Shown here piece after piece: positions 1 through 64,000 of a DNA stretch of 64,000 bases. Each line of letters opens with the position of its first letter. Positions within the stretch are counted from its first letter, which is position 1. Origin of the DNA: Desulfonauticus submarinus. Lineage in GTDB: Bacteria; Desulfobacterota; Desulfovibrionia; Desulfovibrionales; Desulfonatronovibrionaceae. Position numbers and translations under genes: made by a program. The stretch lies in assembly GCF_900104045.1 (NCBI RefSeq), contig NZ_FNIN01000002.1, forward strand, positions 248,001 through 312,000, in the 5' to 3' direction. The notes under the pieces are model-generated. The model made no database searches. It worked only from the letters and a program-made list of their open reading frames with translations, and was not told the DNA's origin.

Positions 1-417
1 TATATCTTCGGAAACATTTTTCCCTAAAATACTCTCTAATCCTTTAAAAATAATATTATCCCAAGAAATAAATTCCCCTTTACAAGCCAGCATTAACAAC
101 TTAAGAGGAATTACAAAACCTTTTTCCTCTATATTTTCAGCAAGCAATCTCCAAAAAATAGTATTCTTTTTTAAACGACTAAAAACAGCATTAACTAATT
201 CTATTGCTTTATCTCCTTTATTGAGTTCACTGTAAATAGAAATTAAAGAAAGTATTGTATCTAACGAATCTGGATAAAACTCTAAGCCATGTTCCAATAC
301 TTCCTGTGCTTTATCATACTCCTTATCTTCAATATAAAGTCGAGCTAAAGACAAATAAATTTTAGAGCTAGGATCTAACTTTAAAGCCTCTTCTAAAATC
401 CTTTTTTCTTCTCCCAT
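1..417 (-). CDS. TPR-repeat protein (3' end outside window)
   Basis: The reading frame starts at the ATG complementary to 415-417, with AAGGAG a few bases upstream, and is still open at the window edge, so only about 139 N-terminal residues are visible. They form helical pairs of the TPR kind, for example LDPSSKIYLSLARLYIEDKE followed by YDKAQEVLEHGLEFYPDS and a second similar pair. There is no signal peptide, so a cytoplasmic scaffold is likely. It is the last visible gene of the pilD-to-TPR operon and starts 17 bases after the FtsB-like gene. TPR proteins mediate protein contacts; no specific partner can be named from this sequence. Confidence 0.75.
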   Translation of the reverse strand, partial: MGEEKRILEEALKLDPSSKIYLSLARLYIEDKEYDKAQEVLEHGLEFYPDSLDTILSLISIYSELNKGDKAIELVNAVFSRLKKNTIFWRLLAENIEEKGFVIPLKLLMLACKGEFISWDNIIFKGLESILGKNVSEDI

Positions 418-434
418 AATAATCTCCTTTTTTG

Positions 435-704
435 CTACTGTACCAAATATAATATTTCATCTTTTTTTATATAATTTAATTCTTTTCTAAGAATAAATTT
501 CTTATACGTTGGATTATTTCTTAACATTAATATTTCTGCAGAAATCAATCTATTTTTATTCTTTAATTTATCTACTTTTTCCTGCAAAAAAACCATCTTG
601 TCCTTTAAAATAAAATATTTACGGATATTATTTTCAGAAAAAATAATTTGATATATCAAGGTTATATTTATAACAGCTAACAGAATAATGACAACTTTTT
701 TCAT
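435..704 (-). CDS. FtsB/DivIC-like septum formation protein
   Basis: An 89-residue bitopic protein. Residues 3-22 form one hydrophobic membrane segment, residues 28-65 a charged heptad-like coiled coil, and the end (ILRKELNYIKKDEILYLVQ) matches the conserved 'R-EL-y-k-gE-y' tail of the FtsB/DivIC family. FtsB links FtsL and FtsQ in the divisome and helps switch on septal peptidoglycan synthesis from the periplasmic side. Length is typical (about 90-105 residues). It overlaps the upstream coiled-coil gene by 4 bases, so translation is probably coupled. Low-complexity coiled coils limit certainty; any small bitopic septum protein would look alike. Confidence 0.7.
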   Translation of the reverse strand: MKKVVIILLAVINITLIYQIIFSENNIRKYFILKDKMVFLQEKVDKLKNKNRLISAEILMLRNNPTYKKFILRKELNYIKKDEILYLVQ

Positions 705-964
705 TGAATATCTCTTTTGGGTTTAATCTTTTGCTGAACTAAATCTTTTATTTCTAACAAAAATCTACTTGTACTCTCCTCAATTCTTATAAGCTCACTA
801 TCTTCAAGTTCAATATCATCTAATTTAGATAAAAAATCTTTAATATAATCCATTTCACTATTTAGTTTTAAATCAAAATCACAATTAAATCTTCCTAAAG
901 CATCTTCAAATTCTAAAATTGTTTCTAAGCAATTTCTTAATTTAGACTTAAGTTCCTTTTTCAT
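701..964 (-). CDS. Small acidic coiled-coil protein, unknown function
   Basis: An 87-residue soluble protein rich in E, D, K and L with no membrane segment, no cysteine pairs and one unpaired Cys near residue 12. Nearly the whole length is predicted helical (for example KDFLSKLDDIELEDSELIRI). I do not recognise a family. It overlaps the zinc-ribbon gene upstream by 17 bases and the FtsB-like gene downstream by 4, which argues for a real, co-translated gene rather than a chance frame. Its position between a cell-division-like protein and pilus ATPases suggests, but does not show, a structural or adaptor role. Confidence 0.6.
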   Translation of the reverse strand: MKKELKSKLRNCLETILEFEDALGRFNCDFDLKLNSEMDYIKDFLSKLDDIELEDSELIRIEESTSRFLLEIKDLVQQKIKPKRDIQ

Positions 965-1556
965 TACTCTTCCAGCAAGTTAAGTAACTTTCATACTCAT
1001 CTAAACATTGCTCTATTTTCAATAACAATTCACCACTTTTTTTATTAATATAAAAATTAGCTCCTTTTAAAAAAGCAAGCTTCTGATCAAAATCTCTCCC
1101 TGTCTCGCCTAATAGAATAACGTTTGTTTCCCGTCTTCTTAAAAGTGGCCATTTATTTATCTCTGCCAATAATCTGTCGGTATCTTTGCTTTCCTCTAAA
1201 AACATCAACGTATAGTTATTTAGAGCAAAACGGGCAAGAGCTTCTTCTATTTTTTGAACATTCCGAATAAAATATCCCTGATTTTGCAAAAAATCTTCTA
1301 TTTCTGTAGATAATCTGGGATCAAAAACAAACAAAAAAGCAGATTTTTTACCCAAAGGAACATTATCTGGCTCATAATCTAAATTCACTTTAGAAGAAGG
1401 AGCTCTCTCAGTCTCTGGGTTAGCATCTACTTTGGTTTTATCTACTAAAATTCTTGAACCACATTTAGGACATTTTACAACAAATTTTGAAACTCCTTTT
1501 ATTTTTTCATCTGGAATTGTGATTTTTTTATCACAATTATTGCATCTTACTATCAT
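948..1556 (-). CDS. Zinc-ribbon protein with pseudo-receiver domain
   Basis: A 202-residue protein of two parts. Residues 1-40 are an MJ0042-type zinc ribbon: CNNC at 5-8 and CPKCG at 29-33. Residues about 72-195 look like a CheY-type alpha/beta fold, but the strand that should end in the phospho-accepting Asp reads YTLMFLEES, so the usual site is occupied by Glu or lost. It would then be a non-phosphorylated receiver. It overlaps the PilU-like ATPase gene by 4 bases (ATGA type). A regulatory or adaptor role toward the pilus motor is inferred from position only. The family is known mainly as 'zinc-ribbon domain-containing protein' in delta-type proteobacteria. Confidence 0.7.
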   Translation of the reverse strand: MIVRCNNCDKKITIPDEKIKGVSKFVVKCPKCGSRILVDKTKVDANPETERAPSSKVNLDYEPDNVPLGKKSAFLFVFDPRLSTEIEDFLQNQGYFIRNVQKIEEALARFALNNYTLMFLEESKDTDRLLAEINKWPLLRRRETNVILLGETGRDFDQKLAFLKGANFYINKKSGELLLKIEQCLDEYESYLTCWKSNEKGT

Positions 1557-2731
1557 AATCTCCCCATCTTATTTTCTTCATCATAACTTAAATCTAATTC
1601 TAATCCATCTATCTCAGATAATTTTTCACCTCTCTTAGCCTTAATCTTATCTAAAAGCATTTTCAAACGAGATCTATCTGAACAAAATTGCATTGCGATC
1701 TCTTCTGTAATTAATCCTTGTTCATAATAAGAAGCCAAGCATTGATCAAAAGTAAACATTCCATAGGCTTCACTTTGAGATATAACATCATAAAAAGTTC
1801 TATCTTCTCTTTCTCCATTTACGATCAAATCTCTTATCCTCAAATTTTTGGTCATAACTTCAAAAGCAACGATCCTACCTCCCCCTACTTTAGGCATAAT
1901 ACGTTGAGAAACAACATACTTTAAACTCTCAGAGAGTCTGGAGCGGACAAGTCTCTCCTCTTCTAAGTCAAACAACCCTGTAATACGATGAATAGTTTGC
2001 CCGGCATCACTAGTATGTAATGTTCCTAAAACTAAATGTCCTGTTTCTGCTGCTTCTAAGGCAGTGGTCACAGTTTCTTTGTCTCTAATTTCACCTACAA
2101 GTATGATATGGGGGGCCTGACGCAAAGCAGAACGAAGTCCACTAGCAAATGAGGTAAAATCTGTTCCTAATTCTCTTTGATTAATAACACTTTTTTTATG
2201 AAAATGAAAAAATTCTATTGGATCTTCTAGAGTTATAATATGCCGTGCAAAATTTTCATTTATCTCATTTATCACTGCAGCTAAAGATGTTGATTTACCA
2301 GTACCTGTACCACCTGTGACTAAAATTAACCCAAACCTTTCTCTTGCCATTCGTTTAAAAACGTCTGGCAATTTTAGTTCTTCAATGGTGGGGATCCTTG
2401 GCAGAAGTTTACGCATAACAACCGCAAGAGATCCTTTTTGATAAAAAACATTAACCCTAAATCGCTCTTTATTAGGTAAGGCATAGGCAAAGTCACATGC
2501 GCCTTGTAAGGCTAAATCTTTATATAAATGTTTGTTCGGTCCAATCATACTTATAGCCATTGCCTCAATTTGAAAAGGAGTTAAGGCTTCAATATCTTCT
2601 ATATTAAGACTCTTTACTTCCCCATACACAGCAGCTTTTATAGGAACATAGGGCGTCAAAATAATATCTGAAAGAGCTGGCTCTTTTTCTAAAACTTGGA
2701 AAAGAATATAATCTAAATGAGATTTTAACAT
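1553..2731 (-). CDS. pilU: PilT/PilU-family retraction ATPase, second copy
   Basis: A 392-residue cytoplasmic hexameric secretion-type ATPase. Walker A GGTGTGKST lies at residues 140-148. It is followed by the Asp box (TLEDPIEFFH), the Walker B region (ILVGEIRDKET) and the His box (TLHTSDAGQTI). The carboxyl tail is acidic and lacks the AIRNLIRE-like motif of PilT, which favours PilU, the accessory retraction ATPase that works with PilT. It starts 3 bases after pilT ends, giving a tandem pair as in pseudomonads. The assignment to PilU rather than a second PilT rests on this divergence and on gene order. Confidence 0.85.
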   Translation of the reverse strand: MLKSHLDYILFQVLEKEPALSDIILTPYVPIKAAVYGEVKSLNIEDIEALTPFQIEAMAISMIGPNKHLYKDLALQGACDFAYALPNKERFRVNVFYQKGSLAVVMRKLLPRIPTIEELKLPDVFKRMARERFGLILVTGGTGTGKSTSLAAVINEINENFARHIITLEDPIEFFHFHKKSVINQRELGTDFTSFASGLRSALRQAPHIILVGEIRDKETVTTALEAAETGHLVLGTLHTSDAGQTIHRITGLFDLEEERLVRSRLSESLKYVVSQRIMPKVGGGRIVAFEVMTKNLRIRDLIVNGEREDRTFYDVISQSEAYGMFTFDQCLASYYEQGLITEEIAMQFCSDRSRLKMLLDKIKAKRGEKLSEIDGLELDLSYDEENKMGRL

Positions 2732-2734
2732 ACT

Positions 2735-3820
2735 TTAAACCTCTGTAAAATCATCAAGTTCTGCTTCATCTAAAAATTCTCTAAACTTGCTCTTATGTAC
2801 TGCCTTATTAAAGGCATCTTTAGAAGAAATTATTCCTTGCTTCAACAAAGACAAAATAGAATCATCTAGACTTTGCATTCCATATTTTTTACCTGTTTCA
2901 ATAACTGAATTAATTTGATAAATCTTATTTTCTCTAATTAAATTTCTTACTGCAGGAGTAGCAATTAAAATCTCCAAAGCAGCTACTCTACCAGGCTTAT
3001 CTACTCTTTTAAACAACGTTTGAGAAATAATGGCCCTCAAACTTTCGGATAAACTTGAACGAATTTGAGGTTGAGTATCTCCTGGAAACACTTCTATAAC
3101 TCTATCAATGGTCTTAGAAGCAGAAATAGTGTGCAACGTAGCTAACACCAAATGACCTGTTTCTGCCGCCTCTAAAGCTAAACTAATTGTCTCCAAATCT
3201 CGCATTTCACCAACCAGAATAATGTCAGGATCTTCACGTAGCGCTCCTCTCAAAGCAGCTCCAAACCCTTGGGTATCCCTTCCAACTTCTCGTTGGTTTA
3301 TCAAACATTGAATAGGCTCATGGACAAATTCCACTGGATCCTCAATTGTTAGAATATGATCCTTTCTAGTCTTATTTGCATAATCTATCATCGCAGCTAA
3401 AGTAGTAGACTTACCACTTCCAGTTGGACCTGTTACTAAAACCAACCCCTTTGGCAAAGTCATAAGTTTTTTCAAAATCTGAGGTAAACCTAAGTCATCT
3501 ATAGTCATTATCTTAGTTGGAATTTCTCTAAAAACTGCCCCTATTCCTCTTAAGTGCATAAAATAATTTGCCCTATATCTAGCAATACCAGGAACTTCAT
3601 AGGCAAAGTCAATATCTCCTGTTTCTTCAAATTTTTTAATTTTATGTTCAGGGGTTATTTCATAAAGCAATTTTTTTAATTCAGCAGTCTCTAAAACTTT
3701 ATATTTAATTCTTTGAAGTTCTCCATGTAAACGCACAATAGGTTGAGAACCTGAAGTTAGGTGTAAATCTGATGCTCCAATTTCGTGCATCATTTTAAAA
3801 AAGGCATCTATCTGAGCCAT
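2735..3820 (-). CDS. pilT: Type IV pilus retraction ATPase PilT
   Basis: A 361-residue ATPase that powers pilus depolymerisation and twitching. Walker A GPTGSGKST is at residues 131-139, the Asp box is TIEDPVEFVH, Walker B includes IILVGEMRDLET, and the His box is TLHTISASKT. The C-terminal motif TPAVRNLIRENK corresponds to the AIRNLIRE element needed for retraction in PilT. Length matches the family (about 345-370). It lies between pgsA (15-base gap) and the PilU-like gene. The operon also has the prepilin peptidase, so type IV pili are likely made, although no pilin or pilB/C is in this window. Confidence 0.95.
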   Translation of the reverse strand: MAQIDAFFKMMHEIGASDLHLTSGSQPIVRLHGELQRIKYKVLETAELKKLLYEITPEHKIKKFEETGDIDFAYEVPGIARYRANYFMHLRGIGAVFREIPTKIMTIDDLGLPQILKKLMTLPKGLVLVTGPTGSGKSTTLAAMIDYANKTRKDHILTIEDPVEFVHEPIQCLINQREVGRDTQGFGAALRGALREDPDIILVGEMRDLETISLALEAAETGHLVLATLHTISASKTIDRVIEVFPGDTQPQIRSSLSESLRAIISQTLFKRVDKPGRVAALEILIATPAVRNLIRENKIYQINSVIETGKKYGMQSLDDSILSLLKQGIISSKDAFNKAVHKSKFREFLDEAELDDFTEV

Positions 3821-3835
3821 ACTACCCCCTTACAA

Positions 3836-4375
3836 TTATTTTAATACACTTTTATAAAACTTGTACACATAGTTTACCCCAGAAAACAAAGTCAAAAATA
3901 GGGCAATATAAATCAAAATCTTCCCTAAATAAATTGGATTAAAACCAAACCACGGATAATGCAAAATAAGAGGACACAAAGCTAAAATTTGAATAATTGT
4001 TTTTAACTTTCCATATTTATCAGCAGCAATAACAATACCTTTATCCATTGCAAGAGATCTAAGTCCTGTTACCATAATCTCTCTTTCCACAATCAAAATA
4101 GATATCCAGGCTTCTAACCAATGTTGATATGAAAGCATGATAAGAGCAGCCATCACCAGCAATTTATCTGCAAGAGGATCTAAAAACTTTCCCATATTAG
4201 TAACTAAATTATACTTTCTAGCAATAAAGCCATCTAACATATCAGATAAAGCTGCTAAAATAAAAATACTCATGGCAGCCAAGCAACTAATTCTATTGGG
4301 AAAGTAGAGTAAAATAACGACTATTGGCACACAAGCTATTCTAAAAAATGTAATTTTATTGGCCCAATTAAACAT
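3836..4375 (-). CDS. pgsA: CDP-diacylglycerol--glycerol-3-phosphate 3-phosphatidyltransferase
   Basis: A 179-residue inner-membrane enzyme that makes phosphatidylglycerophosphate, the committed step to phosphatidylglycerol and cardiolipin. The CDP-alcohol phosphotransferase motif is intact: DMLDGFIARKYN and then GKFLDPLADK, giving the DG-x2-AR-x8-G-x3-D-x3-D pattern with the metal-binding Asp residues. About five hydrophobic segments follow the family layout. The start ATG abuts the stop of the lytic transglycosylase gene, so they are co-transcribed. Length is typical for PgsA. Confidence 0.93.
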   Translation of the reverse strand: MFNWANKITFFRIACVPIVVILLYFPNRISCLAAMSIFILAALSDMLDGFIARKYNLVTNMGKFLDPLADKLLVMAALIMLSYQHWLEAWISILIVEREIMVTGLRSLAMDKGIVIAADKYGKLKTIIQILALCPLILHYPWFGFNPIYLGKILIYIALFLTLFSGVNYVYKFYKSVLK

Positions 4376-4927
4376 TTATCTTTTAAGCTCCTGATATATC
4401 TTCAAAACTTTTTTAACATATTCTTTAGTTTCTTTAAATGGGGGAATCCCTCCATATCGCTTTACATTTCCTGGCCCTGCATTATATGCAGCTAATGCTA
4501 GCTCTATACTGCTAAACCGATTTAAAAGAGATTTCAAATATCTTATCCCAGCTTCAATATTTGAGGCCGGATCAAAAGGAGTATCCAAATCTAGTTCTTT
4601 CTGAGTAATAGGAGTAATTTGCATAAGGCCCTGAGCCCCTTTGGAGGATTCCGCCTCTGGCTCAAAATTTGATTCTACCTTTATCACTGCCTTTACTAAG
4701 GCTGGATCTAGCCTATAATGCTTACTATACACCTTTATAAGCCTATCCAGTTTTTTAGGGTCATACTTATGATAGCGAAAAACTAAAAAAGGTTTATACT
4801 TAGATGAAGTAGGTAAGTCAGTAAAGTGATAAACACCATTTTCATCACAGTAATAATAAATAGTCTCTGCCCACACCCAGCAACTCAGACTTAAAAATAG
4901 CCAAATCATAAAAATCCTAAGCATCAT
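4376..4927 (-). CDS. Exported SLT-type lytic transglycosylase
   Basis: A 183-residue periplasmic or envelope muramidase-like enzyme that cleaves peptidoglycan with 1,6-anhydro product formation. Residues 1-20 are a signal peptide ending near WAE. Residues 22-45 (YYYCDENGVYHFTDLPT) look like a DUF4124-type segment often found ahead of SLT domains. The SLT domain follows, with the catalytic Glu in KVESNFEP, then GAQGLMQITP and LALAAYNAGPGNVKRYGG. It overlaps mobA by 11 bases. Close relatives sit near type IV pilus or secretion genes, so a role in opening the cell wall for the pilus is plausible but inferred. Confidence 0.9.
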   Translation of the reverse strand: MMLRIFMIWLFLSLSCWVWAETIYYYCDENGVYHFTDLPTSSKYKPFLVFRYHKYDPKKLDRLIKVYSKHYRLDPALVKAVIKVESNFEPEAESSKGAQGLMQITPITQKELDLDTPFDPASNIEAGIRYLKSLLNRFSSIELALAAYNAGPGNVKRYGGIPPFKETKEYVKKVLKIYQELKR

Positions 4928-5510
4928 AAATACCTAGCACCTCCAGATCTTGCGGGTAATTTATATTAAAAAACACTTTTAAATCTTTTTCCCACAAAAT
5001 ATGATTTCTAACATGTTCAGGTATTGCTCTACTTAACTTAAAAATTTTATTTGCTATTGCTTTTTCTATATACTTCAATGATTCATTTTCATAAATAGCA
5101 ACCAATGCTTCTATAAAATTAGTTTTGGGATGAAAAAATGTAGTCATTACCTCTGTTTTCTGCCTTCTTTTACGCCCTTCTATCAATTCTTGCAACGTAA
5201 TTTTATCTAAAAAAGGTAAATCACAAGATATAACTAAAAGGGGCTTACCTATATTTTTCAAACCTGTAAAAATACCGCCAATGGGGCCTATTCCTTTTAT
5301 CTCATCCTGAAACCAACCATCTGCGTTTGCCTTGCATAAGGCAGGATCTTTCCCTAACACATAAACTTCTGTGACCACTTCATACAGTAAATTAATACTT
5401 CTTTCCAAAAGACTAATCTTATTAAATACTAACGTTGTCTTATCTTGGCCTAATCTTGAACTTTTACCTCCTGCTAAAACAGCTCCAACCAAGTCTCTAC
5501 ACACTAGCAC
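4917..5510 (-). CDS. mobA: Molybdenum cofactor guanylyltransferase MobA
   Basis: A 197-residue cytoplasmic nucleotidyltransferase that joins GMP to molybdopterin to give MGD, the cofactor form used by formate dehydrogenase. The N-terminal GTP-binding motif LAGGKSSRLGQDK is at residues 12-24 and the Mg-binding strand reads LLVISCDLPFLD. Length is typical (about 190-200). It overlaps fdhD by 14 bases and follows fdhE, so the operon supplies bis-MGD and the sulfur-transfer and folding factors for the selenium formate dehydrogenase encoded at 37987-41753. Confidence 0.9.
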   Translation of the reverse strand: MLVCRDLVGAVLAGGKSSRLGQDKTTLVFNKISLLERSINLLYEVVTEVYVLGKDPALCKANADGWFQDEIKGIGPIGGIFTGLKNIGKPLLVISCDLPFLDKITLQELIEGRKRRQKTEVMTTFFHPKTNFIEALVAIYENESLKYIEKAIANKIFKLSRAIPEHVRNHILWEKDLKVFFNINYPQDLEVLGIYDA

Positions 5511-6204
5511 TAGTTACCCTCTCTCCTATATCTGTAAAAACACTCAATCTATTTTCCCTAGCAAAGCCAACTAAAGTAATTTTTTCTCGCTCTGCCAAAG
5601 TAAGAGCAGCTGAGGTAATAGCAGAGCGAGACATAACAAATCTTACGCCTGCTTTGACAACTTTTTTTAAAAAAGATCTAGTAAGTCTTGCTGACACTAA
5701 CAAAATGCCTTCTTGCAAATTAATTTCATTTTTCAAAGCTAGCCCTACCATTCTATCTAAGCAATTGTGTCTTCCAACATCTTCAACTTCTATGACAAAG
5801 GCTCTCTTCCTTATAGACCAAAATACTACTCTATGAAAACAACCTGTCTGCTCCCAATTACTTGATATTTTTTTTATAAACGATCCATTAATCTCTAAAA
5901 GCTTTAATACATCTATTTTAAAATCGTATTTTCTTTCCTTAATCCTCTTATAATTATCAGATATACAATTTTCTATCCAAAACCTATTTTCTTCTCTTTT
6001 TATTATTACAGGGTTACCCCCCTCTGGCAATAACTCTAACTTAGCATATCCTAAGACCAATGAACTTAAATTATAAGGAATCGTCCACAAAGAATGTACT
6101 ATGCTTTTAAAAAAAATATCAACTCTCTCTTCAACTGCAATAGTATCAAAAAAATCTACTCTTCTGTCTTTAAAAAACTTACTTACTTTACACTTAACTA
6201 ACAC
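5497..6204 (-). CDS. fdhD: Formate dehydrogenase sulfurtransferase FdhD, divergent
   Basis: A 235-residue protein of the FdhD family, which carries sulfur from a cysteine desulfurase to the bis-MGD cofactor of formate dehydrogenases. Recognisable family blocks are EQTGCFHRVVFWS, VEDVGRHNCLDRMVG, LLVSARLTRSFLKKVVKAG and the end region LAEREKITLVGFARENR. The CxxC (CGxCG) loop that carries the sulfur in E. coli FdhD is not seen: the corresponding stretch contains only ENCISDNYK. The protein is also shorter than the usual 260-280 residues. It overlaps mobA and abuts fdhE, which secures the family call despite the divergence. Whether it still transfers sulfur is open. Confidence 0.85.
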   Translation of the reverse strand: MLVKCKVSKFFKDRRVDFFDTIAVEERVDIFFKSIVHSLWTIPYNLSSLVLGYAKLELLPEGGNPVIIKREENRFWIENCISDNYKRIKERKYDFKIDVLKLLEINGSFIKKISSNWEQTGCFHRVVFWSIRKRAFVIEVEDVGRHNCLDRMVGLALKNEINLQEGILLVSARLTRSFLKKVVKAGVRFVMSRSAITSAALTLAEREKITLVGFARENRLSVFTDIGERVTSASV

Positions 6205-7059
6205 CTAGAAACCCCAAAAGCTTAAAGTTGGTCTTAAATAGCCTTCTTTTTTAGCTATAATATCTAAAGGAAGTGAAGCCAAATCGTCTAACATGGGAAT
6301 GATTTGCTCATCTCTATCTCTAAAATCAATTGTTTTAATATATTTTTTACATTTATCACATATGTCTACTCTATAACCTGGCAAATCTTCTGTAGTAAAG
6401 TAAAAATGCTCTTTTTTATATGGTTCTCCACAAAAAACACATTTTGTTCTTTCTACTGGATATTCAAAAAGACAAAAAGAACAAAAATTTTTTCTCTTCC
6501 CTGATTTATCCTTTAAAACACTAATTAAGGGAAGACTACCACAAATAGGACAATGCCCAAATGGATATTCTTTTAAAGAAATCAACTCGTCAAAACCCTT
6601 AGAATAGGACGCAACAAAGGGCAAAATGCTACTTTGAATTAAAAAGGAAAGCAGACGTGGAGAATTTTCTAACTTTTCTCCATATATTCTAAAAAAAGCA
6701 TCATCTCCTTCTAAAAATTTTTTTATACTTTGAGCAACAAATTCATCATCCTTAAGATCTGATTCTAATATATCTAAATATTCTTTTAGGCGTGCATAAT
6801 TAGCAACAACCTTTAAAAGAGCATTTAAAAGATCCCTAATTTCCTTTAACTCTATAGGAAAATCTCTTCTTAATAAAAGAGGTTTTCCTGTAGTTAACTT
6901 GGTCTCTATTTCTTTGGATTCTATACTTTTTATAGTTCTTTGGTGATAAAAATCTAACTGTTTTAAAAAGACATCTTGAACAAAATCCAAAATCTCACTA
7001 GGGATAAACCCCTTTTGCCTTATCCTCTCTATCTTATTAACTATTTGCTTAGAGTTCAT
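6205..7059 (-). CDS. fdhE: Formate dehydrogenase accessory protein FdhE
   Basis: A 284-residue cytoplasmic assembly factor thought to bind Tat-exported formate dehydrogenases before export. The N-terminal two thirds is helical. The C-terminal part is rubredoxin-like with four CxxC pairs: CPICGSLP, CSFC, CVFCGEPY and CDKCKKYIKTIDFRD, the last matching the family signature. FdhE binds ferric iron through such cysteines in E. coli. It abuts fdhD with no gap and lies 33 bases after the prepilin peptidase gene. The target is presumably the fdhAB pair at 37987-41753. Confidence 0.92.
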   Translation of the reverse strand: MNSKQIVNKIERIRQKGFIPSEILDFVQDVFLKQLDFYHQRTIKSIESKEIETKLTTGKPLLLRRDFPIELKEIRDLLNALLKVVANYARLKEYLDILESDLKDDEFVAQSIKKFLEGDDAFFRIYGEKLENSPRLLSFLIQSSILPFVASYSKGFDELISLKEYPFGHCPICGSLPLISVLKDKSGKRKNFCSFCLFEYPVERTKCVFCGEPYKKEHFYFTTEDLPGYRVDICDKCKKYIKTIDFRDRDEQIIPMLDDLASLPLDIIAKKEGYLRPTLSFWGF

Positions 7060-7092
7060 TTGTGCTCCTTTGCGTCAAAGTGTAATTTTCCC

Positions 7093-7863
7093 TTAATGGA
7101 AAGCTAAACTTTTATAAACCTCAAACCACATATCTCCACTTAAAACATAAAGAACCGTTGCAAGAGAAAGAAAAGGGCCATATGGAATAGCAGTTTCTGC
7201 CTCTATTTTTTTTCCTCTGCATACTAAAACCACACTTCCTAAAAGAGCAAGCAATGCTGATACAAATATAACCAAAGGTAAGCCTTTCAACCCTACCATA
7301 GCTCCCAGCATAATCATTAATTTTACATCTCCCCCTCCTAAACCATCTTTCCCTTTTGTCCATTTATACCCTTTTTGAATAAGCAAAAACAATAAAAAAC
7401 CGCTTCCAGCCCCTAAGAAAGCCATCTTCGGACCAATTGGCAAGAAAAAGGAAAATCCTAAAGCCAACACACCTCCAGGGATAGTTAGAATATCTGGCAA
7501 TAAAAAACTTTGAATATCAATAAAGCTTGCCACAATTAATATACCAAATAATATAAGATACAAACCAAAAGCCATGCTTAATCCAAATTTCCAATAAAGG
7601 GCTATGGTTAGCAAGCCTGAAGTAAATTCAACTATAGGATATAACCAACTGATTTTCTTTTTACAAGACGCGCATCTACCTCTTAAAATAATAAAGCTCA
7701 AAATAGGAATATTCTCCCACCAACTTAACTTATGTCCACACTGAGGACAATGGGAAGGAGGCCAAACAATAGACTCTTCGTTTAAATAACGCACTATACA
7801 TACATTATAAAAACTTCCCAAACATAAACCAAAAATAAAGATACCTGCATACAAAACTTCCAT
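7093..7863 (-). CDS. pilD: Prepilin peptidase / N-methyltransferase PilD
   Basis: An inner-membrane aspartyl protease that cleaves leader peptides of type IV prepilins and methylates the new N-terminus. From the start chosen here it has 256 residues: the cytoplasmic zinc site is C39-x2-C42 and C64-x2-C67 (CPQCGHKLSWW and RGRCASC), and the protease motif GLGGGDVKLM holds one catalytic Asp. The frame is open to 8001, but the extra 46 residues are polar and unlike the family. The ATG at 7863 starts a hydrophobic segment directly and has AAGGAA upstream. It is the first gene of the long minus-strand operon that runs to position 1. Confidence 0.93.
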   Translation of the reverse strand: MEVLYAGIFIFGLCLGSFYNVCIVRYLNEESIVWPPSHCPQCGHKLSWWENIPILSFIILRGRCASCKKKISWLYPIVEFTSGLLTIALYWKFGLSMAFGLYLILFGILIVASFIDIQSFLLPDILTIPGGVLALGFSFFLPIGPKMAFLGAGSGFLLFLLIQKGYKWTKGKDGLGGGDVKLMIMLGAMVGLKGLPLVIFVSALLALLGSVVLVCRGKKIEAETAIPYGPFLSLATVLYVLSGDMWFEVYKSLAFH

Positions 7864-7988
7864 AATACAATTCCTTGTAAGCCATATCCTATTTTTCTTT
7901 TTACAAAATGATTGCCTCTTCCTCAAACCACATAAATTAAAATCATTTTCTCCTAATACCGTGAACAAAAGTTCTATCTCATTTTTTC

Positions 7989-8018
7989 TTGACAAACACA
8001 ATCCCTACCCACTTAAAT
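7989..8018 (+). promoter_or_regulatory. Possible promoter for the CoA-ligase gene
   Basis: TTGACA at 7989-7994 is followed after 18 bases by TTAAAT at 8013-8018, about 48 bases before the ATG at 8067. The -10 match is only four of six. A second TTGACA at 8033-8038 has no usable -10 element. The region lies between divergent genes. Confidence 0.3.
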
Positions 8019-8066
8019 AAAAAAACAAGCAATTGACAACCCCAAAATATACTGCGGAGCAAAAAA

Positions 8067-9347
8067 ATGAATTATCGATTTTTCCCTAACTTCACAAAAG
8101 AAGAGTTAGCTAAGATTCAATTAGAAGGACTAAAATGGACAGTAAATCACGCCTATCAAGGAAGTGCTCAATATCAAAAAAAACTTAAAAAATCTGGTAT
8201 TCATCCCAACGATATTAAATCCTTAGAAGATCTACAATATTTACCTTTTACTACAGTAGAAGATTTACGCGAAGGATATCCATTACCTCTACTTTCTGTA
8301 CCTGAAGAAGAAGTAGTAAGAATCCATGCCTCTTCTGGAACCACAGGAAAGCGGAAAGTACTAGCATATACTCAAAAAGACATAGATACGTGGAAAATAA
8401 TGCTTGCCAGATGTTTTGAATTGGCTGGTTTATCTCCTCTAGACAGAATACAAATTGCTGTTGGGTATGGATTGTGGACAGCTGGGGCCGGATTTCAATT
8501 AGGATGTGAATATTTTGGAGCTATGGCCGTTCCTATTGGACCAGGCAATTTAGATATGCAACTTCAATTATTAGTAGATTTTCAAACAACTTGTCTTTGT
8601 TCTACAGCCTCTATGGCTCTTCTTTTAGCAGAACAAGTTAAAAAACATCAACTCCAATCTAAAATTGCTTTAAAAAAAGCAATCTTTGGCGCAGAACCAC
8701 ATACTCCTAAAATGCGAAAGTACATAGAAGAAACATTAAACCTAGAAGATACTTTTGATATTCCAGGTATGACAGAAGTTTATGGTCCAGGCACAGGTCT
8801 AGAATGCAGCGCACACCAAGGAATACACTATTGGGCTGACTTGTTTATCTTAGAAATCTTAGACCCTAATACTCTTAAGCCTGTTCAACCTGGAGAAGTA
8901 GGAGAAATGGTTATTACAACTCTTTGTAAAGAAGCTGTTCCTCTTATTAGATATCGCACTAGGGACCTAACAAGATTTATTCCAGGAGAATGTTCCTGTG
9001 GATTAAATCTTCCACGACATGATCACATATTAGGAAGATCTGATGATATGTTTATCTTTAGAGGTGTTAATATCTATCCTGGCCAAATCGCAACTATTTT
9101 AGAACAATTCCCTGAATTGAGTTCAGAATATCAAATCTACTTAAATCGAAAACAAGGCTTAGATTTTATGACTATAAAAGTCGAAGCTCAAGAAGGGACA
9201 ACAATTCCTGATAACTTAGCAACTGCAGTAGAAAAAAATATCAAAACTAAAATTCTTGTTAGCTCAAAAGTAGAAATTGTACCTCCATTAAGTCTTCCTC
9301 GTTCTTTTGGAAAAACTAAAAGACTTATAGATGAAAGAGATAACTAA
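8067..9347 (+). CDS. paaK: Phenylacetate-CoA ligase-like AMP-forming enzyme
   Basis: A 426-residue cytoplasmic adenylate-forming enzyme of the PaaK group, which activates phenylacetate or related aryl acids with ATP and CoA. The AMP-binding loop is HASSGTTGKRK near residue 90, then MTEVYGPGTG, YRTRDLTRF and HDHILGRSDDMFIFRGVNIYP near the C-terminal hinge. Length is typical (about 430). The RBS GGAG precedes the ATG by 8 bases. It stands alone and converges on the AI-2E gene with a 9-base gap. Sulfate reducers often carry such ligases for aromatic or fermentative 2-oxoacid pathways; the true substrate is not visible from the sequence. Confidence 0.9.
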   Translation: MNYRFFPNFTKEELAKIQLEGLKWTVNHAYQGSAQYQKKLKKSGIHPNDIKSLEDLQYLPFTTVEDLREGYPLPLLSVPEEEVVRIHASSGTTGKRKVLAYTQKDIDTWKIMLARCFELAGLSPLDRIQIAVGYGLWTAGAGFQLGCEYFGAMAVPIGPGNLDMQLQLLVDFQTTCLCSTASMALLLAEQVKKHQLQSKIALKKAIFGAEPHTPKMRKYIEETLNLEDTFDIPGMTEVYGPGTGLECSAHQGIHYWADLFILEILDPNTLKPVQPGEVGEMVITTLCKEAVPLIRYRTRDLTRFIPGECSCGLNLPRHDHILGRSDDMFIFRGVNIYPGQIATILEQFPELSSEYQIYLNRKQGLDFMTIKVEAQEGTTIPDNLATAVEKNIKTKILVSSKVEIVPPLSLPRSFGKTKRLIDERDN

Positions 9348-9355
9348 CTCTAAAA

Positions 9356-10432
9356 CTAAGAACAATTAGAACAGTTGTCCAAATGTTCCTTAAATTCCAG
9401 CTCGTAAATTTGCAACATAACTAAAGCAAAAGTAAAACTAAGAGGACCATAAATAAGTCCTATAAAACCAAAACAACTAACCCCGCCTATTATTGCTAAA
9501 AATAAGAAGAAGGGAGAGATAAATTCTCCCTTCCCTATAAGATACGGACGTAAAAAATTGTCTATTCCTCCTACTAAAATAATCGACCACAAAGCTAAAA
9601 ACAAACTAGCTCCCATTTTTCCCAACAAAAAAAGATATCCAACTGCAGGTAGCCATACCAAAGCAGTCCCTACTACAGGGATTAAAGAAGTCACAGCCAT
9701 TAATGTTCCCCAAAAAATTGCAGGTAATCCAACTAAAGCAAGCCCAATTCCACCCACAATCCCTTGAGCTAAGGCTGTAAGCAAATTGCCTATCACTACT
9801 TTCTTAGAAACATCACTAAGGGCAAAAAGAATTTTCTCTTCTTGTTCATCTGGTAAAGGAGATAATCTTTTCAATTTATTTAACAAACTATCTAGATCTC
9901 TCAAAAAATAAAATAACATAAAGAAAAATAGTCCTGTATTAGTAAAAAAGGTTAATACATTACTTAAAATAGTTCCTCCCTCTTTGGCTATAAAAAGACT
10001 AATTTTTTTTATAGAATCTGCCAAATAGCTAGCAAACTCCTGCTGCTGTAAAAACTGTATTTTCTCAAAACCAAATTTCCTTAAAACATTTTCTAGCTTA
10101 TTTATCCAAGAATCACCAATTGATGAGAAATCTAGCTTCAGTAAAAAAGTATTCACCTTGGATGCAATATCAAATCCTTGAGAAATAAGAGCTGATAATA
10201 ATAGAATACAGGGAACAAAAATAAAAATAAAAAATAAAAATAAAGTTAAAAAAGAGGCAAAATTTTTTCTATTTTTTACCAAAATTAAAATCTTTTTATA
10301 AATAGGATTTAAAACCATACTAAAAATAATTGCTAGCAAGAGGACATTCCAAAAAGGTCTTAAAACAAAAAACACTAATCCCAAGGATAAACATAATAAA
10401 AACAACTGAAAAGGACGATGAGTATTGAACAT
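9356..10432 (-). CDS. AI-2E family (PerM-like) membrane permease
   Basis: A 358-residue polytopic membrane protein. Hydrophobic segments come in the family pattern: two near the N-terminus (FQLFLLCLSLGLVFFVL, then ILLAIIFSMVLNPIYKK), one near residue 65, a long amphipathic central region, then four to five more after residue 200, including the conserved stretch VGLPAIFWGTLMAVTSLIPVVG broken by typical Gly and Pro. The family exports varied substrates, including AI-2 (TqsA) and Na+/H+ or peptides, so the name does not define a substrate. The start has GGAG 4 bases upstream. It converges with the CoA ligase gene. Confidence 0.88.
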   Translation of the reverse strand: MFNTHRPFQLFLLCLSLGLVFFVLRPFWNVLLLAIIFSMVLNPIYKKILILVKNRKNFASFLTLFLFFIFIFVPCILLLSALISQGFDIASKVNTFLLKLDFSSIGDSWINKLENVLRKFGFEKIQFLQQQEFASYLADSIKKISLFIAKEGGTILSNVLTFFTNTGLFFFMLFYFLRDLDSLLNKLKRLSPLPDEQEEKILFALSDVSKKVVIGNLLTALAQGIVGGIGLALVGLPAIFWGTLMAVTSLIPVVGTALVWLPAVGYLFLLGKMGASLFLALWSIILVGGIDNFLRPYLIGKGEFISPFFLFLAIIGGVSCFGFIGLIYGPLSFTFALVMLQIYELEFKEHLDNCSNCS

Positions 10433-10450
10433 ATCTCCTCTCTTATAATT

Positions 10451-10492
10451 AAAAAGCCCATCAACGAATGTAATTTATTCTTGTTGATGGGC
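10451..10492 (-). terminator. Intrinsic terminator after the STAS-like gene
   Basis: A perfect 10-bp stem, GCCCATCAAC at 10456-10465 and GTTGATGGGC at 10483-10492, is followed on the minus strand by five T (10455-10451). It lies 27 bases after the stop of the 130-residue protein gene and just upstream of the AI-2E permease gene, so the permease probably has its own promoter or depends on read-through. Confidence 0.8.
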
Positions 10493-10518
10493 AAAATACA
10501 TCTTAACAAGCATGTTTA

Positions 10519-10911
10519 CTATTTATCTGGATCTATACTGTTAATGATCCAATTAAGAGCTATTTTTTCCCAATTTACAATAGAGGAAGCATCAATATAC
10601 CTCTCCCAATCGTATATTCCTGTTTTTTTAGCAATACATTGAAATTGCATTTTAGTAACAGCACTCCTTAAAACAACCACTGAGCGACTCATGCCTTTTT
10701 CTTTATATAATCTCTGTCCTTCCTCTATGTATTTTTGCAGTTCAGGAGGAAGAGGATCCATTAAACGCATATCCACTAAAACACCAAATGATGGTGGAGC
10801 ACTATCCAAAACTTTCCTAGACTTTTCAACCCACTCTTTTACTTCTTCCTCCTGCAAAAGTCCTTCAAAGGTAATTTTATATCCATAGTTCTTTTTTTCA
10901 ATTTTATACAT
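10519..10911 (-). CDS. STAS/SpoIIAA-like small protein, unknown role
   Basis: A 130-residue soluble protein. The pattern of an N-terminal beta pair (YKIEKKNYGYKITFEG), a helix (EEVKEWVEKSRKVLDS), a buried strand (FGVLVDMRLMDPL), a further helix and a strand (SRSVVVLRSAV) resembles the SpoIIAA-like or STAS fold. The family is a guess from this secondary-structure order and not from a diagnostic motif. There is no signal peptide. It is a single gene ended by a strong terminator at 10451-10492. The closest functional hint is that STAS-type proteins act as anti-sigma antagonists or small-molecule binders. Confidence 0.6.
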   Translation of the reverse strand: MYKIEKKNYGYKITFEGLLQEEEVKEWVEKSRKVLDSAPPSFGVLVDMRLMDPLPPELQKYIEEGQRLYKEKGMSRSVVVLRSAVTKMQFQCIAKKTGIYDWERYIDASSIVNWEKIALNWIINSIDPDK

Positions 10912-11043
10912 ATTGTCTCCTAATTATTAAAAAGAACTAAAATTACCCTATACATATAATTAAAGAAAAGCACATCTTCACTTTAAAATCAAGCAATACT
11001 CAAAAAAGTTTTTATGAGTTTAGTAATTCTCCTTTAAAACCTT

Positions 11044-12654
11044 TTAAGAAGTGAAATATTTAAAGGCCTTATCTACAACAGACTTATCTGGTACACTAAA
11101 TAAACTTACCCCTATTGCCAATAAAAAGGATACAGGAAGAGCAACGACATTAGGATCTACCCATTGTAAAAGCCAAATCCAAGATCCCTTTGTAGCTCCT
11201 GCTACTAAGGTAACTTTACCAAAAAACAATTTGCATAATCCTATTGCCTTTGCCTCTTTTAAATGAATAAATAAAAGCCAGAACATAGAAAATATAAATC
11301 CACCAACTAAAGAACATTTAGCCCCAAGAGGAGTCATCCTTTTCCAATACAATCCCAAAAAATAGCTTGGAAGAAAAGAAGCTGCACATAGACCAAAAAA
11401 GAATGCAGTAGCTCTTGCAATCACAGAGCCGGGTAAAATCCAAGCCCATAAAAGAGCAGCAGCTACAGTTAAAAACACTCCGATCTGACTTGTCTTAAAA
11501 GAAGTCTTGGTCGAAAGTGTAGAGCCTTCTACAATATCTCTTCCCAAAGAGGTACCTCCCACATGATATTGAGAAGATAAAGTAGACATAGCTGCAGCAA
11601 ACATTGCAATTAAAAATAAACCAGAAAACCAGTGTGGCATTATCTTTTCAATATAAAGAGGAATAATTTTATCAATATTACCTTTGGCCATGGCAATAGA
11701 AATCTGACCAAATTCTTTATAAAAAACTGCATTAGAAAGGGCTCCTACAGTAAATGCCACCCCTGTCATAAGCAAAATAAACACTCCTCCTACAAGCACA
11801 GCACGATGCAACTCTCTATCTGATGGAACAGTCATATATCGCAAGGCTAATTGAGGTTGAGCCAAAACTCCAATCCCAACTCCATAAATGATAGTAGTAT
11901 AAATAACTAACCAAATTGGTGTTCCAAACTTTGCCCCTTGTGTCCAGCCAATAAGACCTCCTGCCTTTAATTTAGCAGGGACAAGATGGACCATATCTGT
12001 TAAAGTTTGATGAGCTGAAATTACTCCTCCTAATTTAGAATAAGTAAATACTATTAAAAAAATCATCATTCCTGCCATAATACATCCTTGGAATGCATCA
12101 GTATACATAACAGCTTTAAGCCCTCCTGTAATAACATAAAGAGCGACTAAAACCGTAACCAAAACTAACCACATTTCGTAGGATATGCCCAACGATTGCG
12201 CAAAAGAAACTTCTAACATCCTACAAATACCTATCAAAACTGCTGCTGCATACAAGGGAATAAAAAGAAAAATGATTAAAGCAGAAAATTTTTGAATAAA
12301 AGTGGAATTAAAACGCCTACCTAAAAATTCAGGAAATGTATGAGCATCTAAAGCTAAGCCCATAACTCTAGTTCGTCTCCCAAAAAAAACCATGGCCACT
12401 AAAATTCCTACCACAATATTTAAAAAAGTAAGCCAAAGTAAAGGAAAACCAAATAAGGCCGCTGCTCCTCCAAAACCAATAATTGCTGAAGTAGAGATAA
12501 AAGTCGCTCCATAAGATAATGCCATAACAAAAGCATTCATTTCTCTACCAGCTAGCAAATAATCTTGAGAGCTCTTTGTATGTTTATAGCCCTTATAACC
12601 TAAAAAAAATACTACCCCTAAATATCCTAAAATACTAAGCACCTTATAAATCAT
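11044..12654 (-). CDS. Sodium:solute symporter (SSS family)
   Basis: A 536-residue membrane transporter with about thirteen hydrophobic segments. Family features include the N-terminal YLLAGREMNAFVMALSYGAT, the SATFIS-like Na+ region, FPEFLGRRF, and ITGGLKAVMYTDAFQG, which is the best-conserved SSS signature. The fold is LeuT-like and imports a solute with Na+. Substrate cannot be read; relatives carry acetate, proline, pantothenate or other carboxylates. Translation is probably coupled to the 52-residue partner gene upstream, which it overlaps by 11 bases. Expression probably passes through the leader terminator at 12825-12856. Confidence 0.9.
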   Translation of the reverse strand: MIYKVLSILGYLGVVFFLGYKGYKHTKSSQDYLLAGREMNAFVMALSYGATFISTSAIIGFGGAAALFGFPLLWLTFLNIVVGILVAMVFFGRRTRVMGLALDAHTFPEFLGRRFNSTFIQKFSALIIFLFIPLYAAAVLIGICRMLEVSFAQSLGISYEMWLVLVTVLVALYVITGGLKAVMYTDAFQGCIMAGMMIFLIVFTYSKLGGVISAHQTLTDMVHLVPAKLKAGGLIGWTQGAKFGTPIWLVIYTTIIYGVGIGVLAQPQLALRYMTVPSDRELHRAVLVGGVFILLMTGVAFTVGALSNAVFYKEFGQISIAMAKGNIDKIIPLYIEKIMPHWFSGLFLIAMFAAAMSTLSSQYHVGGTSLGRDIVEGSTLSTKTSFKTSQIGVFLTVAAALLWAWILPGSVIARATAFFFGLCAASFLPSYFLGLYWKRMTPLGAKCSLVGGFIFSMFWLLFIHLKEAKAIGLCKLFFGKVTLVAGATKGSWIWLLQWVDPNVVALPVSFLLAIGVSLFSVPDKSVVDKAFKYFTS

Positions 12655-12802
12655 TGGATTTCTCCTTATGTAAGTCTATTCTTTTTTCTACAATAAGTCC
12701 TTTTTTATTCCAATTAATAAGACCATAAATTACACATACTCCAGCGGCTAAAATACTTAAAATATACGCCAATGCCATTTCAAAACTCCCCATCCCTAAC
12801 AT
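12644..12802 (-). CDS. Small accessory subunit of the symporter
   Basis: A 52-residue protein: MLGMGSFEMALAYILSILAA then CVIYGLINWNKKGL and a charged tail. It has one hydrophobic segment (about residues 8-28) and a short cytoplasmic end. A very strong RBS, AAGGAGGAG, ends 4 bases before the ATG at 12802, and the gene overlaps the symporter start by 11 bases. Such tiny single-span proteins are known directly upstream of SSS symporters in Desulfovibrio-type genomes (called symporter small accessory protein). It probably helps fold or stabilise the transporter. It is below common ORF-length cut-offs, so it is easily missed. Confidence 0.8.
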   Translation of the reverse strand: MLGMGSFEMALAYILSILAAGVCVIYGLINWNKKGLIVEKRIDLHKEKSNDL

Positions 12803-12824
12803 CTTCTCCTCCTTTTTTTAAAAT

Positions 12825-12856
12825 AAAAAAAAGGCCGCTGGTTTTCACCTGCGGCC
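12825..12856 (-). terminator. Terminator-like hairpin in the symporter leader (attenuator candidate)
   Basis: On the minus strand GGCCGC (12856-12851) pairs with GCGGCC (12838-12833), with an inner ACC/GGT pair, then eight T follow (12832-12825). Only about 9 bases separate the T run from the RBS of the small symporter subunit gene. No promoter fits between, so transcription of the operon must cross this element. The only gene upstream (13182, plus) is divergent, so it is not the terminator of another operon on this strand. The plus strand also shows six T after the stem. Confidence 0.7.
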
Positions 12857-12861
12857 TTTTT

Positions 12862-12948
12862 TCTTCTTTTTATTTTTATAGACTACTATCACTTGGCCGC
12901 AGTTCTATAACGACCAAAAAAATAATAGCCATAAAAATAAAAAGAAGA
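12862..12948 (-). repeat. Long imperfect hairpin upstream of the terminator
   Basis: An 18-bp perfect inverted repeat (12862-12879 against 12931-12948) encloses a 51-base apical part that can pair further with mismatches. The apical part holds GGCCGCAG at 12895-12902 on the plus strand. Its RNA copy on the minus strand, CUGCGGCC, is exactly complementary over 8 bases to the first arm of the terminator (12849-12856). This gives two mutually exclusive pairings and so the layout of a transcription attenuator or riboregulator. A palindromic mobile remnant is the alternative reading. Confidence 0.6.
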
Positions 12949-13181
12949 TACTACCTGGTTATTCATAGAAAATTTTATTAAAATAAATAAATATAGTCGT
13001 CAAACCTTTTCTTTCTAAACGGTCAAAAATCATCGCTAATAGAGCAAAAAACACATTAAAAGGTTAATGATCAATTATAAATTATTAAAAATCATTTTCT
13101 TTAAAGATCCCTTTTTCTAGGTATTAATAATTTTAATTAAGACGTGTTGACGAAACTATTTTTCAAAGTTAAAAATAATTT
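12949..13181. other. Remaining gene-free stretch before the stress-protein gene
   Basis: An AT-rich region (part of the 379-base gap 12803-13181) without a credible ORF. It should contain the promoter of the symporter operon on the minus strand and that of the stress protein on the plus strand. TTGACG at 13147-13152, 17 bases and TAAAAA at 13170-13175 could serve the latter, but would put the transcription start at or next to the ATG at 13182. Confidence 0.4.
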
Positions 13182-14051
13182 ATGCAACTTTCTAAAAAAT
13201 TTCTTTTAACTGTAAGTGAAGATTACTCTAAATTTTTTGGGGTAAAATTTATTTCTTATTTTTTCAAAAATAAAGAAAATATCTCTTTAGATTTAATTTA
13301 TATTGCCCCTAATCCAGCTAAAACATCTTCTTACAAACACGATGAAATTATTTTTAGCAAACAACTAAACCATCAATATAAAAACAAGGGAGTTACAGCC
13401 TTAAAAGAAGCTAAAGACATACTTTGTCAACATGGATTTCAAACAAATCAAATTCAAACCATTTTCAAATTTCAAAATTATTCCACAGTAACTGACTTAA
13501 TCCAAGAAGCTCATAAAGGTCTATACGATGCCCTTATCTTAGGGAGCAGAGGTCTATCCTTTTTAGAAGAAAAAATTTTTGGAAGTACAAGTAAAACAAT
13601 TTTAGAAGCCGAAATTGACTTTCCCGTTTGGATCTGTAGAGAGCCAGATTTTGAAACTAAAAACGTACTGGTATGTCTAGATAATTCTCAAGCAAGCCTT
13701 AGAGTCTGTGATCATGTCGGTTTTATATTACAAGACAAACCAGAACATAATATCATCCTTACCCATGTCCAAACCAACAAACACCAAGAACCAACCTCTA
13801 TCTTTAACAAGGCATTAAAAGAATTTAAAAACAATAACTTTCCCTCAACCAGAATACAAACCAAACTCCTATATGGGAAAGATGTTTGTGAAACTATTTT
13901 AAATTTTGCTAAAAAACAAAAAATTGCTGTAATTGCTTTAGGACATACTGGGAAAAAAGAACATTTATTTTCTTTATTTTTTAATTCCAACTCAACTCTC
14001 TTAGAAATTTTTGAACAATTTAAAAATATGACTCTTTGGATTTCCAAATAA
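13182..14051 (+). CDS. Tandem-domain universal stress protein
   Basis: A 289-residue soluble protein with two USP domains, about residues 1-150 and 160-289. The first domain keeps the nucleotide-binding pattern G-x2-G-x9-G-(S/T): LGSRGLSFLEEKIFGSTSK. In the second the loop reads LGHTGKKEHLFSLFFNSNS, which lacks the second Gly, so ATP binding there may be lost. Each domain begins with a short strand (FLLTVSED, NVLVCLDNS). No Shine-Dalgarno sequence is visible before the ATG. Role: stress or energy-state response in the cytoplasm; no partner gene is adjacent. Confidence 0.85.
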   Translation: MQLSKKFLLTVSEDYSKFFGVKFISYFFKNKENISLDLIYIAPNPAKTSSYKHDEIIFSKQLNHQYKNKGVTALKEAKDILCQHGFQTNQIQTIFKFQNYSTVTDLIQEAHKGLYDALILGSRGLSFLEEKIFGSTSKTILEAEIDFPVWICREPDFETKNVLVCLDNSQASLRVCDHVGFILQDKPEHNIILTHVQTNKHQEPTSIFNKALKEFKNNNFPSTRIQTKLLYGKDVCETILNFAKKQKIAVIALGHTGKKEHLFSLFFNSNSTLLEIFEQFKNMTLWISK

Positions 14052-14100
14052 CTTTCTTAATCTTTTTATCTCATACTGCTCTGCGAAATAAACAAAGGCA

Positions 14101-14883
14101 TTAGATATACCCTTTAAACTTAGCCCAAGCCATTCCTAAAAGTTCATAAAAAAGACGCTCACTCTTTTGCAATCCCTTATAAGAAGGAAAATAAGACCAC
14201 CATAAATAGTCAGAAGTTTTTTTAGATAAATAAGGACTTGGCGAAGGAATAGGTTTTAGACCATATTTTTTAAACAATGCAACAGCCCGCCACATATGAG
14301 AAGCAGAAGTAACTAAAATAAATTTTTTGTCCTTTAAAATATTCTTTAAAGCCTTTGCTTCATCTCTTGTATCAAAAACTTTCTTATTCAAGATAATATC
14401 CTCTTTAGGAACCCCTAGCATAACAGCAATTTTTTGCATTACAAGGGCATTACTCTGAGCATCATTTATAATGCCTCCAGAATATATAACTTTAGCTAAA
14501 GGAAACATTTTTTTTAGACGAACACTCTCTACTACTCTAGGCAAAGTCCAAGCGCTAATCTGAGAATTTGCAGGTAGAAACTCATCGCTTGTATGTCCTC
14601 CCCCAAGAACAACTATATAATCTATATCCAATTTATTATCTTGAACAGGCAAATATCTATGCTCAAAATGATACATAATTTGATCAATAAAAGGACTACA
14701 ACTTACCAAATATAAAAAAATACACCCAGATAAAATTAAAACTCGCCCCACCTTGCGATAAGTTTGAGAGGCAAATTTCTTTTTCTTCCTAGTTAGCCAC
14801 CAACCTAAAAGAATTATTTCTATTCCCAAAGGAAGGGGGAAAAATAATCGTGCGATTAACTTTTTTAGGGTAAAAGAAAACAT
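14101..14883 (-). CDS. ElyC/SanA/YdcF family (DUF218) membrane protein
   Basis: A 260-residue protein with two N-terminal membrane segments (about residues 12-30 and 45-63), followed by the DUF218 domain: DYIVVLGGGHTSDEF, KVIYSGGIINDAQSNA and KFILVTSASHMWRA, with the conserved GGG, SGG and SH residues. This arrangement matches ElyC of E. coli, an envelope-biogenesis factor linked to undecaprenyl-phosphate use. Exact chemistry is not established. It lies 15 bases downstream of aroC and is probably the last gene of the tlyA-trmH-aroK-aroC operon. Confidence 0.85.
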   Translation of the reverse strand: MFSFTLKKLIARLFFPLPLGIEIILLGWWLTRKKKKFASQTYRKVGRVLILSGCIFLYLVSCSPFIDQIMYHFEHRYLPVQDNKLDIDYIVVLGGGHTSDEFLPANSQISAWTLPRVVESVRLKKMFPLAKVIYSGGIINDAQSNALVMQKIAVMLGVPKEDIILNKKVFDTRDEAKALKNILKDKKFILVTSASHMWRAVALFKKYGLKPIPSPSPYLSKKTSDYLWWSYFPSYKGLQKSERLFYELLGMAWAKFKGYI

Positions 14884-14898
14884 ATCCTTACCTTTTAA

Positions 14899-15957
14899 TT
14901 AAAAAGTTCCCATCCTTCTCTGCAACAAAATAAAGTCCGCCAACACCAAGGCCACCATAGCCTCTAAAACAGGGACAATTCTAGGAATTGCACTAATATC
15001 GTGTCGTCCCCCAACTCTAATTTCTACTTCTCTTCCCTTAGTATCCACTGTCCTTTGGACTTTTCCTAAAGAAGGAATCGGTTTAACAGCTGCTCTTACA
15101 ACAATATCCTGGCCTGAAGAGATGCCGCCTAAAATTCCACCTGCATTATTAGACATAAATCCATTAGAAGTCAAAAAATCATTGGTTTGACTACCTAACT
15201 TTTTTGCTACTTCAAAACCAGTACCAATCTCTACCCCTTTTACAGCTCCTACCCCCATCAATGCATATGCTAACCTAGCATCTAACTTATCAAATACAGG
15301 TTCCCCAAGTCCTGCAGGGACATTAAACGCTCTTATCTCAACTATGCCACCTAAAGTATCTCCTACTGACTTTACTTCTTGTATTCTATTTTCCCACTTA
15401 GGAATAACATCTTTATCCGGAGAAAAAAAATAATTTTTTTCTATTTCATTTAAATCAATTTTTTCAACCCTAATACCACCTAATTCCAAAGTATATGCTT
15501 GAATTACTATTCCTAAAGTATTTAAAAAAGCTCTTGCTATACTTCCTCCTACTACTCGGGAAACAGTTTCTCTTCCAGAAGAGCGTCCTCCACCTCTATA
15601 ATCCCTAAAACCATATTTCTTGTCATAAGTAAAATCAGCATGACCTGGCCTATAAATATTCTTTATTTTACTATAATCTCTAGAACGCATATCCTCATTG
15701 GCAATAAAAAAGCCAATAGCAGTTCCCGTGGTCTTACCTTCAAAAACCCCTGACAATAACTTTACTTTATCTTTTTCTTGGCGCTTTGTGCTAGAAATCC
15801 CTTTGCCAGGCCTTCTAAGGTCTAAATATTTTTGAATAAAAGCCTCACTCAAAGGAATCCCTGAAGGACAACCTTGCACTACTCCTCCTAATCCATAACC
15901 ATGAGATTCTCCAAATGTCGTTAAGATAAATACTTTCCCGAAACTATCTCCACTCAT
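14899..15957 (-). CDS. aroC: Chorismate synthase
   Basis: A 352-residue cytoplasmic enzyme that converts 5-enolpyruvylshikimate-3-phosphate to chorismate using reduced FMN, the last step of the shikimate pathway. Signatures are present in order: TTFGESHGYGLGGVVQG near residue 12, RPGHADFTYDKKYG, GGGRSSGRETVSRVVGG and, near the end, GGRHDISAIPRIVPVLEAM. Length is typical (350-365). It overlaps aroK by 14 bases, so the last two kinase/synthase steps (AroA excepted) are co-translated. Confidence 0.97.
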   Translation of the reverse strand: MSGDSFGKVFILTTFGESHGYGLGGVVQGCPSGIPLSEAFIQKYLDLRRPGKGISSTKRQEKDKVKLLSGVFEGKTTGTAIGFFIANEDMRSRDYSKIKNIYRPGHADFTYDKKYGFRDYRGGGRSSGRETVSRVVGGSIARAFLNTLGIVIQAYTLELGGIRVEKIDLNEIEKNYFFSPDKDVIPKWENRIQEVKSVGDTLGGIVEIRAFNVPAGLGEPVFDKLDARLAYALMGVGAVKGVEIGTGFEVAKKLGSQTNDFLTSNGFMSNNAGGILGGISSGQDIVVRAAVKPIPSLGKVQRTVDTKGREVEIRVGGRHDISAIPRIVPVLEAMVALVLADFILLQRRMGTF

Positions 15958-16480
15958 TTTTAATCTTCCTTTTAATCTCTTCTCCTATTTGTTCTGGAAG
16001 TTGCCGTGCATCAATTATATATCTCGCACACTCCAAATAATAATTTTCTCTTTCTTGCATAACTTTTTTCACTTCTTCCTCTAAACTCAAATTAGTAAGA
16101 GGCGGTCTATTTTCTTTATCTAAAGATACTAAAAGTCGTTTAATTGCCGTATCTATATCTATTTTTAAATAAAATGTATATTTTTGTGATTTTAAAAAAA
16201 CTCTATTTTTTTCTTTTAATATAATTCCACCGCCTGTGGCAAGAACTAAATTATCTTTATTTTCAAAAGAAAATAAAGCCTTGCTCTCTATTTCTCTAAA
16301 ATAATTCCATCCTTTATTTTGAATTATATCTAAAATACTTTTCCCCTCTTGTTTAGATATAAAAACATCAAGATCAACAAAATTTTTACCTATTTTTTTA
16401 GCAACAATTTTCCCAATTGTAGATTTTCCACATGCCCGTGGTCCTAATAAATAAATATTTTGTTTTACTTGTTTGCCCAT
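15944..16480 (-). CDS. aroK: Shikimate kinase
   Basis: A 178-residue P-loop kinase that phosphorylates the 3-hydroxyl of shikimate. The Walker A motif is GPRACGKSTIGK (residues 13-24). Shikimate-binding residues appear as FVDLDVFISKQEGKSI, FREIESKAL and ATGGGIIL, and the LID region is KENRPPL. Length is typical. It overlaps trmH by 16 bases upstream and aroC by 14 downstream. It is a core enzyme of aromatic amino-acid synthesis. Confidence 0.95.
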   Translation of the reverse strand: MGKQVKQNIYLLGPRACGKSTIGKIVAKKIGKNFVDLDVFISKQEGKSILDIIQNKGWNYFREIESKALFSFENKDNLVLATGGGIILKEKNRVFLKSQKYTFYLKIDIDTAIKRLLVSLDKENRPPLTNLSLEEEVKKVMQERENYYLECARYIIDARQLPEQIGEEIKRKIKNEWR

Positions 16481-17064
16481 TCTAGCTCCAATCTTTTAAG
16501 TTCTTCTGCACTATAGGAAGGCATATCATACATGCCCTGCAAATATCTTTGACGCCAAGCTTCATATAAAATAATTGCTGCAGCTACAGAAACATTAAAA
16601 CTCTGAACCATACCATACATTGGTATATATAGTTCCTCTGAGACCAAAGCACATAAGTCTTCTTCCACTCCCCTATGCTCATTACCTAAAATAACAGCAA
16701 CAGGTTGAGTAAAATCTATATCTATAATCTTTTTTGCTTGTTTAGAAAAACCTGTTCGGATCAACTTAAATCCCTGTTTTGATAAAAAAGTTATCATAGA
16801 AGATGGATTGGTGTGTCTCACTGTTTTTACCCATTTTTTAGCAGAGGCAGAACTTTTTCTACCTAAAACAGGAAAGGCCTCTTGCGTATATAACAAATGA
16901 ACCTCTGGAACACCAAACGCATCACAACTCCGTAAAATAGCAGAAACATTATGGGGATCGTGAATATTATTCAAAACCAAAGAAAGCGTCTTCTGCCTAG
17001 TACTTAAAACTTTTTTTATTTTCTGTTGTCTTTGCGGAGTTAATGTATCCCAAATATTTTTCAT
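16465..17064 (-). CDS. trmH: TrmH-type SPOUT RNA 2'-O-methyltransferase
   Basis: From the ATG at 17064 this is 199 residues. I prefer this start because AAGGATAGG lies just upstream and MKNIWDTLTPQRQQKIKKVL aligns with TrmH N-termini. An earlier ATG at 17097 would add eleven residues with no good RBS. Family motifs are NNIHDPHNVSAILRSCDAFG (motif 1, with the catalytic Arg), VAVILGNEHRGV (motif 2) and IPMYGMVQSFNVSVAAAI (motif 3, knot). TrmH methylates G18 in the D loop of tRNA with SAM. A 23S rRNA target cannot be fully excluded from sequence. Confidence 0.85.
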   Translation of the reverse strand: MKNIWDTLTPQRQQKIKKVLSTRQKTLSLVLNNIHDPHNVSAILRSCDAFGVPEVHLLYTQEAFPVLGRKSSASAKKWVKTVRHTNPSSMITFLSKQGFKLIRTGFSKQAKKIIDIDFTQPVAVILGNEHRGVEEDLCALVSEELYIPMYGMVQSFNVSVAAAIILYEAWRQRYLQGMYDMPSYSAEELKRLELEWANK

Positions 17065-17097
17065 CGTCCTATCCTTCTCTCCCTCACAGATTATCAT

Positions 17098-17838
17098 CTA
17101 TCTTTGCAAATAAATTAAATATTCTTGATTACCTTTCGGCCCTTTAATTTTAGAAGGTACCATCCCTATCCATCTTAATTTTAAGTCTTTAGTTACAAAA
17201 ATCTCCATTGCCTTTAAAACTTCTTGTATTTTTTGAGCAGACTTCACTACTCCTTTTACTGTTTCTCCTTTTCCCACCTCAAATTGAGGTTTTACTAAAG
17301 CTATAACCTCTCCTTGTGATTTTAAAAACTTTATACACGAAGGTAAAACAAGCTTTAAAGAAATAAAAGAACAATCTACAACAATTAAATCTACTAATTC
17401 GGGCAAAATATCTAAAGAAGCATACCTTATATTAATTTTTTCCAAATTAACTACTCTTTTATCTTGTCTAAGTTTCCAATCCAATTGTCCCTGTCCTACA
17501 TCTAAAGCATAAACTCTCTTTGCTCCAAACTGAAGTAAGCAGTCTGTAAAGCCACCTGTTGAAGCACCAACATCCAAACAAACCTTATTTAAAACCTGGA
17601 TTTTAAAATACTCTAAGGCAGTTAATAATTTATAGCCTCCTCTACTTACAAAACGCTCTTTTTCTTTAACTTTAAAATCAGTATCAAGTGGTAATTGGTC
17701 CCCTGGTTTATTTACCTTTTGCCACTCTTTTCCTTTCAAATACCAAACAACTCCTGCCATAATATGACGTTTGGCCTTTTCTCTAGAAGATAAAACTCCC
17801 TTTTCCACTAATAATTGATCTGCTCTTTTCTTTTTCAT
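17098..17838 (-). CDS. tlyA: TlyA-family RNA 2'-O-methyltransferase (S4 domain)
   Basis: A 246-residue protein with an N-terminal S4 RNA-binding domain (KKKRADQLLVEKGVLSSREK, residues 2-21) and an FtsJ-like Rossmann methyltransferase: DVGASTGGFTDCLLQFGA binds SAM, and later come VDLIVVDCSFISLK and IALVKPQFEVGK. Mycobacterial TlyA 2'-O-methylates rRNA cytidines. In most other bacteria the exact site is unconfirmed and the protein is often called hemolysin A. Thirty-three bases separate it from the preferred trmH start; the operon then runs on through aroK-aroC. Confidence 0.9.
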   Translation of the reverse strand: MKKKRADQLLVEKGVLSSREKAKRHIMAGVVWYLKGKEWQKVNKPGDQLPLDTDFKVKEKERFVSRGGYKLLTALEYFKIQVLNKVCLDVGASTGGFTDCLLQFGAKRVYALDVGQGQLDWKLRQDKRVVNLEKINIRYASLDILPELVDLIVVDCSFISLKLVLPSCIKFLKSQGEVIALVKPQFEVGKGETVKGVVKSAQKIQEVLKAMEIFVTKDLKLRWIGMVPSKIKGPKGNQEYLIYLQR

Positions 17839-17936
17839 TTTAAAATTACTTGCTTTCTCCTTTGTCCTAACTTAAAATTTTTGTTTTATAACACCTAATA
17901 ATAAATGTGTATTTAAATTAAGCTAGGAGAAGAAAG

Positions 17937-18410
17937 TTGTCTACAAAATCACCTCAAAAAATACCTGTAAAAATAAAATTTTTATCGTCTATCCTCCATT
18001 CCTTAAATCTAGACTATGCTACCAGTTTCTCTGCTGGGTTAGATTTAAGGGCTTGTTTTAAAGAAAATCAACTAACCTTCAAACCCAGAGAAAGAAAAAA
18101 AATACCTACAGGTATTGCTATTGAAATATTAGAACCAAGTATTGCTGGCTTTGTATTTTCTAGAAGTGGTCTTGGGACTAAACAAGGACTAGTAATAACT
18201 CAAGGAGTAGGAGTAATAGACCCTGATTATAGAGGAGAGATATTTGTCTCTCTGCTCAATATAAGTGAAGAAGATCAAACTATTATCCAAGGAGAAAGGA
18301 TTGCTCAACTAATCTTTTTACCTTTTTTTCAAGCCCAAATTATACCTACTGACAACCTTTCTTATTCCACAAGAGGCAACGGAGGTTTTGGACATACAGG
18401 AAAACTGTAA
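17937..18410 (+). CDS. dut: Deoxyuridine 5'-triphosphate nucleotidohydrolase
   Basis: A 157-residue homotrimeric dUTPase that turns dUTP into dUMP and keeps uracil out of DNA. All five motifs are visible: AGLDLRAC, FSRSGLGTKQGL, GVGVIDPDYRGEI, GERIAQLIF and the C-terminal STRGNGGFGHTG. The start is a TTG at 17937, set by GGAG at 17926-17929, seven bases upstream; no in-frame ATG is nearby, and the N-terminus would otherwise be too short. It lies 30 bases ahead of argD and probably shares its transcript. Confidence 0.95.
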   Translation: MSTKSPQKIPVKIKFLSSILHSLNLDYATSFSAGLDLRACFKENQLTFKPRERKKIPTGIAIEILEPSIAGFVFSRSGLGTKQGLVITQGVGVIDPDYRGEIFVSLLNISEEDQTIIQGERIAQLIFLPFFQAQIIPTDNLSYSTRGNGGFGHTGKL

Positions 18411-18440
18411 AATAAAAGTTTATTTTTGGGAGAAATTAAA

Positions 18441-19643
18441 ATGTCTAATATTTTAAATTTATTTAAAAAAAAAGAAGCTACGCTTCTTTTTCCTACTTAT
18501 GGCAGGTATCCAGTAGCTATCCAAAAAGGACAAGATTATTTTTTATATGATTTCTCAGGAAAAAAATATTATGACTTTTTAAGCGGAATTGCAGTATGTA
18601 TTTTGGGTTATAATCACCCTGAAATTACCAAAGTTATCTGTGCTCAATCTAAAAAACTTATCCACATAAGTAATTTATTTTATCAAGAAGAACAATTAGA
18701 ACTAGCAACCAAACTTCAAAAATTTGCTCCAAACTTTAAGATATTTTTTTGTAATTCAGGTGCAGAAGCTAATGAAGGCGCTATAAAATTAGTTAGAAAA
18801 TACTTTCACTCCTTTAAAAAACAAGATCGCTTTGAAATTATTACTTTTAGTAATTCATTCCACGGTAGAACGTTAGCAACTTTAAGCGCAACAGGCCAAG
18901 ACAAGATTAAAAAAGGTTTTTCGCCTCTTGTTCCAGGCTTTACAATACTCCCCTTTAATGATCCTGAAGCCTTAAAAAAACACGCTTCCAATCAAACTGC
19001 TGCAATTATGCTTGAGGTAATTCAAGGTGAAGGCGGTATAATCCCTGTAAAACCCCAATTTGTTAGCGCATTAAAAGAAGTTTGCACTCAAAATGATATT
19101 CTCCTAGTCATAGATGAAATACAAACAGGCATGGGAAGGACAGGTAAATTTTGGGCCCACGAACATTTTGATCTCAAGCCAGATATAATTACCCTTGCTA
19201 AAGGACTTGGAAATGGATTTCCTATTGGCGCAGTCTTGGCAAAACCAAATATTGCTGATGCCCTTGGCCCAGGTAGCCATGGAACTACTTTTGGTGGAAA
19301 CGCCCTTGCTTGCAAAGTAGCCACAACTGTTCTTGAAATTATAGAGAAAAACAACCTCATTTTTCAGGCCCAAGAAAAAGGCGCCAACCTGAAACAACAC
19401 CTTCAACTTTTACAAAAAAAATTCCCAGACCAAATCAAAGAAATTAGAGGAAAAGGCTTAATGTTAGGCATAGAACTGAAACAAAACGCTAAACAGATCT
19501 GGGAATCCTTACTTAAAAATGGCTTTATTCTTAATCTCACCCAAGAAAATGTGTTGCGACTTTTACCTCCTCTTATAATAGAAACAGAAGCTATACTTGC
19601 TTTTATCGCTAATTTAGAAGATATCTTATCTAAACAAAGTTAA
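18441..19643 (+). CDS. argD: Acetylornithine aminotransferase
   Basis: A 400-residue PLP enzyme of class III aminotransferases. It converts N-acetylglutamate-semialdehyde to N-acetylornithine in arginine synthesis and may double as DapC. Key sites: NSGAEANEGAIKLVR, FSNSFHGRTLATL, VIDEIQTGMGRTG and the Schiff-base Lys in TLAKGLGNGFPIGAV. I choose the ATG at 18441, eight bases after GGGAG, over an upstream TTG in frame. Its arginine partner argJ lies far off at 58748-59926. A hairpin at 19658-19690 follows. Confidence 0.93.
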   Translation: MSNILNLFKKKEATLLFPTYGRYPVAIQKGQDYFLYDFSGKKYYDFLSGIAVCILGYNHPEITKVICAQSKKLIHISNLFYQEEQLELATKLQKFAPNFKIFFCNSGAEANEGAIKLVRKYFHSFKKQDRFEIITFSNSFHGRTLATLSATGQDKIKKGFSPLVPGFTILPFNDPEALKKHASNQTAAIMLEVIQGEGGIIPVKPQFVSALKEVCTQNDILLVIDEIQTGMGRTGKFWAHEHFDLKPDIITLAKGLGNGFPIGAVLAKPNIADALGPGSHGTTFGGNALACKVATTVLEIIEKNNLIFQAQEKGANLKQHLQLLQKKFPDQIKEIRGKGLMLGIELKQNAKQIWESLLKNGFILNLTQENVLRLLPPLIIETEAILAFIANLEDILSKQS

Positions 19644-19657
19644 CTCCTTAAACTTGC

Positions 19658-19690
19658 AGCCGCTAACCTTATCTTTTAAGGTTAGCGGCT
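19658..19690 (+). terminator. Strong hairpin after argD
   Basis: A perfect 14-bp stem (19658-19671 with 19677-19690, AGCCGCTAACCTTA and its complement) with a 5-base loop lies 14 bases after the argD stop. There is no clear T run on either side, so it may be a weak or factor-assisted terminator, or an mRNA-end stabiliser. Confidence 0.6.
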
Positions 19691-19838
19691 ATTAAAAATA
19701 CCTCCATACCTTTACAATTTTTAACCCTTGATATATTAATTATCTATTAAAATTTAAAAACCCAGACATACAGCTAAAATACACATATATAATTTTATTT
19801 TAAAATTAAAATTTAAACTTTATAAAAGGGGTTAAATT

Positions 19839-21827
19839 ATGAACCTAAGAAATCTATTACTTGGATTACTTACTCTCTGTTTAATCTCTGTAGGGCTTTG
19901 TGTTGCTCAAATTTTCTTTTCTCAACTGTGGTGGCTATATCTTTTATTAATTCTTCTTGTTGTTTTAACTGGCGGCATATATGTTGTTATCACCAAAATT
20001 TCTAATATTTCTTCTAGCGAACCAAATATAATAGAAAAAACATCTCATTCAAATTTAAATAATGAGCTCATTACCAATCTCCAAGCTGCCTCAAGGGGTA
20101 AATTTCATGATGTAATAAAACCACAAGGTCCTCCTGCTCTCCAAGAACTTCAAAAAGCATTTAATGCAATGGTTTCCTTTATCTCTGGTTTAGTCCGTTC
20201 TATGGATAATCAAAATAAAATTTTAACAGAAGTAAAGGATTTTATTAAAGATTTTAATGAAAAAATTAATGAACAAGTCAGCAATACAGAACATATATCT
20301 CAGGAAGTTGCAGATGCTGCAGACCAATCTACAGAAGATGCAAAAACCATTTATTATTCTATTCAAGACATGTCTACTGCCACAACAGAAATTGCAGAAT
20401 CTGTTGCCAAAACAGCACAAAAAACAGATGAAACACAAAAACAGGCGATTTCTGCTACAGAAACTATTTCAAAACTAGCTGAGAGTTCAAAAAGTATTGG
20501 GGAAGTTATAGAGGTTATTAAAAATATTGCATCCCAAACTAATTTATTAGCCTTAAATGCTACTATAGAAGCTGCACGCGCAGGAGAAGCAGGAAAAGGA
20601 TTTGCTGTGGTTGCTAATGAAGTTAAAGACTTAGCCAAACAAACAGGGGAAGCAACAGAAGAAATTACAAAAATGATTGAAGAAATCCAAAATGATATTA
20701 AAAATGCAGTCCACAGTGTAAATGCGATTACTGAAAGCATCAAAGAAGTAAACGACCTAGCTAATACTATAGCTAGTGCTACCGAAGAACAAACAGTTAC
20801 AATGAATGATATAACTTCAAATGTAAAACGTACCACAGAAGCCGCAGAAAAGGTCAAAGAGCGTAGTGCTGTACTCTTAGAATCAACTCAAAAATTTGTA
20901 GAAATTTTACCTAAAATGTCTTTAATTTATGAAAGTATAGATAGAGTAAATAAAGCAAGTACTATTATTATTTCCAGGACAAGCATAAATCCACATCTTG
21001 AAGCAGAATTAGATAAATATATTAGTGAAAGCTCAAAATTACACAATATCTTATACAAACATCTAGCATGGATTAATGCTGTGATGAGCGGTATTGTTCA
21101 AAATACTCCACCAGAAGTTGAAACAGACAGCTCTAAATGTGCCCTAGGAAAGTTTTTACAAACCTATCAAACCAAAAATCCAGAGATAAAAAAACTTCTA
21201 GAAGAATTAAAACCTATGCACGACAAATTACATGCCTCTGCGACTAAAATACATGAAGCTATTGTAAATAAAGAACCTACCGTGGTCATTTTAAACCTAT
21301 TTAAATCTGAAATATCTCCTACTATTAATCGTTTCTTAGAGCTTTTAACTAAGTGGGTAGATATAGAAGACAAAACAGAAGAAAAAAAACAATTAACCGC
21401 CTTGGGAAAAGAATTAAAAGAAGATGAGTTTATGAAATGGGGAGCAAAATTTGAATTGGGTATACCCAGCATAGATAAACAGCATAAGAATCTAGTAAAC
21501 ATGTTAAACAAGTTGTTCCACGCCATGCAAAAAGGAGACAACTCAGCTATTGGAAACATCTTAAATGAACTTGCAGAATACACCGTGTATCACTTTCAAA
21601 CTGAAGAAAAATATTTTGACCAATATAATTATCCAGAAACAGAGGAACATAAAAAAATCCACGCTCATTTGGTAGAAAAAGTTTTAGAATTTAAACAAAA
21701 ATTTGAAAGTGGAGAAGAATTATTATCCCATGAACTTATGAACTTTTTAAAAGATTGGTTAACTAATCATATTTGCTTTACAGATAAAAAATATGCCCCG
21801 TTTCTAAAAGAAAAAGGAGTCCAATAA
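19839..21827 (+). CDS. Chemoreceptor with CZB and bacteriohemerythrin domains
   Basis: A 662-residue methyl-accepting chemotaxis protein. Two close membrane spans (about 6-27 and 30-52) leave almost no periplasmic domain, so sensing is cytoplasmic. The signalling hairpin tip is at about 230-266 ([20 protein letters not shown]). A CZB zinc-binding domain follows (H408-x2-W411, C434, H461, H465). The C-terminus is a hemerythrin domain with all ligands in place: H549, H585, E589, H604, H608, H644 and D649. Hemerythrin receptors such as DcrH of Desulfovibrio sense O2 for aerotaxis. Here the order kinase-control module, CZB, hemerythrin suggests joint sensing of zinc/redox and oxygen. Confidence 0.92.
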
Positions 21828-21843
21828 AGTTCTCTAAAAAGAT

Positions 21844-22581
21844 TTATATATGCTCTACAAGATTTTCTAATCTATCAAAGGGAGTGCCTATTTTTTTTAC
21901 CGGGCGTTTAACAATAATAAGTCGAATATTGTGTTTTTTTGTAAAGAGGTCCTTTTCTTCTAGGCCACCTTGTTTACCACTTGATTTTGTAACCAAGACT
22001 TGAATATTCTTAGGTAAGATTATTCTTTCCCATTCTACAATACTCAATCTAGGGGGAAGGGGCAAAATGTTCTTTTTATTTATACCCAAGGAAATGACTT
22101 TATTATAGCTTTTCTCAAGTACTTTAATCCAAAACGGGATATTTGCCGCAAAACAATCCCTATAAGTTAATAAATTCTTTAATCCTATAGTTAAGAGAAA
22201 AGGACGCCTCCACTTTAAAAGTAAATGCTTGGCTTCTATATGATCAGCAACTAAAAAGACATGCTCGCCACGAGGTAGCCATTCTGGCCTAATATAGGAT
22301 AATAAAGGGATATTAAACTCTTTACAAACCTTAAAAGCCAGTTCACTAATCCTACAAGCAAAAGGATGGGTAATATCTATTACTGTTTGGATATCTTCTG
22401 TTTGAAGAAGGTGAACAAATTTTTCAAGAGTAAGGGGACCCTCTATTCTTTTTATATTCAAAGGAAGCTTTAAGTCCCAATCAGTAAGAGTTGAAACAAT
22501 GGGACGAATTTTTCTTTGATTTAAAAGACGTAAGACATCTCTTGTCTCTGATGTTCCTCCAAGAATCAAAACTGTTTTCAT
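21844..22581 (-). CDS. cobK: Precorrin-6A reductase
   Basis: A 245-residue cytoplasmic enzyme of corrin-ring synthesis (CobK/CbiJ), which reduces precorrin-6A or cobalt-precorrin-6A with NAD(P)H. It begins with the nucleotide-binding MKTVLILGGTSETRDVLRLL, and carries the family blocks VIDITHPFACRISELAFKVC and VTKSSGKQGGLEEKD. It overlaps the exchanger gene by 4 bases. No other cobalamin gene is in the window, but the B12-dependent nrdJ at 31492 shows a need for the product. Confidence 0.9.
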   Translation of the reverse strand: MKTVLILGGTSETRDVLRLLNQRKIRPIVSTLTDWDLKLPLNIKRIEGPLTLEKFVHLLQTEDIQTVIDITHPFACRISELAFKVCKEFNIPLLSYIRPEWLPRGEHVFLVADHIEAKHLLLKWRRPFLLTIGLKNLLTYRDCFAANIPFWIKVLEKSYNKVISLGINKKNILPLPPRLSIVEWERIILPKNIQVLVTKSSGKQGGLEEKDLFTKKHNIRLIIVKRPVKKIGTPFDRLENLVEHI

Positions 22582-23504
22582 CTAGCTAAATAATCTCTTA
22601 ACCAACGTAATATATTAAAAGAAACCAATAAAGCTCCTTCCCAACGAGAAAGCCTCCAACCCGTTCGCATTAAAATAAGTAAACCAAAAACTGCTATTAC
22701 AGAAATTTTTAAATTCAAAAGACCAATGGGAGAAATAGTTAAGGGATGAATTAACGCTGTAATACCCAAAACCCCTGCAAAATTAAAAATATCGCTTCCT
22801 ATTAAATTTCCAACCAAAATTTCATTTCTCCCTCTAACTGCGGCAGCCAAGGAAGTAGCTAATTCTGGCAAAGAAGTCCCTGCAGCCACAATGGTTACCC
22901 CAATAAACCACTCACTTAATCCAAAATACCTAGCCAACGTAGAAGCATGTTCAACTAATAAATTTGCCCCTAAAGCCAATAAAACAACACCTAGGCCAAG
23001 CCTTGGGTAGTCCCACCACTTACATTTCCTATACACTACATCTACTTCTATAGGCAGTCTAGATCCCTTACTAGCAATCCAAAACAAATATCCTCCAAAA
23101 ATTAATAACAATCCTATACCTGCTATCCTGCCCATGGATAGATCCCACAAAGATAACATAACCCAAGAAATTACAAATAGTAAAAAAATTCCATCTCTTA
23201 AAACCATTTTTTTATCTATTCTAAGAGGCCTAATTAAAGCCATTGTTCCCAAAATAATACCCAAATTAAAAATATTAGAACCCACTACATTAGATACAGA
23301 AATATTAGAAAGCCCCTTGATAGCAGATAAAAATGTTACCATAAACTCTGGTAAAGAAGTACCCATTGCTACAATAGTTAAACCAACAACTAATTCAGAA
23401 ATCCTAAATTTAGCCGCAATTGCAGATGCACTATCAACAACATAATCAGCCCCATACCACAGAAGACCAGCTCCAAGTACTATAAATAAAACATCTATCC
23501 ACAT
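22578..23504 (-). CDS. Calcium/sodium antiporter, CaCA family (YrbG-like)
   Basis: A 308-residue inner-membrane exchanger with ten to eleven hydrophobic segments and two inverted alpha repeats. Each repeat carries the ion-binding signature: VAMGTSLPEFMVT and VAAGTSLPELATS, each followed by a VSNVVGSNIFN or VGNLIGSDIFN block. This is the diagnostic pattern of prokaryotic Ca2+/Na+ (or H+) exchangers. It sits between cobK and the PP-loop gene with overlapping or 3-base junctions. A functional link among the three is not evident. Confidence 0.92.
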   Translation of the reverse strand: MWIDVLFIVLGAGLLWYGADYVVDSASAIAAKFRISELVVGLTIVAMGTSLPEFMVTFLSAIKGLSNISVSNVVGSNIFNLGIILGTMALIRPLRIDKKMVLRDGIFLLFVISWVMLSLWDLSMGRIAGIGLLLIFGGYLFWIASKGSRLPIEVDVVYRKCKWWDYPRLGLGVVLLALGANLLVEHASTLARYFGLSEWFIGVTIVAAGTSLPELATSLAAAVRGRNEILVGNLIGSDIFNFAGVLGITALIHPLTISPIGLLNLKISVIAVFGLLILMRTGWRLSRWEGALLVSFNILRWLRDYLAR

Positions 23505-23507
23505 TTA

Positions 23508-24554
23508 TTAAACACTCCTAAGCAATAATTTTTTCTTCTTTTCATCCCATTCAGGTTCTTTCCAAAAAAAATCTTTCCTATTTTTCAATCCTGCGCAAAC
23601 CTCTGTACTCTCCTTCTCCCTTAAAAAAAGTACACCAAACTCTGTATGTCCACTTTGTCTTACTTTGGGCGCAAATACCAATAAAAAAGATGCAGCTAAA
23701 GTTAGGTCTTCCTTACTCCAGTTTGTACCCTTTCTTGCCAAACCTAGAGGTCCAGGAAAGTCTTTGATTTTTAATATAATATCTTCTGAAGAGCTTAATT
23801 TTATTAGGCTTTCATTATCTTCTTTATTGCGTCCAATTATTAACCATTTATTGCCCCACCAAAACTGTCTTCCAACTTTACAAAGTAAAAAATCAATAGA
23901 TAACGGAGAAGAAATCTTAGAAATTAGCATTAGATAACGTTTGCCCATTTCAGGATCTGTAAGCAAACAGCCTCCCGCAGGAGAAGGAATTTCTTCTAAT
24001 CCAAGTTGACGAGCTAATTCTAATTGAGCTTTTCGGCCTCTGCCTTTTATTCCCAAAAGTTTTTGTCTATCTACCAAGCCCAAGTCTTCTACTCTAGTTG
24101 AAGGAAGATTAAGAGCAGTAAGGGGTCTTAGTAAAATATCAGAGACTCCAGCCTCTTTTAAAATTAAAAAAAGAGTATCTCTACGTTGAGACATTGGCCT
24201 TTGACCCAACACCTCTCCACTAACAATAAAAGAGGCCCCATACATTGAAAGCATTTTTTTAACTTTTTTTAACATCAAAATCTTGCAATCCACACAAGGA
24301 TTTAAAACCTTACCTAGCCCATGCTTTACATTCCCTAAAAGCATAGAAAGATATTCTTTAGAAATATCTACACCTAATAATTCTAAGCCATATAACTTTT
24401 CCCAATAATCAATTTTTTCAGGCGCTCCAAAAAAGGGAGAATAAAAATGGATTCCTAAAATATTTAGACCCTGCCTTTGAATAAGTTTTAGGGCTAAAAT
24501 ACTATCTAGTCCCCCAGAAAATAGACCTAAACCATGATATTTTTTCTTTAGCAT
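23508..24554 (-). CDS. PP-loop ATPase, tRNA-thiolation (MnmA/TtuA)-like
   Basis: A 348-residue cytoplasmic protein. The PP-loop FSGGLDSILALKL (S13-GGLDS) forms the ATP pyrophosphatase site that adenylates its substrate. A CxxC (LNPCVDCKILM) and a later single Cys in PAGGCLLTDPEMG resemble the redox or cluster cysteines of 2-thiouridine synthetases. The C-terminal third contains PGPLGLARKGTNWSKEDL, a block known from Desulfovibrio-type homologues often labelled thiouridylase or ThiI-like. Exact tRNA position and sulfur donor are unknown. The start ATG follows no long leader; feoA diverges from it. Confidence 0.75.
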   Translation of the reverse strand: MLKKKYHGLGLFSGGLDSILALKLIQRQGLNILGIHFYSPFFGAPEKIDYWEKLYGLELLGVDISKEYLSMLLGNVKHGLGKVLNPCVDCKILMLKKVKKMLSMYGASFIVSGEVLGQRPMSQRRDTLFLILKEAGVSDILLRPLTALNLPSTRVEDLGLVDRQKLLGIKGRGRKAQLELARQLGLEEIPSPAGGCLLTDPEMGKRYLMLISKISSPLSIDFLLCKVGRQFWWGNKWLIIGRNKEDNESLIKLSSSEDIILKIKDFPGPLGLARKGTNWSKEDLTLAASFLLVFAPKVRQSGHTEFGVLFLREKESTEVCAGLKNRKDFFWKEPEWDEKKKKLLLRSV

Positions 24555-24697
24555 AACTACTCATCTTAACCAATTTTTTCTTAGCTCTAACATTACCTTA
24601 ATAAAACTCAAGAGAAAAAAAGTTAGTCTAAGCAAATATTCAACTTGACTTTTCCTGCCAACTCCTTAGGTTAATTTTTTGCTTTTTAAGACAAAAA

Positions 24698-24725
24698 TTG
24701 CCTGTATTAATAAAGTCGCTATTAT
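24698..24725 (+). promoter_or_regulatory. Probable promoter for feoAB
   Basis: TTGCCT at 24698-24703, a 16-base spacer and TATTAT at 24720-24725 lie 22 bases ahead of the feoA ATG, with the RBS AGGGGGG at 24738-24744. I could not identify a convincing Fur box. Confidence 0.45.
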
Positions 24726-24747
24726 CCTGAACTAGCTAGGGGGGAAA

Positions 24748-24999
24748 ATGGAAGCAAAATCTTTACGCCTTTTAAAGGTAAACCAAAAAGCAATTATAAA
24801 AAGTATAAGCGCTAGAGGCGAGTTAGGAAGAAGGATAAGAGATATGGGCCTATTACCAGGGACAGAAATACAAGTAGTGGGTAGAGCTCCATTAAAAGAT
24901 CCTGTAGCTTTACGCTTAAAAGGATTTACTTTAACTTTAAGAAACAATGAAGCTGATTATATCTTAGTGGAGGAAATAAATGCCCCAGCAAATAATTAA
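24748..24999 (+). CDS. feoA: Ferrous iron transport protein A
   Basis: An 83-residue SH3-like cytoplasmic protein that assists FeoB. The body follows the family: [20 protein letters not shown], then [21 protein letters not shown] and a final strand pair. Length is typical (75-85). It overlaps feoB by 20 bases, so the pair is translated together. The RBS is unusually G-rich (AGGGGGG). Confidence 0.93.
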
Positions 25000-27157
25000 A
25001 GTTGCTCTTGCTGGCAATCCTAATTCAGGTAAAACCACTCTTTTCAATGCTCTTACTGGAGCACGTCAACAAGTAGGTAATTATCCTGGAATTACTGTAG
25101 AGAAAAAAGAAGGTTTTTTAAATATAGATGACTTTTCTATTCACTTCGTAGATTTACCAGGCACTTACTCTCTAACAGCCTATTCTCAAGAAGAACTAGT
25201 AGCTAGAAACTTCCTCATTCAAGAACGCCCTGATTTAGTAGTAGATGTAATTAATGCTAGTTCCCTAGAAAGAAATCTTTACCTTGCAATTCAAATCTTA
25301 GAACTAGGCGCCCCTCTGATTTTGGTCTTGAATATGATGGATGAAGTAAGAGCCCAAGGGATCAATATCAATAGCCCTCTACTCTCTAAAAGACTAGGAG
25401 TCCCGGTGGTAGAAACTGTGGCAAGGCATGGATTGGGCAAAAAAATGTTAGTTCAAACTATTTTAAAAGAAGCTAAAAAAAAACCATCCTGGACACCTCT
25501 TATTTTATCTTATGGCCCAGACCTTGATCCTGCCTTGGAAAAAATGGTTACAGCAATAAAACAAGAAAACAACAATGCCTTTCCCTATCCTCCTCATTGG
25601 CTAGCTCTTAAAATCTTGGAAAACGATGAGGAGATAAAAGGTATTATTTTAAAAGAAAACCCTAAGTTATATAAGAAGTTAGACCAAATCTACCAAGAAG
25701 TAAGCGCCCATTGTGAAAAAACTCTTAACACCTATCCAGAAGCAATAATAGCAGACTATAGATACGGTTTTATATCCTCTCTTTTAAAAGATGTTGTCCA
25801 AAAAAATACTCACGCTGAACGCATTGCTGTTTCTGATAAAATAGACAAAATACTAACCCATAAATTCATAGGCCCATTGCTTATGTTTGGAGTACTTTAT
25901 GCAGTGTATAAGTTAACCTTTTCCCTAGGGGAATATCCTCTTACCTGGGTAAGCAATCTCTTTGATTTTTTAGCAAATACCGTAAACAACATCCTTCCAG
26001 ACGGTCTATTAAAATCTCTTATTGTCTCTGGCATTATTGGTGGAGTAGGTGGAGTAGTTAGCTTTGTCCCCTTAATAGCCCTTATGTTTTTATTTTTATC
26101 CTTTTTAGAAGACTCTGGATATATGGCTAGAGTTGCCTATATGTTAGACAGAGTATTTCGTATATTTGGACTGCATGGCAGTTCAATTATGCCCTTTATT
26201 ATATCAGGTGGCATTGCAGGTGGATGTGCTGTACCAGGGGTTATGGCTGCAAGAACCCTTAGAAGCCCTAAAGAAAAGTTGGCTACAATTCTTACTGTCC
26301 CCTTTATGACCTGTGGAGCAAAACTACCTCTTTTTATCCTTTTAACTGGAACATTTTTCCCTCAAAATAAAGCTAGCATACTCTTTCTAATCTCTATGCT
26401 CGGCTGGGTAGTTGCTCTTTTAGTGGCCAAAATTCTCCGCTCTACAATAATTAGAGGACCTGCCACTCCGTTTGTTATGGAACTCCCTCCCTATAGATTG
26501 CCTACATGGCAAGGATTATTTATCCACTCTTGGGAAAAAACATGGCTATATCTAAAAAAAGCAGGCACTGTAATTCTGGCTATCTCTATTTTAATTTGGG
26601 CTCTCATGACATTTCCTACCTTACCCAAACAAAAAATAAACTTTTATCAAAAACAAATTGATCAAATTCAATCCCAAATATCCCGATTAAAAAAGAGTAA
26701 TCCTCTTAATGATAAAATAAAAACGCTTCTCGCCCAACAACAAAAGCTTAAAAATAAACTCCAAAACGAACAACTAACCAATTCTTTTGCAGGAAGGATT
26801 GGTCAGGCTTTAGAAAAAGTCACCATTTTGGCAGGCTTTGACTGGAAAACTAATATTGCCTTAATTGGAGGTTTTGCAGCTAAAGAAGTAATTGTATCTA
26901 CCTTGGGCACTGCCTATTCCTTAGGTGGCAATGCGGATAACTCTGTATCTTTAGCAGAAAAATTAAAAAATGATCCGTCTTGGAATACAGCAAAAGCTCT
27001 TGCTCTTATGGTCTTTGTACTTTTATATGCTCCTTGCATGGTTACTATTGTAACGATTGCTAAAGAAGAAAGCTGGAAATGGGCAGGATTTTCTCTTATC
27101 TTTAATACAATAGTGGCCTTTATATTGGCTATTTTAACGTATAATGTATTTAGTTAA
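24980..27157 (+). CDS. feoB: Ferrous iron transporter FeoB
   Basis: A 725-residue inner-membrane Fe2+ importer. The N-terminal G domain has G1 [16 protein letters not shown] (residues 12-27), G3 DLPGTYSL and G4 LNMMD, then a helical GDI-like spacer. The membrane part carries the two Gate domains with [19 protein letters not shown] and [11 protein letters not shown], holding the conserved Cys residues. Around residues 550-600 the cytoplasmic loop is a long coiled coil rich in Q and K ([16 protein letters not shown]), longer than in many homologues. Translation is coupled to feoA. Ferrous iron uptake suits an anaerobic sulfide-rich life. Confidence 0.96.
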
Positions 27158-27184
27158 AAAGAAGATTTAATATAACTAAATTAG

Positions 27185-27343
27185 TTGAAAAATCCTTTAA
27201 AAAGCAGCAAATTTATCAGAATTAGAAAAAATGCCCTTGCACGATGGTTACTTGAAGAAATTATAGCAGAAAAAATAGGATCTCCTTCAGATGACAAAAT
27301 ATTAAAGCAAATAAAAAAACACGTAACAATTGAATACAAATAA
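27185..27343 (+). CDS. Possible small or remnant ORF after feoB
   Basis: A 52-codon frame opens with TTG directly after a stop and has no visible RBS. It reads KNALARWLLEEIIAEKIG in its middle and ends KKHVTIEYK. The composition looks protein-like (regular hydrophobic spacing, few rare residues), but start signals are poor. It may be the tail of a decayed gene or noise. I do not recognise a family. Confidence 0.2.
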   Translation: MKNPLKSSKFIRIRKNALARWLLEEIIAEKIGSPSDDKILKQIKKHVTIEYK

Positions 27344-27377
27344 CAAATATTTTAGGGAAATATAAATGCCATAAATA

Positions 27378-28223
27378 TTATTTGATATTTTGAAAAGATT
27401 TAAATGCAGTTAAAGATGCCAAGATAGAGATAAAAAACAATGCACATATAAGCATAGTCAAGTACGTAGGAGGCAAAAACACAAAGTCTATGCCAAACCA
27501 TAGAAAAAATTTCTTTAAATAATTAACTGATACGTATACTAATAATGAAGAGGTGAGACAACTTATAACCAAAATAGTAGATGAAAACAAAATAAGAGGC
27601 TTTAATACATAAAAATCACTAGCCCCTACTAAATATAAAATTTCTATTTCTTCTCTTTTATCTAACAATAACAGCCTTAAAGAAAGAAAAATTAATACGA
27701 GTACAATAATTGATAAACCCAATAATACTGGCAAAATCAAAGTAGAAGCAATCTTTTGCCAATTTTTTAGCAAAGAAATTTTTGTTTTACTAAAAACAAC
27801 TCCTCGGACTAGAGGAAAAGATTCGATTTTTTTTAAAGTATTAAATACTTGCTGTTTGTGGATGGCATTATATTTAAGTTTAAAAACAGTGGTTACAGGA
27901 AATTCAATCTCTGTTAATAAAAAATCTTTTACTTTTATATTTTTTAATAAATCTTCTTTAATTTGCTCTCTACTTATATTTTTTACAAAAATTAAATTAT
28001 AATCTTCTATTAATTTGTTTATCGCCTCTGATATTTGAGAGGGGCGACAATAAGACTGCCAAATTACATTAATGTTAATATAATTAGCTTTTTCATAAAA
28101 AATTTTTCCATTATAAAATAATGTACAAGTAAATACTACAAGGAATAATAAAAAAACAGAGGAAATAAAAACAAAACCTATTATTCCTTTATTTTCTCTA
28201 AAAATTATATTCGTACTCTGCAT
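27378..28223 (-). CDS. ftsX: Cell division protein FtsX
   Basis: A 281-residue inner-membrane protein with four membrane segments (about 14-34, 160-185, 205-230, 250-272) and a roughly 125-residue periplasmic domain after the first, the MacB-like FtsX layout. FtsX with FtsE regulates peptidoglycan hydrolases at the septum. It lies 11 bases after ftsE. The motif LLLLDKREEIEILYLVGAS is the cytoplasmic coupling segment typical of the family. Confidence 0.9.
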   Translation of the reverse strand: MQSTNIIFRENKGIIGFVFISSVFLLFLVVFTCTLFYNGKIFYEKANYININVIWQSYCRPSQISEAINKLIEDYNLIFVKNISREQIKEDLLKNIKVKDFLLTEIEFPVTTVFKLKYNAIHKQQVFNTLKKIESFPLVRGVVFSKTKISLLKNWQKIASTLILPVLLGLSIIVLVLIFLSLRLLLLDKREEIEILYLVGASDFYVLKPLILFSSTILVISCLTSSLLVYVSVNYLKKFFLWFGIDFVFLPPTYLTMLICALFFISILASLTAFKSFQNIK

Positions 28224-28234
28224 AAATAATACTC

Positions 28235-28897
28235 TTAAAAATTTTTTGCTTCTATATTCCCTTCTTGTAAATACAAAATTTTTGCTCTATCTTGTCTTGA
28301 AACCAATTCTTCGTTATGAGTAGCCATTACTATAGTTGTCCCATGTAAGTTAAACTGATTAAATACACTAAGAAGATGTAAAGACAAAGTTTTATCTAAA
28401 TTACCTGTTGGCTCATCTGCTAATAAAATTTTAGGATTTACTACCATAGCTCTGGCAATTGCTACTCTTTGTTGTTCTCCACCTGATAATTCATCACACC
28501 TAACCGATGCTTTATTATATAGACCAATACTTCTTAATACAGCCCTTACTCTTTTTTGAATCTGAAGAGTTGGTTTTTTCTGAACTACCAAAGGCAAGGC
28601 CACATTTTCAAACACAGTGAGTTTAGTAAGAATTTTAAAATCCTGCAGGACTATACTAACCTCTCTTTTCAATAAATAATGTTTGCGAGTTGGTAATTTT
28701 TTTAAGTCATATCCTGCAACCTTAATCTCTCCTCCTTTTGGGAACAAATCGGCATGTAAAAGTTTTAACAAAGTAGTTTTGCCAGCACCTGAGGGCCCTG
28801 TTATAAATAAAAAATCTCCTTTTTCTAAGTCAAAAGAGATATTTTTTAATGCCCAGTTACGTCCAAAACTATAAGAAACATTTTTAAGATGAATCAT
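28235..28897 (-). CDS. ftsE: Cell division ATP-binding protein FtsE
   Basis: A 220-residue ABC ATPase that partners FtsX. Walker A is GPSGAGKTTLLKLL (residues 34-47), the Q-loop reads VLQDFKILTKLTVFENVALP, the signature is LSGGEQQRVAIARAM and Walker B is ILLADEPTGNLD, the exact FtsE/LolD form. Its ATG overlaps the stop of the response-regulator gene by 1 base, so ftsEX are the last genes of a transcript that starts with the sensor kinase at 31396. Confidence 0.93.
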   Translation of the reverse strand: MIHLKNVSYSFGRNWALKNISFDLEKGDFLFITGPSGAGKTTLLKLLHADLFPKGGEIKVAGYDLKKLPTRKHYLLKREVSIVLQDFKILTKLTVFENVALPLVVQKKPTLQIQKRVRAVLRSIGLYNKASVRCDELSGGEQQRVAIARAMVVNPKILLADEPTGNLDKTLSLHLLSVFNQFNLHGTTIVMATHNEELVSRQDRAKILYLQEGNIEAKNF

Positions 28898-30114
28898 TAT
28901 TTATCCGATATTTTTTCTTTGTCTTCTTGTACTGATTCTGTCTTTTTCTTTTTTTTAGCCTTAACAGTAATTTTCTCCCATAGCTCTTTTGCAGGTGTAA
29001 ATCCAGCATCTTTTTCCAAAACTTTTTTAAGATATTTTAAGGCATTATTTATATTACCTAAGTTAACATAAGCCACTGCTAAATTATACATAACCTTCTC
29101 ATTTTCAGGTTCCTTTTTTAAAGCCTGTTTGTACACTTTAATAGCATCATCTATTTTACCTTGTTTCCTAAAAGATACTGCTAGGTTATTTAAAGTATCA
29201 ACAGTAAGGGTATCAAAAAGCATAGGTCCAAAATCTCGCATTACTTCTTCAACTAAATCTAGTTGCAAATAAATATTCCAAATATCTTGTTTTAATTGAG
29301 TATTTTCTGGATCTGAATTTAAGGCCATAGTAAAGTAATCTCTGGCTTTATAAAGGTCTTTTTGTATTAAATAAATCTTACCCAATAAAAATAAATTGTT
29401 GGTTGAATTAGGATTAATGTTCAATGCTTTTTCAAGAGCACCTATAGCAGATAAATAATCTTTTTCCTCTAAATAAACTTCTGCCAGTAAAGACCACGCC
29501 TTAACCATTAAAGAGCTCTCTTTAACAGCTTCTTGCAGATACTCTTTACTCTTTTCTAATTTACCTAATATCCTACAAACCTTGGCAGCTTCAAAACTAA
29601 GTCTAGCTTTTAAATGAGGATATTCTTCTATGCCTTTTTCTAACAGCGAAAGGGCTTCTTTTGGCTTATTCTTTTCTACTAACTCTTGGACTTTATGTAA
29701 AAACTCTTTTACTACATAAGAAGGATTACTTTTATTTTTTAACTGTTCTATTTTCTTTATCACAGAATCTATAGTTACTGGTTTTAATAAATATCCTTCT
29801 ATACCTTCCTCTGAAGCCAATGCAATATCTTCTTTTTCTCCTTTAGATGTTGTAAAAATAAAAAGCATATCCTTGTACTTGTCATTCCTTCTTATCCAGC
29901 GCAATAAATCCAAGCCATTTAATACTGGCATTTTCCAATCAGAAATAATCAATTGAATTTCATCATAATTTTTTTCTATGATATCTTTTGCTTCTTCTCC
30001 ATTAGAAGCCTCAAAAAATCTTTTAAATCCAAGGACTCTTAAAATATTTAAAATGGTTTCCCTAGCAGGTTGGATATCATCTACCACTAAAATTGCTTTA
30101 TCTTTATCAAGCAT
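28897..30114 (-). CDS. Response regulator with TPR output
   Basis: A 405-residue cytoplasmic protein. The receiver domain covers residues 1-125: acidic pair VVDDIQPARE, phospho-acceptor in LIISDWKMPVLNG, then FTTS and LKPV with the conserved Thr and Lys. The remainder contains at least six TPR units (for example SLMVKAWSLLAEVYLEEKD and PENEKVMYNLAVAYVNLGN), ending in a Lys-rich tail. There is no DNA-binding domain, so output is through protein contacts. It overlaps the histidine kinase gene by 8 bases, so the two form a pair. Confidence 0.9.
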   Translation of the reverse strand: MLDKDKAILVVDDIQPARETILNILRVLGFKRFFEASNGEEAKDIIEKNYDEIQLIISDWKMPVLNGLDLLRWIRRNDKYKDMLFIFTTSKGEKEDIALASEEGIEGYLLKPVTIDSVIKKIEQLKNKSNPSYVVKEFLHKVQELVEKNKPKEALSLLEKGIEEYPHLKARLSFEAAKVCRILGKLEKSKEYLQEAVKESSLMVKAWSLLAEVYLEEKDYLSAIGALEKALNINPNSTNNLFLLGKIYLIQKDLYKARDYFTMALNSDPENTQLKQDIWNIYLQLDLVEEVMRDFGPMLFDTLTVDTLNNLAVSFRKQGKIDDAIKVYKQALKKEPENEKVMYNLAVAYVNLGNINNALKYLKKVLEKDAGFTPAKELWEKITVKAKKKKKTESVQEDKEKISDK

Positions 30115-31396
30115 TTTTCTCTCCTGTTAAATAACAGGTAAAGCAAAAACGACTACCTGTAGGTTCTACATCTTCAACCCAAATCTTCCCATCCCACATA
30201 TTAACGATTCTTTGACAGATAAATAATCCTATGCCTGTGCCTTGAATCTTGGCATCTCTTTCTAAGCGTTTAAATCTTCTAAAAATTAATTCTTTATGTC
30301 CCTTAGGAATTCCCTTGCCATTATCTTCTACATAAAAAATTATAAACTTAGGGAATTTATCAGACTTTCTTCTAGATCTTCTTATCTTCCACCCTAAGAT
30401 AACTTTCCCATTTTTAGGAGTATATTTAATTGCGTTAGAAAGAAGATTTTGTAAAAGGTGATACATTAAATTTTCCTCTGCATATACTTCTACTTCTGGT
30501 GCACTTTGAACAATTAACTCAATATTTTTTTCCTCTGCCAAGGGTCTAAATTCTTCTACCACTCTTTCTACTACAGGTAAAAGGTTCATCGGCCCCAATT
30601 CAGTCTTTGTTTCTTTCCAAGCATCAAGACGTGCAATTTGCAAAAATTCATTTATCATCTCTAATAATTTTTTAGCTCCGTCTAATGCCGTATCTACAAT
30701 GTGCTTTTGTTCCTCACCTAAACCTAAGTACTTTAATAAATCTAAATTAGAAATAACCGCAGATAAAGGACTCTTAAAATCATGCACAACCATTTGTACT
30801 AATTCACTTCTCTCTCTAGAAGCTAATAAAAGCTCTCTTTGCTTTATAGCCAGGTGTCTAGATACCTGTTCTAATTTAGCTTGGCGCTGCTTAAGTTGAG
30901 AAAGCAAATAAGAATTCTCCACCAATGGAGAAAGCATCGAGGCATAATCTTTTAATAAGCCAAAATCATGTTCACTAAAATATTCTTTTTTTTCTGGGTC
31001 ACTAGCATTTATAACCCCAATAACAGTCTTTTTTCTTTTTAAAGGAACACAAATAAGAGATGATGTTTTATAATTTCTATTTCGTACCACATGTTTAAAA
31101 CGTTTTGACTTAGTTACATCTTTAAAATAAACAGGTTCGCCTGTACTAAATACATACCCTGATATTGTCTCAGGAACTATTTCTACATTTAAGCCAATCA
31201 ATTTTTTATTTGTAGCTGCAACAATATTGGCCTGCTTCTTTTTCTCTTCTACTAACATAATTGACCCTTGCTTTGCTCTTACCTTTTGTAAAATTAAGCT
31301 TAAGCTTTTCTCCATTTTAGGAAAAAGCTCTTCTTCTGGGTCAATTAAAATGTTGATAATCTTTTTTAGAAAAAAAAGTTCTTGTTTAAAGTTCAT
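30107..31396 (-). CDS. GAF-domain sensor histidine kinase
   Basis: A 429-residue soluble kinase with no membrane span. The GAF domain is at about 20-170, with typical GYVFSTGEPVYFKDVTKSKR and SLICVPLKRKKTVIGVINA. A short coiled coil leads to HisKA with the phospho-His in MVVHDFKSPLSAVISNLDLL. The HATPase domain shows NLLSNAIKYTPKNG (N box), VEDNGKGIPKG (G1) and GTGIGLFICQRIV (G2). It is the first gene of the transcript containing the TPR response regulator and ftsEX. The ligand of the GAF domain is unknown. Confidence 0.92.
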   Translation of the reverse strand: MNFKQELFFLKKIINILIDPEEELFPKMEKSLSLILQKVRAKQGSIMLVEEKKKQANIVAATNKKLIGLNVEIVPETISGYVFSTGEPVYFKDVTKSKRFKHVVRNRNYKTSSLICVPLKRKKTVIGVINASDPEKKEYFSEHDFGLLKDYASMLSPLVENSYLLSQLKQRQAKLEQVSRHLAIKQRELLLASRERSELVQMVVHDFKSPLSAVISNLDLLKYLGLGEEQKHIVDTALDGAKKLLEMINEFLQIARLDAWKETKTELGPMNLLPVVERVVEEFRPLAEEKNIELIVQSAPEVEVYAEENLMYHLLQNLLSNAIKYTPKNGKVILGWKIRRSRRKSDKFPKFIIFYVEDNGKGIPKGHKELIFRRFKRLERDAKIQGTGIGLFICQRIVNMWDGKIWVEDVEPTGSRFCFTCYLTGEKNA

Positions 31397-31491
31397 TGCT
31401 AGCTATAAAATCATTATTTTTAACTTCTTTTTAAAAGGACATTACATGTTCTAAACATTTTAGGCAATCAAATTCATATCTCAATTTTTTA

Positions 31492-33726
31492 TTAACCACA
31501 CTTAGTATAACCACATTCTAAGCACAAAAAACAACCTTCTTGAAAAGTCAATGCTGCACCACATTCAGGACAAACTGGCTTATTTAAACTAGAAGAAGAG
31601 TGGGTATTAATCTGCTCGCCCTGTAAATATCTCTGCTCTAAAACCCAGGCTACTGCATCTGGAATAGAAAGAAGCAATCCTTTTTTCTGAAATACTGGAT
31701 GTTCTCCTCCAATTCCCTTAAGCTGTTTTACTACTTCTCGAACCTCAACTCCTGAACGCAAAGCTAAAGACACTAATCTTCCAATTGCTTCAGCTTTTGC
31801 AGTAATAGACCTGCCAGAACGTCCAATAGTTGCAAATACTTCAAAGGGTTTGCCATCTACTTCATTTACAGTAAGATAAAGAGTTCCTAAACCTGTTTTC
31901 ACCTTTTGAGTAAAGCCATAAAGCACTTCTGGCCGCTCTTTTACTTTAGAAGTACATTTATTGGGTTTATCTTCTTTATCAGCCTTACCAGTACAAAGAA
32001 CTTGAGCATTTTTGCATCCATCTCGATACACAGTAACTCCTTTACAACCAAGCTCATAAGCTAACCAATAAATATTCCAAATATCTTCTTGAGTGGCTGA
32101 ATTAGGTAAATTAACAGTCTTTGATACAGCATTGTCTGTGTATTTTTGGAATGCAGCCTGCATTTTTAAATGATATTCTGGCTCTATATCCATAGCAGTT
32201 ACAAAAACACGCTTTATTTCCTCTGGAATAAAATCCAATTTTTGAATGCTTCCTTTTTTTGCAACTTCTTCCATTAATTTAGGACTATATAATCCTTTTT
32301 GTTTTAAAACACTTTCAAAATAAGGATTAACCTCTACTAATGTTTCTCCATCCATAACATTACGAACAAAGGAAAGAGCAAACAAAGGTTCTATACCAGA
32401 TGAACAGGCCGCAATAATAGAAAGAGTTCCTGTGGGCGCAATAGTGGTAGTAGTGGCATTACGATATGGACCAAGTTTTTTTTCATAATAAATAGATTCT
32501 TTATAAGCCGGAAAAGGTCCTCTCTCCTGGGCTAAACATTTTGAAGCTGCTTTGGATTCAGTTTGAATAAAACTCATCACCTGCTCTGCAAGTTTAAGCG
32601 CCTGTTGGCTATTATACGGTACTTTCAACTGAAATAACAAATCAGCCCATCCCATAACCCCAAGCCCAATCTTACGATTTAAATGAACTTTTTCTGTAAT
32701 TTGAGGTAAAGGGTATTTAGATGCATCAATTACATTATCTAAAAATCTAACAGCTAGATGAATAGTTGTTTTAAGTTCTTGCCAATTTATATCCTGTTTT
32801 TTTGGGTCATAAAATTTAGCTAAATTTATAGAACCTAGATTGCATGCCTCATACGGTAACAGAGGCTGTTCTCCACAAGGGTTAGTGCTCTCAATTTCTC
32901 CTTGTTTTGGAGTGGGATTATCGCGATTTATACGATCTAAAAAAATAATCCCAGGATCTCCACTTTCCCATGCCTTTTGGACTAATAGAGAAAACACCTC
33001 TCTAGCCTTTAACTTACCTTTAACTTCTTTTCGATGCGGAGAAACTAATTCATATTCTTCATCCTTTTCTACTGCCTGTATAAAATCCTCTGTCAGAGCT
33101 ACGGACAAATTAAAATTATTTAATTCTCCATCTCGTTCTTTAGCCTTAATAAAATCTAATATGTCTGGATGATCTACTCGCAAAATACCCATATTGGCAC
33201 CACGTCTAGTCCCACCCTGCTTTACCTGTTCTGTAGCTGTATTAAAAATTTTCATAAAAGAAACCGGTCCTGAAGCAACTCCACCAGTAGATCCCACCCT
33301 GCTATTTTTAGGTCTTAGTCTAGAAAAAGAAAAGCCTGTGCCACCTCCTGACTTATGAATTAAGGCAGCATACTTTAAAGCATCAAATATCGCTTCCATT
33401 GAATCCTCTACAGGCAAAACAAAGCAAGCTGCCAATTGTCCTAATTTTGTACCTGCATTCATTAAAGTAGGAGAATTTGGCAAGAATTTAAAAGAAGTAA
33501 TCATCTCGTAAAATATTTTAGCTAACTCTTCCCAATTATACGGTGACGCTTCATATTTTTGTTCTTCTTTAGCCACAGAAGAAGCAACTCGCCAAAATAA
33601 GCCTTTTATATCTTCTATTGACTCACCATTTGGTCCTTTTCTTAAATAACGCTTTTTTAAAACAATCTCAGCATTCCTAGTTAATTGAGGTTCTTTTAAA
33701 CCTGAAGGCATTTTATTTTTACTCAT
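31492..33726 (-). CDS. nrdJ: Adenosylcobalamin-dependent (class II) ribonucleotide reductase
   Basis: A 744-residue enzyme that reduces ribonucleotides with a 5'-deoxyadenosyl radical from B12, independent of O2. Fold motifs include GGGTGFSFSRLRP, GTRRGANMGILRV, the radical-site loop STNPCGEQPLLPYEACNLGS and TTIAPTGTLS. The C-terminus carries a redox/zinc cysteine cluster, CPECGAALTF and CLECGYTKCG, used for re-reduction. Length fits the shorter bacterial NrdJ form. It stands alone between two signalling operons. The need for B12 agrees with cobK at 21844. Confidence 0.95.
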   Translation of the reverse strand: MSKNKMPSGLKEPQLTRNAEIVLKKRYLRKGPNGESIEDIKGLFWRVASSVAKEEQKYEASPYNWEELAKIFYEMITSFKFLPNSPTLMNAGTKLGQLAACFVLPVEDSMEAIFDALKYAALIHKSGGGTGFSFSRLRPKNSRVGSTGGVASGPVSFMKIFNTATEQVKQGGTRRGANMGILRVDHPDILDFIKAKERDGELNNFNLSVALTEDFIQAVEKDEEYELVSPHRKEVKGKLKAREVFSLLVQKAWESGDPGIIFLDRINRDNPTPKQGEIESTNPCGEQPLLPYEACNLGSINLAKFYDPKKQDINWQELKTTIHLAVRFLDNVIDASKYPLPQITEKVHLNRKIGLGVMGWADLLFQLKVPYNSQQALKLAEQVMSFIQTESKAASKCLAQERGPFPAYKESIYYEKKLGPYRNATTTTIAPTGTLSIIAACSSGIEPLFALSFVRNVMDGETLVEVNPYFESVLKQKGLYSPKLMEEVAKKGSIQKLDFIPEEIKRVFVTAMDIEPEYHLKMQAAFQKYTDNAVSKTVNLPNSATQEDIWNIYWLAYELGCKGVTVYRDGCKNAQVLCTGKADKEDKPNKCTSKVKERPEVLYGFTQKVKTGLGTLYLTVNEVDGKPFEVFATIGRSGRSITAKAEAIGRLVSLALRSGVEVREVVKQLKGIGGEHPVFQKKGLLLSIPDAVAWVLEQRYLQGEQINTHSSSSLNKPVCPECGAALTFQEGCFLCLECGYTKCG

Positions 33727-33806
33727 ATAAACTCTCCTTATAATCGTTATTATTACTATTTAGTAAACAAATTTTTATCTTTCAACAAGAATGAGAAAAA
33801 AATATT

Positions 33807-34484
33807 TTAATAAACTCCTATGCTTTCAAAAATTTGTTCAAGATGGCTAGAAAGGTTAGAAAATCTAATTTTTATATTTTTTTGCTTAGCTTGCTGATAA
33901 ACATCTTTAAAAAAAGAAATGCCCGCCCCATTAACGCTAACACTTTTGGCAAAAATGAACTCTACATCTCTAACGTCACACCTACTAACCTCTTCCCAAA
34001 TATTTTGTAAAAAGGGATAACTCTGTCCATTTACTGGGCCATTAATTCGAATCTTTGCTTTTTTCTCATCAATCACATATTCAAACTGATCTTTTCTACT
34101 GGCAGTAAGCCTTAAACGTTCCTGAGCTCTATGAAGAGCCTTTTCTATCTCTTCTTTGCCTATAGGCTTATTTAAAAAATCTGTGGCATCTAAATTTAAG
34201 GCTTTAATTGCTAAATCCATATCTCCATGCCCTGTAACTACAATAACCTCTGTTTCTGGTTTTATCCGCTTGATTTCCTTTAATACCATTATCCCATCAA
34301 TTCCTGGCATCTTTATATCTGTAAATACTATTTTGGGATAATGCTCTTTAAACAATTTAAGTCCTTGCTCACCATTACTTGCAAGTAAAGATTCATAACC
34401 ATATATTTTTAAATATAAATCAAAAAGTTTAAGGGCACTTGTCTCATCATCTATAATTAAAACTTTTTCCCTATAATAACTCAT
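33807..34484 (-). CDS. Response regulator with STAS-like output domain
   Basis: A 225-residue protein from the ATG at 34484, chosen because GGAGGAG lies just upstream and the ATG overlaps the kinase stop (ATGA). An earlier ATG at 34508 adds eight residues. The receiver (residues 6-120) has LIIDDETSA, phospho-Asp in IVFTDIKMPGIDG, VTGHG and FLNKPIG. The C-terminal part (130-225) has the strand and helix order of STAS domains: KIRINGPVNG, a helix, VEFIFAKSVSVNGAGISFFK and IKIRFSNLSSHLEQIF. It would act as a phosphorylation-gated anti-sigma-antagonist type switch. No anti-sigma factor is nearby. Confidence 0.85.
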   Translation of the reverse strand: MSYYREKVLIIDDETSALKLFDLYLKIYGYESLLASNGEQGLKLFKEHYPKIVFTDIKMPGIDGIMVLKEIKRIKPETEVIVVTGHGDMDLAIKALNLDATDFLNKPIGKEEIEKALHRAQERLRLTASRKDQFEYVIDEKKAKIRINGPVNGQSYPFLQNIWEEVSRCDVRDVEFIFAKSVSVNGAGISFFKDVYQQAKQKNIKIRFSNLSSHLEQIFESIGVY

Positions 34485-36478
34485 AACTCCTCCACACAAG
34501 GAAACCACAGTTTAAATTTTGCTCCTTCTTGAAGCGCTTCTAAATCAATTACGCCTCTATGATCTTTAATAATACTTTTTACAATAGCCAACCCCAGTCC
34601 CATACCTTTACCCTTTTCTTTTGTGGTAAAAAAAGGTTCAAAAATACGTTCTTTATTCTCAGGAGAAAGACCAATACCGTTATCTTGAATAAAAAGAATA
34701 ACTCCTTTTGCTTCTCTTTGAGTACCAATAATTATTTTTCCCTTATATCTCTCTAATTTATTTAAACATTTTTTCTCTAAAATCGCATCTCTAGCATTAT
34801 TGATAAGATTAAATATCACCTGTTGCATTCTATTTTCATAACCTAAAATTAAGGGTAGTTCTTCTAAAAGGTCAAGTTCAACCTCTATGTCATTTAAGCT
34901 AAGTTGTTGTTTTAAAATAGACAACACAGAATAAACTACTTTATTTAAATCTACCTTCTCTGGAATCAATCTCGATTTTCTACTAAATTGACGCAAATTA
35001 TTTATAATTTCTGATGCCCTTTTTACTTGCACGCCCAAATCATTGGCAACAGCAATAATTTCATTTCTCTCTAAGGAGGCCTTCCCACTTAATACAAAAG
35101 CTAGAAGATCTGCACCCATTTTTATACTATTTAGAGGCTGATTTAACTCATGGGCTATGCCCGCAGCCATTTCTCCTAAAGCTTTCATCTTCCCAGCCTG
35201 AATAATTTGTGCATCTTTTTCTACCATTTCTGTTACATCATTAGCTGATAAAATAATTGCCTGCCTCTGTTCATAACTAATAGGACAAGCATGGATATTA
35301 ACAAAAAAAGCTTTTTTATTCTTTTTAAAATGAATAACCCTACTCAAATAAAGATAACCTTGTTGAAACAAAACACTATCTTCTTCTTGTAAAAAATTCT
35401 GTGCTTCTGGCCACAATTCCCAAAAATAAAGTTTTCTTAACTCCTCATCTGTATATTCATATACTTCTGCAGCTCTAGGATTAACATCCAAAATTTTTAA
35501 ATCCTTGACTTCAATAACAAAAATAGGTTCAGGCCCACTTACAAATAAAGAGCGGTATTTTTCCTCTGATTCTTTAAGCCTCTTTCTATATAAACGAATA
35601 CTCCAAATCATATTAATAAAAGCACTTCTAAGCTGACTAACTTCATCTCCTTCGCCCTTTTTATAAAAAAGACATTCAGGACAACTATGCACATCTTTCT
35701 CTTGGTCTTGCCTAAAACCAAGTTCATCTAAATGCCAACAAGGAAAATGATGATTTAAAAAGGCAGGACACTGAATTTCTTGGTCGTCTCCTCCTAAACT
35801 TACTTCAAAATTGCCCCTACTAACCTCTTGAGCAGCCTTAGTTAAAGAAACCAAAGGACGGGTGATATTTGACGATATCTTATGAGACAACCAAAAAATA
35901 AAAACAATTACTAAAGAAATAAATCCTAAAAACATAACTCGTAATTTTCCTACCAAGTTATCCATATGTGCCTTATTTAAGCCCACATGGACTCTTCCTA
36001 TCTCATAAATACCCTCCCTAATTGGGGTTTGAATATCAAAAATGGATTTACCTTGCACAGATAAAAGATGCACAGAAGAATCTTTTCTAACCTTATTTTG
36101 TTCTAAAAAAACCCTCAATTCTCTAGGAAATGATTGAACAAAAGTATGAGATATAACCTTATTTTCTGCGTCCACTACAAAAATATAAGCAATAAGCTCA
36201 CGTCTTTCTTTTAACTTAGCTTCATCAAAAATTAATGCTAATAATCTGGGATAATCTTGTTCTAAAACAAAACCCCTTCCTCTCTCTGCTATACTATGTC
36301 CTATAGCAAAGCCCCTGGTTTCTAATTCCTGAGTTAAACTGGCTATAAGTATCCATTTTGCCAACAAAGCTATTGTTGCACTAATCAAAAGAATCGCTAA
36401 AACTATAGAAAAAAATATTTTATTTTTTAGGGAAAGAGCTTCTAAAATTTCTTTAATTCTAAAAAGATGAGCCTTCAC
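34481..36478 (-). CDS. Membrane PAS sensor histidine kinase with Cys-rich HAMP insertion
   Basis: A 665-residue kinase. The first membrane span is near 22-46, a periplasmic sensor region at 50-178, the second span near 180-198. The HAMP first helix (RPLVSLTKAAQEVSRGN, 207-223) is followed by an insertion at about 231-277 with C237, C247, C266 and C269 before the second helix resumes. Then come PAS (305-420), HisKA (GEMAAGIAHELNQPLNSIKM) and HATPase (NLINNARDA, QDNGIGLSP, GMGLGLAIVKS). It overlaps the binding-protein gene by 20 bases and the response regulator by 4, forming a three-gene signalling operon. Confidence 0.92.
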   Translation of the reverse strand: MKAHLFRIKEILEALSLKNKIFFSIVLAILLISATIALLAKWILIASLTQELETRGFAIGHSIAERGRGFVLEQDYPRLLALIFDEAKLKERRELIAYIFVVDAENKVISHTFVQSFPRELRVFLEQNKVRKDSSVHLLSVQGKSIFDIQTPIREGIYEIGRVHVGLNKAHMDNLVGKLRVMFLGFISLVIVFIFWLSHKISSNITRPLVSLTKAAQEVSRGNFEVSLGGDDQEIQCPAFLNHHFPCWHLDELGFRQDQEKDVHSCPECLFYKKGEGDEVSQLRSAFINMIWSIRLYRKRLKESEEKYRSLFVSGPEPIFVIEVKDLKILDVNPRAAEVYEYTDEELRKLYFWELWPEAQNFLQEEDSVLFQQGYLYLSRVIHFKKNKKAFFVNIHACPISYEQRQAIILSANDVTEMVEKDAQIIQAGKMKALGEMAAGIAHELNQPLNSIKMGADLLAFVLSGKASLERNEIIAVANDLGVQVKRASEIINNLRQFSRKSRLIPEKVDLNKVVYSVLSILKQQLSLNDIEVELDLLEELPLILGYENRMQQVIFNLINNARDAILEKKCLNKLERYKGKIIIGTQREAKGVILFIQDNGIGLSPENKERIFEPFFTTKEKGKGMGLGLAIVKSIIKDHRGVIDLEALQEGAKFKLWFPCVEEL

Positions 36479-37661
36479 TTCTACACTTTACCTCCTCCCA
36501 ATCCTTAATCAATTCAAACTTACCACCTTTCAAAATAGTAAAGTAAACTTTATCCAACCCTTGATGATCATTTTGCCTAAAAGAAACCACCATTCCATGT
36601 CCAAGATTCAAGTGGTTAATACTTTCCAAAGCCTTTAATAAGCGAGTCCGAGTCAAATTTTTACCAGCTCTTTTTAACCCCTCAATTAATATTTTAGCAT
36701 TTACAAATCCTTCTAACCCCACAAAACTTATTTCATCCTTAGGAAAGTACTTGGCTAACAAATAAGGATAGCCTTGTTTATCTTTTTTTGAAAAAAGTGA
36801 CGGAGGCGGAACCACTTGAGACATAATTATCTTTTGTCCAAAATCAGCTACCCTTCTAGCTAACTCATTCGCCCCTACAAAAGATACTGCATAAAAAATT
36901 GGAAAAAACTCTTTTTTCGTAGCAAGTTGGATAAATTTTGCACAAGAATTATACGTTCCCACTAAAACCACTGCATCAGGCTTAGAATTCCAAATTTTTT
37001 TAAACCCGCTAAGTATATCAGACGTTCCCCGAATATAACTAGCTCTTACAACAGGTGCTAACCCATATTTTTTCAATGCCAACTCTGTCCCTGTAAGTCC
37101 ATCAAACCCATAAGCATCATATTGATAAAAAATACCAATCCTTTTAATTCCCAAGTCTTCTACCAAATGCTCTATCGCTTGTTTAGTCTCTTCATAATAA
37201 GAGGGTCTAATATTGATTAAATAGGGATTAAAAGGATGCCGCAAAGCATGAGCACCAGTAAACATACCTATTAATGGAATCCTAGCCTCTTCAATAAAAG
37301 GCAAAACTTTTAAAGTAGTAGGAGTTCCCACATAGCAAAATAAGGCAAACACCTTGTCCTGAATTATCAAACGCTGAGTATTATACAAACATCGAGGCGG
37401 ATCATAGCCATCATCATAATAAATAAGCTTTATTTTTCTACCAAACACTCCACCCCGAGCATTCACTTCCTTTAAGTAAGATAAAGCCCCTCTCAAAAAC
37501 TGAGTTCCCAAATACCCAGCATGACCTGCTAAGGCTAAAGATGAACCTAAAACAACTTTATCAGAATAAACTCCACACTGCTCACAAAAACTAGCCTCTT
37601 TATCCTCTCCCCAAACACACCCTAAAGTAAAAATAAACAAAAATAAAAACCACCTTTTCAC
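36459..37661 (-). CDS. Periplasmic ligand-binding protein (LivK-like) linked to the sensor kinase
   Basis: A 400-residue exported type I binding protein. The signal peptide covers about residues 1-18 (KRWFLFLFIFTLGCVWG); a TLGC sequence could be a lipobox but is atypical. The body follows the LivK/UrtA pattern: VVLGSSLALAGHAGYLGTQ, YDDGYDPPRC, FSTP-like AFFCYVGTPTTLKVLP, and IKRIGIFYQYDAYGFDG. No ABC permease or ATPase is nearby. Overlap with the kinase gene suggests it hands a ligand to the kinase's periplasmic domain instead of a transporter. Ligand class (amino acid, urea, short organic acid) cannot be read. Confidence 0.88.
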   Translation of the reverse strand: MKRWFLFLFIFTLGCVWGEDKEASFCEQCGVYSDKVVLGSSLALAGHAGYLGTQFLRGALSYLKEVNARGGVFGRKIKLIYYDDGYDPPRCLYNTQRLIIQDKVFALFCYVGTPTTLKVLPFIEEARIPLIGMFTGAHALRHPFNPYLINIRPSYYEETKQAIEHLVEDLGIKRIGIFYQYDAYGFDGLTGTELALKKYGLAPVVRASYIRGTSDILSGFKKIWNSKPDAVVLVGTYNSCAKFIQLATKKEFFPIFYAVSFVGANELARRVADFGQKIIMSQVVPPPSLFSKKDKQGYPYLLAKYFPKDEISFVGLEGFVNAKILIEGLKRAGKNLTRTRLLKALESINHLNLGHGMVVSFRQNDHQGLDKVYFTILKGGKFELIKDWEEVKCRSEGSSF

Positions 37662-37986
37662 TTTTTACCCCTATATGCCTATTTTGATACAATATTTTTT
37701 ATACTTATTAAAAAACAAAAAATTCATTTTTTAAAACATTTTTTTTAAAAAAATAAAATTATTTCACACCATTACCATATATCCTTCCTGTTGGATTTTA
37801 ATGGCAAAATCCAACAGGAAGGTCTCTAGCAAAAGCAATACATTTCAATAAGTTACCATTAAAAAACATTTTCTTGCTTGAATTTGCACTTTTTTTTGAC
37901 TGGTTGTGTAAGTTTTTAAAGTTTTTATAACGTGAAAAGGTATTTAAGTAAAATTTATTTTAACTTTTAAAATAAGGAGGAAATTT
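37662..37986. other. Gene-free divergent region upstream of formate dehydrogenase
   Basis: A 325-base, very AT-rich gap between the divergent binding-protein gene and fdhA. I see no ORF. It holds a long perfect inverted repeat (37783-37822, listed separately), T/A runs, and the strong fdhA RBS AAGGAGG at 37974-37980. TTGACT at 37896-37901 could be a -35 element, but no good -10 is at the right distance, so I do not call a promoter. Confidence 0.5.
37783..37822. repeat. 17-bp perfect inverted repeat upstream of fdhA
   Basis: CCTTCCTGTTGGATTTT at 37783-37799 and its exact complement at 37806-37822 are separated by a 6-base loop. No T run follows on either strand, and no gene ends nearby, so it is not a normal intrinsic terminator. 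It is either a structured part of a divergent transcript leader or a binding site for a dimeric regulator controlling fdhA and the kinase operon. Confidence 0.65.
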
Positions 37987-40900
37987 ATGAAACTAGGGAG
38001 GAGGGAATTCTTAAAGCTCTCCACAGCCGCTACTTTAGCATCTGCTTTTGGTGGCTTAGGTTTTGACCTAAGTCCTACTATAGCCAAAGCAAATCAGCTA
38101 AAGATAAACTGGGCTAAAGAGAGCACATCTATTTGTTGTTATTGTGCAGTTGGTTGTGGTCTTATTGTCCACACAGCCAGAGATGGTTCTGGAAGAATTA
38201 TTAATGTAGAAGGTGATCCAGATCATCCTATTAATGAAGGAGCACTCTGTGCCAAAGGTGCAGCAATCTATCAACTTGCTGAAAACAAAAATCGCATTTT
38301 AAAGCCTCTTTATCGCGCTCCTGGGAGTGATAAGTGGGAGGAAAAATCCTGGGATTGGATGTTGGATAGAATTGCTAAAAAGATAAAGGAAGTTAGGGAT
38401 AAAACTTTTTTAAGGCGTAATGCAAAAGGACAAGAAGTAAATCGTTGTGAAGGTTTAGCCTCTGTAGGTTCTGCAGCAATGGACAATGAAGAGTGCTGGA
38501 TCTATCAAGCCATGCTTCGGAGCTTAGGCTTAGTTGCTATAGAACACCAGGCGCGCATCTGACACAGCGCTACAGTAGCGGCTCTGGCAGAGTCGTTTGG
38601 ACGTGGCGCTATGACAAATCATTGGATAGATATTAAAAATAGTGATTGTATTTTAATTATGGGTTCTAATGCGGCAGAAAACCACCCCATTTCTTTTAAA
38701 TGGGTAACCAAGGCTAAAGAAAAAGGAGCCAAACTTATTCATATTGATCCTCGTTTTACTAGAACCTCTGCCAAAGCAGACATCTATGCTCCTATCCGTT
38801 CTGGAACAGACATAGCCTTCTTAGGTGGTCTTATAAAATACATATTAGACCATAAACTTTACTTTAAAGAATATGTGGTCAACTACACTAATGCCTCTTT
38901 TATTGTAAATAAGAAATTTGGATTTAAAGACGGTGTTTTTACTGGCTTTGATCCCAAAACTCATAAATATGACAAGTCTTATTGGAAATTTGAACTAGAT
39001 AAAAATGGTAATCCCAAAAAAGATCCTTCTCTATCCCATAAACGATGTGTATTCCAACTCCTAAAAAAATACTATCAACGTTATACGCTAGAAAAAGTAG
39101 CAGAAGCAACAGGAATGCCCAAAGATGCAATCCTAAAAATCTACAAAACCTATGCAGCAACAGGTAAACCAGATAAGTCTGGAACAATCATGTACGCTAT
39201 GGGCTGGACTCAACATACTGTTGGAGTACAAAATATCAGGGCAATGGCTATCATTCAACTGCTATTGGGAAATATTGGAGTAGCAGGTGGTGGAGTCAAC
39301 GCCCTACGAGGCGAATCTAATGTTCAAGGGTCTACAGACCACTGTTTACTTTATCATATTTTACCCGGCTATTTAAAAACCCCAAAAGCATCTCAACCCA
39401 CTCTTAAGGACTACAACAAAAAATATACTCCTGTAGCGCATGACCCCAAAAGTGCCAATTGGTGGCAAAACTACCCTAAGTATTCTGCTAGTCTTATCAA
39501 ATCTATGTATATGGAAGACGATCCCAACAAAGCCTATAAATGGCTTCCTAAGTTAGATGATGGACAAAATGAATCTTTTCTAGTCATCTTTGACGAAATG
39601 CTCAGAGGAAAGTACAAAGGATTTTTTGCTTGGGGACAAAATCCAGCTGTTGGCTTAGCCAACTCTAATAAAGCAAGGGAAGCCTTAAGTAAATTAGATT
39701 GGATGGTAGTAGTTAATATCTTTGATAATGAGACAGCCTCTTTTTGGAAAGGCCCAGGAGTTGATCCTTATCAGGTAAAAACAGAAGTATTTTTCTTACC
39801 TTGTGCAGTTTCTGTAGAAAAAGAAGGTAGCATCACGAATTCTGGTAGATGGATGCAATGGAGATATAGAGCGGCTAAACCATTGGGAGACTCTAGACCA
39901 GATGGCGATATTATCTGTGACTTGTTTAAACGAATAAAACAATTATATCAAAACGAAGGAGGAGTGTATCCAGATCCAGTAGTCAAGCTAAGTTCTGAAA
40001 AATGGGTAAATGAAAAAGGAGAGTATGATCCTCATAAAGTTGCCAAAATAATTAATGGTTACTTTCTCAAAGATGTTAAAGTAAAAGGAAAAACATTTAA
40101 AGCAGGTACTCTTGTACCTAGCTTTGCCTATTTACAAGCAGATGGCTCTACTTGTTCTGGAAACTGGCTCTATTGCGGATCTTATACAGAAAAAGGAAAT
40201 ATGGCCGCAAGACGCGATAAAACTCAAAGCAAAGAACAAGCTAAAATTGGCCTCTTTCCAAAGTGGTCTTGGTGTTGGCCAGTAAACAGAAGAATTCTGT
40301 ATAATAGAGCGTCTGTGGATCTTAGAGGCAAGCCTTATGCCCCTCAAAAACCTGTCATTATTTGGAATGGTTCAAAATGGATAGGCGATGTTCCTGATGG
40401 TGGTTGGAAACCTGGCACAAAATACGCCTTTATTATGCGCAAATATGGTCATGGACAAATATTTGGGCCAGGTAGAGCAGATGGACCATTCCCTGAGTAC
40501 TATGAGCCATTGGAAAGCCCTGTCAAACAGCATCCATTTTCAAAACAACTGCATAATCCGTTGGCCCTCACTTTTAAGTCAAAACTTGAAAAACTTTCCT
40601 TTAACAATCCAAAATACCCAATTGTATGTACAACCTATAGGGTTACTGAACACTGGCAAACAGGAGTTATGACTAGATGGCAACCCTGGCTTTTAGAAAC
40701 AGAACCTCAACTATTTGTAGAAATGAATCCTGAACTGGCTAAAGAAAAAGGTATTAAAAATGGCGAATTAGTTATTGTAGAAAATGAGCGAGGTAGGCTC
40801 AAAGCAGTGGCCATAGTTACCTCCAGATTGAGACCATTTAAAATTATGGGCAAGATAGTTCATCAAGTAGGTCTACCTTGGCATTATGGTTGGGTACATC

Positions 40901-41007
40901 CTAAAAACGGAGGTGATGCTGCAAATTTACTCACCCCTTCTGTAGGTGACCCTAACACTGGTATACCTGAAACCAAGGCCTTTATGGTCAATGTTCGTAA
41001 AATTTAA
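37987..41007 (+). CDS. fdhA: Periplasmic formate dehydrogenase alpha subunit, selenoprotein
   Basis: A 1006-residue Mo/W-bis-MGD enzyme that oxidises formate to CO2 (or the reverse). The Tat signal carries GRREFLKLS and runs to about residue 35. The N-terminal [4Fe-4S] ligands are C50, C53, C57 and C88 (CCYCAVGCG). An in-frame TGA at 38560-38562 encodes selenocysteine 192 in the standard context HQARI-U-HSATVAALAESF; most reading-frame callers split the gene here. The C-terminal MGD-binding half (YRVTEHWQTGVMTRWQPW) is complete. fdhB follows after 11 bases. Maturation genes fdhDE and mobA are at 4917-7059. Length fits the Desulfovibrio FdhA group. Confidence 0.97.
38563..38600 (+). promoter_or_regulatory. 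Bacterial SECIS element
   Basis: Directly after the TGA codon, CGGCTCT (38579-38585) and AGAGTCG (38589-38595) form a 7-bp stem with one G-U pair and a GGC apical loop, 16 bases past the TGA. This is the place and size expected for the hairpin bound by SelB. It lies inside the coding sequence. Confidence 0.8.
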
Positions 41008-41018
41008 GGAGGTAACTT

Positions 41019-41753
41019 ATGGAAGGAAAAGCATTTTTCATAGATTTAACTAGATGTACGGCGTGTAGAGGATGCCAAATAGCATGTAAAGAATGGCATA
41101 AACTACCTGCAGAAGAAACTAAAAACTGGGGATCTCACCAAAACCCCAAAGATTTATCCTATATTACTTATAAACTGGTACGGATGAAAGAAGTAGTAGA
41201 TAAAAAAGGTCATATTCAAAATTGGCTCTTCTTCCCTGAACAATGCAGGCATTGTTTAGAGCCACCATGCAAAATGGCAGCTGATGACTATGACCCAGAA
41301 GCAATTATTCATGATCCTCTAACAGGAGCAGTAATTTTTACTGAAAAGACCAAAAACTTGCCATTCAATGAAATAAGAGAGGCGTGTCCTTATAATATCC
41401 CAAGACAAGATCCTAAAACCAAGATTATTGCTAAATGTGATATGTGTATAGATAGAGTTCAAAATGGACTTTTACCTATTTGCGTTAAGACTTGTCCTAC
41501 AGGAGCGATGAATTTTGGGGATAGAAAAGAAATGGTTGCCTTGGCTAAAAAAAGACTGGCTAAAGCAAAGAAAATCTATCCACATGCTTCGTTGGGAGAC
41601 CTAGGAGATGTCCGTGTAATTTATTTATTCCAAGAAAAACCTAACAACTACTATGAATTTGCAGTGGCAAGTTTAGACAAAAACAAATACTTAAGCCGTA
41701 AAGAACTGCTGGCAAAAGCATTTGCCCCTCTCAAACATATTCAGACTGGTTAA
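41019..41753 (+). CDS. fdhB: Formate dehydrogenase beta subunit (four [4Fe-4S])
   Basis: A 244-residue ferredoxin-like subunit that takes electrons from FdhA. Cysteine sets appear in order: C13, C16, C19 and C23 (CTACRGCQIACKEW), CRHCLEPPC, ACPYNIPR, CDMC and ICVKTCPTGAMNFGDR, enough for four clusters. There is no signal peptide, so it is exported bound to FdhA by the Tat system. No membrane gamma subunit or dedicated cytochrome c follows, so the soluble periplasmic dimer presumably passes electrons to a type I cytochrome c3 encoded elsewhere. Confidence 0.96.
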   Translation: MEGKAFFIDLTRCTACRGCQIACKEWHKLPAEETKNWGSHQNPKDLSYITYKLVRMKEVVDKKGHIQNWLFFPEQCRHCLEPPCKMAADDYDPEAIIHDPLTGAVIFTEKTKNLPFNEIREACPYNIPRQDPKTKIIAKCDMCIDRVQNGLLPICVKTCPTGAMNFGDRKEMVALAKKRLAKAKKIYPHASLGDLGDVRVIYLFQEKPNNYYEFAVASLDKNKYLSRKELLAKAFAPLKHIQTG

Positions 41754-41767
41754 GACCCTCCTCATCC

Positions 41768-41795
41768 AAGGCACTGGGAATATTCCCAGTGCCTT
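41768..41795. terminator. Bidirectional terminator between fdhB and marC
   Basis: AAGGCACTGGGA (41768-41779) pairs with TCCCAGTGCCTT (41784-41795) around ATAT, a perfect 12-bp stem between convergent genes. The plus side continues CTACTTT and the minus side GGATGAGG, so the T run is weak. Position and perfection still favour a terminator serving fdhAB. Confidence 0.7.
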
Positions 41796-42374
41796 CTACT
41801 TTAAATAAAACATAATGCCCTTGCGAATAATCATAACTGAAATTGCAGCCAAAAGTAAGCTAGCCAACTTTGAAATAGTTCTTGCTCCATTCTTACCTAA
41901 AAATTTATAAACACTTCTTGCAAACCAAAAAACAATTCCTACTAATCCAATATTGATAGTAACTGCTATTGCAGTAGGCCAAAAACCATGTTCATTCATC
42001 AATAAAAGAGATGTCGTCATAACAGCAGGTCCTGCAATAATAGGGACCCCTAATGGGACCGGGCCAATATCAGAAGGATCAACTTTTCTCCTTTTCTTTT
42101 CCACAGAAACCAAATCTACCACTGACATAATTAAAAGCAAGATACCGCCTGAAACCATAAAATCAGCAACACTTAGTCCCAAAAGACGTAAAACATAAGT
42201 GCCTCCTAAAAGAAATAAAATTGCTACTACTAAAGCCGTTAAAACAGATTGAATGGCAACCTGCCTTAACTTCTCTAAAGAAAGCTCTTGAGTAAGGGCC
42301 ATAAACAAAGGCAAAATACCTAAAGGATCCACAGCAATAAAAAGAGGAACAAAACTTAACCAAAAATTTTCCAC
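41796..42374 (-). CDS. MarC family integral membrane protein
   Basis: A 192-residue protein with six hydrophobic segments. Family markers are the N-terminal FVPLFIAVDPLGILPLF, the central GPAVMTTSLLL and VPLGVPIIAGP. MarC proteins (UPF0056) were once linked to multidrug resistance, a claim later withdrawn, so function is unknown. Some archaeal members were reported to carry amino acids. It is a single gene converging on fdhB. Confidence 0.9.
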   Translation of the reverse strand: MENFWLSFVPLFIAVDPLGILPLFMALTQELSLEKLRQVAIQSVLTALVVAILFLLGGTYVLRLLGLSVADFMVSGGILLLIMSVVDLVSVEKKRRKVDPSDIGPVPLGVPIIAGPAVMTTSLLLMNEHGFWPTAIAVTINIGLVGIVFWFARSVYKFLGKNGARTISKLASLLLAAISVMIIRKGIMFYLK

Positions 42375-42439
42375 TAATCCCTCCTTTAACTTACTTTAAT
42401 GGTTAATAAAAAGTACTGAAAAATAAAATAAAAAAACTA

Positions 42440-42468
42440 TTGACAGTTGATCAATAGAGCCTTATTTC
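42440..42468 (+). promoter_or_regulatory. Promoter for the 59-residue gene
   Basis: A consensus TTGACA at 42440-42445, a 17-base spacer and TATTTC at 42463-42468 lie 36 bases upstream of the ATG at 42504. The -35 match is perfect and the -10 match is four of six. Confidence 0.55.
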
Positions 42469-42503
42469 GCTTCTCCATCAATTTTTTCTTTTAGGAGAAA
42501 ACC

Positions 42504-42683
42504 ATGAAAGAAGTAACAAAATTCTTAGCCCATCAAAAACTAAATTTTAAAGATAAATACTTTAGCATGCCCATTTCTTTTACCTTAAAAGAGGTAGGAT
42601 GCATACTTTTCGATTTCTTTTTTGTCCAGGTAAAAAAAACCAGAATGATGTTCACCTATTATCCACCAATGCCCAAACGCTAA
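42504..42683 (+). CDS. Small protein of 59 residues, unknown function
   Basis: A frame shorter than usual cut-offs, beginning MKEVTKFLAHQKLNFKDKYF and containing FTLKEVGCILFDFFFVQVKK, then MMFTYYPPMPKR. It has a full RBS (TTAGGAG, 6 bases before the ATG) and a good upstream promoter, which together support expression. It is basic, with one short hydrophobic stretch and one Cys. I do not recognise a family. Its stop overlaps by 4 bases the end of the convergent MBL-fold gene. Confidence 0.55.
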   Translation: MKEVTKFLAHQKLNFKDKYFSMPISFTLKEVGCILFDFFFVQVKKTRMMFTYYPPMPKR

Positions 42684-43504
42684 AGCATTAAGGACTGCCC
42701 TTGTCTGGTCATAAATATATGTAGTCCTTTGGATTTGCCCAAAAGTTGAAAAGAGCGCTCTAATTTTAAAAGCTCATCATCTTTTCTATTTTGAGAATGG
42801 TGAAAAAGACCCAAAGACTTTACTTTAGCGTTAAAAGCGAATTCTAAAACTGCTTCCATACGAGAGTGCCCCCACCCTTTTGTCCGTTTATATTCTTGTG
42901 AAAGATATTCTGCATCATGGATTAACAAATCAGCAGAAAAACAAAACTCTAAATACTCTTCATAGCTTTTTGAATTAACATGGTTAAACTCTAACTCATT
43001 ATCTGTTAAATAAACAAAGGTCTTGCCATTATATTTAAATTTATACCCTAATCCAGAATCAGGATGTGAAATGGGTATGGCCTCTATTTCTAAATCTTCT
43101 TTTTTAAAAGGGAAATCCACAGGTCTAGATATAAATCTACTTTCCACTTCTTGTTTTTCCACAGGAAAATAAGGTTTTCTAAAAAGATCTAAAATATACT
43201 CTACAACATCTCCTTGAACCTGAAAATTATAAAAGATTTCTAAAGTAGCCCCTTCATATATAGGACGGAAAAAAGGTAATCCTAAAATATGATCCCAATG
43301 AACATGTGTAAATAAAAAATTAAAATTTTTCTTTTCTTGTATAGATGCCATATTCCCAAGTTCTCTAATTCCAGTTCCAGCATCTATGATAAACTCTGTC
43401 TGAGGAGTTTTAATCTGAATACAAGGAGTATTTCCACCAAATTCTACATATTCTCTTCCACTTACTGGAATCCCTCCTCTACATCCCCATAACACTATCT
43501 CCAT
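42680..43504 (-). CDS. MBL-fold metallohydrolase
   Basis: A 274-residue soluble hydrolase. The metal motif HVHWDHILGLPFF (H-x-H-x-D-H) is near residue 70, with later ligands in ISHPDSGLGYK and LLIHDAEYLSQEY and a final His in LGLFHHSQNR. The N-terminus (EIVLWGCRGGIPVSG, with CIQIKTPQTEFIIDAGTGIREL) is like the group of phosphodiesterase or beta-lactamase-fold proteins near PhnP and cAMP phosphodiesterases. The substrate is unknown; cyclic nucleotides are a guess supported only by the adenylate cyclase at 55286. Confidence 0.8.
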   Translation of the reverse strand: MEIVLWGCRGGIPVSGREYVEFGGNTPCIQIKTPQTEFIIDAGTGIRELGNMASIQEKKNFNFLFTHVHWDHILGLPFFRPIYEGATLEIFYNFQVQGDVVEYILDLFRKPYFPVEKQEVESRFISRPVDFPFKKEDLEIEAIPISHPDSGLGYKFKYNGKTFVYLTDNELEFNHVNSKSYEEYLEFCFSADLLIHDAEYLSQEYKRTKGWGHSRMEAVLEFAFNAKVKSLGLFHHSQNRKDDELLKLERSFQLLGKSKGLHIFMTRQGQSLML

Positions 43505-43666
43505 CTATTCCCCCCACTACAATAAAATTATATCTAAATTTTAAAATTCGATATTTTAAATAAAGATGTACTTCAAAAGTAAAGTTTAGATATAACTTGC
43601 TTTGTCTAAAAGTTTTCATTAGTTTTAAATATAATTTAACGTCAAGCTAAAAGGATGATAGGTTTT

Positions 43667-45793
43667 ATGAAAAAATCTAACACTATCTATTTTTTATTTA
43701 TTTTCTTTTTAACTTATTCTCTAGGGGTGGTTTTGAGGTTATGGGAACTCCCCCTTTGGAATGCTCCTCATTTACATGTAAGTGGAGAACCTATCATGGC
43801 CACCCATGATGCCTATGCCTGGCTTGCTGGAGCAATAGGGACAGGAAACCATTATAATGCTCCCATGTCCACTATTTTATCCCTTTTGCACAATATAACA
43901 GGAATAAATGTAGCTACAATTAATTTTTGGCTTCCTGTTATTGTAGCTCCTTTAGTTTGTTTACCTATTATTTTTATTTGTCAATTGTTTGGAATAATAG
44001 AAGCAAGCCTAGTAGCTGGAACGATTGCTTCTTTAGGTACAGGATATTTTTTACGCACCAGAATGGGTTATGGAGATACAGACATTTTAACTATTTTCCT
44101 TCCACTCGCTTATTGTGCTGGCCTTATTTATTGGCTAAAACCATTTATAAATAATTGGAGAAGAAAAGATTATGAATTTACCCTTATTCTCAAACAACAT
44201 CTTTTAAAAGGTTCTATCTTCACTGGTTTTATCCTTTTATTTTATAACTGGTTTTATCCTAATGCCTACCCTATAGTAATGTATACTTATATTTTTACTA
44301 TATTTCTCAGCTTTCTGCTCACCCCTAAAAAAATTTTCATCAACCTTTTACCTGGCTTTATTATTATCCTAATCATTGGATTTGGGGAGTTAATAGGCCT
44401 ACTTCTAGCATCTATTTTTGTTTACCTTACTTACACAGAAACCAATAACAATAAAAAAACTCTATTCAATCTTGTATTTTTAAGCTGTGCCTTGGGTTTA
44501 CTATTTTATCATAAACACTGGGGAGCTATCTTAAGCCTTATTGATCCTATATTAAATTATGCTAAAATATTTCCTTTTCTTGAAGTAAAAAAATATTCTA
44601 TTAAATTACCTCAAGTATTAGCTAGTATAAGAGAAGCTCAAAATGTTTCTCTTACAATGCTTATTCAGAGAGTAGGCCAAAATCCTTACATTTTTTTCCC
44701 AGGGCTTATCGGCTTTGTCTTAGCTTGTACCCGTTTTCCCCTCTTACTTATTTTCTTACCCCAATTAGGACTATCTATACTGTCTTTTAAACTAGGCAAT
44801 CGATTTACCATGTATGGTCCGCCAATTATTGGCTTAGGGCTTAGTTTAGGGTTAACTTTTATATTAGAAAAAATAAAGATAAAACCTCTTATCTTATATC
44901 TTTTGCTTACATGCTTTGTTATTTATCCTACAATAAATCTTGTTAAAATTTTAAAACCAACTCCTGTTTTACCTCAAGTATACGCTAAATCATTCCTCGA
45001 GATAGATAAAATTGCTAACCCCAAGGCTCAACTTTGGCAGTGGTGGGACTATGGCTATGCTGCCCAATATTATGCTAAAAGAAAAAGTTTTGGAGATGGG
45101 GGAAGACATAACGGTCCGTATCTTTACCCTCTGGCTTTAGCCCACACTACTTCATCTCCTCTTCAAGCAGCCCAAATTATCAAATTCACAGCCCAAGACC
45201 AGCAGGAACAAATTACAGAAATGCAACAAAATGGGACTAATCCGTCAAACCCAGGAGCAAAAATTTTATACTGGCCAATAGACCCTGTACGCAAACTCAA
45301 TCTAATGGGAGCCACCAAGGCACAAACTTTTATTGATAGTTTAAAAGAAAAGACGTTAAACTTTTCTGCTAACATTCCAGAACAATACTTTGTGCTCTCA
45401 TGGGAAAACCTTAATTTAAGTTATTGGATAAGCTATTTTGGCAACTGGAACCTAATTACAGGCCAAGGAGTACATGGAGGATTTAAACGTTTAAAAGGAA
45501 AAATCGATTTAAACCTCTCTAAAGGACTTGTTTCTTTTTCTGGTAAAACTCTTCCTATGATCAAACTTTTAATAATAAAAAAAGATGGTACTAGCATAGA
45601 AAAATCATGGTTACATTCTAAAGGATTATATATTATATATAATGAATATTTACCTCAAGTAATTGCTATGGATAAAACTATTTATAATTCTATGATGGTA
45701 CAAATGCTTTTAAACAATCCCAATAAATTTAAACCACATTTTACATTAGTATTAGATAAATTCCCGTGGGTAAGGGTGTACAAAGTTAACTAA
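43667..45793 (+). CDS. pglB: STT3/PglB-type oligosaccharyltransferase
   Basis: A membrane enzyme of 708 residues from the ATG at 43667. An in-frame ATG at 43655 adds four residues but has no room for an RBS. It transfers a lipid-linked glycan to Asn in periplasmic proteins. About thirteen membrane segments precede a soluble C-terminal domain. The first external loop has the metal Asp in ATHDAYAWLAGA, and the catalytic signature WWDYGYAAQYYAKR begins about residue 460. Bacterial PglB homologues occur in epsilonproteobacteria and Desulfovibrio. No glycosyltransferase or flippase gene is next to it. It is followed by the AMMECR1 gene. Confidence 0.9.
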   Translation: MKKSNTIYFLFIFFLTYSLGVVLRLWELPLWNAPHLHVSGEPIMATHDAYAWLAGAIGTGNHYNAPMSTILSLLHNITGINVATINFWLPVIVAPLVCLPIIFICQLFGIIEASLVAGTIASLGTGYFLRTRMGYGDTDILTIFLPLAYCAGLIYWLKPFINNWRRKDYEFTLILKQHLLKGSIFTGFILLFYNWFYPNAYPIVMYTYIFTIFLSFLLTPKKIFINLLPGFIIILIIGFGELIGLLLASIFVYLTYTETNNNKKTLFNLVFLSCALGLLFYHKHWGAILSLIDPILNYAKIFPFLEVKKYSIKLPQVLASIREAQNVSLTMLIQRVGQNPYIFFPGLIGFVLACTRFPLLLIFLPQLGLSILSFKLGNRFTMYGPPIIGLGLSLGLTFILEKIKIKPLILYLLLTCFVIYPTINLVKILKPTPVLPQVYAKSFLEIDKIANPKAQLWQWWDYGYAAQYYAKRKSFGDGGRHNGPYLYPLALAHTTSSPLQAAQIIKFTAQDQQEQITEMQQNGTNPSNPGAKILYWPIDPVRKLNLMGATKAQTFIDSLKEKTLNFSANIPEQYFVLSWENLNLSYWISYFGNWNLITGQGVHGGFKRLKGKIDLNLSKGLVSFSGKTLPMIKLLIIKKDGTSIEKSWLHSKGLYIIYNEYLPQVIAMDKTIYNSMMVQMLLNNPNKFKPHFTLVLDKFPWVRVYKVN

Positions 45794-45815
45794 TATTAAT
45801 TATATGAGGCATATT

Positions 45816-46367
45816 ATGCAAGAATTCAAACTAAACTTGTCTCCTGAAGAAAAAAAATATCTTAAAGAAATTGCAAAGCTAAGCATTTTAGAAAAATTTA
45901 GCAACAAAAAAACAAATTATCCTAAACCATGCACTGACCAATTAGAAAAACACTTTGGAGCCTTTGTTACCTTGAAAAAAAATGGAAACTTACGAGGATG
46001 TATCGGGCAAATTATTGGACAAAAGCCCCTCTGGAAAACCATTATTGAAATGGCCAAAGCTGCTGCTTTTGAAGATCCAAGATTTCCACCTCTTCAACCT
46101 TCAGAAATAAACGACATCGAGATAGAAATTTCTATTCTAAGTCCTTTTAAAAAAATTAAAAATATCCAAGAAATCAATCCTGGCCAGCATGGCCTTTTTA
46201 TTCAAAAAGGATACTATTCTGGCTTACTTTTACCCCAAGTAGCAACAGAATGGAATTGGGATAAAAAAACTTTCTTAGAACATACCTGCCTAAAGGCAGG
46301 CCTAAATCCTGACTGCTATAAAGACCCAGATACTGATATTTACGTGTTTGAAGCTGTAGTCTTTTAA
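45816..46367 (+). CDS. AMMECR1 domain protein
   Basis: A 183-residue protein from the ATG at 45816, chosen since GAGG at 45806-45809 is six bases upstream; a closer in-frame ATG at 45804 lies before that RBS. Family blocks are FGAFVTLKKNGNLRGCIGQI (the LRGCIG motif), AAAFEDPRFPPLQPSEI and GYYSGLLLPQVATEWNWD. AMMECR1 proteins are conserved in all domains of life; function is unproven, with MEMO1-type enzymes often alongside. It begins 22 bases after the STT3 gene and is probably co-transcribed. Confidence 0.92.
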   Translation: MQEFKLNLSPEEKKYLKEIAKLSILEKFSNKKTNYPKPCTDQLEKHFGAFVTLKKNGNLRGCIGQIIGQKPLWKTIIEMAKAAAFEDPRFPPLQPSEINDIEIEISILSPFKKIKNIQEINPGQHGLFIQKGYYSGLLLPQVATEWNWDKKTFLEHTCLKAGLNPDCYKDPDTDIYVFEAVVF

Positions 46368-46453
46368 ACTTTTAAATTTAAAAATATTACCTAGTCAAAA
46401 GCCTTAAACAGTCTTATCTTAATATAAATCTTAAAAATGTGTAGAGATTTTAA

Positions 46454-48598
46454 ATGATTAGAATTACAGAAATTTTAGATAAAGCAAAACAATATTTGCC
46501 TAACAAAGATATTGCCTTAATCCAAAAAGCATATGTATTCTCAGCTGCTGCGCATGCAGGCCAGATTAGATTAAGCGGCGAACCTTATCTTTCTCATCCA
46601 TTAGAAGTAGCCAATATTTTAACAGATCTTTATTTAGATGGCGCAACAATTGCTGCAGGACTTCTTCATGATACTGTTGAAGATACTCAAACAACCATTG
46701 AAGAAATAAGAGAACAATTTGGAAAGCAAGTGGCCAAAATTGTAAATGGCGTCACTAAAATAAGTAAAATTAACTTTACTTCCAAAGAGGAGGCCCAAGC
46801 TGAAAACATTAGAAAAATGATTTTGGCCATGGCAGATGACATTAGAGTAGTCTTGGTAAAATTAGCTGATAGACTACACAACATGAGAACTTTAGAGCAT
46901 CAAAAAGAAATCAAACAAAGATTAATTGCCCAAGAAACTTTAGAAATATATGCTCCATTAGCAAATAGATTAGGATTATATCGTATAAAAGTAGAATTAG
47001 AAGACCTAAGCTTGCGCTACAGTAAGCCTGATATTTATTTTCAAATTAAAGAAGGAATAAAAAACCTTCAAATAACAGGCACTCAATACATAGAAAAGGT
47101 ATCAGACATATTACAAAATTTACTCAACCAAAATAAAATTCAAGGAAAAGTAAGTGGCAGGATTAAGCATATATACAGCATTTATCATAAAATGGAAACC
47201 CAAAATTTATCTTTAGAACAAGTCTATGATATTATTGCCTTTAGAATTATAGTTAAAAGTGTTAAAGAATGTTATTCTGTATTAGGTCTTGTACACTCTC
47301 TTTGGAAACCTGTTCCTGGTCGCTTTAAAGATTATATCTCTATGCCAAAGGCTAATATGTATCAAAGCTTACATACTACTGTAATTGGACCTGATGAGGA
47401 ACGCATAGAGATACAAATAAGAACAGAGGAAATGCATAGGATTGCTGAATATGGTGTAGCTGCTCACTGGAAATACAAAGAAGATGGGACCAAATTAAAT
47501 GAAAAGGATGTGGAAAAGTTCTCTTGGCTTCGTCAGATATTGGATTGGCAAAAAGAATTAAAAGATCCTAGAGAATTTATGGCTTCTCTACGTTTCGATC
47601 TTTTTCAAGACGAAGTTTATGTATTTACTCCAGCAGGGGAAATCAAAGAACTTCCAGAAGGAGCTACTCCAGTAGATTTTGCTTATCTTATTCATTCTCA
47701 GGTAGGGGATCACTGTGCAGGTGCAAAAGTAAATGGCAAGCTCGTTCCTTTGAATACAAAACTTAAAAATGGCGATGTCGTGGAAATTATAACCGATCCA
47801 CACAGGCATCCTAGCCGAGATTGGCTAAAATTTGTTAAAACCGCAAAAGCTCGCACAAGGATAAAACACTGGATTAGAAATGAAGAAAGAGAAACCAGCA
47901 TTGCCTTAGGGAAAGAGGTCTTAGAAAAAGAAGCGCGCAAGTTAGGATTAAACCTACAAACTCTTATTAAAGAAGAGAAATTACTTGAAGTAGCCCAAGA
48001 ATTTTCTTTTAAAACTGAAGATGACCTATTTTCTGCCGTAGGTTATGCTAAAATAAGGCCTCGTCAAATTCTAAACCGTTTCTTACCTAAAAAAGATACT
48101 CTAGTAGAAAAGAAAGATAAAAAAGAAATCACCTCAGAACAAAAAAAACCTGGTGTACGGATAAAAGGAGTAGGAGATGTTTTAATCCGTTTTGCTAGAT
48201 GCTGTAATCCTGTTCCTGGAGATCCGATTATTGGTTATATCAGCAGGGGCAAAGGCGTAACTATTCATACCTTAGACTGTCCTAATGTTAAAGATATGGA
48301 ACCTGAACGAAAAATAGATGTTTTTTGGGATATTCCTGAAGCTCCTAGCACTTTTCCTGTAAAAATAAAAATAATTTGTGTTAATAAAAGAGGAATGTTA
48401 GCTAAAATTAGCCATACTCTTTTTAAAGAAAATATAGATATTGATTCTGGACAGTTTCGTTCCAATGTAGATGGAAAAACTGAACTTATCTTTACAATCT
48501 TGGTAGAAACAAGCTCCCATCTCTATAAAGCTATTGCAGCATTACAAAAGATCCCTGGCGTACAAGAAGTATTAAGAGTAACCATGGGTAAAAATTAG
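46454..48598 (+). CDS. rel: Bifunctional (p)ppGpp synthetase/hydrolase
   Basis: A 714-residue stringent-response enzyme. The HD hydrolase region is intact (HAGQIRLSGEPYLSHPLEVA; GLLHDTVEDT). The synthetase domain begins near residue 240 and carries PGRFKDYISMPKANMYQSLH with an RFKD motif, the form found in bifunctional Rel/SpoT enzymes. A TGS domain (VYVFTPAGEIKELPEGATPV) follows, and the C-terminus is ACT-like. Because hydrolase and synthetase motifs are both complete, a single Rel is likely the only long RSH in the cell. It stands 86 bases after AMMECR1. Confidence 0.96.
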   Translation: MIRITEILDKAKQYLPNKDIALIQKAYVFSAAAHAGQIRLSGEPYLSHPLEVANILTDLYLDGATIAAGLLHDTVEDTQTTIEEIREQFGKQVAKIVNGVTKISKINFTSKEEAQAENIRKMILAMADDIRVVLVKLADRLHNMRTLEHQKEIKQRLIAQETLEIYAPLANRLGLYRIKVELEDLSLRYSKPDIYFQIKEGIKNLQITGTQYIEKVSDILQNLLNQNKIQGKVSGRIKHIYSIYHKMETQNLSLEQVYDIIAFRIIVKSVKECYSVLGLVHSLWKPVPGRFKDYISMPKANMYQSLHTTVIGPDEERIEIQIRTEEMHRIAEYGVAAHWKYKEDGTKLNEKDVEKFSWLRQILDWQKELKDPREFMASLRFDLFQDEVYVFTPAGEIKELPEGATPVDFAYLIHSQVGDHCAGAKVNGKLVPLNTKLKNGDVVEIITDPHRHPSRDWLKFVKTAKARTRIKHWIRNEERETSIALGKEVLEKEARKLGLNLQTLIKEEKLLEVAQEFSFKTEDDLFSAVGYAKIRPRQILNRFLPKKDTLVEKKDKKEITSEQKKPGVRIKGVGDVLIRFARCCNPVPGDPIIGYISRGKGVTIHTLDCPNVKDMEPERKIDVFWDIPEAPSTFPVKIKIICVNKRGMLAKISHTLFKENIDIDSGQFRSNVDGKTELIFTILVETSSHLYKAIAALQKIPGVQEVLRVTMGKN

Positions 48599-48601
48599 AA
48601 A

Positions 48602-48623
48602 AGAGGGACAAGGTTGTCCCTCT
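48602..48623. terminator. Hairpin between rel and the FKBP gene
   Basis: AGAGGGACA pairs with TGTCCCTCT around AGGT between two convergent genes. The stem is strong (nine pairs), and the minus side is followed by TTTTCT. On the plus side the following bases are pyrimidine-rich, CTATCT. It probably ends both transcripts. Confidence 0.65.
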
Positions 48624-48649
48624 CTATCTACTTGCTATCTTTTAAAAAT

Positions 48650-49075
48650 CTAAGCAGAAACCAACTCTATCTCAAAGACTAAATCTTCTCCAGCCAAAGG
48701 ATGATTGGCATCAATGGTCAATGCATCTTCTTTTACCTCTACAATAAAAGCAGGAAACTCTTGTCCCTCTGGGCTGCGAAGCAAAATCTGTTGCCCTACT
48801 TCACGTGGTATATCTTCAGGTACTGTTTCTAAAGGAATATCTATAATCATATCCTCGCGTTTTGGCCCATAAGCTTGTTCACAAGGAATAGTTATTGTCT
48901 TTTTTTCTCCCACTTCCATCTCAGCAACAGCTTCTTCAAAACCAGGTATTACCTGTTTTTGACCAATAGTAAACGTAAGAGGTTCTCTCCCCTCAGAACT
49001 ATCAAACACTGTGCCGTCTGCCAATTTGCCTGTGTAGTGTACACTTACTTGTGTACCTTCTGCGATCTTACTCAT
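48650..49075 (-). CDS. SlyD-like FKBP peptidyl-prolyl isomerase
   Basis: A 141-residue cytoplasmic chaperone-isomerase. The FKBP part VSVHYTGKLADGTVFDSSEG and FTIGQKQVIPGFEEAVAEM is followed by the insert-in-flap chaperone domain (TIPCEQAYGPKREDMI) and a closing strand NHPLAGEDLVFEIELV. The His/Cys-rich metal tail of E. coli SlyD is missing, as in most short homologues, so nickel handling is not expected. It converges on rel across a hairpin. Confidence 0.92.
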   Translation of the reverse strand: MSKIAEGTQVSVHYTGKLADGTVFDSSEGREPLTFTIGQKQVIPGFEEAVAEMEVGEKKTITIPCEQAYGPKREDMIIDIPLETVPEDIPREVGQQILLRSPEGQEFPAFIVEVKEDALTIDANHPLAGEDLVFEIELVSA

Positions 49076-49115
49076 AAAAACTCCTAATTTTTTAGTTAAT
49101 TTAATCTGAGCGCAT

Positions 49116-49514
49116 TTATTTGCGTCTCTCTCCCTGCCTATTTTTGTTCACTTGAACTCTAGAAACAACCTTTTCAAAATAAATTTGATTATATTCTAAA
49201 TACACAGGCCGCTTCCGAGCCAAGTTCATTTTCATTACCAGTAAGTTTAATTTTTGTAATTGTCGATATTTTTCTTCTCCTTCTTCTAACCCAGAAATTA
49301 ACTCTAAAGTGTTTTGAACTTCTCTACCTTGTTCTATCTCAGGCGGCAAATAACCACTATTTTTCAAAATTTTATAGGCAATTTTTAAATCTTCTGGGAC
49401 ATTTGGCTCATCATCTAAATCAAGAGGTTGCCCTTTCCCTTGAATATCATCAAATACCCCCTTTTTCATTGCCTCTTTTATCTTTTCCTCTGCTATTTGA
49501 GCTAAAATGTCCAT
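49116..49514 (-). CDS. DUF1992 (DnaJC28-like) protein
   Basis: A 132-residue soluble protein. The family consensus is clear: LAQIAEEKIKEAMKKGVFDD, then GKGQPLDLDDEPNVPEDLK, YKILKNSGYLPPEIE and a helical end MNLARKRPVYLEY. The domain occurs alone in bacteria and in human DNAJC28; function is not known. It lies 40 bases upstream of the FKBP gene on the same strand, so a folding-related operon is plausible. Confidence 0.88.
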   Translation of the reverse strand: MDILAQIAEEKIKEAMKKGVFDDIQGKGQPLDLDDEPNVPEDLKIAYKILKNSGYLPPEIEQGREVQNTLELISGLEEGEEKYRQLQKLNLLVMKMNLARKRPVYLEYNQIYFEKVVSRVQVNKNRQGERRK

Positions 49515-49612
49515 CTCTATTTTTGTTGTACTAACAAACTAAAAACAAAAAATCACCTTCAACTTTTCTCAATTTTACATTAAAATTTAATTAACCCAAG
49601 TTTATGACTTCG

Positions 49613-49744
49613 CTAACTTGTTAATATTACAACTTTTCTACAAAGCACGTTCTGAACCAGTTTATGCACAGCCCAAAAGCGAACTTTAGGCGTGTCCCAC
49701 TCTTTGTACAGCAGGAAAGAAACCGTGCCTTCTAGAAACTCCAA
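49613..49744 (-). CDS. Possible small ORF after rtcB
   Basis: Directly after the rtcB stop the same frame stays open and reads LEFLEGTVSFLLYKEWDTPK then VRFWAVHKLVQNVLCRKV before a TAG. A TTG at 49744 could start a 43-residue peptide. Local GC is clearly higher than in the flanking gaps and the residues look protein-like, but no good RBS is visible. It could be a small gene, a lost C-terminal extension of RtcB or a remnant. The plus-strand ctttgta/tacaaag pairing across it also leaves a structured RNA possible. Confidence 0.25.
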   Translation of the reverse strand: MEFLEGTVSFLLYKEWDTPKVRFWAVHKLVQNVLCRKVVILTS

Positions 49745-49756
49745 AAGTTGAGCTCT

Positions 49757-51169
49757 TTAACCTTTTATCACAATCAAAGGCCGTAATCTAGCTACCTTTG
49801 TAGACAAACCTAAATTGTGAGTCACTTCCACTACCCTAGATACATCTTTATATGCAGAAGGAGCCTCTTCAGCAAGTCCCTTATAAGAATGTCCTCTTAC
49901 TACAATTCCTGCTTTATTTAACTTAGAAATCAAATTTTTTCCTGAATAAGTCTTTTTGGCCTGATTTCTACTCATTACTCTTCCAGCGCCATGACAAGTA
50001 GAACCAAAGGAAAGCTTATCACTATTATCGCCCCCTGCTAAAATATAAGAAAACGTTCCCATACTTCCACCAATTAAAACTGGTTGACCTGCCTTTTGAT
50101 ATTTAAAAGGAATAAATTTATTTCTTGGCCCAAAAGATCGTGTAGCTCCTTTACGATGTACATAAAGTTCTTTTAATTTCCCTTTTACTTCATACACTTC
50201 TTTTCTACAAGTATTATGCGAGACATCATAAAGTAGCGCTAAAAAAATACCTTTAAAAAATTTATTAAAAGCACTTCTAACTAAATGAGTAATAATTTGT
50301 CTATTAGCTAAAGCACAATTAATTGCTGCCTGCATTGCGCTAAAATAACGCCTGCCTAATTCTGATTTGATGGGAGCATAAGCTAAATTTTTATCAGGTA
50401 ATGATAGCTTTCTTTTTTGAGTATATTTTACCATCTCTTGCATATATTCTGTTGCTACTTGATGGCCTAACCCTCTAGATCCACAATGAATACTTACTAC
50501 AATTTGATTTAAACTAAGCCCAAAAATCTTTGCCTTTTCTAAATCAAAAATCTCTTCTACTACTTGAACTTCTAAGTAATGATTCCCAGCCCCAAGAGTT
50601 CCCATTTCATATTTTTGACGTTCTTTAGCTTTTTTAGAGACAAAATCTGGATTTGCTTCTTTGGCCACTCCATCATCCTCAATAAATTGCAAGTCTATTT
50701 CTTCTCCAAAACCTTGCTCTATTGCCCATCTTGCCCCACCTACAAGCATTTTATCCACTTCTTTAAAAGATAACTTGATATCACCTTTAGAGCCTACCCC
50801 AGCAGGAACACGTTGAAACAACTCATCAGCCAAATCTTCTTGAATAGGTAATATATCTCTTAAACTTAAAGGCGTTAGAAGCGTTCTCACTCCACAAGCA
50901 ATATCAAACCCTACACCCCCAGCGGAAATAACTCCTTCCTCAGCATCAAAAGCAGCCACGCCTCCTATAGGAAAACCATACCCCGAATGGGTATCAGGCA
51001 TAGCACATACAGGCGAAATTACTCCTGGAAGTTCAGCAATATTAAGAAGTTGTTGGAATACGGTTGACTCTAAAGCATCCAACAGTTTTTTATCTAAAAA
51101 AAGCCTAATATTTACTTTGTTAGAAGATTTTAACTCAAAAATATTATTTTCTATTTCTTTTATCTGCAT
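49757..51169 (-). CDS. rtcB: RNA-splicing ligase RtcB
   Basis: A 470-residue GTP- and Mn-dependent ligase that joins 2',3'-cyclic phosphate or 3'-phosphate RNA ends to 5'-OH ends. The metal-binding Cys is in GGVGFDIACGVRTLL, with further sites GTLGAGNHYLEVQVV, SIHCGSRGLGHQVA, and the guanylylated His in STCHGAGRVMSRNQA. Length is typical (470-485). No archease gene is nearby. It probably repairs broken tRNA or rRNA, since no introns are expected. Confidence 0.95.
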   Translation of the reverse strand: MQIKEIENNIFELKSSNKVNIRLFLDKKLLDALESTVFQQLLNIAELPGVISPVCAMPDTHSGYGFPIGGVAAFDAEEGVISAGGVGFDIACGVRTLLTPLSLRDILPIQEDLADELFQRVPAGVGSKGDIKLSFKEVDKMLVGGARWAIEQGFGEEIDLQFIEDDGVAKEANPDFVSKKAKERQKYEMGTLGAGNHYLEVQVVEEIFDLEKAKIFGLSLNQIVVSIHCGSRGLGHQVATEYMQEMVKYTQKRKLSLPDKNLAYAPIKSELGRRYFSAMQAAINCALANRQIITHLVRSAFNKFFKGIFLALLYDVSHNTCRKEVYEVKGKLKELYVHRKGATRSFGPRNKFIPFKYQKAGQPVLIGGSMGTFSYILAGGDNSDKLSFGSTCHGAGRVMSRNQAKKTYSGKNLISKLNKAGIVVRGHSYKGLAEEAPSAYKDVSRVVEVTHNLGLSTKVARLRPLIVIKG

Positions 51170-51228
51170 AAAAACTACTTATTATAAAAATTTCTTCATA
51201 GATAACTGATAGTGTTTATAAAATAAAA

Positions 51229-52116
51229 TTAATTGTTAGAAGATCTTCTTCTTCGCTCCTCCTGGATGAAATTAAAGAAAAAAACTAAAAAAATAGCTAA
51301 AAATAAAGAACTGACAGCACTAACTAAAATAATCAATTTAGATTTTGGTTTAAAGGGTTTAATTGGCAACAGCGGAGCATCTATAACAAAAAATTGTCTT
51401 TCCAATGCATCTTGAGCTTTTAATTCTGCAATTTGTTTTTCTAAATTAAAATAAGTTAACATTCGTTCTGAAATAAAAGAATCGTTACTATTGATTTTTT
51501 TTATTTTACTAGTCCATTCATCTATGATCTTTTTAATATTTTTTGCTTCCTGTTCAAGTACCTCTATTTGTCTTTGACTCTCACTGATATAATCTTTGCT
51601 AAAATAATCCTTCATTACTGTAAGAACTCTTTTTAGCATCAATTGTGCATCTCTTGGATCCATAGAGTCAAACTCTACCCTAAGCAATCCTGTTTTTCTA
51701 TCTTTACTCACTATAAAAGATAATTTATTTTCTGCAACAGCTTGTTCGACTGTAGGAGGAGTGTTTGTTTTCCAGCTTTTCTTTTGGGAATCCCATAATT
51801 CAGGATATAGGCTAGGAAGTAAATTATATTTAGATATTAAGCTTATTTTTAGCTTATTCGAACGTAAATACTGTTCTACAGCAGGAGACGCTCTAAGAGT
51901 AAACTCTGATTTATACTTTTTGGGCAAAATAAATAAAGAAATTATTGCTGCTAATAAAGTACAAAGCAAGGTAAAAACAATTATAAAGCGCTTATATTTT
52001 AATAAAACAGAGAATAAATCAAATAAGTCTATTTCATCTTCACTATCTACCACTCCAGTTGGATAAACTGGCACATAAACAATTTTTTTATCATCATATT
52101 CTTGAGAACACCCCAT
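51229..52116 (-). CDS. Wzz/chain-length-determinant-like membrane protein
   Basis: A 295-residue inner-membrane protein of the polysaccharide co-polymerase type. Two membrane spans frame a periplasmic coiled coil: residues about 44-70 (RFIIVFTLLCTLLAAIISLF) and 262-285 (LIILVSAVSSLFLAIFLVF). The segment before the second span is Pro-rich (APLLPIKPFKPKSK), a family hallmark, and a long central helix region (EVLEQEAKNIKKIIDEW) is present. It lacks the tyrosine-kinase domain of Wzc. No polysaccharide polymerase gene is adjacent; it starts 12 bases after the MCE gene ends. Confidence 0.85.
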   Translation of the reverse strand: MGCSQEYDDKKIVYVPVYPTGVVDSEDEIDLFDLFSVLLKYKRFIIVFTLLCTLLAAIISLFILPKKYKSEFTLRASPAVEQYLRSNKLKISLISKYNLLPSLYPELWDSQKKSWKTNTPPTVEQAVAENKLSFIVSKDRKTGLLRVEFDSMDPRDAQLMLKRVLTVMKDYFSKDYISESQRQIEVLEQEAKNIKKIIDEWTSKIKKINSNDSFISERMLTYFNLEKQIAELKAQDALERQFFVIDAPLLPIKPFKPKSKLIILVSAVSSLFLAIFLVFFFNFIQEERRRRSSNN

Positions 52117-52128
52117 ATATCCATCCTC

Positions 52129-53637
52129 CTATTTTTTAGGTAATGGGGCGCTGCCCATAATGTACTTTAAATCTTCGTCAGTAAAATATAAACCTGCTCC
52201 AGCAAAAAAAGACCTGTCATCTGATTTAGCAAAATCATCCATACCCGCGGTAAGATAAAAATTTCTTAATAGATATAAATTAGCACCTGCCTTTAAATGA
52301 GCCGGATCTTTATCATCAAAATCAAAAGCTTCAAAAAACAGTTTTACTCTATCATCCCACAAATAGTAATCCAAGCCAAGACCTCCAGTAGACTCAATAA
52401 TCCCTCCTCGTAAAACTAGATCATGAAAACGCTTAGCAATCTGTAAAGAAAATTTAAGCCCATCTTCTTCAGTCTCAGTTTTATGTTCCTCATAAGTATG
52501 CCATGTCCCACCATCTGTACGATATTTACGATATGTAGAAGTCTCTTCAGTTCTACCCTTTGGATCATCTACAATAGACAATAAGTAATATTTATCTGGT
52601 GATGGCTGAAGCTTTAAACTAACATATGACTTTATATCTCGACTTCTAGTCAAATATTCTGAATGGACATCAATAGAAGTTTTAAATTTATCTTGTTTAC
52701 TCAAATATTTATTTAACCCCTCTAAAGTTTTGTCTAAATTTTTTGCTGTAGTATCCTCATTTATAAGTTTACCTAAAGTCCCCTTGCCTTCTTCAATATT
52801 TTTAGCCACTGTTTTTAAAGAAGCTAAAGTTTGTTTTAAATCATCTCCCATTTCCTTATCTGTAAGAAGTTTTGCAACCACTCCTTCTCCTGTATTAGCT
52901 TTTGCTAGAAGCACATTCATTTTAGCCATAGCTTCTTTTAATTCTCTTGTTGCTACATCAAAATTATCTACTATTTTATCTAACTGTGATTTATTATTAC
53001 CGCTTAACTCTTTTAAATCCCTAGAAAACTCTCTAAAATTCTTTACAATAGCATTAATATTTTCCATATTTGTTTTAACCATTTTATTTAAACTAACCGC
53101 CATTTCTCTTAAATTTACAATTAAAAGTTTTAAATCTCTTTCCCCTTCTGGCCCGCCCAACACATTAGAAACACTTCTTGCCACTCTGCCAATATCATCT
53201 GCAATTTGTCCCACTTTTTGCATAAGTTCTCCCAGATCAGCTCCAGAATTAGAACGCGCAATAACTCCTCCCCTATTTAAAGAAGGATAAGTCGGACTTC
53301 CACTCCTTAACTCTATAAATTTATCTCCTAAAACACCCCTTGTCTTAATAAATGCCTCTGCATCTGCATAAACTTTGACATCTGGACGAAGGGCTAAAAT
53401 TACTTTAGCTCTATTATTATCTAAAACAATATCTTTTACTAAACCCACTTCTATTCCTGCAATCTCTACTGGGGCATTTTTTTTAAGCCCTGTAACATTG
53501 TCAAAATATACCTCTATGGTATACATATCAGAAGATACAAATTTACCTTTGCTTACTCTTGTAGTCATGTAGGCAAGAGCTATTAAAGAAATTAAAACAA
53601 AAATTCCTACCTTTATCTCCAATGAATAATTTTGCAT
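52129..53637 (-). CDS. mlaD: MlaD-like MCE protein with C-terminal barrel-like domain
   Basis: A 502-residue MCE protein anchored by one N-terminal span (residues 7-24: EIKVGIFVLISLIALAYM). The MCE domain (about 38-115) has VEVYFDNVTGLKKNAPVEIAG-type signature order. A coiled coil follows to about 310, and the final 190 residues alternate polar and hydrophobic strands with aromatic girdles (LGLDYYLWDDRVKLFFEAFD, NFYLTAGMDDFAKS). Typical MlaD is only about 180 residues; the extension suggests a beta-barrel-like end that may reach the outer membrane. It is the substrate-binding part of the lipid transport operon with mlaE and mlaF. Confidence 0.9.
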   Translation of the reverse strand: MQNYSLEIKVGIFVLISLIALAYMTTRVSKGKFVSSDMYTIEVYFDNVTGLKKNAPVEIAGIEVGLVKDIVLDNNRAKVILALRPDVKVYADAEAFIKTRGVLGDKFIELRSGSPTYPSLNRGGVIARSNSGADLGELMQKVGQIADDIGRVARSVSNVLGGPEGERDLKLLIVNLREMAVSLNKMVKTNMENINAIVKNFREFSRDLKELSGNNKSQLDKIVDNFDVATRELKEAMAKMNVLLAKANTGEGVVAKLLTDKEMGDDLKQTLASLKTVAKNIEEGKGTLGKLINEDTTAKNLDKTLEGLNKYLSKQDKFKTSIDVHSEYLTRSRDIKSYVSLKLQPSPDKYYLLSIVDDPKGRTEETSTYRKYRTDGGTWHTYEEHKTETEEDGLKFSLQIAKRFHDLVLRGGIIESTGGLGLDYYLWDDRVKLFFEAFDFDDKDPAHLKAGANLYLLRNFYLTAGMDDFAKSDDRSFFAGAGLYFTDEDLKYIMGSAPLPKK

Positions 53638-53697
53638 TTTCTAATCTCTCCCAATAAAAATCAAAGCGACAAAATACATATAAAGTACAATAATAAA

Positions 53698-54450
53698 CTA
53701 AACTACTCTAATAGGACCTTTTGCCCTTCCATGAATAAATTGCTGTACTACAGGATCATCCCAATGTTTTATTTCATCAGGGGTACCTGTGGCAATAATC
53801 TTTCCTTCATAAAGCATAAAAATAAAATCTGCTGTAGCCATAGTAGCAGGGATATCATGACTTATTACTACACAGGTGGCTCCAAATTCTTCTTTTGTCC
53901 GAACAATAAGCTCATTTATTGCTGCAGACATAACAGGATCTAATCCAGAGGTAGGTTCATCAAAAAGAACAATCTGCGGATCTAAAGCCAATGCTCTTGC
54001 TAAACCTACCCGTTTACGCATTCCTCCAGACAACTCTGAAGGCATTTTATATCCCATTCCTTTGAGCCCTACTTGAGCCAATTTCTCCTCAACTATTTCC
54101 ATTATTTCTTTATGCTTCTTTTTTGTATGTTCTTTTAAAGGAAAAGCTACATTTTCTGCTACAGTAAGAGAATCAAATAAAGCAGCCTCTTGGAAAAGCA
54201 TTCCAAATTTTTGTCTTACTGTAGCAAGCTCTCGTTCTGAAAGGGGAACAATATCTTGACCATCTATAATCACCTGCCCCTTATCTGGTTTTAGTAACCC
54301 TATAATATGTTTTAATAAAACACTTTTTCCACCACCGCTCTTGCCGATAATAACATTAACATTATCTTTATGTAAATTAAGATTCAGCCCTCTTAATACC
54401 TTTTGAGGCCCAAAACTCTTATGTACATCTTTTAAAACTATAATATCCAT
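53698..54450 (-). CDS. mlaF: MlaF-like lipid transport ATPase
   Basis: A 250-residue ABC ATPase. Walker A GKSGGGKSVLLKH (residues 37-49), Q-loop FGMLFQEAALFDSLTVAENV, signature LSGGMRKRVGLARAL and Walker B IVLFDEPTSGLDP, with GMRKRVGLARA being typical for MlaF/Mkl. It energises retrograde or anterograde phospholipid movement with MlaE and the MCE protein. It lies 60 bases ahead of the MCE gene and 32 after mlaE. Confidence 0.95.
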   Translation of the reverse strand: MDIIVLKDVHKSFGPQKVLRGLNLNLHKDNVNVIIGKSGGGKSVLLKHIIGLLKPDKGQVIIDGQDIVPLSERELATVRQKFGMLFQEAALFDSLTVAENVAFPLKEHTKKKHKEIMEIVEEKLAQVGLKGMGYKMPSELSGGMRKRVGLARALALDPQIVLFDEPTSGLDPVMSAAINELIVRTKEEFGATCVVISHDIPATMATADFIFMLYEGKIIATGTPDEIKHWDDPVVQQFIHGRAKGPIRVV

Positions 54451-54482
54451 TTTCTTTGCACTTAAATTTTATATTTTTAAAA

Positions 54483-55253
54483 TCAAAACATCAAAGCAGT
54501 TAATACATAATCAAACATTAAAATTAAAACAGAACCCAATACGACTGCTTGTGTAGTAGCTTTACCAACCCCTTCTGCACCACCTCTTGTATAAAATCCT
54601 TTATAACATCCCACCAAAGTAAAAATAAGTCCAAAACAAGCAGCCTTAATAAGGCCATTATACAAATCCTCAAAATCTACATATTCATAAATTTTATTTA
54701 AAAACAATCCACTATTAATACCCAACAATTTGACACCAACTAAATAGCCTCCAATGACTCCAACAAAATCACTTATCACAGTAAGCAAAGGAAGCATTAT
54801 TATCCCAGCCACAATCCTAGGAACTACTAAATATTGCACAGGGCTTATAGCCATTACAGTAAGAGCATCTATCTGTTCTGTAACTCTCATGGTGCCTATC
54901 TCAGCTGCAATAGCTGAACCTGCTCTTCCTGTTACCATTAAAGCGGTAATAACAGGCCCTAATTCTCTAGTCATAGATAAAGCAACAGTAGCTCCAACTA
55001 AGCTTTCTGCTGAAAACATACGGAAAGCATAATATGTCTGTAAGGCCAAAACCATACCAGTAAAAAGGCCTGTTAATAAAACCACAAATAAAGAATTTAC
55101 TCCAACAAATTCCATTTGTTTAATAAATAATCGAAATCTAAATGGTGGGCGAAACAACCAAATAAAACTCTGCAATAATAGCAAAAGCATTCTGCCCATC
55201 TCGCCAAGCATATTAAGTACGCTACGGCCCACCCAAGCAATCATTCTCAGCAT
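54483..55253 (-). CDS. mlaE: MlaE-like lipid transport permease
   Basis: A 256-residue membrane protein with five to six spans. Family markers are GMVLALQTYYAFRMFSAESL, TRELGPVITALMVTGRAGSA and EIGTMRVTEQIDALTVMAI, and the final segment LIFTLVGCYKGFYTRGGAEG. It forms the membrane channel of the Mla system with mlaF and the MCE protein. The gene begins 32 bases after the adenylate cyclase ends, so the cyclase may share the transcript. Confidence 0.95.
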   Translation of the reverse strand: MLRMIAWVGRSVLNMLGEMGRMLLLLLQSFIWLFRPPFRFRLFIKQMEFVGVNSLFVVLLTGLFTGMVLALQTYYAFRMFSAESLVGATVALSMTRELGPVITALMVTGRAGSAIAAEIGTMRVTEQIDALTVMAISPVQYLVVPRIVAGIIMLPLLTVISDFVGVIGGYLVGVKLLGINSGLFLNKIYEYVDFEDLYNGLIKAACFGLIFTLVGCYKGFYTRGGAEGVGKATTQAVVLGSVLILMFDYVLTALMF

Positions 55254-55285
55254 AAATCTATTCCTAAAATTATATTTAGCTCTCT

Positions 55286-57490
55286 TTATTTAACTGTAAA
55301 AGTATATACCCCATCCCACTCTTTAGGAGGATTTGCCAACAAATAATTTAAACGGTTTATATACACATCAAGCAAATTATCTTCTGAAAAATTATTTTTT
55401 AATTTTTCTATAATTTCCTTAGCCTTGTTAAAATTTCCTTTATAATATAAGTCTAAAAATTTCAAATAGTCTTCCTTATAAGTACTAAAAAACATACTTT
55501 TTTCTTTAGTCAAAACTTCATAGATTCTAACTGGTTTAACTTTTCCTTTTACCCGTACCATATCTATTTCCCTTGTATTTATCTTATCTTTTACTAAATT
55601 ATAAGTGGATTCTGAAATTAAAATATTCGTACCATAGTACTTATTTAATCCCTCTAATCTAGAGGCTAAATTCACATTATCTCCCATTACAGTATAATCA
55701 AATCTATCTAATGATCCCATATTCCCCGCTACCATCTCTCCTGTATTTATCCCTATACCTATATTTAAAGATATATCTTTTTCATCTTTCCACCGTTTAT
55801 TTAATTCTTTTAAACGATTTAGCATCTTCAATGCCGCTTTACATGCAGCCAATGCATGGTCAGGATAATATAAGGGAGTTCCAAAAATTGCCATAATCGC
55901 ATCGCCAATATATTTATCTAAAAGTCCTTTTTCTGTTAAAACTATAGCTGTCATTTCTGTTAAATATTCATTTAACAAAGATACAAGTTCTTCTGGAGAA
56001 AGCTTCTCTGAAAGGGAAGTAAATCCTCTAATATCAGAGAACAGAACACTAAGTTCTCTCTTTTCTCCACCTAAACGTAAACTATCTGGAGATTTAACTA
56101 CCTGATCCACTACCTTTGGATCTAAATACTTACTAAATGCTTGTCTAAGTTGCCGCTTTTGCTTATCTGCAAACAAAATTCTATAAGTAATAAGTCCAAG
56201 ATAAGTTATAAGCAAACTAAGCAAAGGATATACTAAATTTAAGACATATAATTTTTTAACTAAAAAATAATAATTTACTGTCCAATAACTAAAAAAAACT
56301 CCAGCAACTACTAGCAAACTATAAAAAGGATTTAAAAAAAGAATAGCTACAGTTGCCAATATCCATAAAATCAAAATACTAAATAAATCAAATAAAGAAG
56401 CAAAAGAAGGTCGTGTTAAATAATCTCCCTTAAGAAGATTGTCCAAAGCAGTAGCTTGAATCTCAACGCCTGGGTAAGCTACTCCAAAAGGAGTTACTCT
56501 AAGATCATACACGCCAGGAGCAGTAACCCCAACTATAACATATTTCTGGTTTAAATTTTTAAAACTGATTTTGTTTTCCAAAACTTTCCAAGCAGGTATA
56601 TGGGAAATAGACTTTTCTCTTCCTCTAAAATTTAAATATAAAAAACACCTTTCATCTGTAGAAACAAACTTATCTTTTATCTTAACGCCCAATACTCCTG
56701 CCTTACCCACATAAATAAAACTTCCTCTTGCATCATCTGCCCTATACATTGCCACAGCTAATGGCTGAAAAAAATTTTTATTATATTTAATTGTTAATGG
56801 ATAACGCCTAAAAGTACCATCATCATCTGGAATTACATTAAAATAAGCTTCTTTTCCTGCTCCTTTTAAAATCAAAGGGATATTATGACGCACCTTTAAG
56901 GCTTTTGGAATAAATAACTTTGCCTTACTATCTTGAAAATAACGAATTCCACTATACTTAAAAGCCTTATCTAAATTTTGAAATTTTTCATCTTTAGTAG
57001 AAAAATTAAAATAATATCCCAAAATATGTTTGGATTTACATTTAGCAAATGTAGTGGCTAAATGTAAATCGGGGAGATTAGCCAATATCCTTTGTTTCAA
57101 AAAAGCAAACAACTCTTTATCTAATTTTTTACTTTGCTTTAACTTTTTAGTTAAATAAATCAATTCTCCTTGAACTCTATTTTTTTCAGGTTCAAAAAAA
57201 CTAATATCATAACCAACCACTTTAGGCTGAAAAGAATCTATTTTTTGCACTAACTTAGCCATAATATTTCTTGACCATGGCCATCTTCCAATCTTTTCCA
57301 AACTCTTTTCATCAATTGCCACAATTACTACTTTGCCAGATGATTCTATTTTCCCTCTTACTTGCATTTCTAAATCAAAAATCTTTAAATCCAAAAAATG
57401 TAAGAAAGAAGGATTTAAAAAATAAAGAAAAAATGAAAACAACAAGAATATAATGCTCAAAATTAAAAAAAACTTATTTTTTCTTAACAT
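55286..57490 (-). CDS. CHASE2-domain adenylate/guanylate cyclase
   Basis: A 734-residue membrane class III cyclase from the ATG at 57490, chosen for its GAGGAA RBS. A leading TTG at 57502 would add four residues. One N-terminal span precedes a large periplasmic CHASE2 domain (about 35-370) with VVIVAIDEKSLEKIGRWPW, then three spans close together (about 370-445). The cyclase core has metal site LSVLFSDIRGFTSLSEK, DKYIGDAIMAIFGTP and GINTGEMVAGNMGS, and ends with a helical tail. It makes cAMP or cGMP in response to an extracytoplasmic signal. The Mla genes follow. Confidence 0.93.
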   Translation of the reverse strand: MLRKNKFFLILSIIFLLFSFFLYFLNPSFLHFLDLKIFDLEMQVRGKIESSGKVVIVAIDEKSLEKIGRWPWSRNIMAKLVQKIDSFQPKVVGYDISFFEPEKNRVQGELIYLTKKLKQSKKLDKELFAFLKQRILANLPDLHLATTFAKCKSKHILGYYFNFSTKDEKFQNLDKAFKYSGIRYFQDSKAKLFIPKALKVRHNIPLILKGAGKEAYFNVIPDDDGTFRRYPLTIKYNKNFFQPLAVAMYRADDARGSFIYVGKAGVLGVKIKDKFVSTDERCFLYLNFRGREKSISHIPAWKVLENKISFKNLNQKYVIVGVTAPGVYDLRVTPFGVAYPGVEIQATALDNLLKGDYLTRPSFASLFDLFSILILWILATVAILFLNPFYSLLVVAGVFFSYWTVNYYFLVKKLYVLNLVYPLLSLLITYLGLITYRILFADKQKRQLRQAFSKYLDPKVVDQVVKSPDSLRLGGEKRELSVLFSDIRGFTSLSEKLSPEELVSLLNEYLTEMTAIVLTEKGLLDKYIGDAIMAIFGTPLYYPDHALAACKAALKMLNRLKELNKRWKDEKDISLNIGIGINTGEMVAGNMGSLDRFDYTVMGDNVNLASRLEGLNKYYGTNILISESTYNLVKDKINTREIDMVRVKGKVKPVRIYEVLTKEKSMFFSTYKEDYLKFLDLYYKGNFNKAKEIIEKLKNNFSEDNLLDVYINRLNYLLANPPKEWDGVYTFTVK

Positions 57491-57576
57491 ATTTCCTCGC
57501 AATTAAACCTGTTAGAAAGCTAAAGCTCTCTTAAAATTATTACCCTCCTCTTTCATATTTCACACCTTTTTATCAA

Positions 57577-58128
57577 TTATTCTTCTACTTCTGGTTCGGC
57601 TTCAAATTGAGATTCAAACCATATAGAGTCTTTATTTTTTACAGGAAGCTGAATTGCTTGAATCTTCTGTAAAAAATTAAATAATTCAAATAAAAAGTCT
57701 TCCCCTCCCTCCCATTCTTTGGCAAAATAATTAACAATTTTTCCATTTCTCAATTCCATTCTGACTACTGCCCTGCCAGGTACATTAATATCTTCTCTCT
57801 CCCATAAACCATTTAAAATAGATTTAATTAAAGAAAGCAATGCTTGTAATTCTTTATCTTGTAAAGGTATCTTAGTGGTTTTTTCTATTCCTGGAGGTAA
57901 TTTAGAAACTCCATCTAATCCTAAACCAAGATTTTGCTCTAACTGTTCTCTTAATATCTGCATCTTTAAACGATAATTATAAAGCTCTAGCTCCATAACT
58001 TTTTGTTTAGGGCGCACAATATCAATTATTTTTGCAAGTTCTTTAGAATTTGTAGTAAGTAAAATTAAATGAAAACATATAGATAGCAATATTGCTAATA
58101 AAAAATGCCAGTTAATCTTTTCGTCCAT
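57577..58128 (-). CDS. TonB/TolA-like membrane-anchored protein
   Basis: A 183-residue protein with an N-terminal membrane anchor (residues about 6-25: NWHFLLAILLSICFHLILLT), a periplasmic coiled segment, and a C-terminal part LWEREDINVPGRAVVRMELR followed by an alpha/beta end, like TonB or TolA C-terminal domains. The usual Pro-rich linker is absent and the C-terminus is acidic (EAEPEVEE). It overlaps the HD gene by 17 bases. No TonB-dependent receptor is in the window; transport of force across the envelope is an inference. Confidence 0.6.
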   Translation of the reverse strand: MDEKINWHFLLAILLSICFHLILLTTNSKELAKIIDIVRPKQKVMELELYNYRLKMQILREQLEQNLGLGLDGVSKLPPGIEKTTKIPLQDKELQALLSLIKSILNGLWEREDINVPGRAVVRMELRNGKIVNYFAKEWEGGEDFLFELFNFLQKIQAIQLPVKNKDSIWFESQFEAEPEVEE

Positions 58129-58702
58129 TTTTTTGCTCCCACCATGAGGAATCTTTAATCTGAAACCACCAATCTGTATGATCTGTTTTTATAATCTGTG
58201 TAGCTAATATCTTTGCTTCTTTGCTCCGAAGACGTTTTACTGCACAATCAATCCACTTTTTTGCATATTGATTTCCCAAATCCAACTCTTCTTTTAAATT
58301 TAAAATAAGGTCAAGCTGATCTGCATCGTGAGCAAGTATTGCTTCTACAGACAAAACATTTTCAAGATCATCAAAAAGCTCTAATATTTCTTGGGAGAAG
58401 TGAATACCTGACAAAGCATCTGCTAAAGCATCTCTAGATCTTGCCTGGTTATATATCTTATTAACATAATTAAAATCCCCACATCTTGCCTCTGAGAAGT
58501 CATGAAATAAGCACATTATTGCGGTTTTATAAGCATCTGCCCCTACGATTTTGGCCAAGGAAAAGCCTATAATTGCGGTCCTAAAAGAATGTTCGGCCAC
58601 ATTTTCTTTACCTGTACCTAAAAACTGATATCCACTACGTGGTGTTTTTTTTAACATGCCAGCTTCAAAGAAAAAATCAACTAACCTTTTCAATTCATCC
58701 AT
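58112..58702 (-). CDS. HD-domain phosphohydrolase (YfbR/HDDC2-like)
   Basis: A 196-residue soluble hydrolase from the ATG at 58702, which has GGAGG five bases upstream. An ATG at 58714 adds four residues. The metal site is standard: VAEHSFRTA, MCLFHDFSEARCGDF (HD) and a distal LAHDADQLD. This order matches the YfbR/HDDC2 group of 5'-deoxynucleotidases. It heads the HD-TonB-like pair and lies 45 bases downstream of argJ. Confidence 0.88.
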   Translation of the reverse strand: MDELKRLVDFFFEAGMLKKTPRSGYQFLGTGKENVAEHSFRTAIIGFSLAKIVGADAYKTAIMCLFHDFSEARCGDFNYVNKIYNQARSRDALADALSGIHFSQEILELFDDLENVLSVEAILAHDADQLDLILNLKEELDLGNQYAKKWIDCAVKRLRSKEAKILATQIIKTDHTDWWFQIKDSSWWEQKNGRKD

Positions 58703-58747
58703 CCTATCCTCCATCTTAAATACATCTTAAAATACAAGATGTTGCAT

Positions 58748-59926
58748 TTAACTCCTATAACTTCCATTCAATTTTACATAATCAAAAGTTAAATCAGAAA
58801 ACAAAATAAAGTATTCTTCTTCTCCTGCTCCCAAATCAATAACCAAATCTAATTCTTTCTTTTGCATATATCCTTGCAACCAAACGTCTATATCTTCTAA
58901 TTTTGCCACTCCACATCCAAATACTTCTATGTCTCCAAAAAATAATCTAATCTTTTGAGGATCAAACGAGGCATTACTTCTACCCAAAGCAGCCACAATC
59001 CTACCCCAATTAGGGTCTTCACCAAAAAAAGCTGTTTTAACAAGAGGTGAAGTAGCAATAGTTGTGGCAATATTTCTGGCATCTTGTCTAGTCTTAGCCT
59101 TTTTTATAGTAAGCTTTATGATTTTACTTGCCCCTTCTCCATCTTGAACAATTAAACGAGCCAATTCAAAACAAATTTCTTTTACGGCCTTTTTCAATCT
59201 ATATAAATCATCTTCACAAAAACTTCCCTTTACTTTTCCACTAGACAAAGCCAAAACAGTGTCATTGGTTGAAGTATCTCCATCAACACAAATTCTATTA
59301 AAACTCGTTTCTACTGCTTCTACCAAACACGACTGCCACCAACTTCTATCCACCTCAGCATCACACAAAATAAAACCAAGCATAGTTGCCATATTAGGAG
59401 CAATCATGCCTGCTCCTTTTGCCAAACCAAGCAGATGCACCTCTTTATTATCTAATGTTAAACATTTTGAAACCAGTTTTGGATATTTGTCTGTGGTCAT
59501 AATCGCCCTAGCTACTTTCCCAACATCTACTTTTCCTAAATTTTCTCTTAACTCTAAAATGGCCTTTTCCCATTTTTTTAAATCAAAAAACTCTCCAATT
59601 ACTCCTGTAGAGGCAGGCAAAATAAATTCTGGGGATATTTCTAAAGTTTTACTCAATAAACGCAAAGTTTCTTCACAGTCCTGAATCCCCTTTTCCCCTG
59701 TGCAAGCATTTGCTTGCCCTGCATTTATTAAAATAGCATTTATTAGATTGCACTGAGAAATATGTTTTTTAGCTACTAGCACCGGGGCAGCTTGAAAAAC
59801 ATTTTGCGTAAACACTCCAGCAGGTACCGCCCCCTCAGGAGCATAAATTAAAGCCAAATCATCTCTATCTTGATATTTGAAACTACCTTGAGCAGTAGAA
59901 AATAAAAAACCTTTAGGCACCTTCAT
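58748..59926 (-). CDS. argJ: Bifunctional ornithine acetyltransferase / N-acetylglutamate synthase
   Basis: A 392-residue enzyme that recycles acetyl groups from N-acetylornithine to glutamate in arginine synthesis. The autocleavage site is KGAGMIAPNMATMLGFILCD, giving alpha and beta chains before the Thr. Other markers are ILINAGQANACTGEKG, CVDGDTSTNDTVLALSSGK and GEDPNWGRIVAALGRS. Length is typical (about 390-410). The RBS AAGGAG precedes the start. It is away from argD (18441). Confidence 0.97.
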   Translation of the reverse strand: MKVPKGFLFSTAQGSFKYQDRDDLALIYAPEGAVPAGVFTQNVFQAAPVLVAKKHISQCNLINAILINAGQANACTGEKGIQDCEETLRLLSKTLEISPEFILPASTGVIGEFFDLKKWEKAILELRENLGKVDVGKVARAIMTTDKYPKLVSKCLTLDNKEVHLLGLAKGAGMIAPNMATMLGFILCDAEVDRSWWQSCLVEAVETSFNRICVDGDTSTNDTVLALSSGKVKGSFCEDDLYRLKKAVKEICFELARLIVQDGEGASKIIKLTIKKAKTRQDARNIATTIATSPLVKTAFFGEDPNWGRIVAALGRSNASFDPQKIRLFFGDIEVFGCGVAKLEDIDVWLQGYMQKKELDLVIDLGAGEEEYFILFSDLTFDYVKLNGSYRS

Positions 59927-59953
59927 ATCTCTCTCCTTTTAAAAATAAATTTG

Positions 59954-59982
59954 ACTTTATGTCAGACTAAAAATAAACGCAA
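59954..59982 (-). promoter_or_regulatory. Probable promoter for argJ
   Basis: On the minus strand TTGCGT (complement of 59977-59982), a 17-base spacer and TAAAGT (59954-59959) put the transcription start about 20 bases before the argJ ATG. No arginine-regulator box was recognisable. Confidence 0.4.
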
Positions 59983-60060
59983 ATGCAATAACCTCTGTTT
60001 AGTTGAATCCTTAAACGAAAAAATAAAGTTAAACATTAAACCCTGCAAAAGGGGAAAATA

Positions 60061-60813
60061 ATGTTAATCCAATTTATTGGCGTTGGCGAAGCGTTTGATG
60101 AACAACAAAACAACACCTCTATTTTTATTCAAACAAATAACCTCTCTATTCTTTTAGACTGTGGTTTTACTGCTGCCTCTTCTTTCTGGGCTTTAAATCC
60201 AAAGCCTCTACTACTAGATGCACTTTTTATCTCTCATTTGCATGGAGACCATTGCTTTGGAGTTCCTCATTTACTCCTGCGTTTCTATGAACACAGACGA
60301 ACTAAGGAACTGCATATTATTGGAAGCATTGGTCTAAAAAATCATATTTTACAATTAATGGACATGTCCTATCCTAATCTAAAAAATAAACTCACCTTTT
60401 CTCTTATTTTCCATGAGCTTAACCCGGACCAAACTTTTAATTTAAAAAACACAAATCTTATTACACTACAAACCAACCACTCTATACCTTGCCTAGGCTT
60501 GGGCATAGAAAATAAAGGTAAAAAATTTTATTATTCAGGGGATGGAGTTCCAAGTCAAACTGCCATAGAATTTTGTAATTATGCTGAGTTTATTGTCTTA
60601 GAAACATATAAGATAAATGAAAATATACCTGGACACAATTCTATTTTAAACGCCTTTAACATTGCTAAAAAAACAAAATGTCAACAGCTAGCACTTGTAC
60701 ACTTAAATAGAAATGAGAGACAAAATTTACCAAAAATATTGGAACTATTTCAAACTACTGCATTAAAAACAAAGATTGTCTTACCCTCTGCGGGGAGTAT
60801 ATTTTTTGTTTAA
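60061..60813 (+). CDS. RNase Z-like MBL-fold protein
   Basis: A 250-residue metallo-beta-lactamase-fold hydrolase. The motif SHLHGDHCFGVPHLL is near residue 62, followed by TLQTNHSIPCLGLGIENKGK, YSGDG and a final HLNRNERQ. The start IQFIGVGEAFDEQQNNTS resembles the RNase Z/ElaC branch. The flexible exosite arm is not obvious, so either a short RNase Z or a related phosphodiesterase is possible. It is divergent from argJ and converges on the unknown protein at 60841. Confidence 0.75.
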   Translation: MLIQFIGVGEAFDEQQNNTSIFIQTNNLSILLDCGFTAASSFWALNPKPLLLDALFISHLHGDHCFGVPHLLLRFYEHRRTKELHIIGSIGLKNHILQLMDMSYPNLKNKLTFSLIFHELNPDQTFNLKNTNLITLQTNHSIPCLGLGIENKGKKFYYSGDGVPSQTAIEFCNYAEFIVLETYKINENIPGHNSILNAFNIAKKTKCQQLALVHLNRNERQNLPKILELFQTTALKTKIVLPSAGSIFFV

Positions 60814-60840
60814 ATCTATTTTGGCTTTACCTAACCCTTA

Positions 60841-61617
60841 TCATAAATAGGCCTGGGCGATTAAAGATAAGTCATCATAAGAAAATCCTTTTTTTAGACC
60901 TACACATAATTCTGCAGACACTTTCATCTTGTTCCTAGTATGGAAAATAATTTCTTTTTTCTGAAGATTAAGCCTATATTTTACAAAATCATATTCAAAG
61001 CCATCTACAATTAAAGAAAGACCCTCAGCAAAATATAAAGACCTTACATATTCAAGACAATCACGCAACTTATCGTGTTCTACTCTTCTTTCCAAAAAAT
61101 TATACACCATAAGATTTATCATTAATTTTTCTGGATCCATACGATGATCTATATTGAGAAAGCGTTCTTTTTTAAAGTTAGATAAATGTATATTAGCCAC
61201 AACTTCTTTTGCTGCTTGAATTATCTTTTGCTCATAAATAAGAGATAAAGGATACTTAGAAATAAATCTAATAAGAACTTTTTGAGGATTCTCTCTAGTA
61301 GCCATGCCTAAAATAGAGATAGACATTAACGTTAATTTTTTTTCTAGATCCTCTAAAAAATTATTTCGCTTTACTTTAGCTAACTCTAAACATTGCTTAG
61401 CATCTAATTTAGACTTAAGTAATTTCAGCAAAAACTTAATATATGGTTCTGTAGTTAAATTAAGTTCATCTTCTAAAACATTTCTACGAGAAAAAATTTT
61501 AGCCAAAGAAAGCCAATAGACAACGACTCCTTCTAAAGGCATTTCAACTAAATCAAAGTCTTTTGCAGGACGCTGTTTAATAGAATATTCTTTTTTTAAT
61601 AAAAAAAATTTTTTCAT
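60841..61617 (-). CDS. Unknown protein co-encoded with RdgC
   Basis: A 258-residue, mostly helical soluble protein. Visible features are a basic N-terminus (KKFFLLKKEYSIKQRPAKDF), a Lys/Leu-rich centre, one KERFLNIDHRMDPEKLMINL stretch and a C-terminal strand pair (DFVKYRLNLQKKEIIFHTR). I do not recognise a family, and there are no Cys clusters or Walker motifs. Its start lies one base after the rdgC stop, so the two are tightly co-translated. A joint role in recombination or DNA-end binding is inferred only from this link. Confidence 0.6.
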   Translation of the reverse strand: MKKFFLLKKEYSIKQRPAKDFDLVEMPLEGVVVYWLSLAKIFSRRNVLEDELNLTTEPYIKFLLKLLKSKLDAKQCLELAKVKRNNFLEDLEKKLTLMSISILGMATRENPQKVLIRFISKYPLSLIYEQKIIQAAKEVVANIHLSNFKKERFLNIDHRMDPEKLMINLMVYNFLERRVEHDKLRDCLEYVRSLYFAEGLSLIVDGFEYDFVKYRLNLQKKEIIFHTRNKMKVSAELCVGLKKGFSYDDLSLIAQAYL

Positions 61618-61618
61618 T

Positions 61619-62227
61619 TTAAATAAAACTTTTAGATGAATAGGAAGCTATCTCTTCCTCTTTAAATCCAAGCTCATAAAGAACAAAATTTGTCGGAGTA
61701 ATTAAAATAGGATGTAATTCAAACGTTCTAACAAATAAATCTATAAACAATTCTCTTACCTTTTCTCTAGTAGAACAAAAATAAATCCTATTGGTTAACA
61801 TATCCCATACAACATCAAATACTGCTGGTACAGGTAAAGTTTTAGTCAAAAGCTTCAACCGAATATTTTCCCGAAGTTCTTTTTTTTCTTCTTTACTTAT
61901 AAATTTTTGTCCTTGTGCTTGTTTTTTTTGTAAAAGCTCTTTTAATCCTAATTCGTAATGTTTTTTTATTACCGCAGGAGAAATACGCCTTGTATCCAAA
62001 CGAAGGCTAAAAACAACATAATTGCCTTTAATTGGAGAGGTTTGAAAAGAACTATCTAACCAGTCTTCTTGAGAAACCCAGCCAAAACTTTTTTCTAAAG
62101 ATAAATTTTCTATCTCCTGAAATCCATACTCCTGCAACTTTTCAGAAATATTTTTAAAAATATCATCTGAAACCTTTTCAGTAAGTTTATATATACTAAA
62201 AGAAACACTGCCACTTAAAATACCCAT
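61619..62227 (-). CDS. rdgC: RdgC-like recombination-associated protein (short form)
   Basis: A 202-residue protein aligned with RdgC by its order of blocks: SGSVSFSIYKLTE, LQEYGFQEIENLSLEKSFGW, NYVVFSLRLDTRRISPAVIK, KFISKEEKKELRENIRLKLL, the conserved LPVPAVFDVVWDMLTNRIYF, and IDLFVRTFELHPILITPTNF. E. coli RdgC is about 303 residues and encircles DNA as a ring dimer, limiting RecA. The present protein lacks roughly a third of that length, mainly toward the C-terminus. The missing functions may be taken by the adjacent unknown gene. RBS AAGGGAG is present before the ATG. Confidence 0.8.
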   Translation of the reverse strand: MGILSGSVSFSIYKLTEKVSDDIFKNISEKLQEYGFQEIENLSLEKSFGWVSQEDWLDSSFQTSPIKGNYVVFSLRLDTRRISPAVIKKHYELGLKELLQKKQAQGQKFISKEEKKELRENIRLKLLTKTLPVPAVFDVVWDMLTNRIYFCSTREKVRELFIDLFVRTFELHPILITPTNFVLYELGFKEEEIASYSSKSFI

Positions 62228-62360
62228 AAAATCTCCCTTAAAAATTTTCTAGCCTGAGGACAAATTTTCTTGTAAAAAAAATAAAAAGAAATTGCAAAAA
62301 AATTTAAGACATAAATTTAATACAGTCTAAAAATAATTATGCACTATCTTGTGAGATAAA

Positions 62361-63353
62361 TTGAACATAAAAAAATATTTTGCAACTACATATCATCACT
62401 CTATTTTGCCCTTATTAACTCCTTTTGAACAAGAAATAGAAATTACTTGGGGCATATATAAATTTATAAAACAAAATAAAACCAACCCTATAGGGATAAT
62501 CTTTCCAGAATATGCCTTTAATCTCAACACTCTATCCATAGCTGCCAAAAAAAATATTAGTTTTAGCCTCATATCCCCCGGCCAAATAAAAAAGATACGT
62601 TATGTCAATGAATTAAAGTGGCATCCTGCAAATAAAACTAACTTATACAATATAAAATCTGCTTATGTTAAATTACCTGAAGAAGATATCATCAACTTAC
62701 TAGTTGTTCCTAAATATATTTGGAACAATAAAAAATATCACTTAAACTATAAAGAAGATAATTTTAAAAATTCAAGTTATGAAATAAAAATATATGAAAA
62801 TACTTCTATTGGATGTAAATATGGACTTAAATGTTGGAAAGAGGAGTGTACATGCAAGTCATCTAACCAAAATGATTTTCACCAACATTGGAAAAAACCT
62901 TTAAGACGAGCATTAAATTTGGTAAAATATTATATCGATGAATCTTTTTTTACTTTGGGTAAAAATTATTTTATAGATCCACGTCAAGCCTTACTAAATT
63001 ATGGCAAATTGATTTTGGGCCTACAAAGCAAAGACTTGTTTGTAAAAAAATATATCTATAATCAAAATCTCAACACAGCTTTCCAGCTTTTAGAAATGGA
63101 AAGTCTATGCTTAAACATGTTCTCAAGTTATATTTGGCAAAGTAGGGATATAAGCTCATCTAGAGTTCAACAAAATTTAAAACTTGCATTAATGGCCATT
63201 TATACTTTAGAAAGAATAAGTGGAATTTATATCTTAAACAATTTTTTAGAAATATTAGAAGAAGCAATATCTAACAACCACCATATAGGAAACGGACGTT
63301 TTTTGGTAGAACATTATATTCTACCAAAATTAAAAAAGTCTAGTAGTATCTAA
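62361..63353 (+). CDS. Truncated GH57/DUF3536-like protein, probably inactive as glycosidase
   Basis: A 330-residue frame with a TTG start at 62361 and a weak RBS (GTGAGA). It matches parts of large DUF3536 GH57 proteins (about 800 residues in other genomes): HHSILPLL (12-19), EITWGIYKF (27-35), GIIFPEYAFNLNTL (45-58, holding the likely nucleophile Glu50) and LISPGQIKKIR (70-80). Next come YENTSIGCKYGLKCWKEECT (145-164), HWKKPLRRALNLV (176-188) and FIDPRQALLNY (204-214). The first roughly 140 residues of the family and the central part holding the DGExxG acid segment are absent. It is either a degraded gene or a shortened binding protein. Confidence 0.7.
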   Translation: MNIKKYFATTYHHSILPLLTPFEQEIEITWGIYKFIKQNKTNPIGIIFPEYAFNLNTLSIAAKKNISFSLISPGQIKKIRYVNELKWHPANKTNLYNIKSAYVKLPEEDIINLLVVPKYIWNNKKYHLNYKEDNFKNSSYEIKIYENTSIGCKYGLKCWKEECTCKSSNQNDFHQHWKKPLRRALNLVKYYIDESFFTLGKNYFIDPRQALLNYGKLILGLQSKDLFVKKYIYNQNLNTAFQLLEMESLCLNMFSSYIWQSRDISSSRVQQNLKLALMAIYTLERISGIYILNNFLEILEEAISNNHHIGNGRFLVEHYILPKLKKSSSI

Positions 63354-63414
63354 AAAATGATATTGACCGAATCAAAACAGAGATATAGGAATATTAAAGG
63401 ATAAGGAGTTGTAA

Positions 63415-64000
63415 ATGGGGATGATAGAAGTAAAAGACCTAACCCCTGGCATGATCTTGGCCGATGATATAAAAACAGTAAATGGTAGGCTAATTCTGCC
63501 AAAAGGTTTGAAATTAGAGGAAAAACATATAGAACACCTTAAATCATGGGGAATAAATAAGGTGAATATTACTGGAAGCACTAATCTTAATACAGGTAAA
63601 ATAAAAATAAACCAAAAAGACTTAAATAAATTAGAAAATTATTTATCACCTCTTTTTGCTTATAATGACTTCAGTCATCCTTTTGTAAAAAGTGTTTATT
63701 ATCTATCCTTAGCTAGGCTGGCACAAAGATATTTAAATGGCTGGAGACTACCGAACATAGAAAGTTATATCCCAGTCGACGATGGTTCTTATAAAGATCT
63801 CTTTCCAAAAGATGAAGTAAGTTTTACTGTTCTAGTCCAAAAGGAAGTAGAGCTGGTTTCTTTCCCTGACATATATTTTAAAATAGTAGAGGCGATCAAT
63901 TCTCCTAAAAGCTCTGCTGAATATATTGCTAAAATTGTAAGTAAAGATCCTAGTCTTTCTGCTAAATTACTCCGTTTAGTAAATAGCCCATTTTATGGGC
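63415..64000 (+). CDS. HDOD-domain protein (3' end outside window)
   Basis: The frame opens with the ATG at 63415 (RBS AAGGAG six bases upstream) and is still open at 64000; 195 residues are seen. The N-terminal part IEVKDLTPGMILADDIKTVN then GRLILPKGLKLEEKHIEHLK is the usual leader found before HD-GYP or HDOD domains. From residue about 145 the HDOD domain begins: VSFPDIYFKIVEAINSPKSS and IVSKDPSLSAKLLRLVNSPF. HDOD proteins are non-enzymatic signalling platforms. The missing end could hold further domains. Confidence 0.85.
   Translation, partial: MGMIEVKDLTPGMILADDIKTVNGRLILPKGLKLEEKHIEHLKSWGINKVNITGSTNLNTGKIKINQKDLNKLENYLSPLFAYNDFSHPFVKSVYYLSLARLAQRYLNGWRLPNIESYIPVDDGSYKDLFPKDEVSFTVLVQKEVELVSFPDIYFKIVEAINSPKSSAEYIAKIVSKDPSLSAKLLRLVNSPFYG

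Follow-up and report, generated by a model that had tools for sequence, protein, structure and literature searches.

The operon of a sodium:solute symporter (SSS) in Desulfonauticus submarinus is very probably preceded by a ribosome-mediated transcription attenuator of the trp/phe type, and not by a riboswitch. The element lies in the 64,000-nt stretch of DNA analysed here (hereafter the window). Attenuators of its kind, built on aromatic codons, form a family that spans the Desulfovibrionales and would also control the operon for aromatic amino acid biosynthesis. A preliminary description of the region had proposed that termination before the symporter operon is decided between two mutually exclusive folds, "as in riboswitches or protein-controlled attenuators". 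The two folds are kept in relatives, but the predicted sensor is a translated leader peptide with Phe and Tyr codons.

Results

Read along the minus strand, the interval from the divergent gene (13182) to the first structural gene (12802) contains in this order a promoter-like sequence, an ATG, a short ORF, the 3′ arm of a hairpin, a terminator and eight T. The first structural gene encodes a small accessory protein of 52 aa (12644-12802, minus; NCBIfam NF045580, 50.6 bits, cut-off 35) and overlaps the start of the gene for a 536-aa SSS transporter (11044-12654, minus; Pfam PF00474, E 8e-52; TIGR00813, E 2e-53, just below its cut-off). PF00474 and NF045580 are both above cut-off, which places the pair among the SSS symporters with a small accessory protein. 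A 130-aa protein encoded directly downstream of the symporter (10519-10911, minus) has no Pfam match and lies beside none of the relatives' symporters.

The intrinsic terminator (segments 3:4; 12825-12856, minus) stands ahead of the first structural gene, as the preliminary description had it: a GC-rich stem-loop at 12856-12833 (GGCCGC-A-GGT-GAAA-ACC-A-GCGGCC) followed by eight T at 12832-12825. The 18-bp inverted repeat reported there is also exact, the arm TCTTCTTTTTATTTTTAT at 12948-12931 having its exact complement at 12879-12862 (minus), and so is the 8-base complementarity of CTGCGGCC (12902-12895) to GGCCGCAG (12856-12849). The long hairpin is bigger than had been stated and spans 12948/12949 to 12861/12862. 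Folding and sequence place its 5′ arm, segment 1, which holds the Ser-Phe/Tyr codons, at 12922-12949 (minus) and its 3′ arm, right after the leader stop codon, at 12861-12888 (minus). The apical stem of this 1:2 hairpin (TTGGTCG/CGGCCAA) buries the antiterminator strand, segment 2 (12895-12902, minus), when no ribosome is present. Segment 3 (12849-12856, minus) can pair either with segment 2 to give the antiterminator or with segment 4 to give the terminator. RNA folding of 12803-12972 yielded -65 kcal/mol (z = -8.0), whereas its dinucleotide shuffles averaged -31.6 (sd 4.2); without the terminator, the remaining upstream part yielded -41.4 kcal/mol (z = -7.75); in neither case did any shuffle equal the native value.

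An ORF of 25 codons (12966-12889, minus), overlooked in the preliminary description, overlaps the long hairpin. It runs from the ATG at 12966 to a TGA ending at 12889 (ATG AAT AAC CAG GTA GTA TCT TCT TTT TAT TTT TAT GGC TAT TAT TTT TTT GGT CGT TAT AGA ACT GCG GCC AAG TGA) and encodes MNNQVVSSFYFYGYYFFGRYRTAAK, with 4 Phe and 5 Tyr. These nine codons fall in or beside arm 1 of the long hairpin, and segment 2 is contained within the last leader codons ACT GCG GCC (Thr-Ala-Ala). Such a plan, a short ORF with clustered regulatory codons (9 Phe/Tyr in 25 codons) placed before a terminator, is that of the trp and phe attenuators. Because Phe and Tyr account for at least one third of the residues in 7 of the 415 short ATG ORFs of the window, the peptide, with its mixed Phe/Tyr codons in an A+T-rich genome, is not decisive from the window sequence alone. 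A chance peptide born of A+T-rich sequence, plausible for the peptide by itself, is excluded by its conservation in G+C-rich relatives.

Indeed, leader peptide, antiterminator and terminator are kept before the same operon of small accessory protein and SSS symporter in 17 Desulfovibrionales species. In the 16 species other than D. submarinus, a Phe-rich ORF occupies the same place (6-12 Phe in 27-41 codons) and is followed by the same terminator. Several of these genomes are G+C-rich, so base composition does not explain the Phe-rich ORF. The aromatic codons of the relatives are overwhelmingly Phe, whereas those of the window leader are mixed Phe/Tyr. The leader ORF, segments 2 and 3 and the terminator keep near-constant distances from one another across the 17 species, and conserved columns outside segments 2, 3 and 4 are mostly Phe codons. 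The preliminary description had staked its idea on conservation of the stems in close relatives, and the idea survived: pairing holds in 98% of the terminator cells, where 3 pairs covary with changes on both sides, and in 91.5% of the antiterminator cells, a share that drops to 33-45% once the antiterminator is shifted by one to three columns. Compensatory changes in the antiterminator are few. In the relatives, a 1:2 helix other than that of the window pairs the opening 24 nt of the leader with the region that follows segment 2. It varies in sequence among species, but its two arms co-evolve: pairing of each species' own arms beats all 20,000 permutations across species. Seven aligned 29-codon leaders of the Pseudodesulfovibrio type display synonymous TTT/TTC changes, with 80 synonymous and 151 non-synonymous pairwise differences. 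In the relatives that have the leader, none of the genes neighbouring the window operon was found next to the symporter, which indicates that the leader travels with the two genes. No such leader was found in the more distant homologues examined, from Desulfarculales-type bacteria and some Desulfovibrio.

The effect of a translating ribosome was calculated by masking the nucleotides that it covers, codon by codon, and scoring whether segment 3 pairs with segment 2 while segment 4 is still to be transcribed, a calculation that leaves out kinetics and pseudoknots. For the window leader, the antiterminator has a probability of 0.00 on ribosome-free RNA. The value reaches ~0.8-0.99 while the A-site is on codons Tyr10 to Gly18, an interval that holds 7 of the 9 Phe/Tyr codons, and is 0 after Arg19, from codon 20 on; with the ribosome at the stop codon, the terminator folds. 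Calculated in this way, the antiterminator, which excludes the terminator, has its 5′ strand freed when a ribosome occupies the regulatory codons and hidden when one reaches the stop. The leader of the other Desulfonauticus behaves in the same way. In the other relatives, segment 2 is likewise free during a stall on Phe codons and covered once the ribosome is at the stop, but the equilibrium model does not predict termination in them without a ribosome. A terminating default in untranslated RNA is predicted, then, only for the two Desulfonauticus species.

Where would transcription start? A putative promoter (13003-12975, minus) lies upstream of the ORF, the long hairpin, the antiterminator strand and the terminator, with a -35 box TTGACG (13003-12998), a 17-nt spacer and a -10-like TAATAA (12980-12975). 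A promoter downstream of the terminator was considered and rejected: in keeping with the preliminary description, which had found no room for one, the promoter scan listed no minus-strand site within 12802-12832. The -35 box is located ~36 nt ahead of the leader ATG in the window. Of the 17 symporter leaders, 16 have TTGAC 35-37 nt ahead of their ATG; of 40 others, sampled among the matches of the covariance model described below, 33 have it 35-40 nt ahead. This distance suggests that transcription starts on the leader AUG or a few nt from it. No Shine-Dalgarno sequence is visible before the window leader ATG, and almost none of the 17 symporter leaders carries anything like one (one GAGG, in L039). 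The promoter position suggests that the leader ORF is translated from a leaderless mRNA.

A covariance model built from 15 leaders matched 272 of 297 Desulfovibrionales genomes. The genome of D. submarinus contains, besides the window element, one other strong match (C2:171408-171535, minus; L160, outside the window; 81.7 bits), whose leader MNVQLSNHNLSYFWFFWYYYFMRACGLEGEL mixes Phe, Tyr and Trp codons. This second copy heads an aroA'-aroB'-pheA-aroA-tyrA-trpE operon, encoding ADH synthase, 3-dehydroquinate synthase II, chorismate mutase/prephenate dehydratase, EPSP synthase, prephenate dehydrogenase and anthranilate synthase. No convincing Phe-rich leader was found directly beside the pheA gene in L111, because the leader is at the head of the operon, ~2 kb upstream. 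The pheST locus was also located in the D. submarinus genome. Among the best 30 matches of the model, 28 precede the symporter and 2 ADH synthase; in a sample of 40 others, ADH synthase follows 25 and the symporter 14, and 1 falls at a contig edge.

Beyond the order, the model matched 14 genomes (E <= 1e-5) among the 395 taken from the phylum. Leaders rich in F/Y(/W) precede ADH synthase in three of them (L178, L188, L189); in six (L179, L180, L181, L182, L184, L196) leaders, most of them with aromatic codons, precede DAHP-synthase-like genes of several types, called by sequence motif rather than by model; and in two (L186, L195) Phe/Tyr-codon leaders precede 3-dehydroquinate-synthase-II-like genes, called by eye. 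In L185 (G450:C43:2250-2365, minus) a Phe/Tyr-rich leader with terminator stands before the gene for the alpha subunit of indolepyruvate ferredoxin oxidoreductase (IOR; 757 bits). Two further matches, before a DMT-type permease-like gene (L183, G338:C68:8498-8592) and a metallo-hydrolase-like gene (L187, G568:C1:29118-29233), have a weak or absent aromatic leader and are possibly chance or another target.

Discussion

We propose the following model for the window element. Transcription would begin at or next to the AUG of the 25-codon Phe/Tyr-rich leader. When charged tRNA-Phe or tRNA-Tyr is scarce, the ribosome would stall on codons ~10-17 and open the long 1:2 hairpin, leaving CUGCGGCC (segment 2) free to pair with segment 3; this pairing would block the terminator and allow transcription of the small accessory protein and the SSS symporter. 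When the amino acids are plentiful, the ribosome would reach the stop codon and cover segment 2, so that segments 3 and 4 form the terminator. If translation does not take place, the long hairpin would bury segment 2 and transcription would also stop.

Two exclusive folds ahead of a transporter gene, in a terminator-antiterminator layout that riboswitches also use, could also be expected of a metabolite riboswitch or a protein-bound attenuator, where a small molecule or an RNA-binding protein stabilises one of the folds. We regard this as very improbable, since no riboswitch class of Rfam 15 matched the window leader or the leaders of relatives and of the family at threshold, the conserved element is a Phe-codon ORF with no conserved aptamer, and the 1:2 stem differs in sequence among species. 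The T-box model gave no match at its gathering score and is not among the weak matches, which are many over the leader and come mostly from unrelated A/U-rich or hairpin families. The closest Rfam model is the Phe leader itself (RF01859 Phe_leader): the window leader scores 47.2 bits (E 6e-7) where the gathering score is 55, and the model had no match at threshold in 11 relatives either. No Rfam family of any kind reached its threshold on these leaders; the window leader would work like a phe leader but is no member of RF01859. One could also suppose that a constitutive terminator merely adjoins an unrelated A/U-rich hairpin, that their complementarity is due to chance and that the symporter is expressed through partial read-through. 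The long hairpin is indeed A+U-rich, with a sequence specific to its own species, and F/Y-rich short ORFs do arise by chance in this genome. Yet chance would have to account for an ORF, segments 2 and 3 and a terminator kept in 17 species at near-constant spacing, and for the recurrence of the same arrangement before aromatic biosynthesis genes, so that we give this explanation the least credence of all.

Attenuation in response to Phe is classical in enteric bacteria, and leaders that read several amino acids are known from ilvGMEDA (Ile/Val/Leu) and thrABC (Thr/Ile). The window element shares with the enterobacterial pheA leader (pheL, RF01859) a Phe-codon leader peptide, a 1:2 hairpin, a 2:3 antiterminator and a 3:4 terminator; it differs in its symporter target, its combination of Phe and Tyr codons, a promoter adjoining the AUG and its Desulfobacterota host. 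It resembles ilvGMEDA and thrABC in that one leader reads several amino acids, here an aromatic mixture (Phe/Tyr, and Phe/Tyr/Trp at the biosynthesis operon). A precedent for the leaderless arrangement is the trpL attenuator of Sinorhizobium meliloti (rnTrpL), an Alphaproteobacterium, whose RNA starts at its ATG and is translated by leaderless initiation (PMC7298713). That attenuator has Trp codons and controls trpE(G), and the corresponding start in the window is a promoter prediction.

A paper of 2005 lists, from the Merino structure-prediction database, a putative attenuator before the aroA'-aroB'-pheA-aroF-tyrA-trp supraoperon of Desulfovibrio vulgaris (PMC1173090), which is very probably an ADH-synthase member of the same family; the passage that lists it gives no leader peptide, codon content, symporter copy or distribution. 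That table entry was all that our searches of the freely accessible literature returned, with no report of the leader peptides or of the symporter target. The mechanism is known; the family, its aromatic-mixture leaders, the leaderless layout and the symporter target appear to be unreported in the searchable literature. A survey of 2013, restricted to four Rfam amino acid leaders, proposed that such attenuators may have a gammaproteobacterial origin (PMC3766115). According to our results, phe-type attenuation would operate across a whole order that lies outside the Gammaproteobacteria. With this family, translation-coupled regulation could be tested in anaerobes on predicted leaderless mRNAs, and so could the way in which a single RNA design may be retuned by codon changes among Phe-only, Phe/Tyr and Phe/Tyr/Trp sensing.

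What does the symporter carry? The attenuator yields a substrate prediction for a symporter family that has no assigned substrate. As the symporter would be under Phe control and other members of the family control aromatic biosynthesis, the simplest reading is that it most likely imports phenylalanine or related aromatic compounds. Carboxylate carriers are known within the SSS family, and the IOR reaction can proceed in the direction of arylpyruvates, as described for methanogens. It is conceivable, although we consider it less than an even chance, that the attenuator works as described and that the substrate is an arylacetate such as phenylacetate, a precursor of phenylalanine via an aryl-CoA ligase and IOR. 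Symporter homologues adjoin paaK-type ligases in L048 and L049, iorA, iorB and two ligases in L085, and iorA/iorB in L102; an F/Y-rich leader with terminator precedes iorA in L185; D. submarinus encodes an IOR of its own; and a phenylacetate-CoA-ligase-like (paaK-like) gene (8067-9347, plus) lies near the window symporter on the opposite strand. However, the operons of L048 and L049 have no visible leader, the linkage to ligases or IOR is limited to few loci and the genome has its own phenylalanine pathway. In the same tentative vein, an undescribed and mainly Desulfovibrionales family of leaderless attenuators reading Phe, Phe/Tyr or Phe/Tyr/Trp might constitute an RNA-only aromatic regulon, comprising ADH/DAHP synthase, DHQ synthase II, IOR and an arylacetate-importing symporter that feeds phenylalanine synthesis through IOR.

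Two symporter operons stand in tandem in L177, where each has its own Phe-rich attenuator (G170:C1:3866714-3866852 and 3868923-3869060, minus), and another genome (G075) also carries two tandem symporters.
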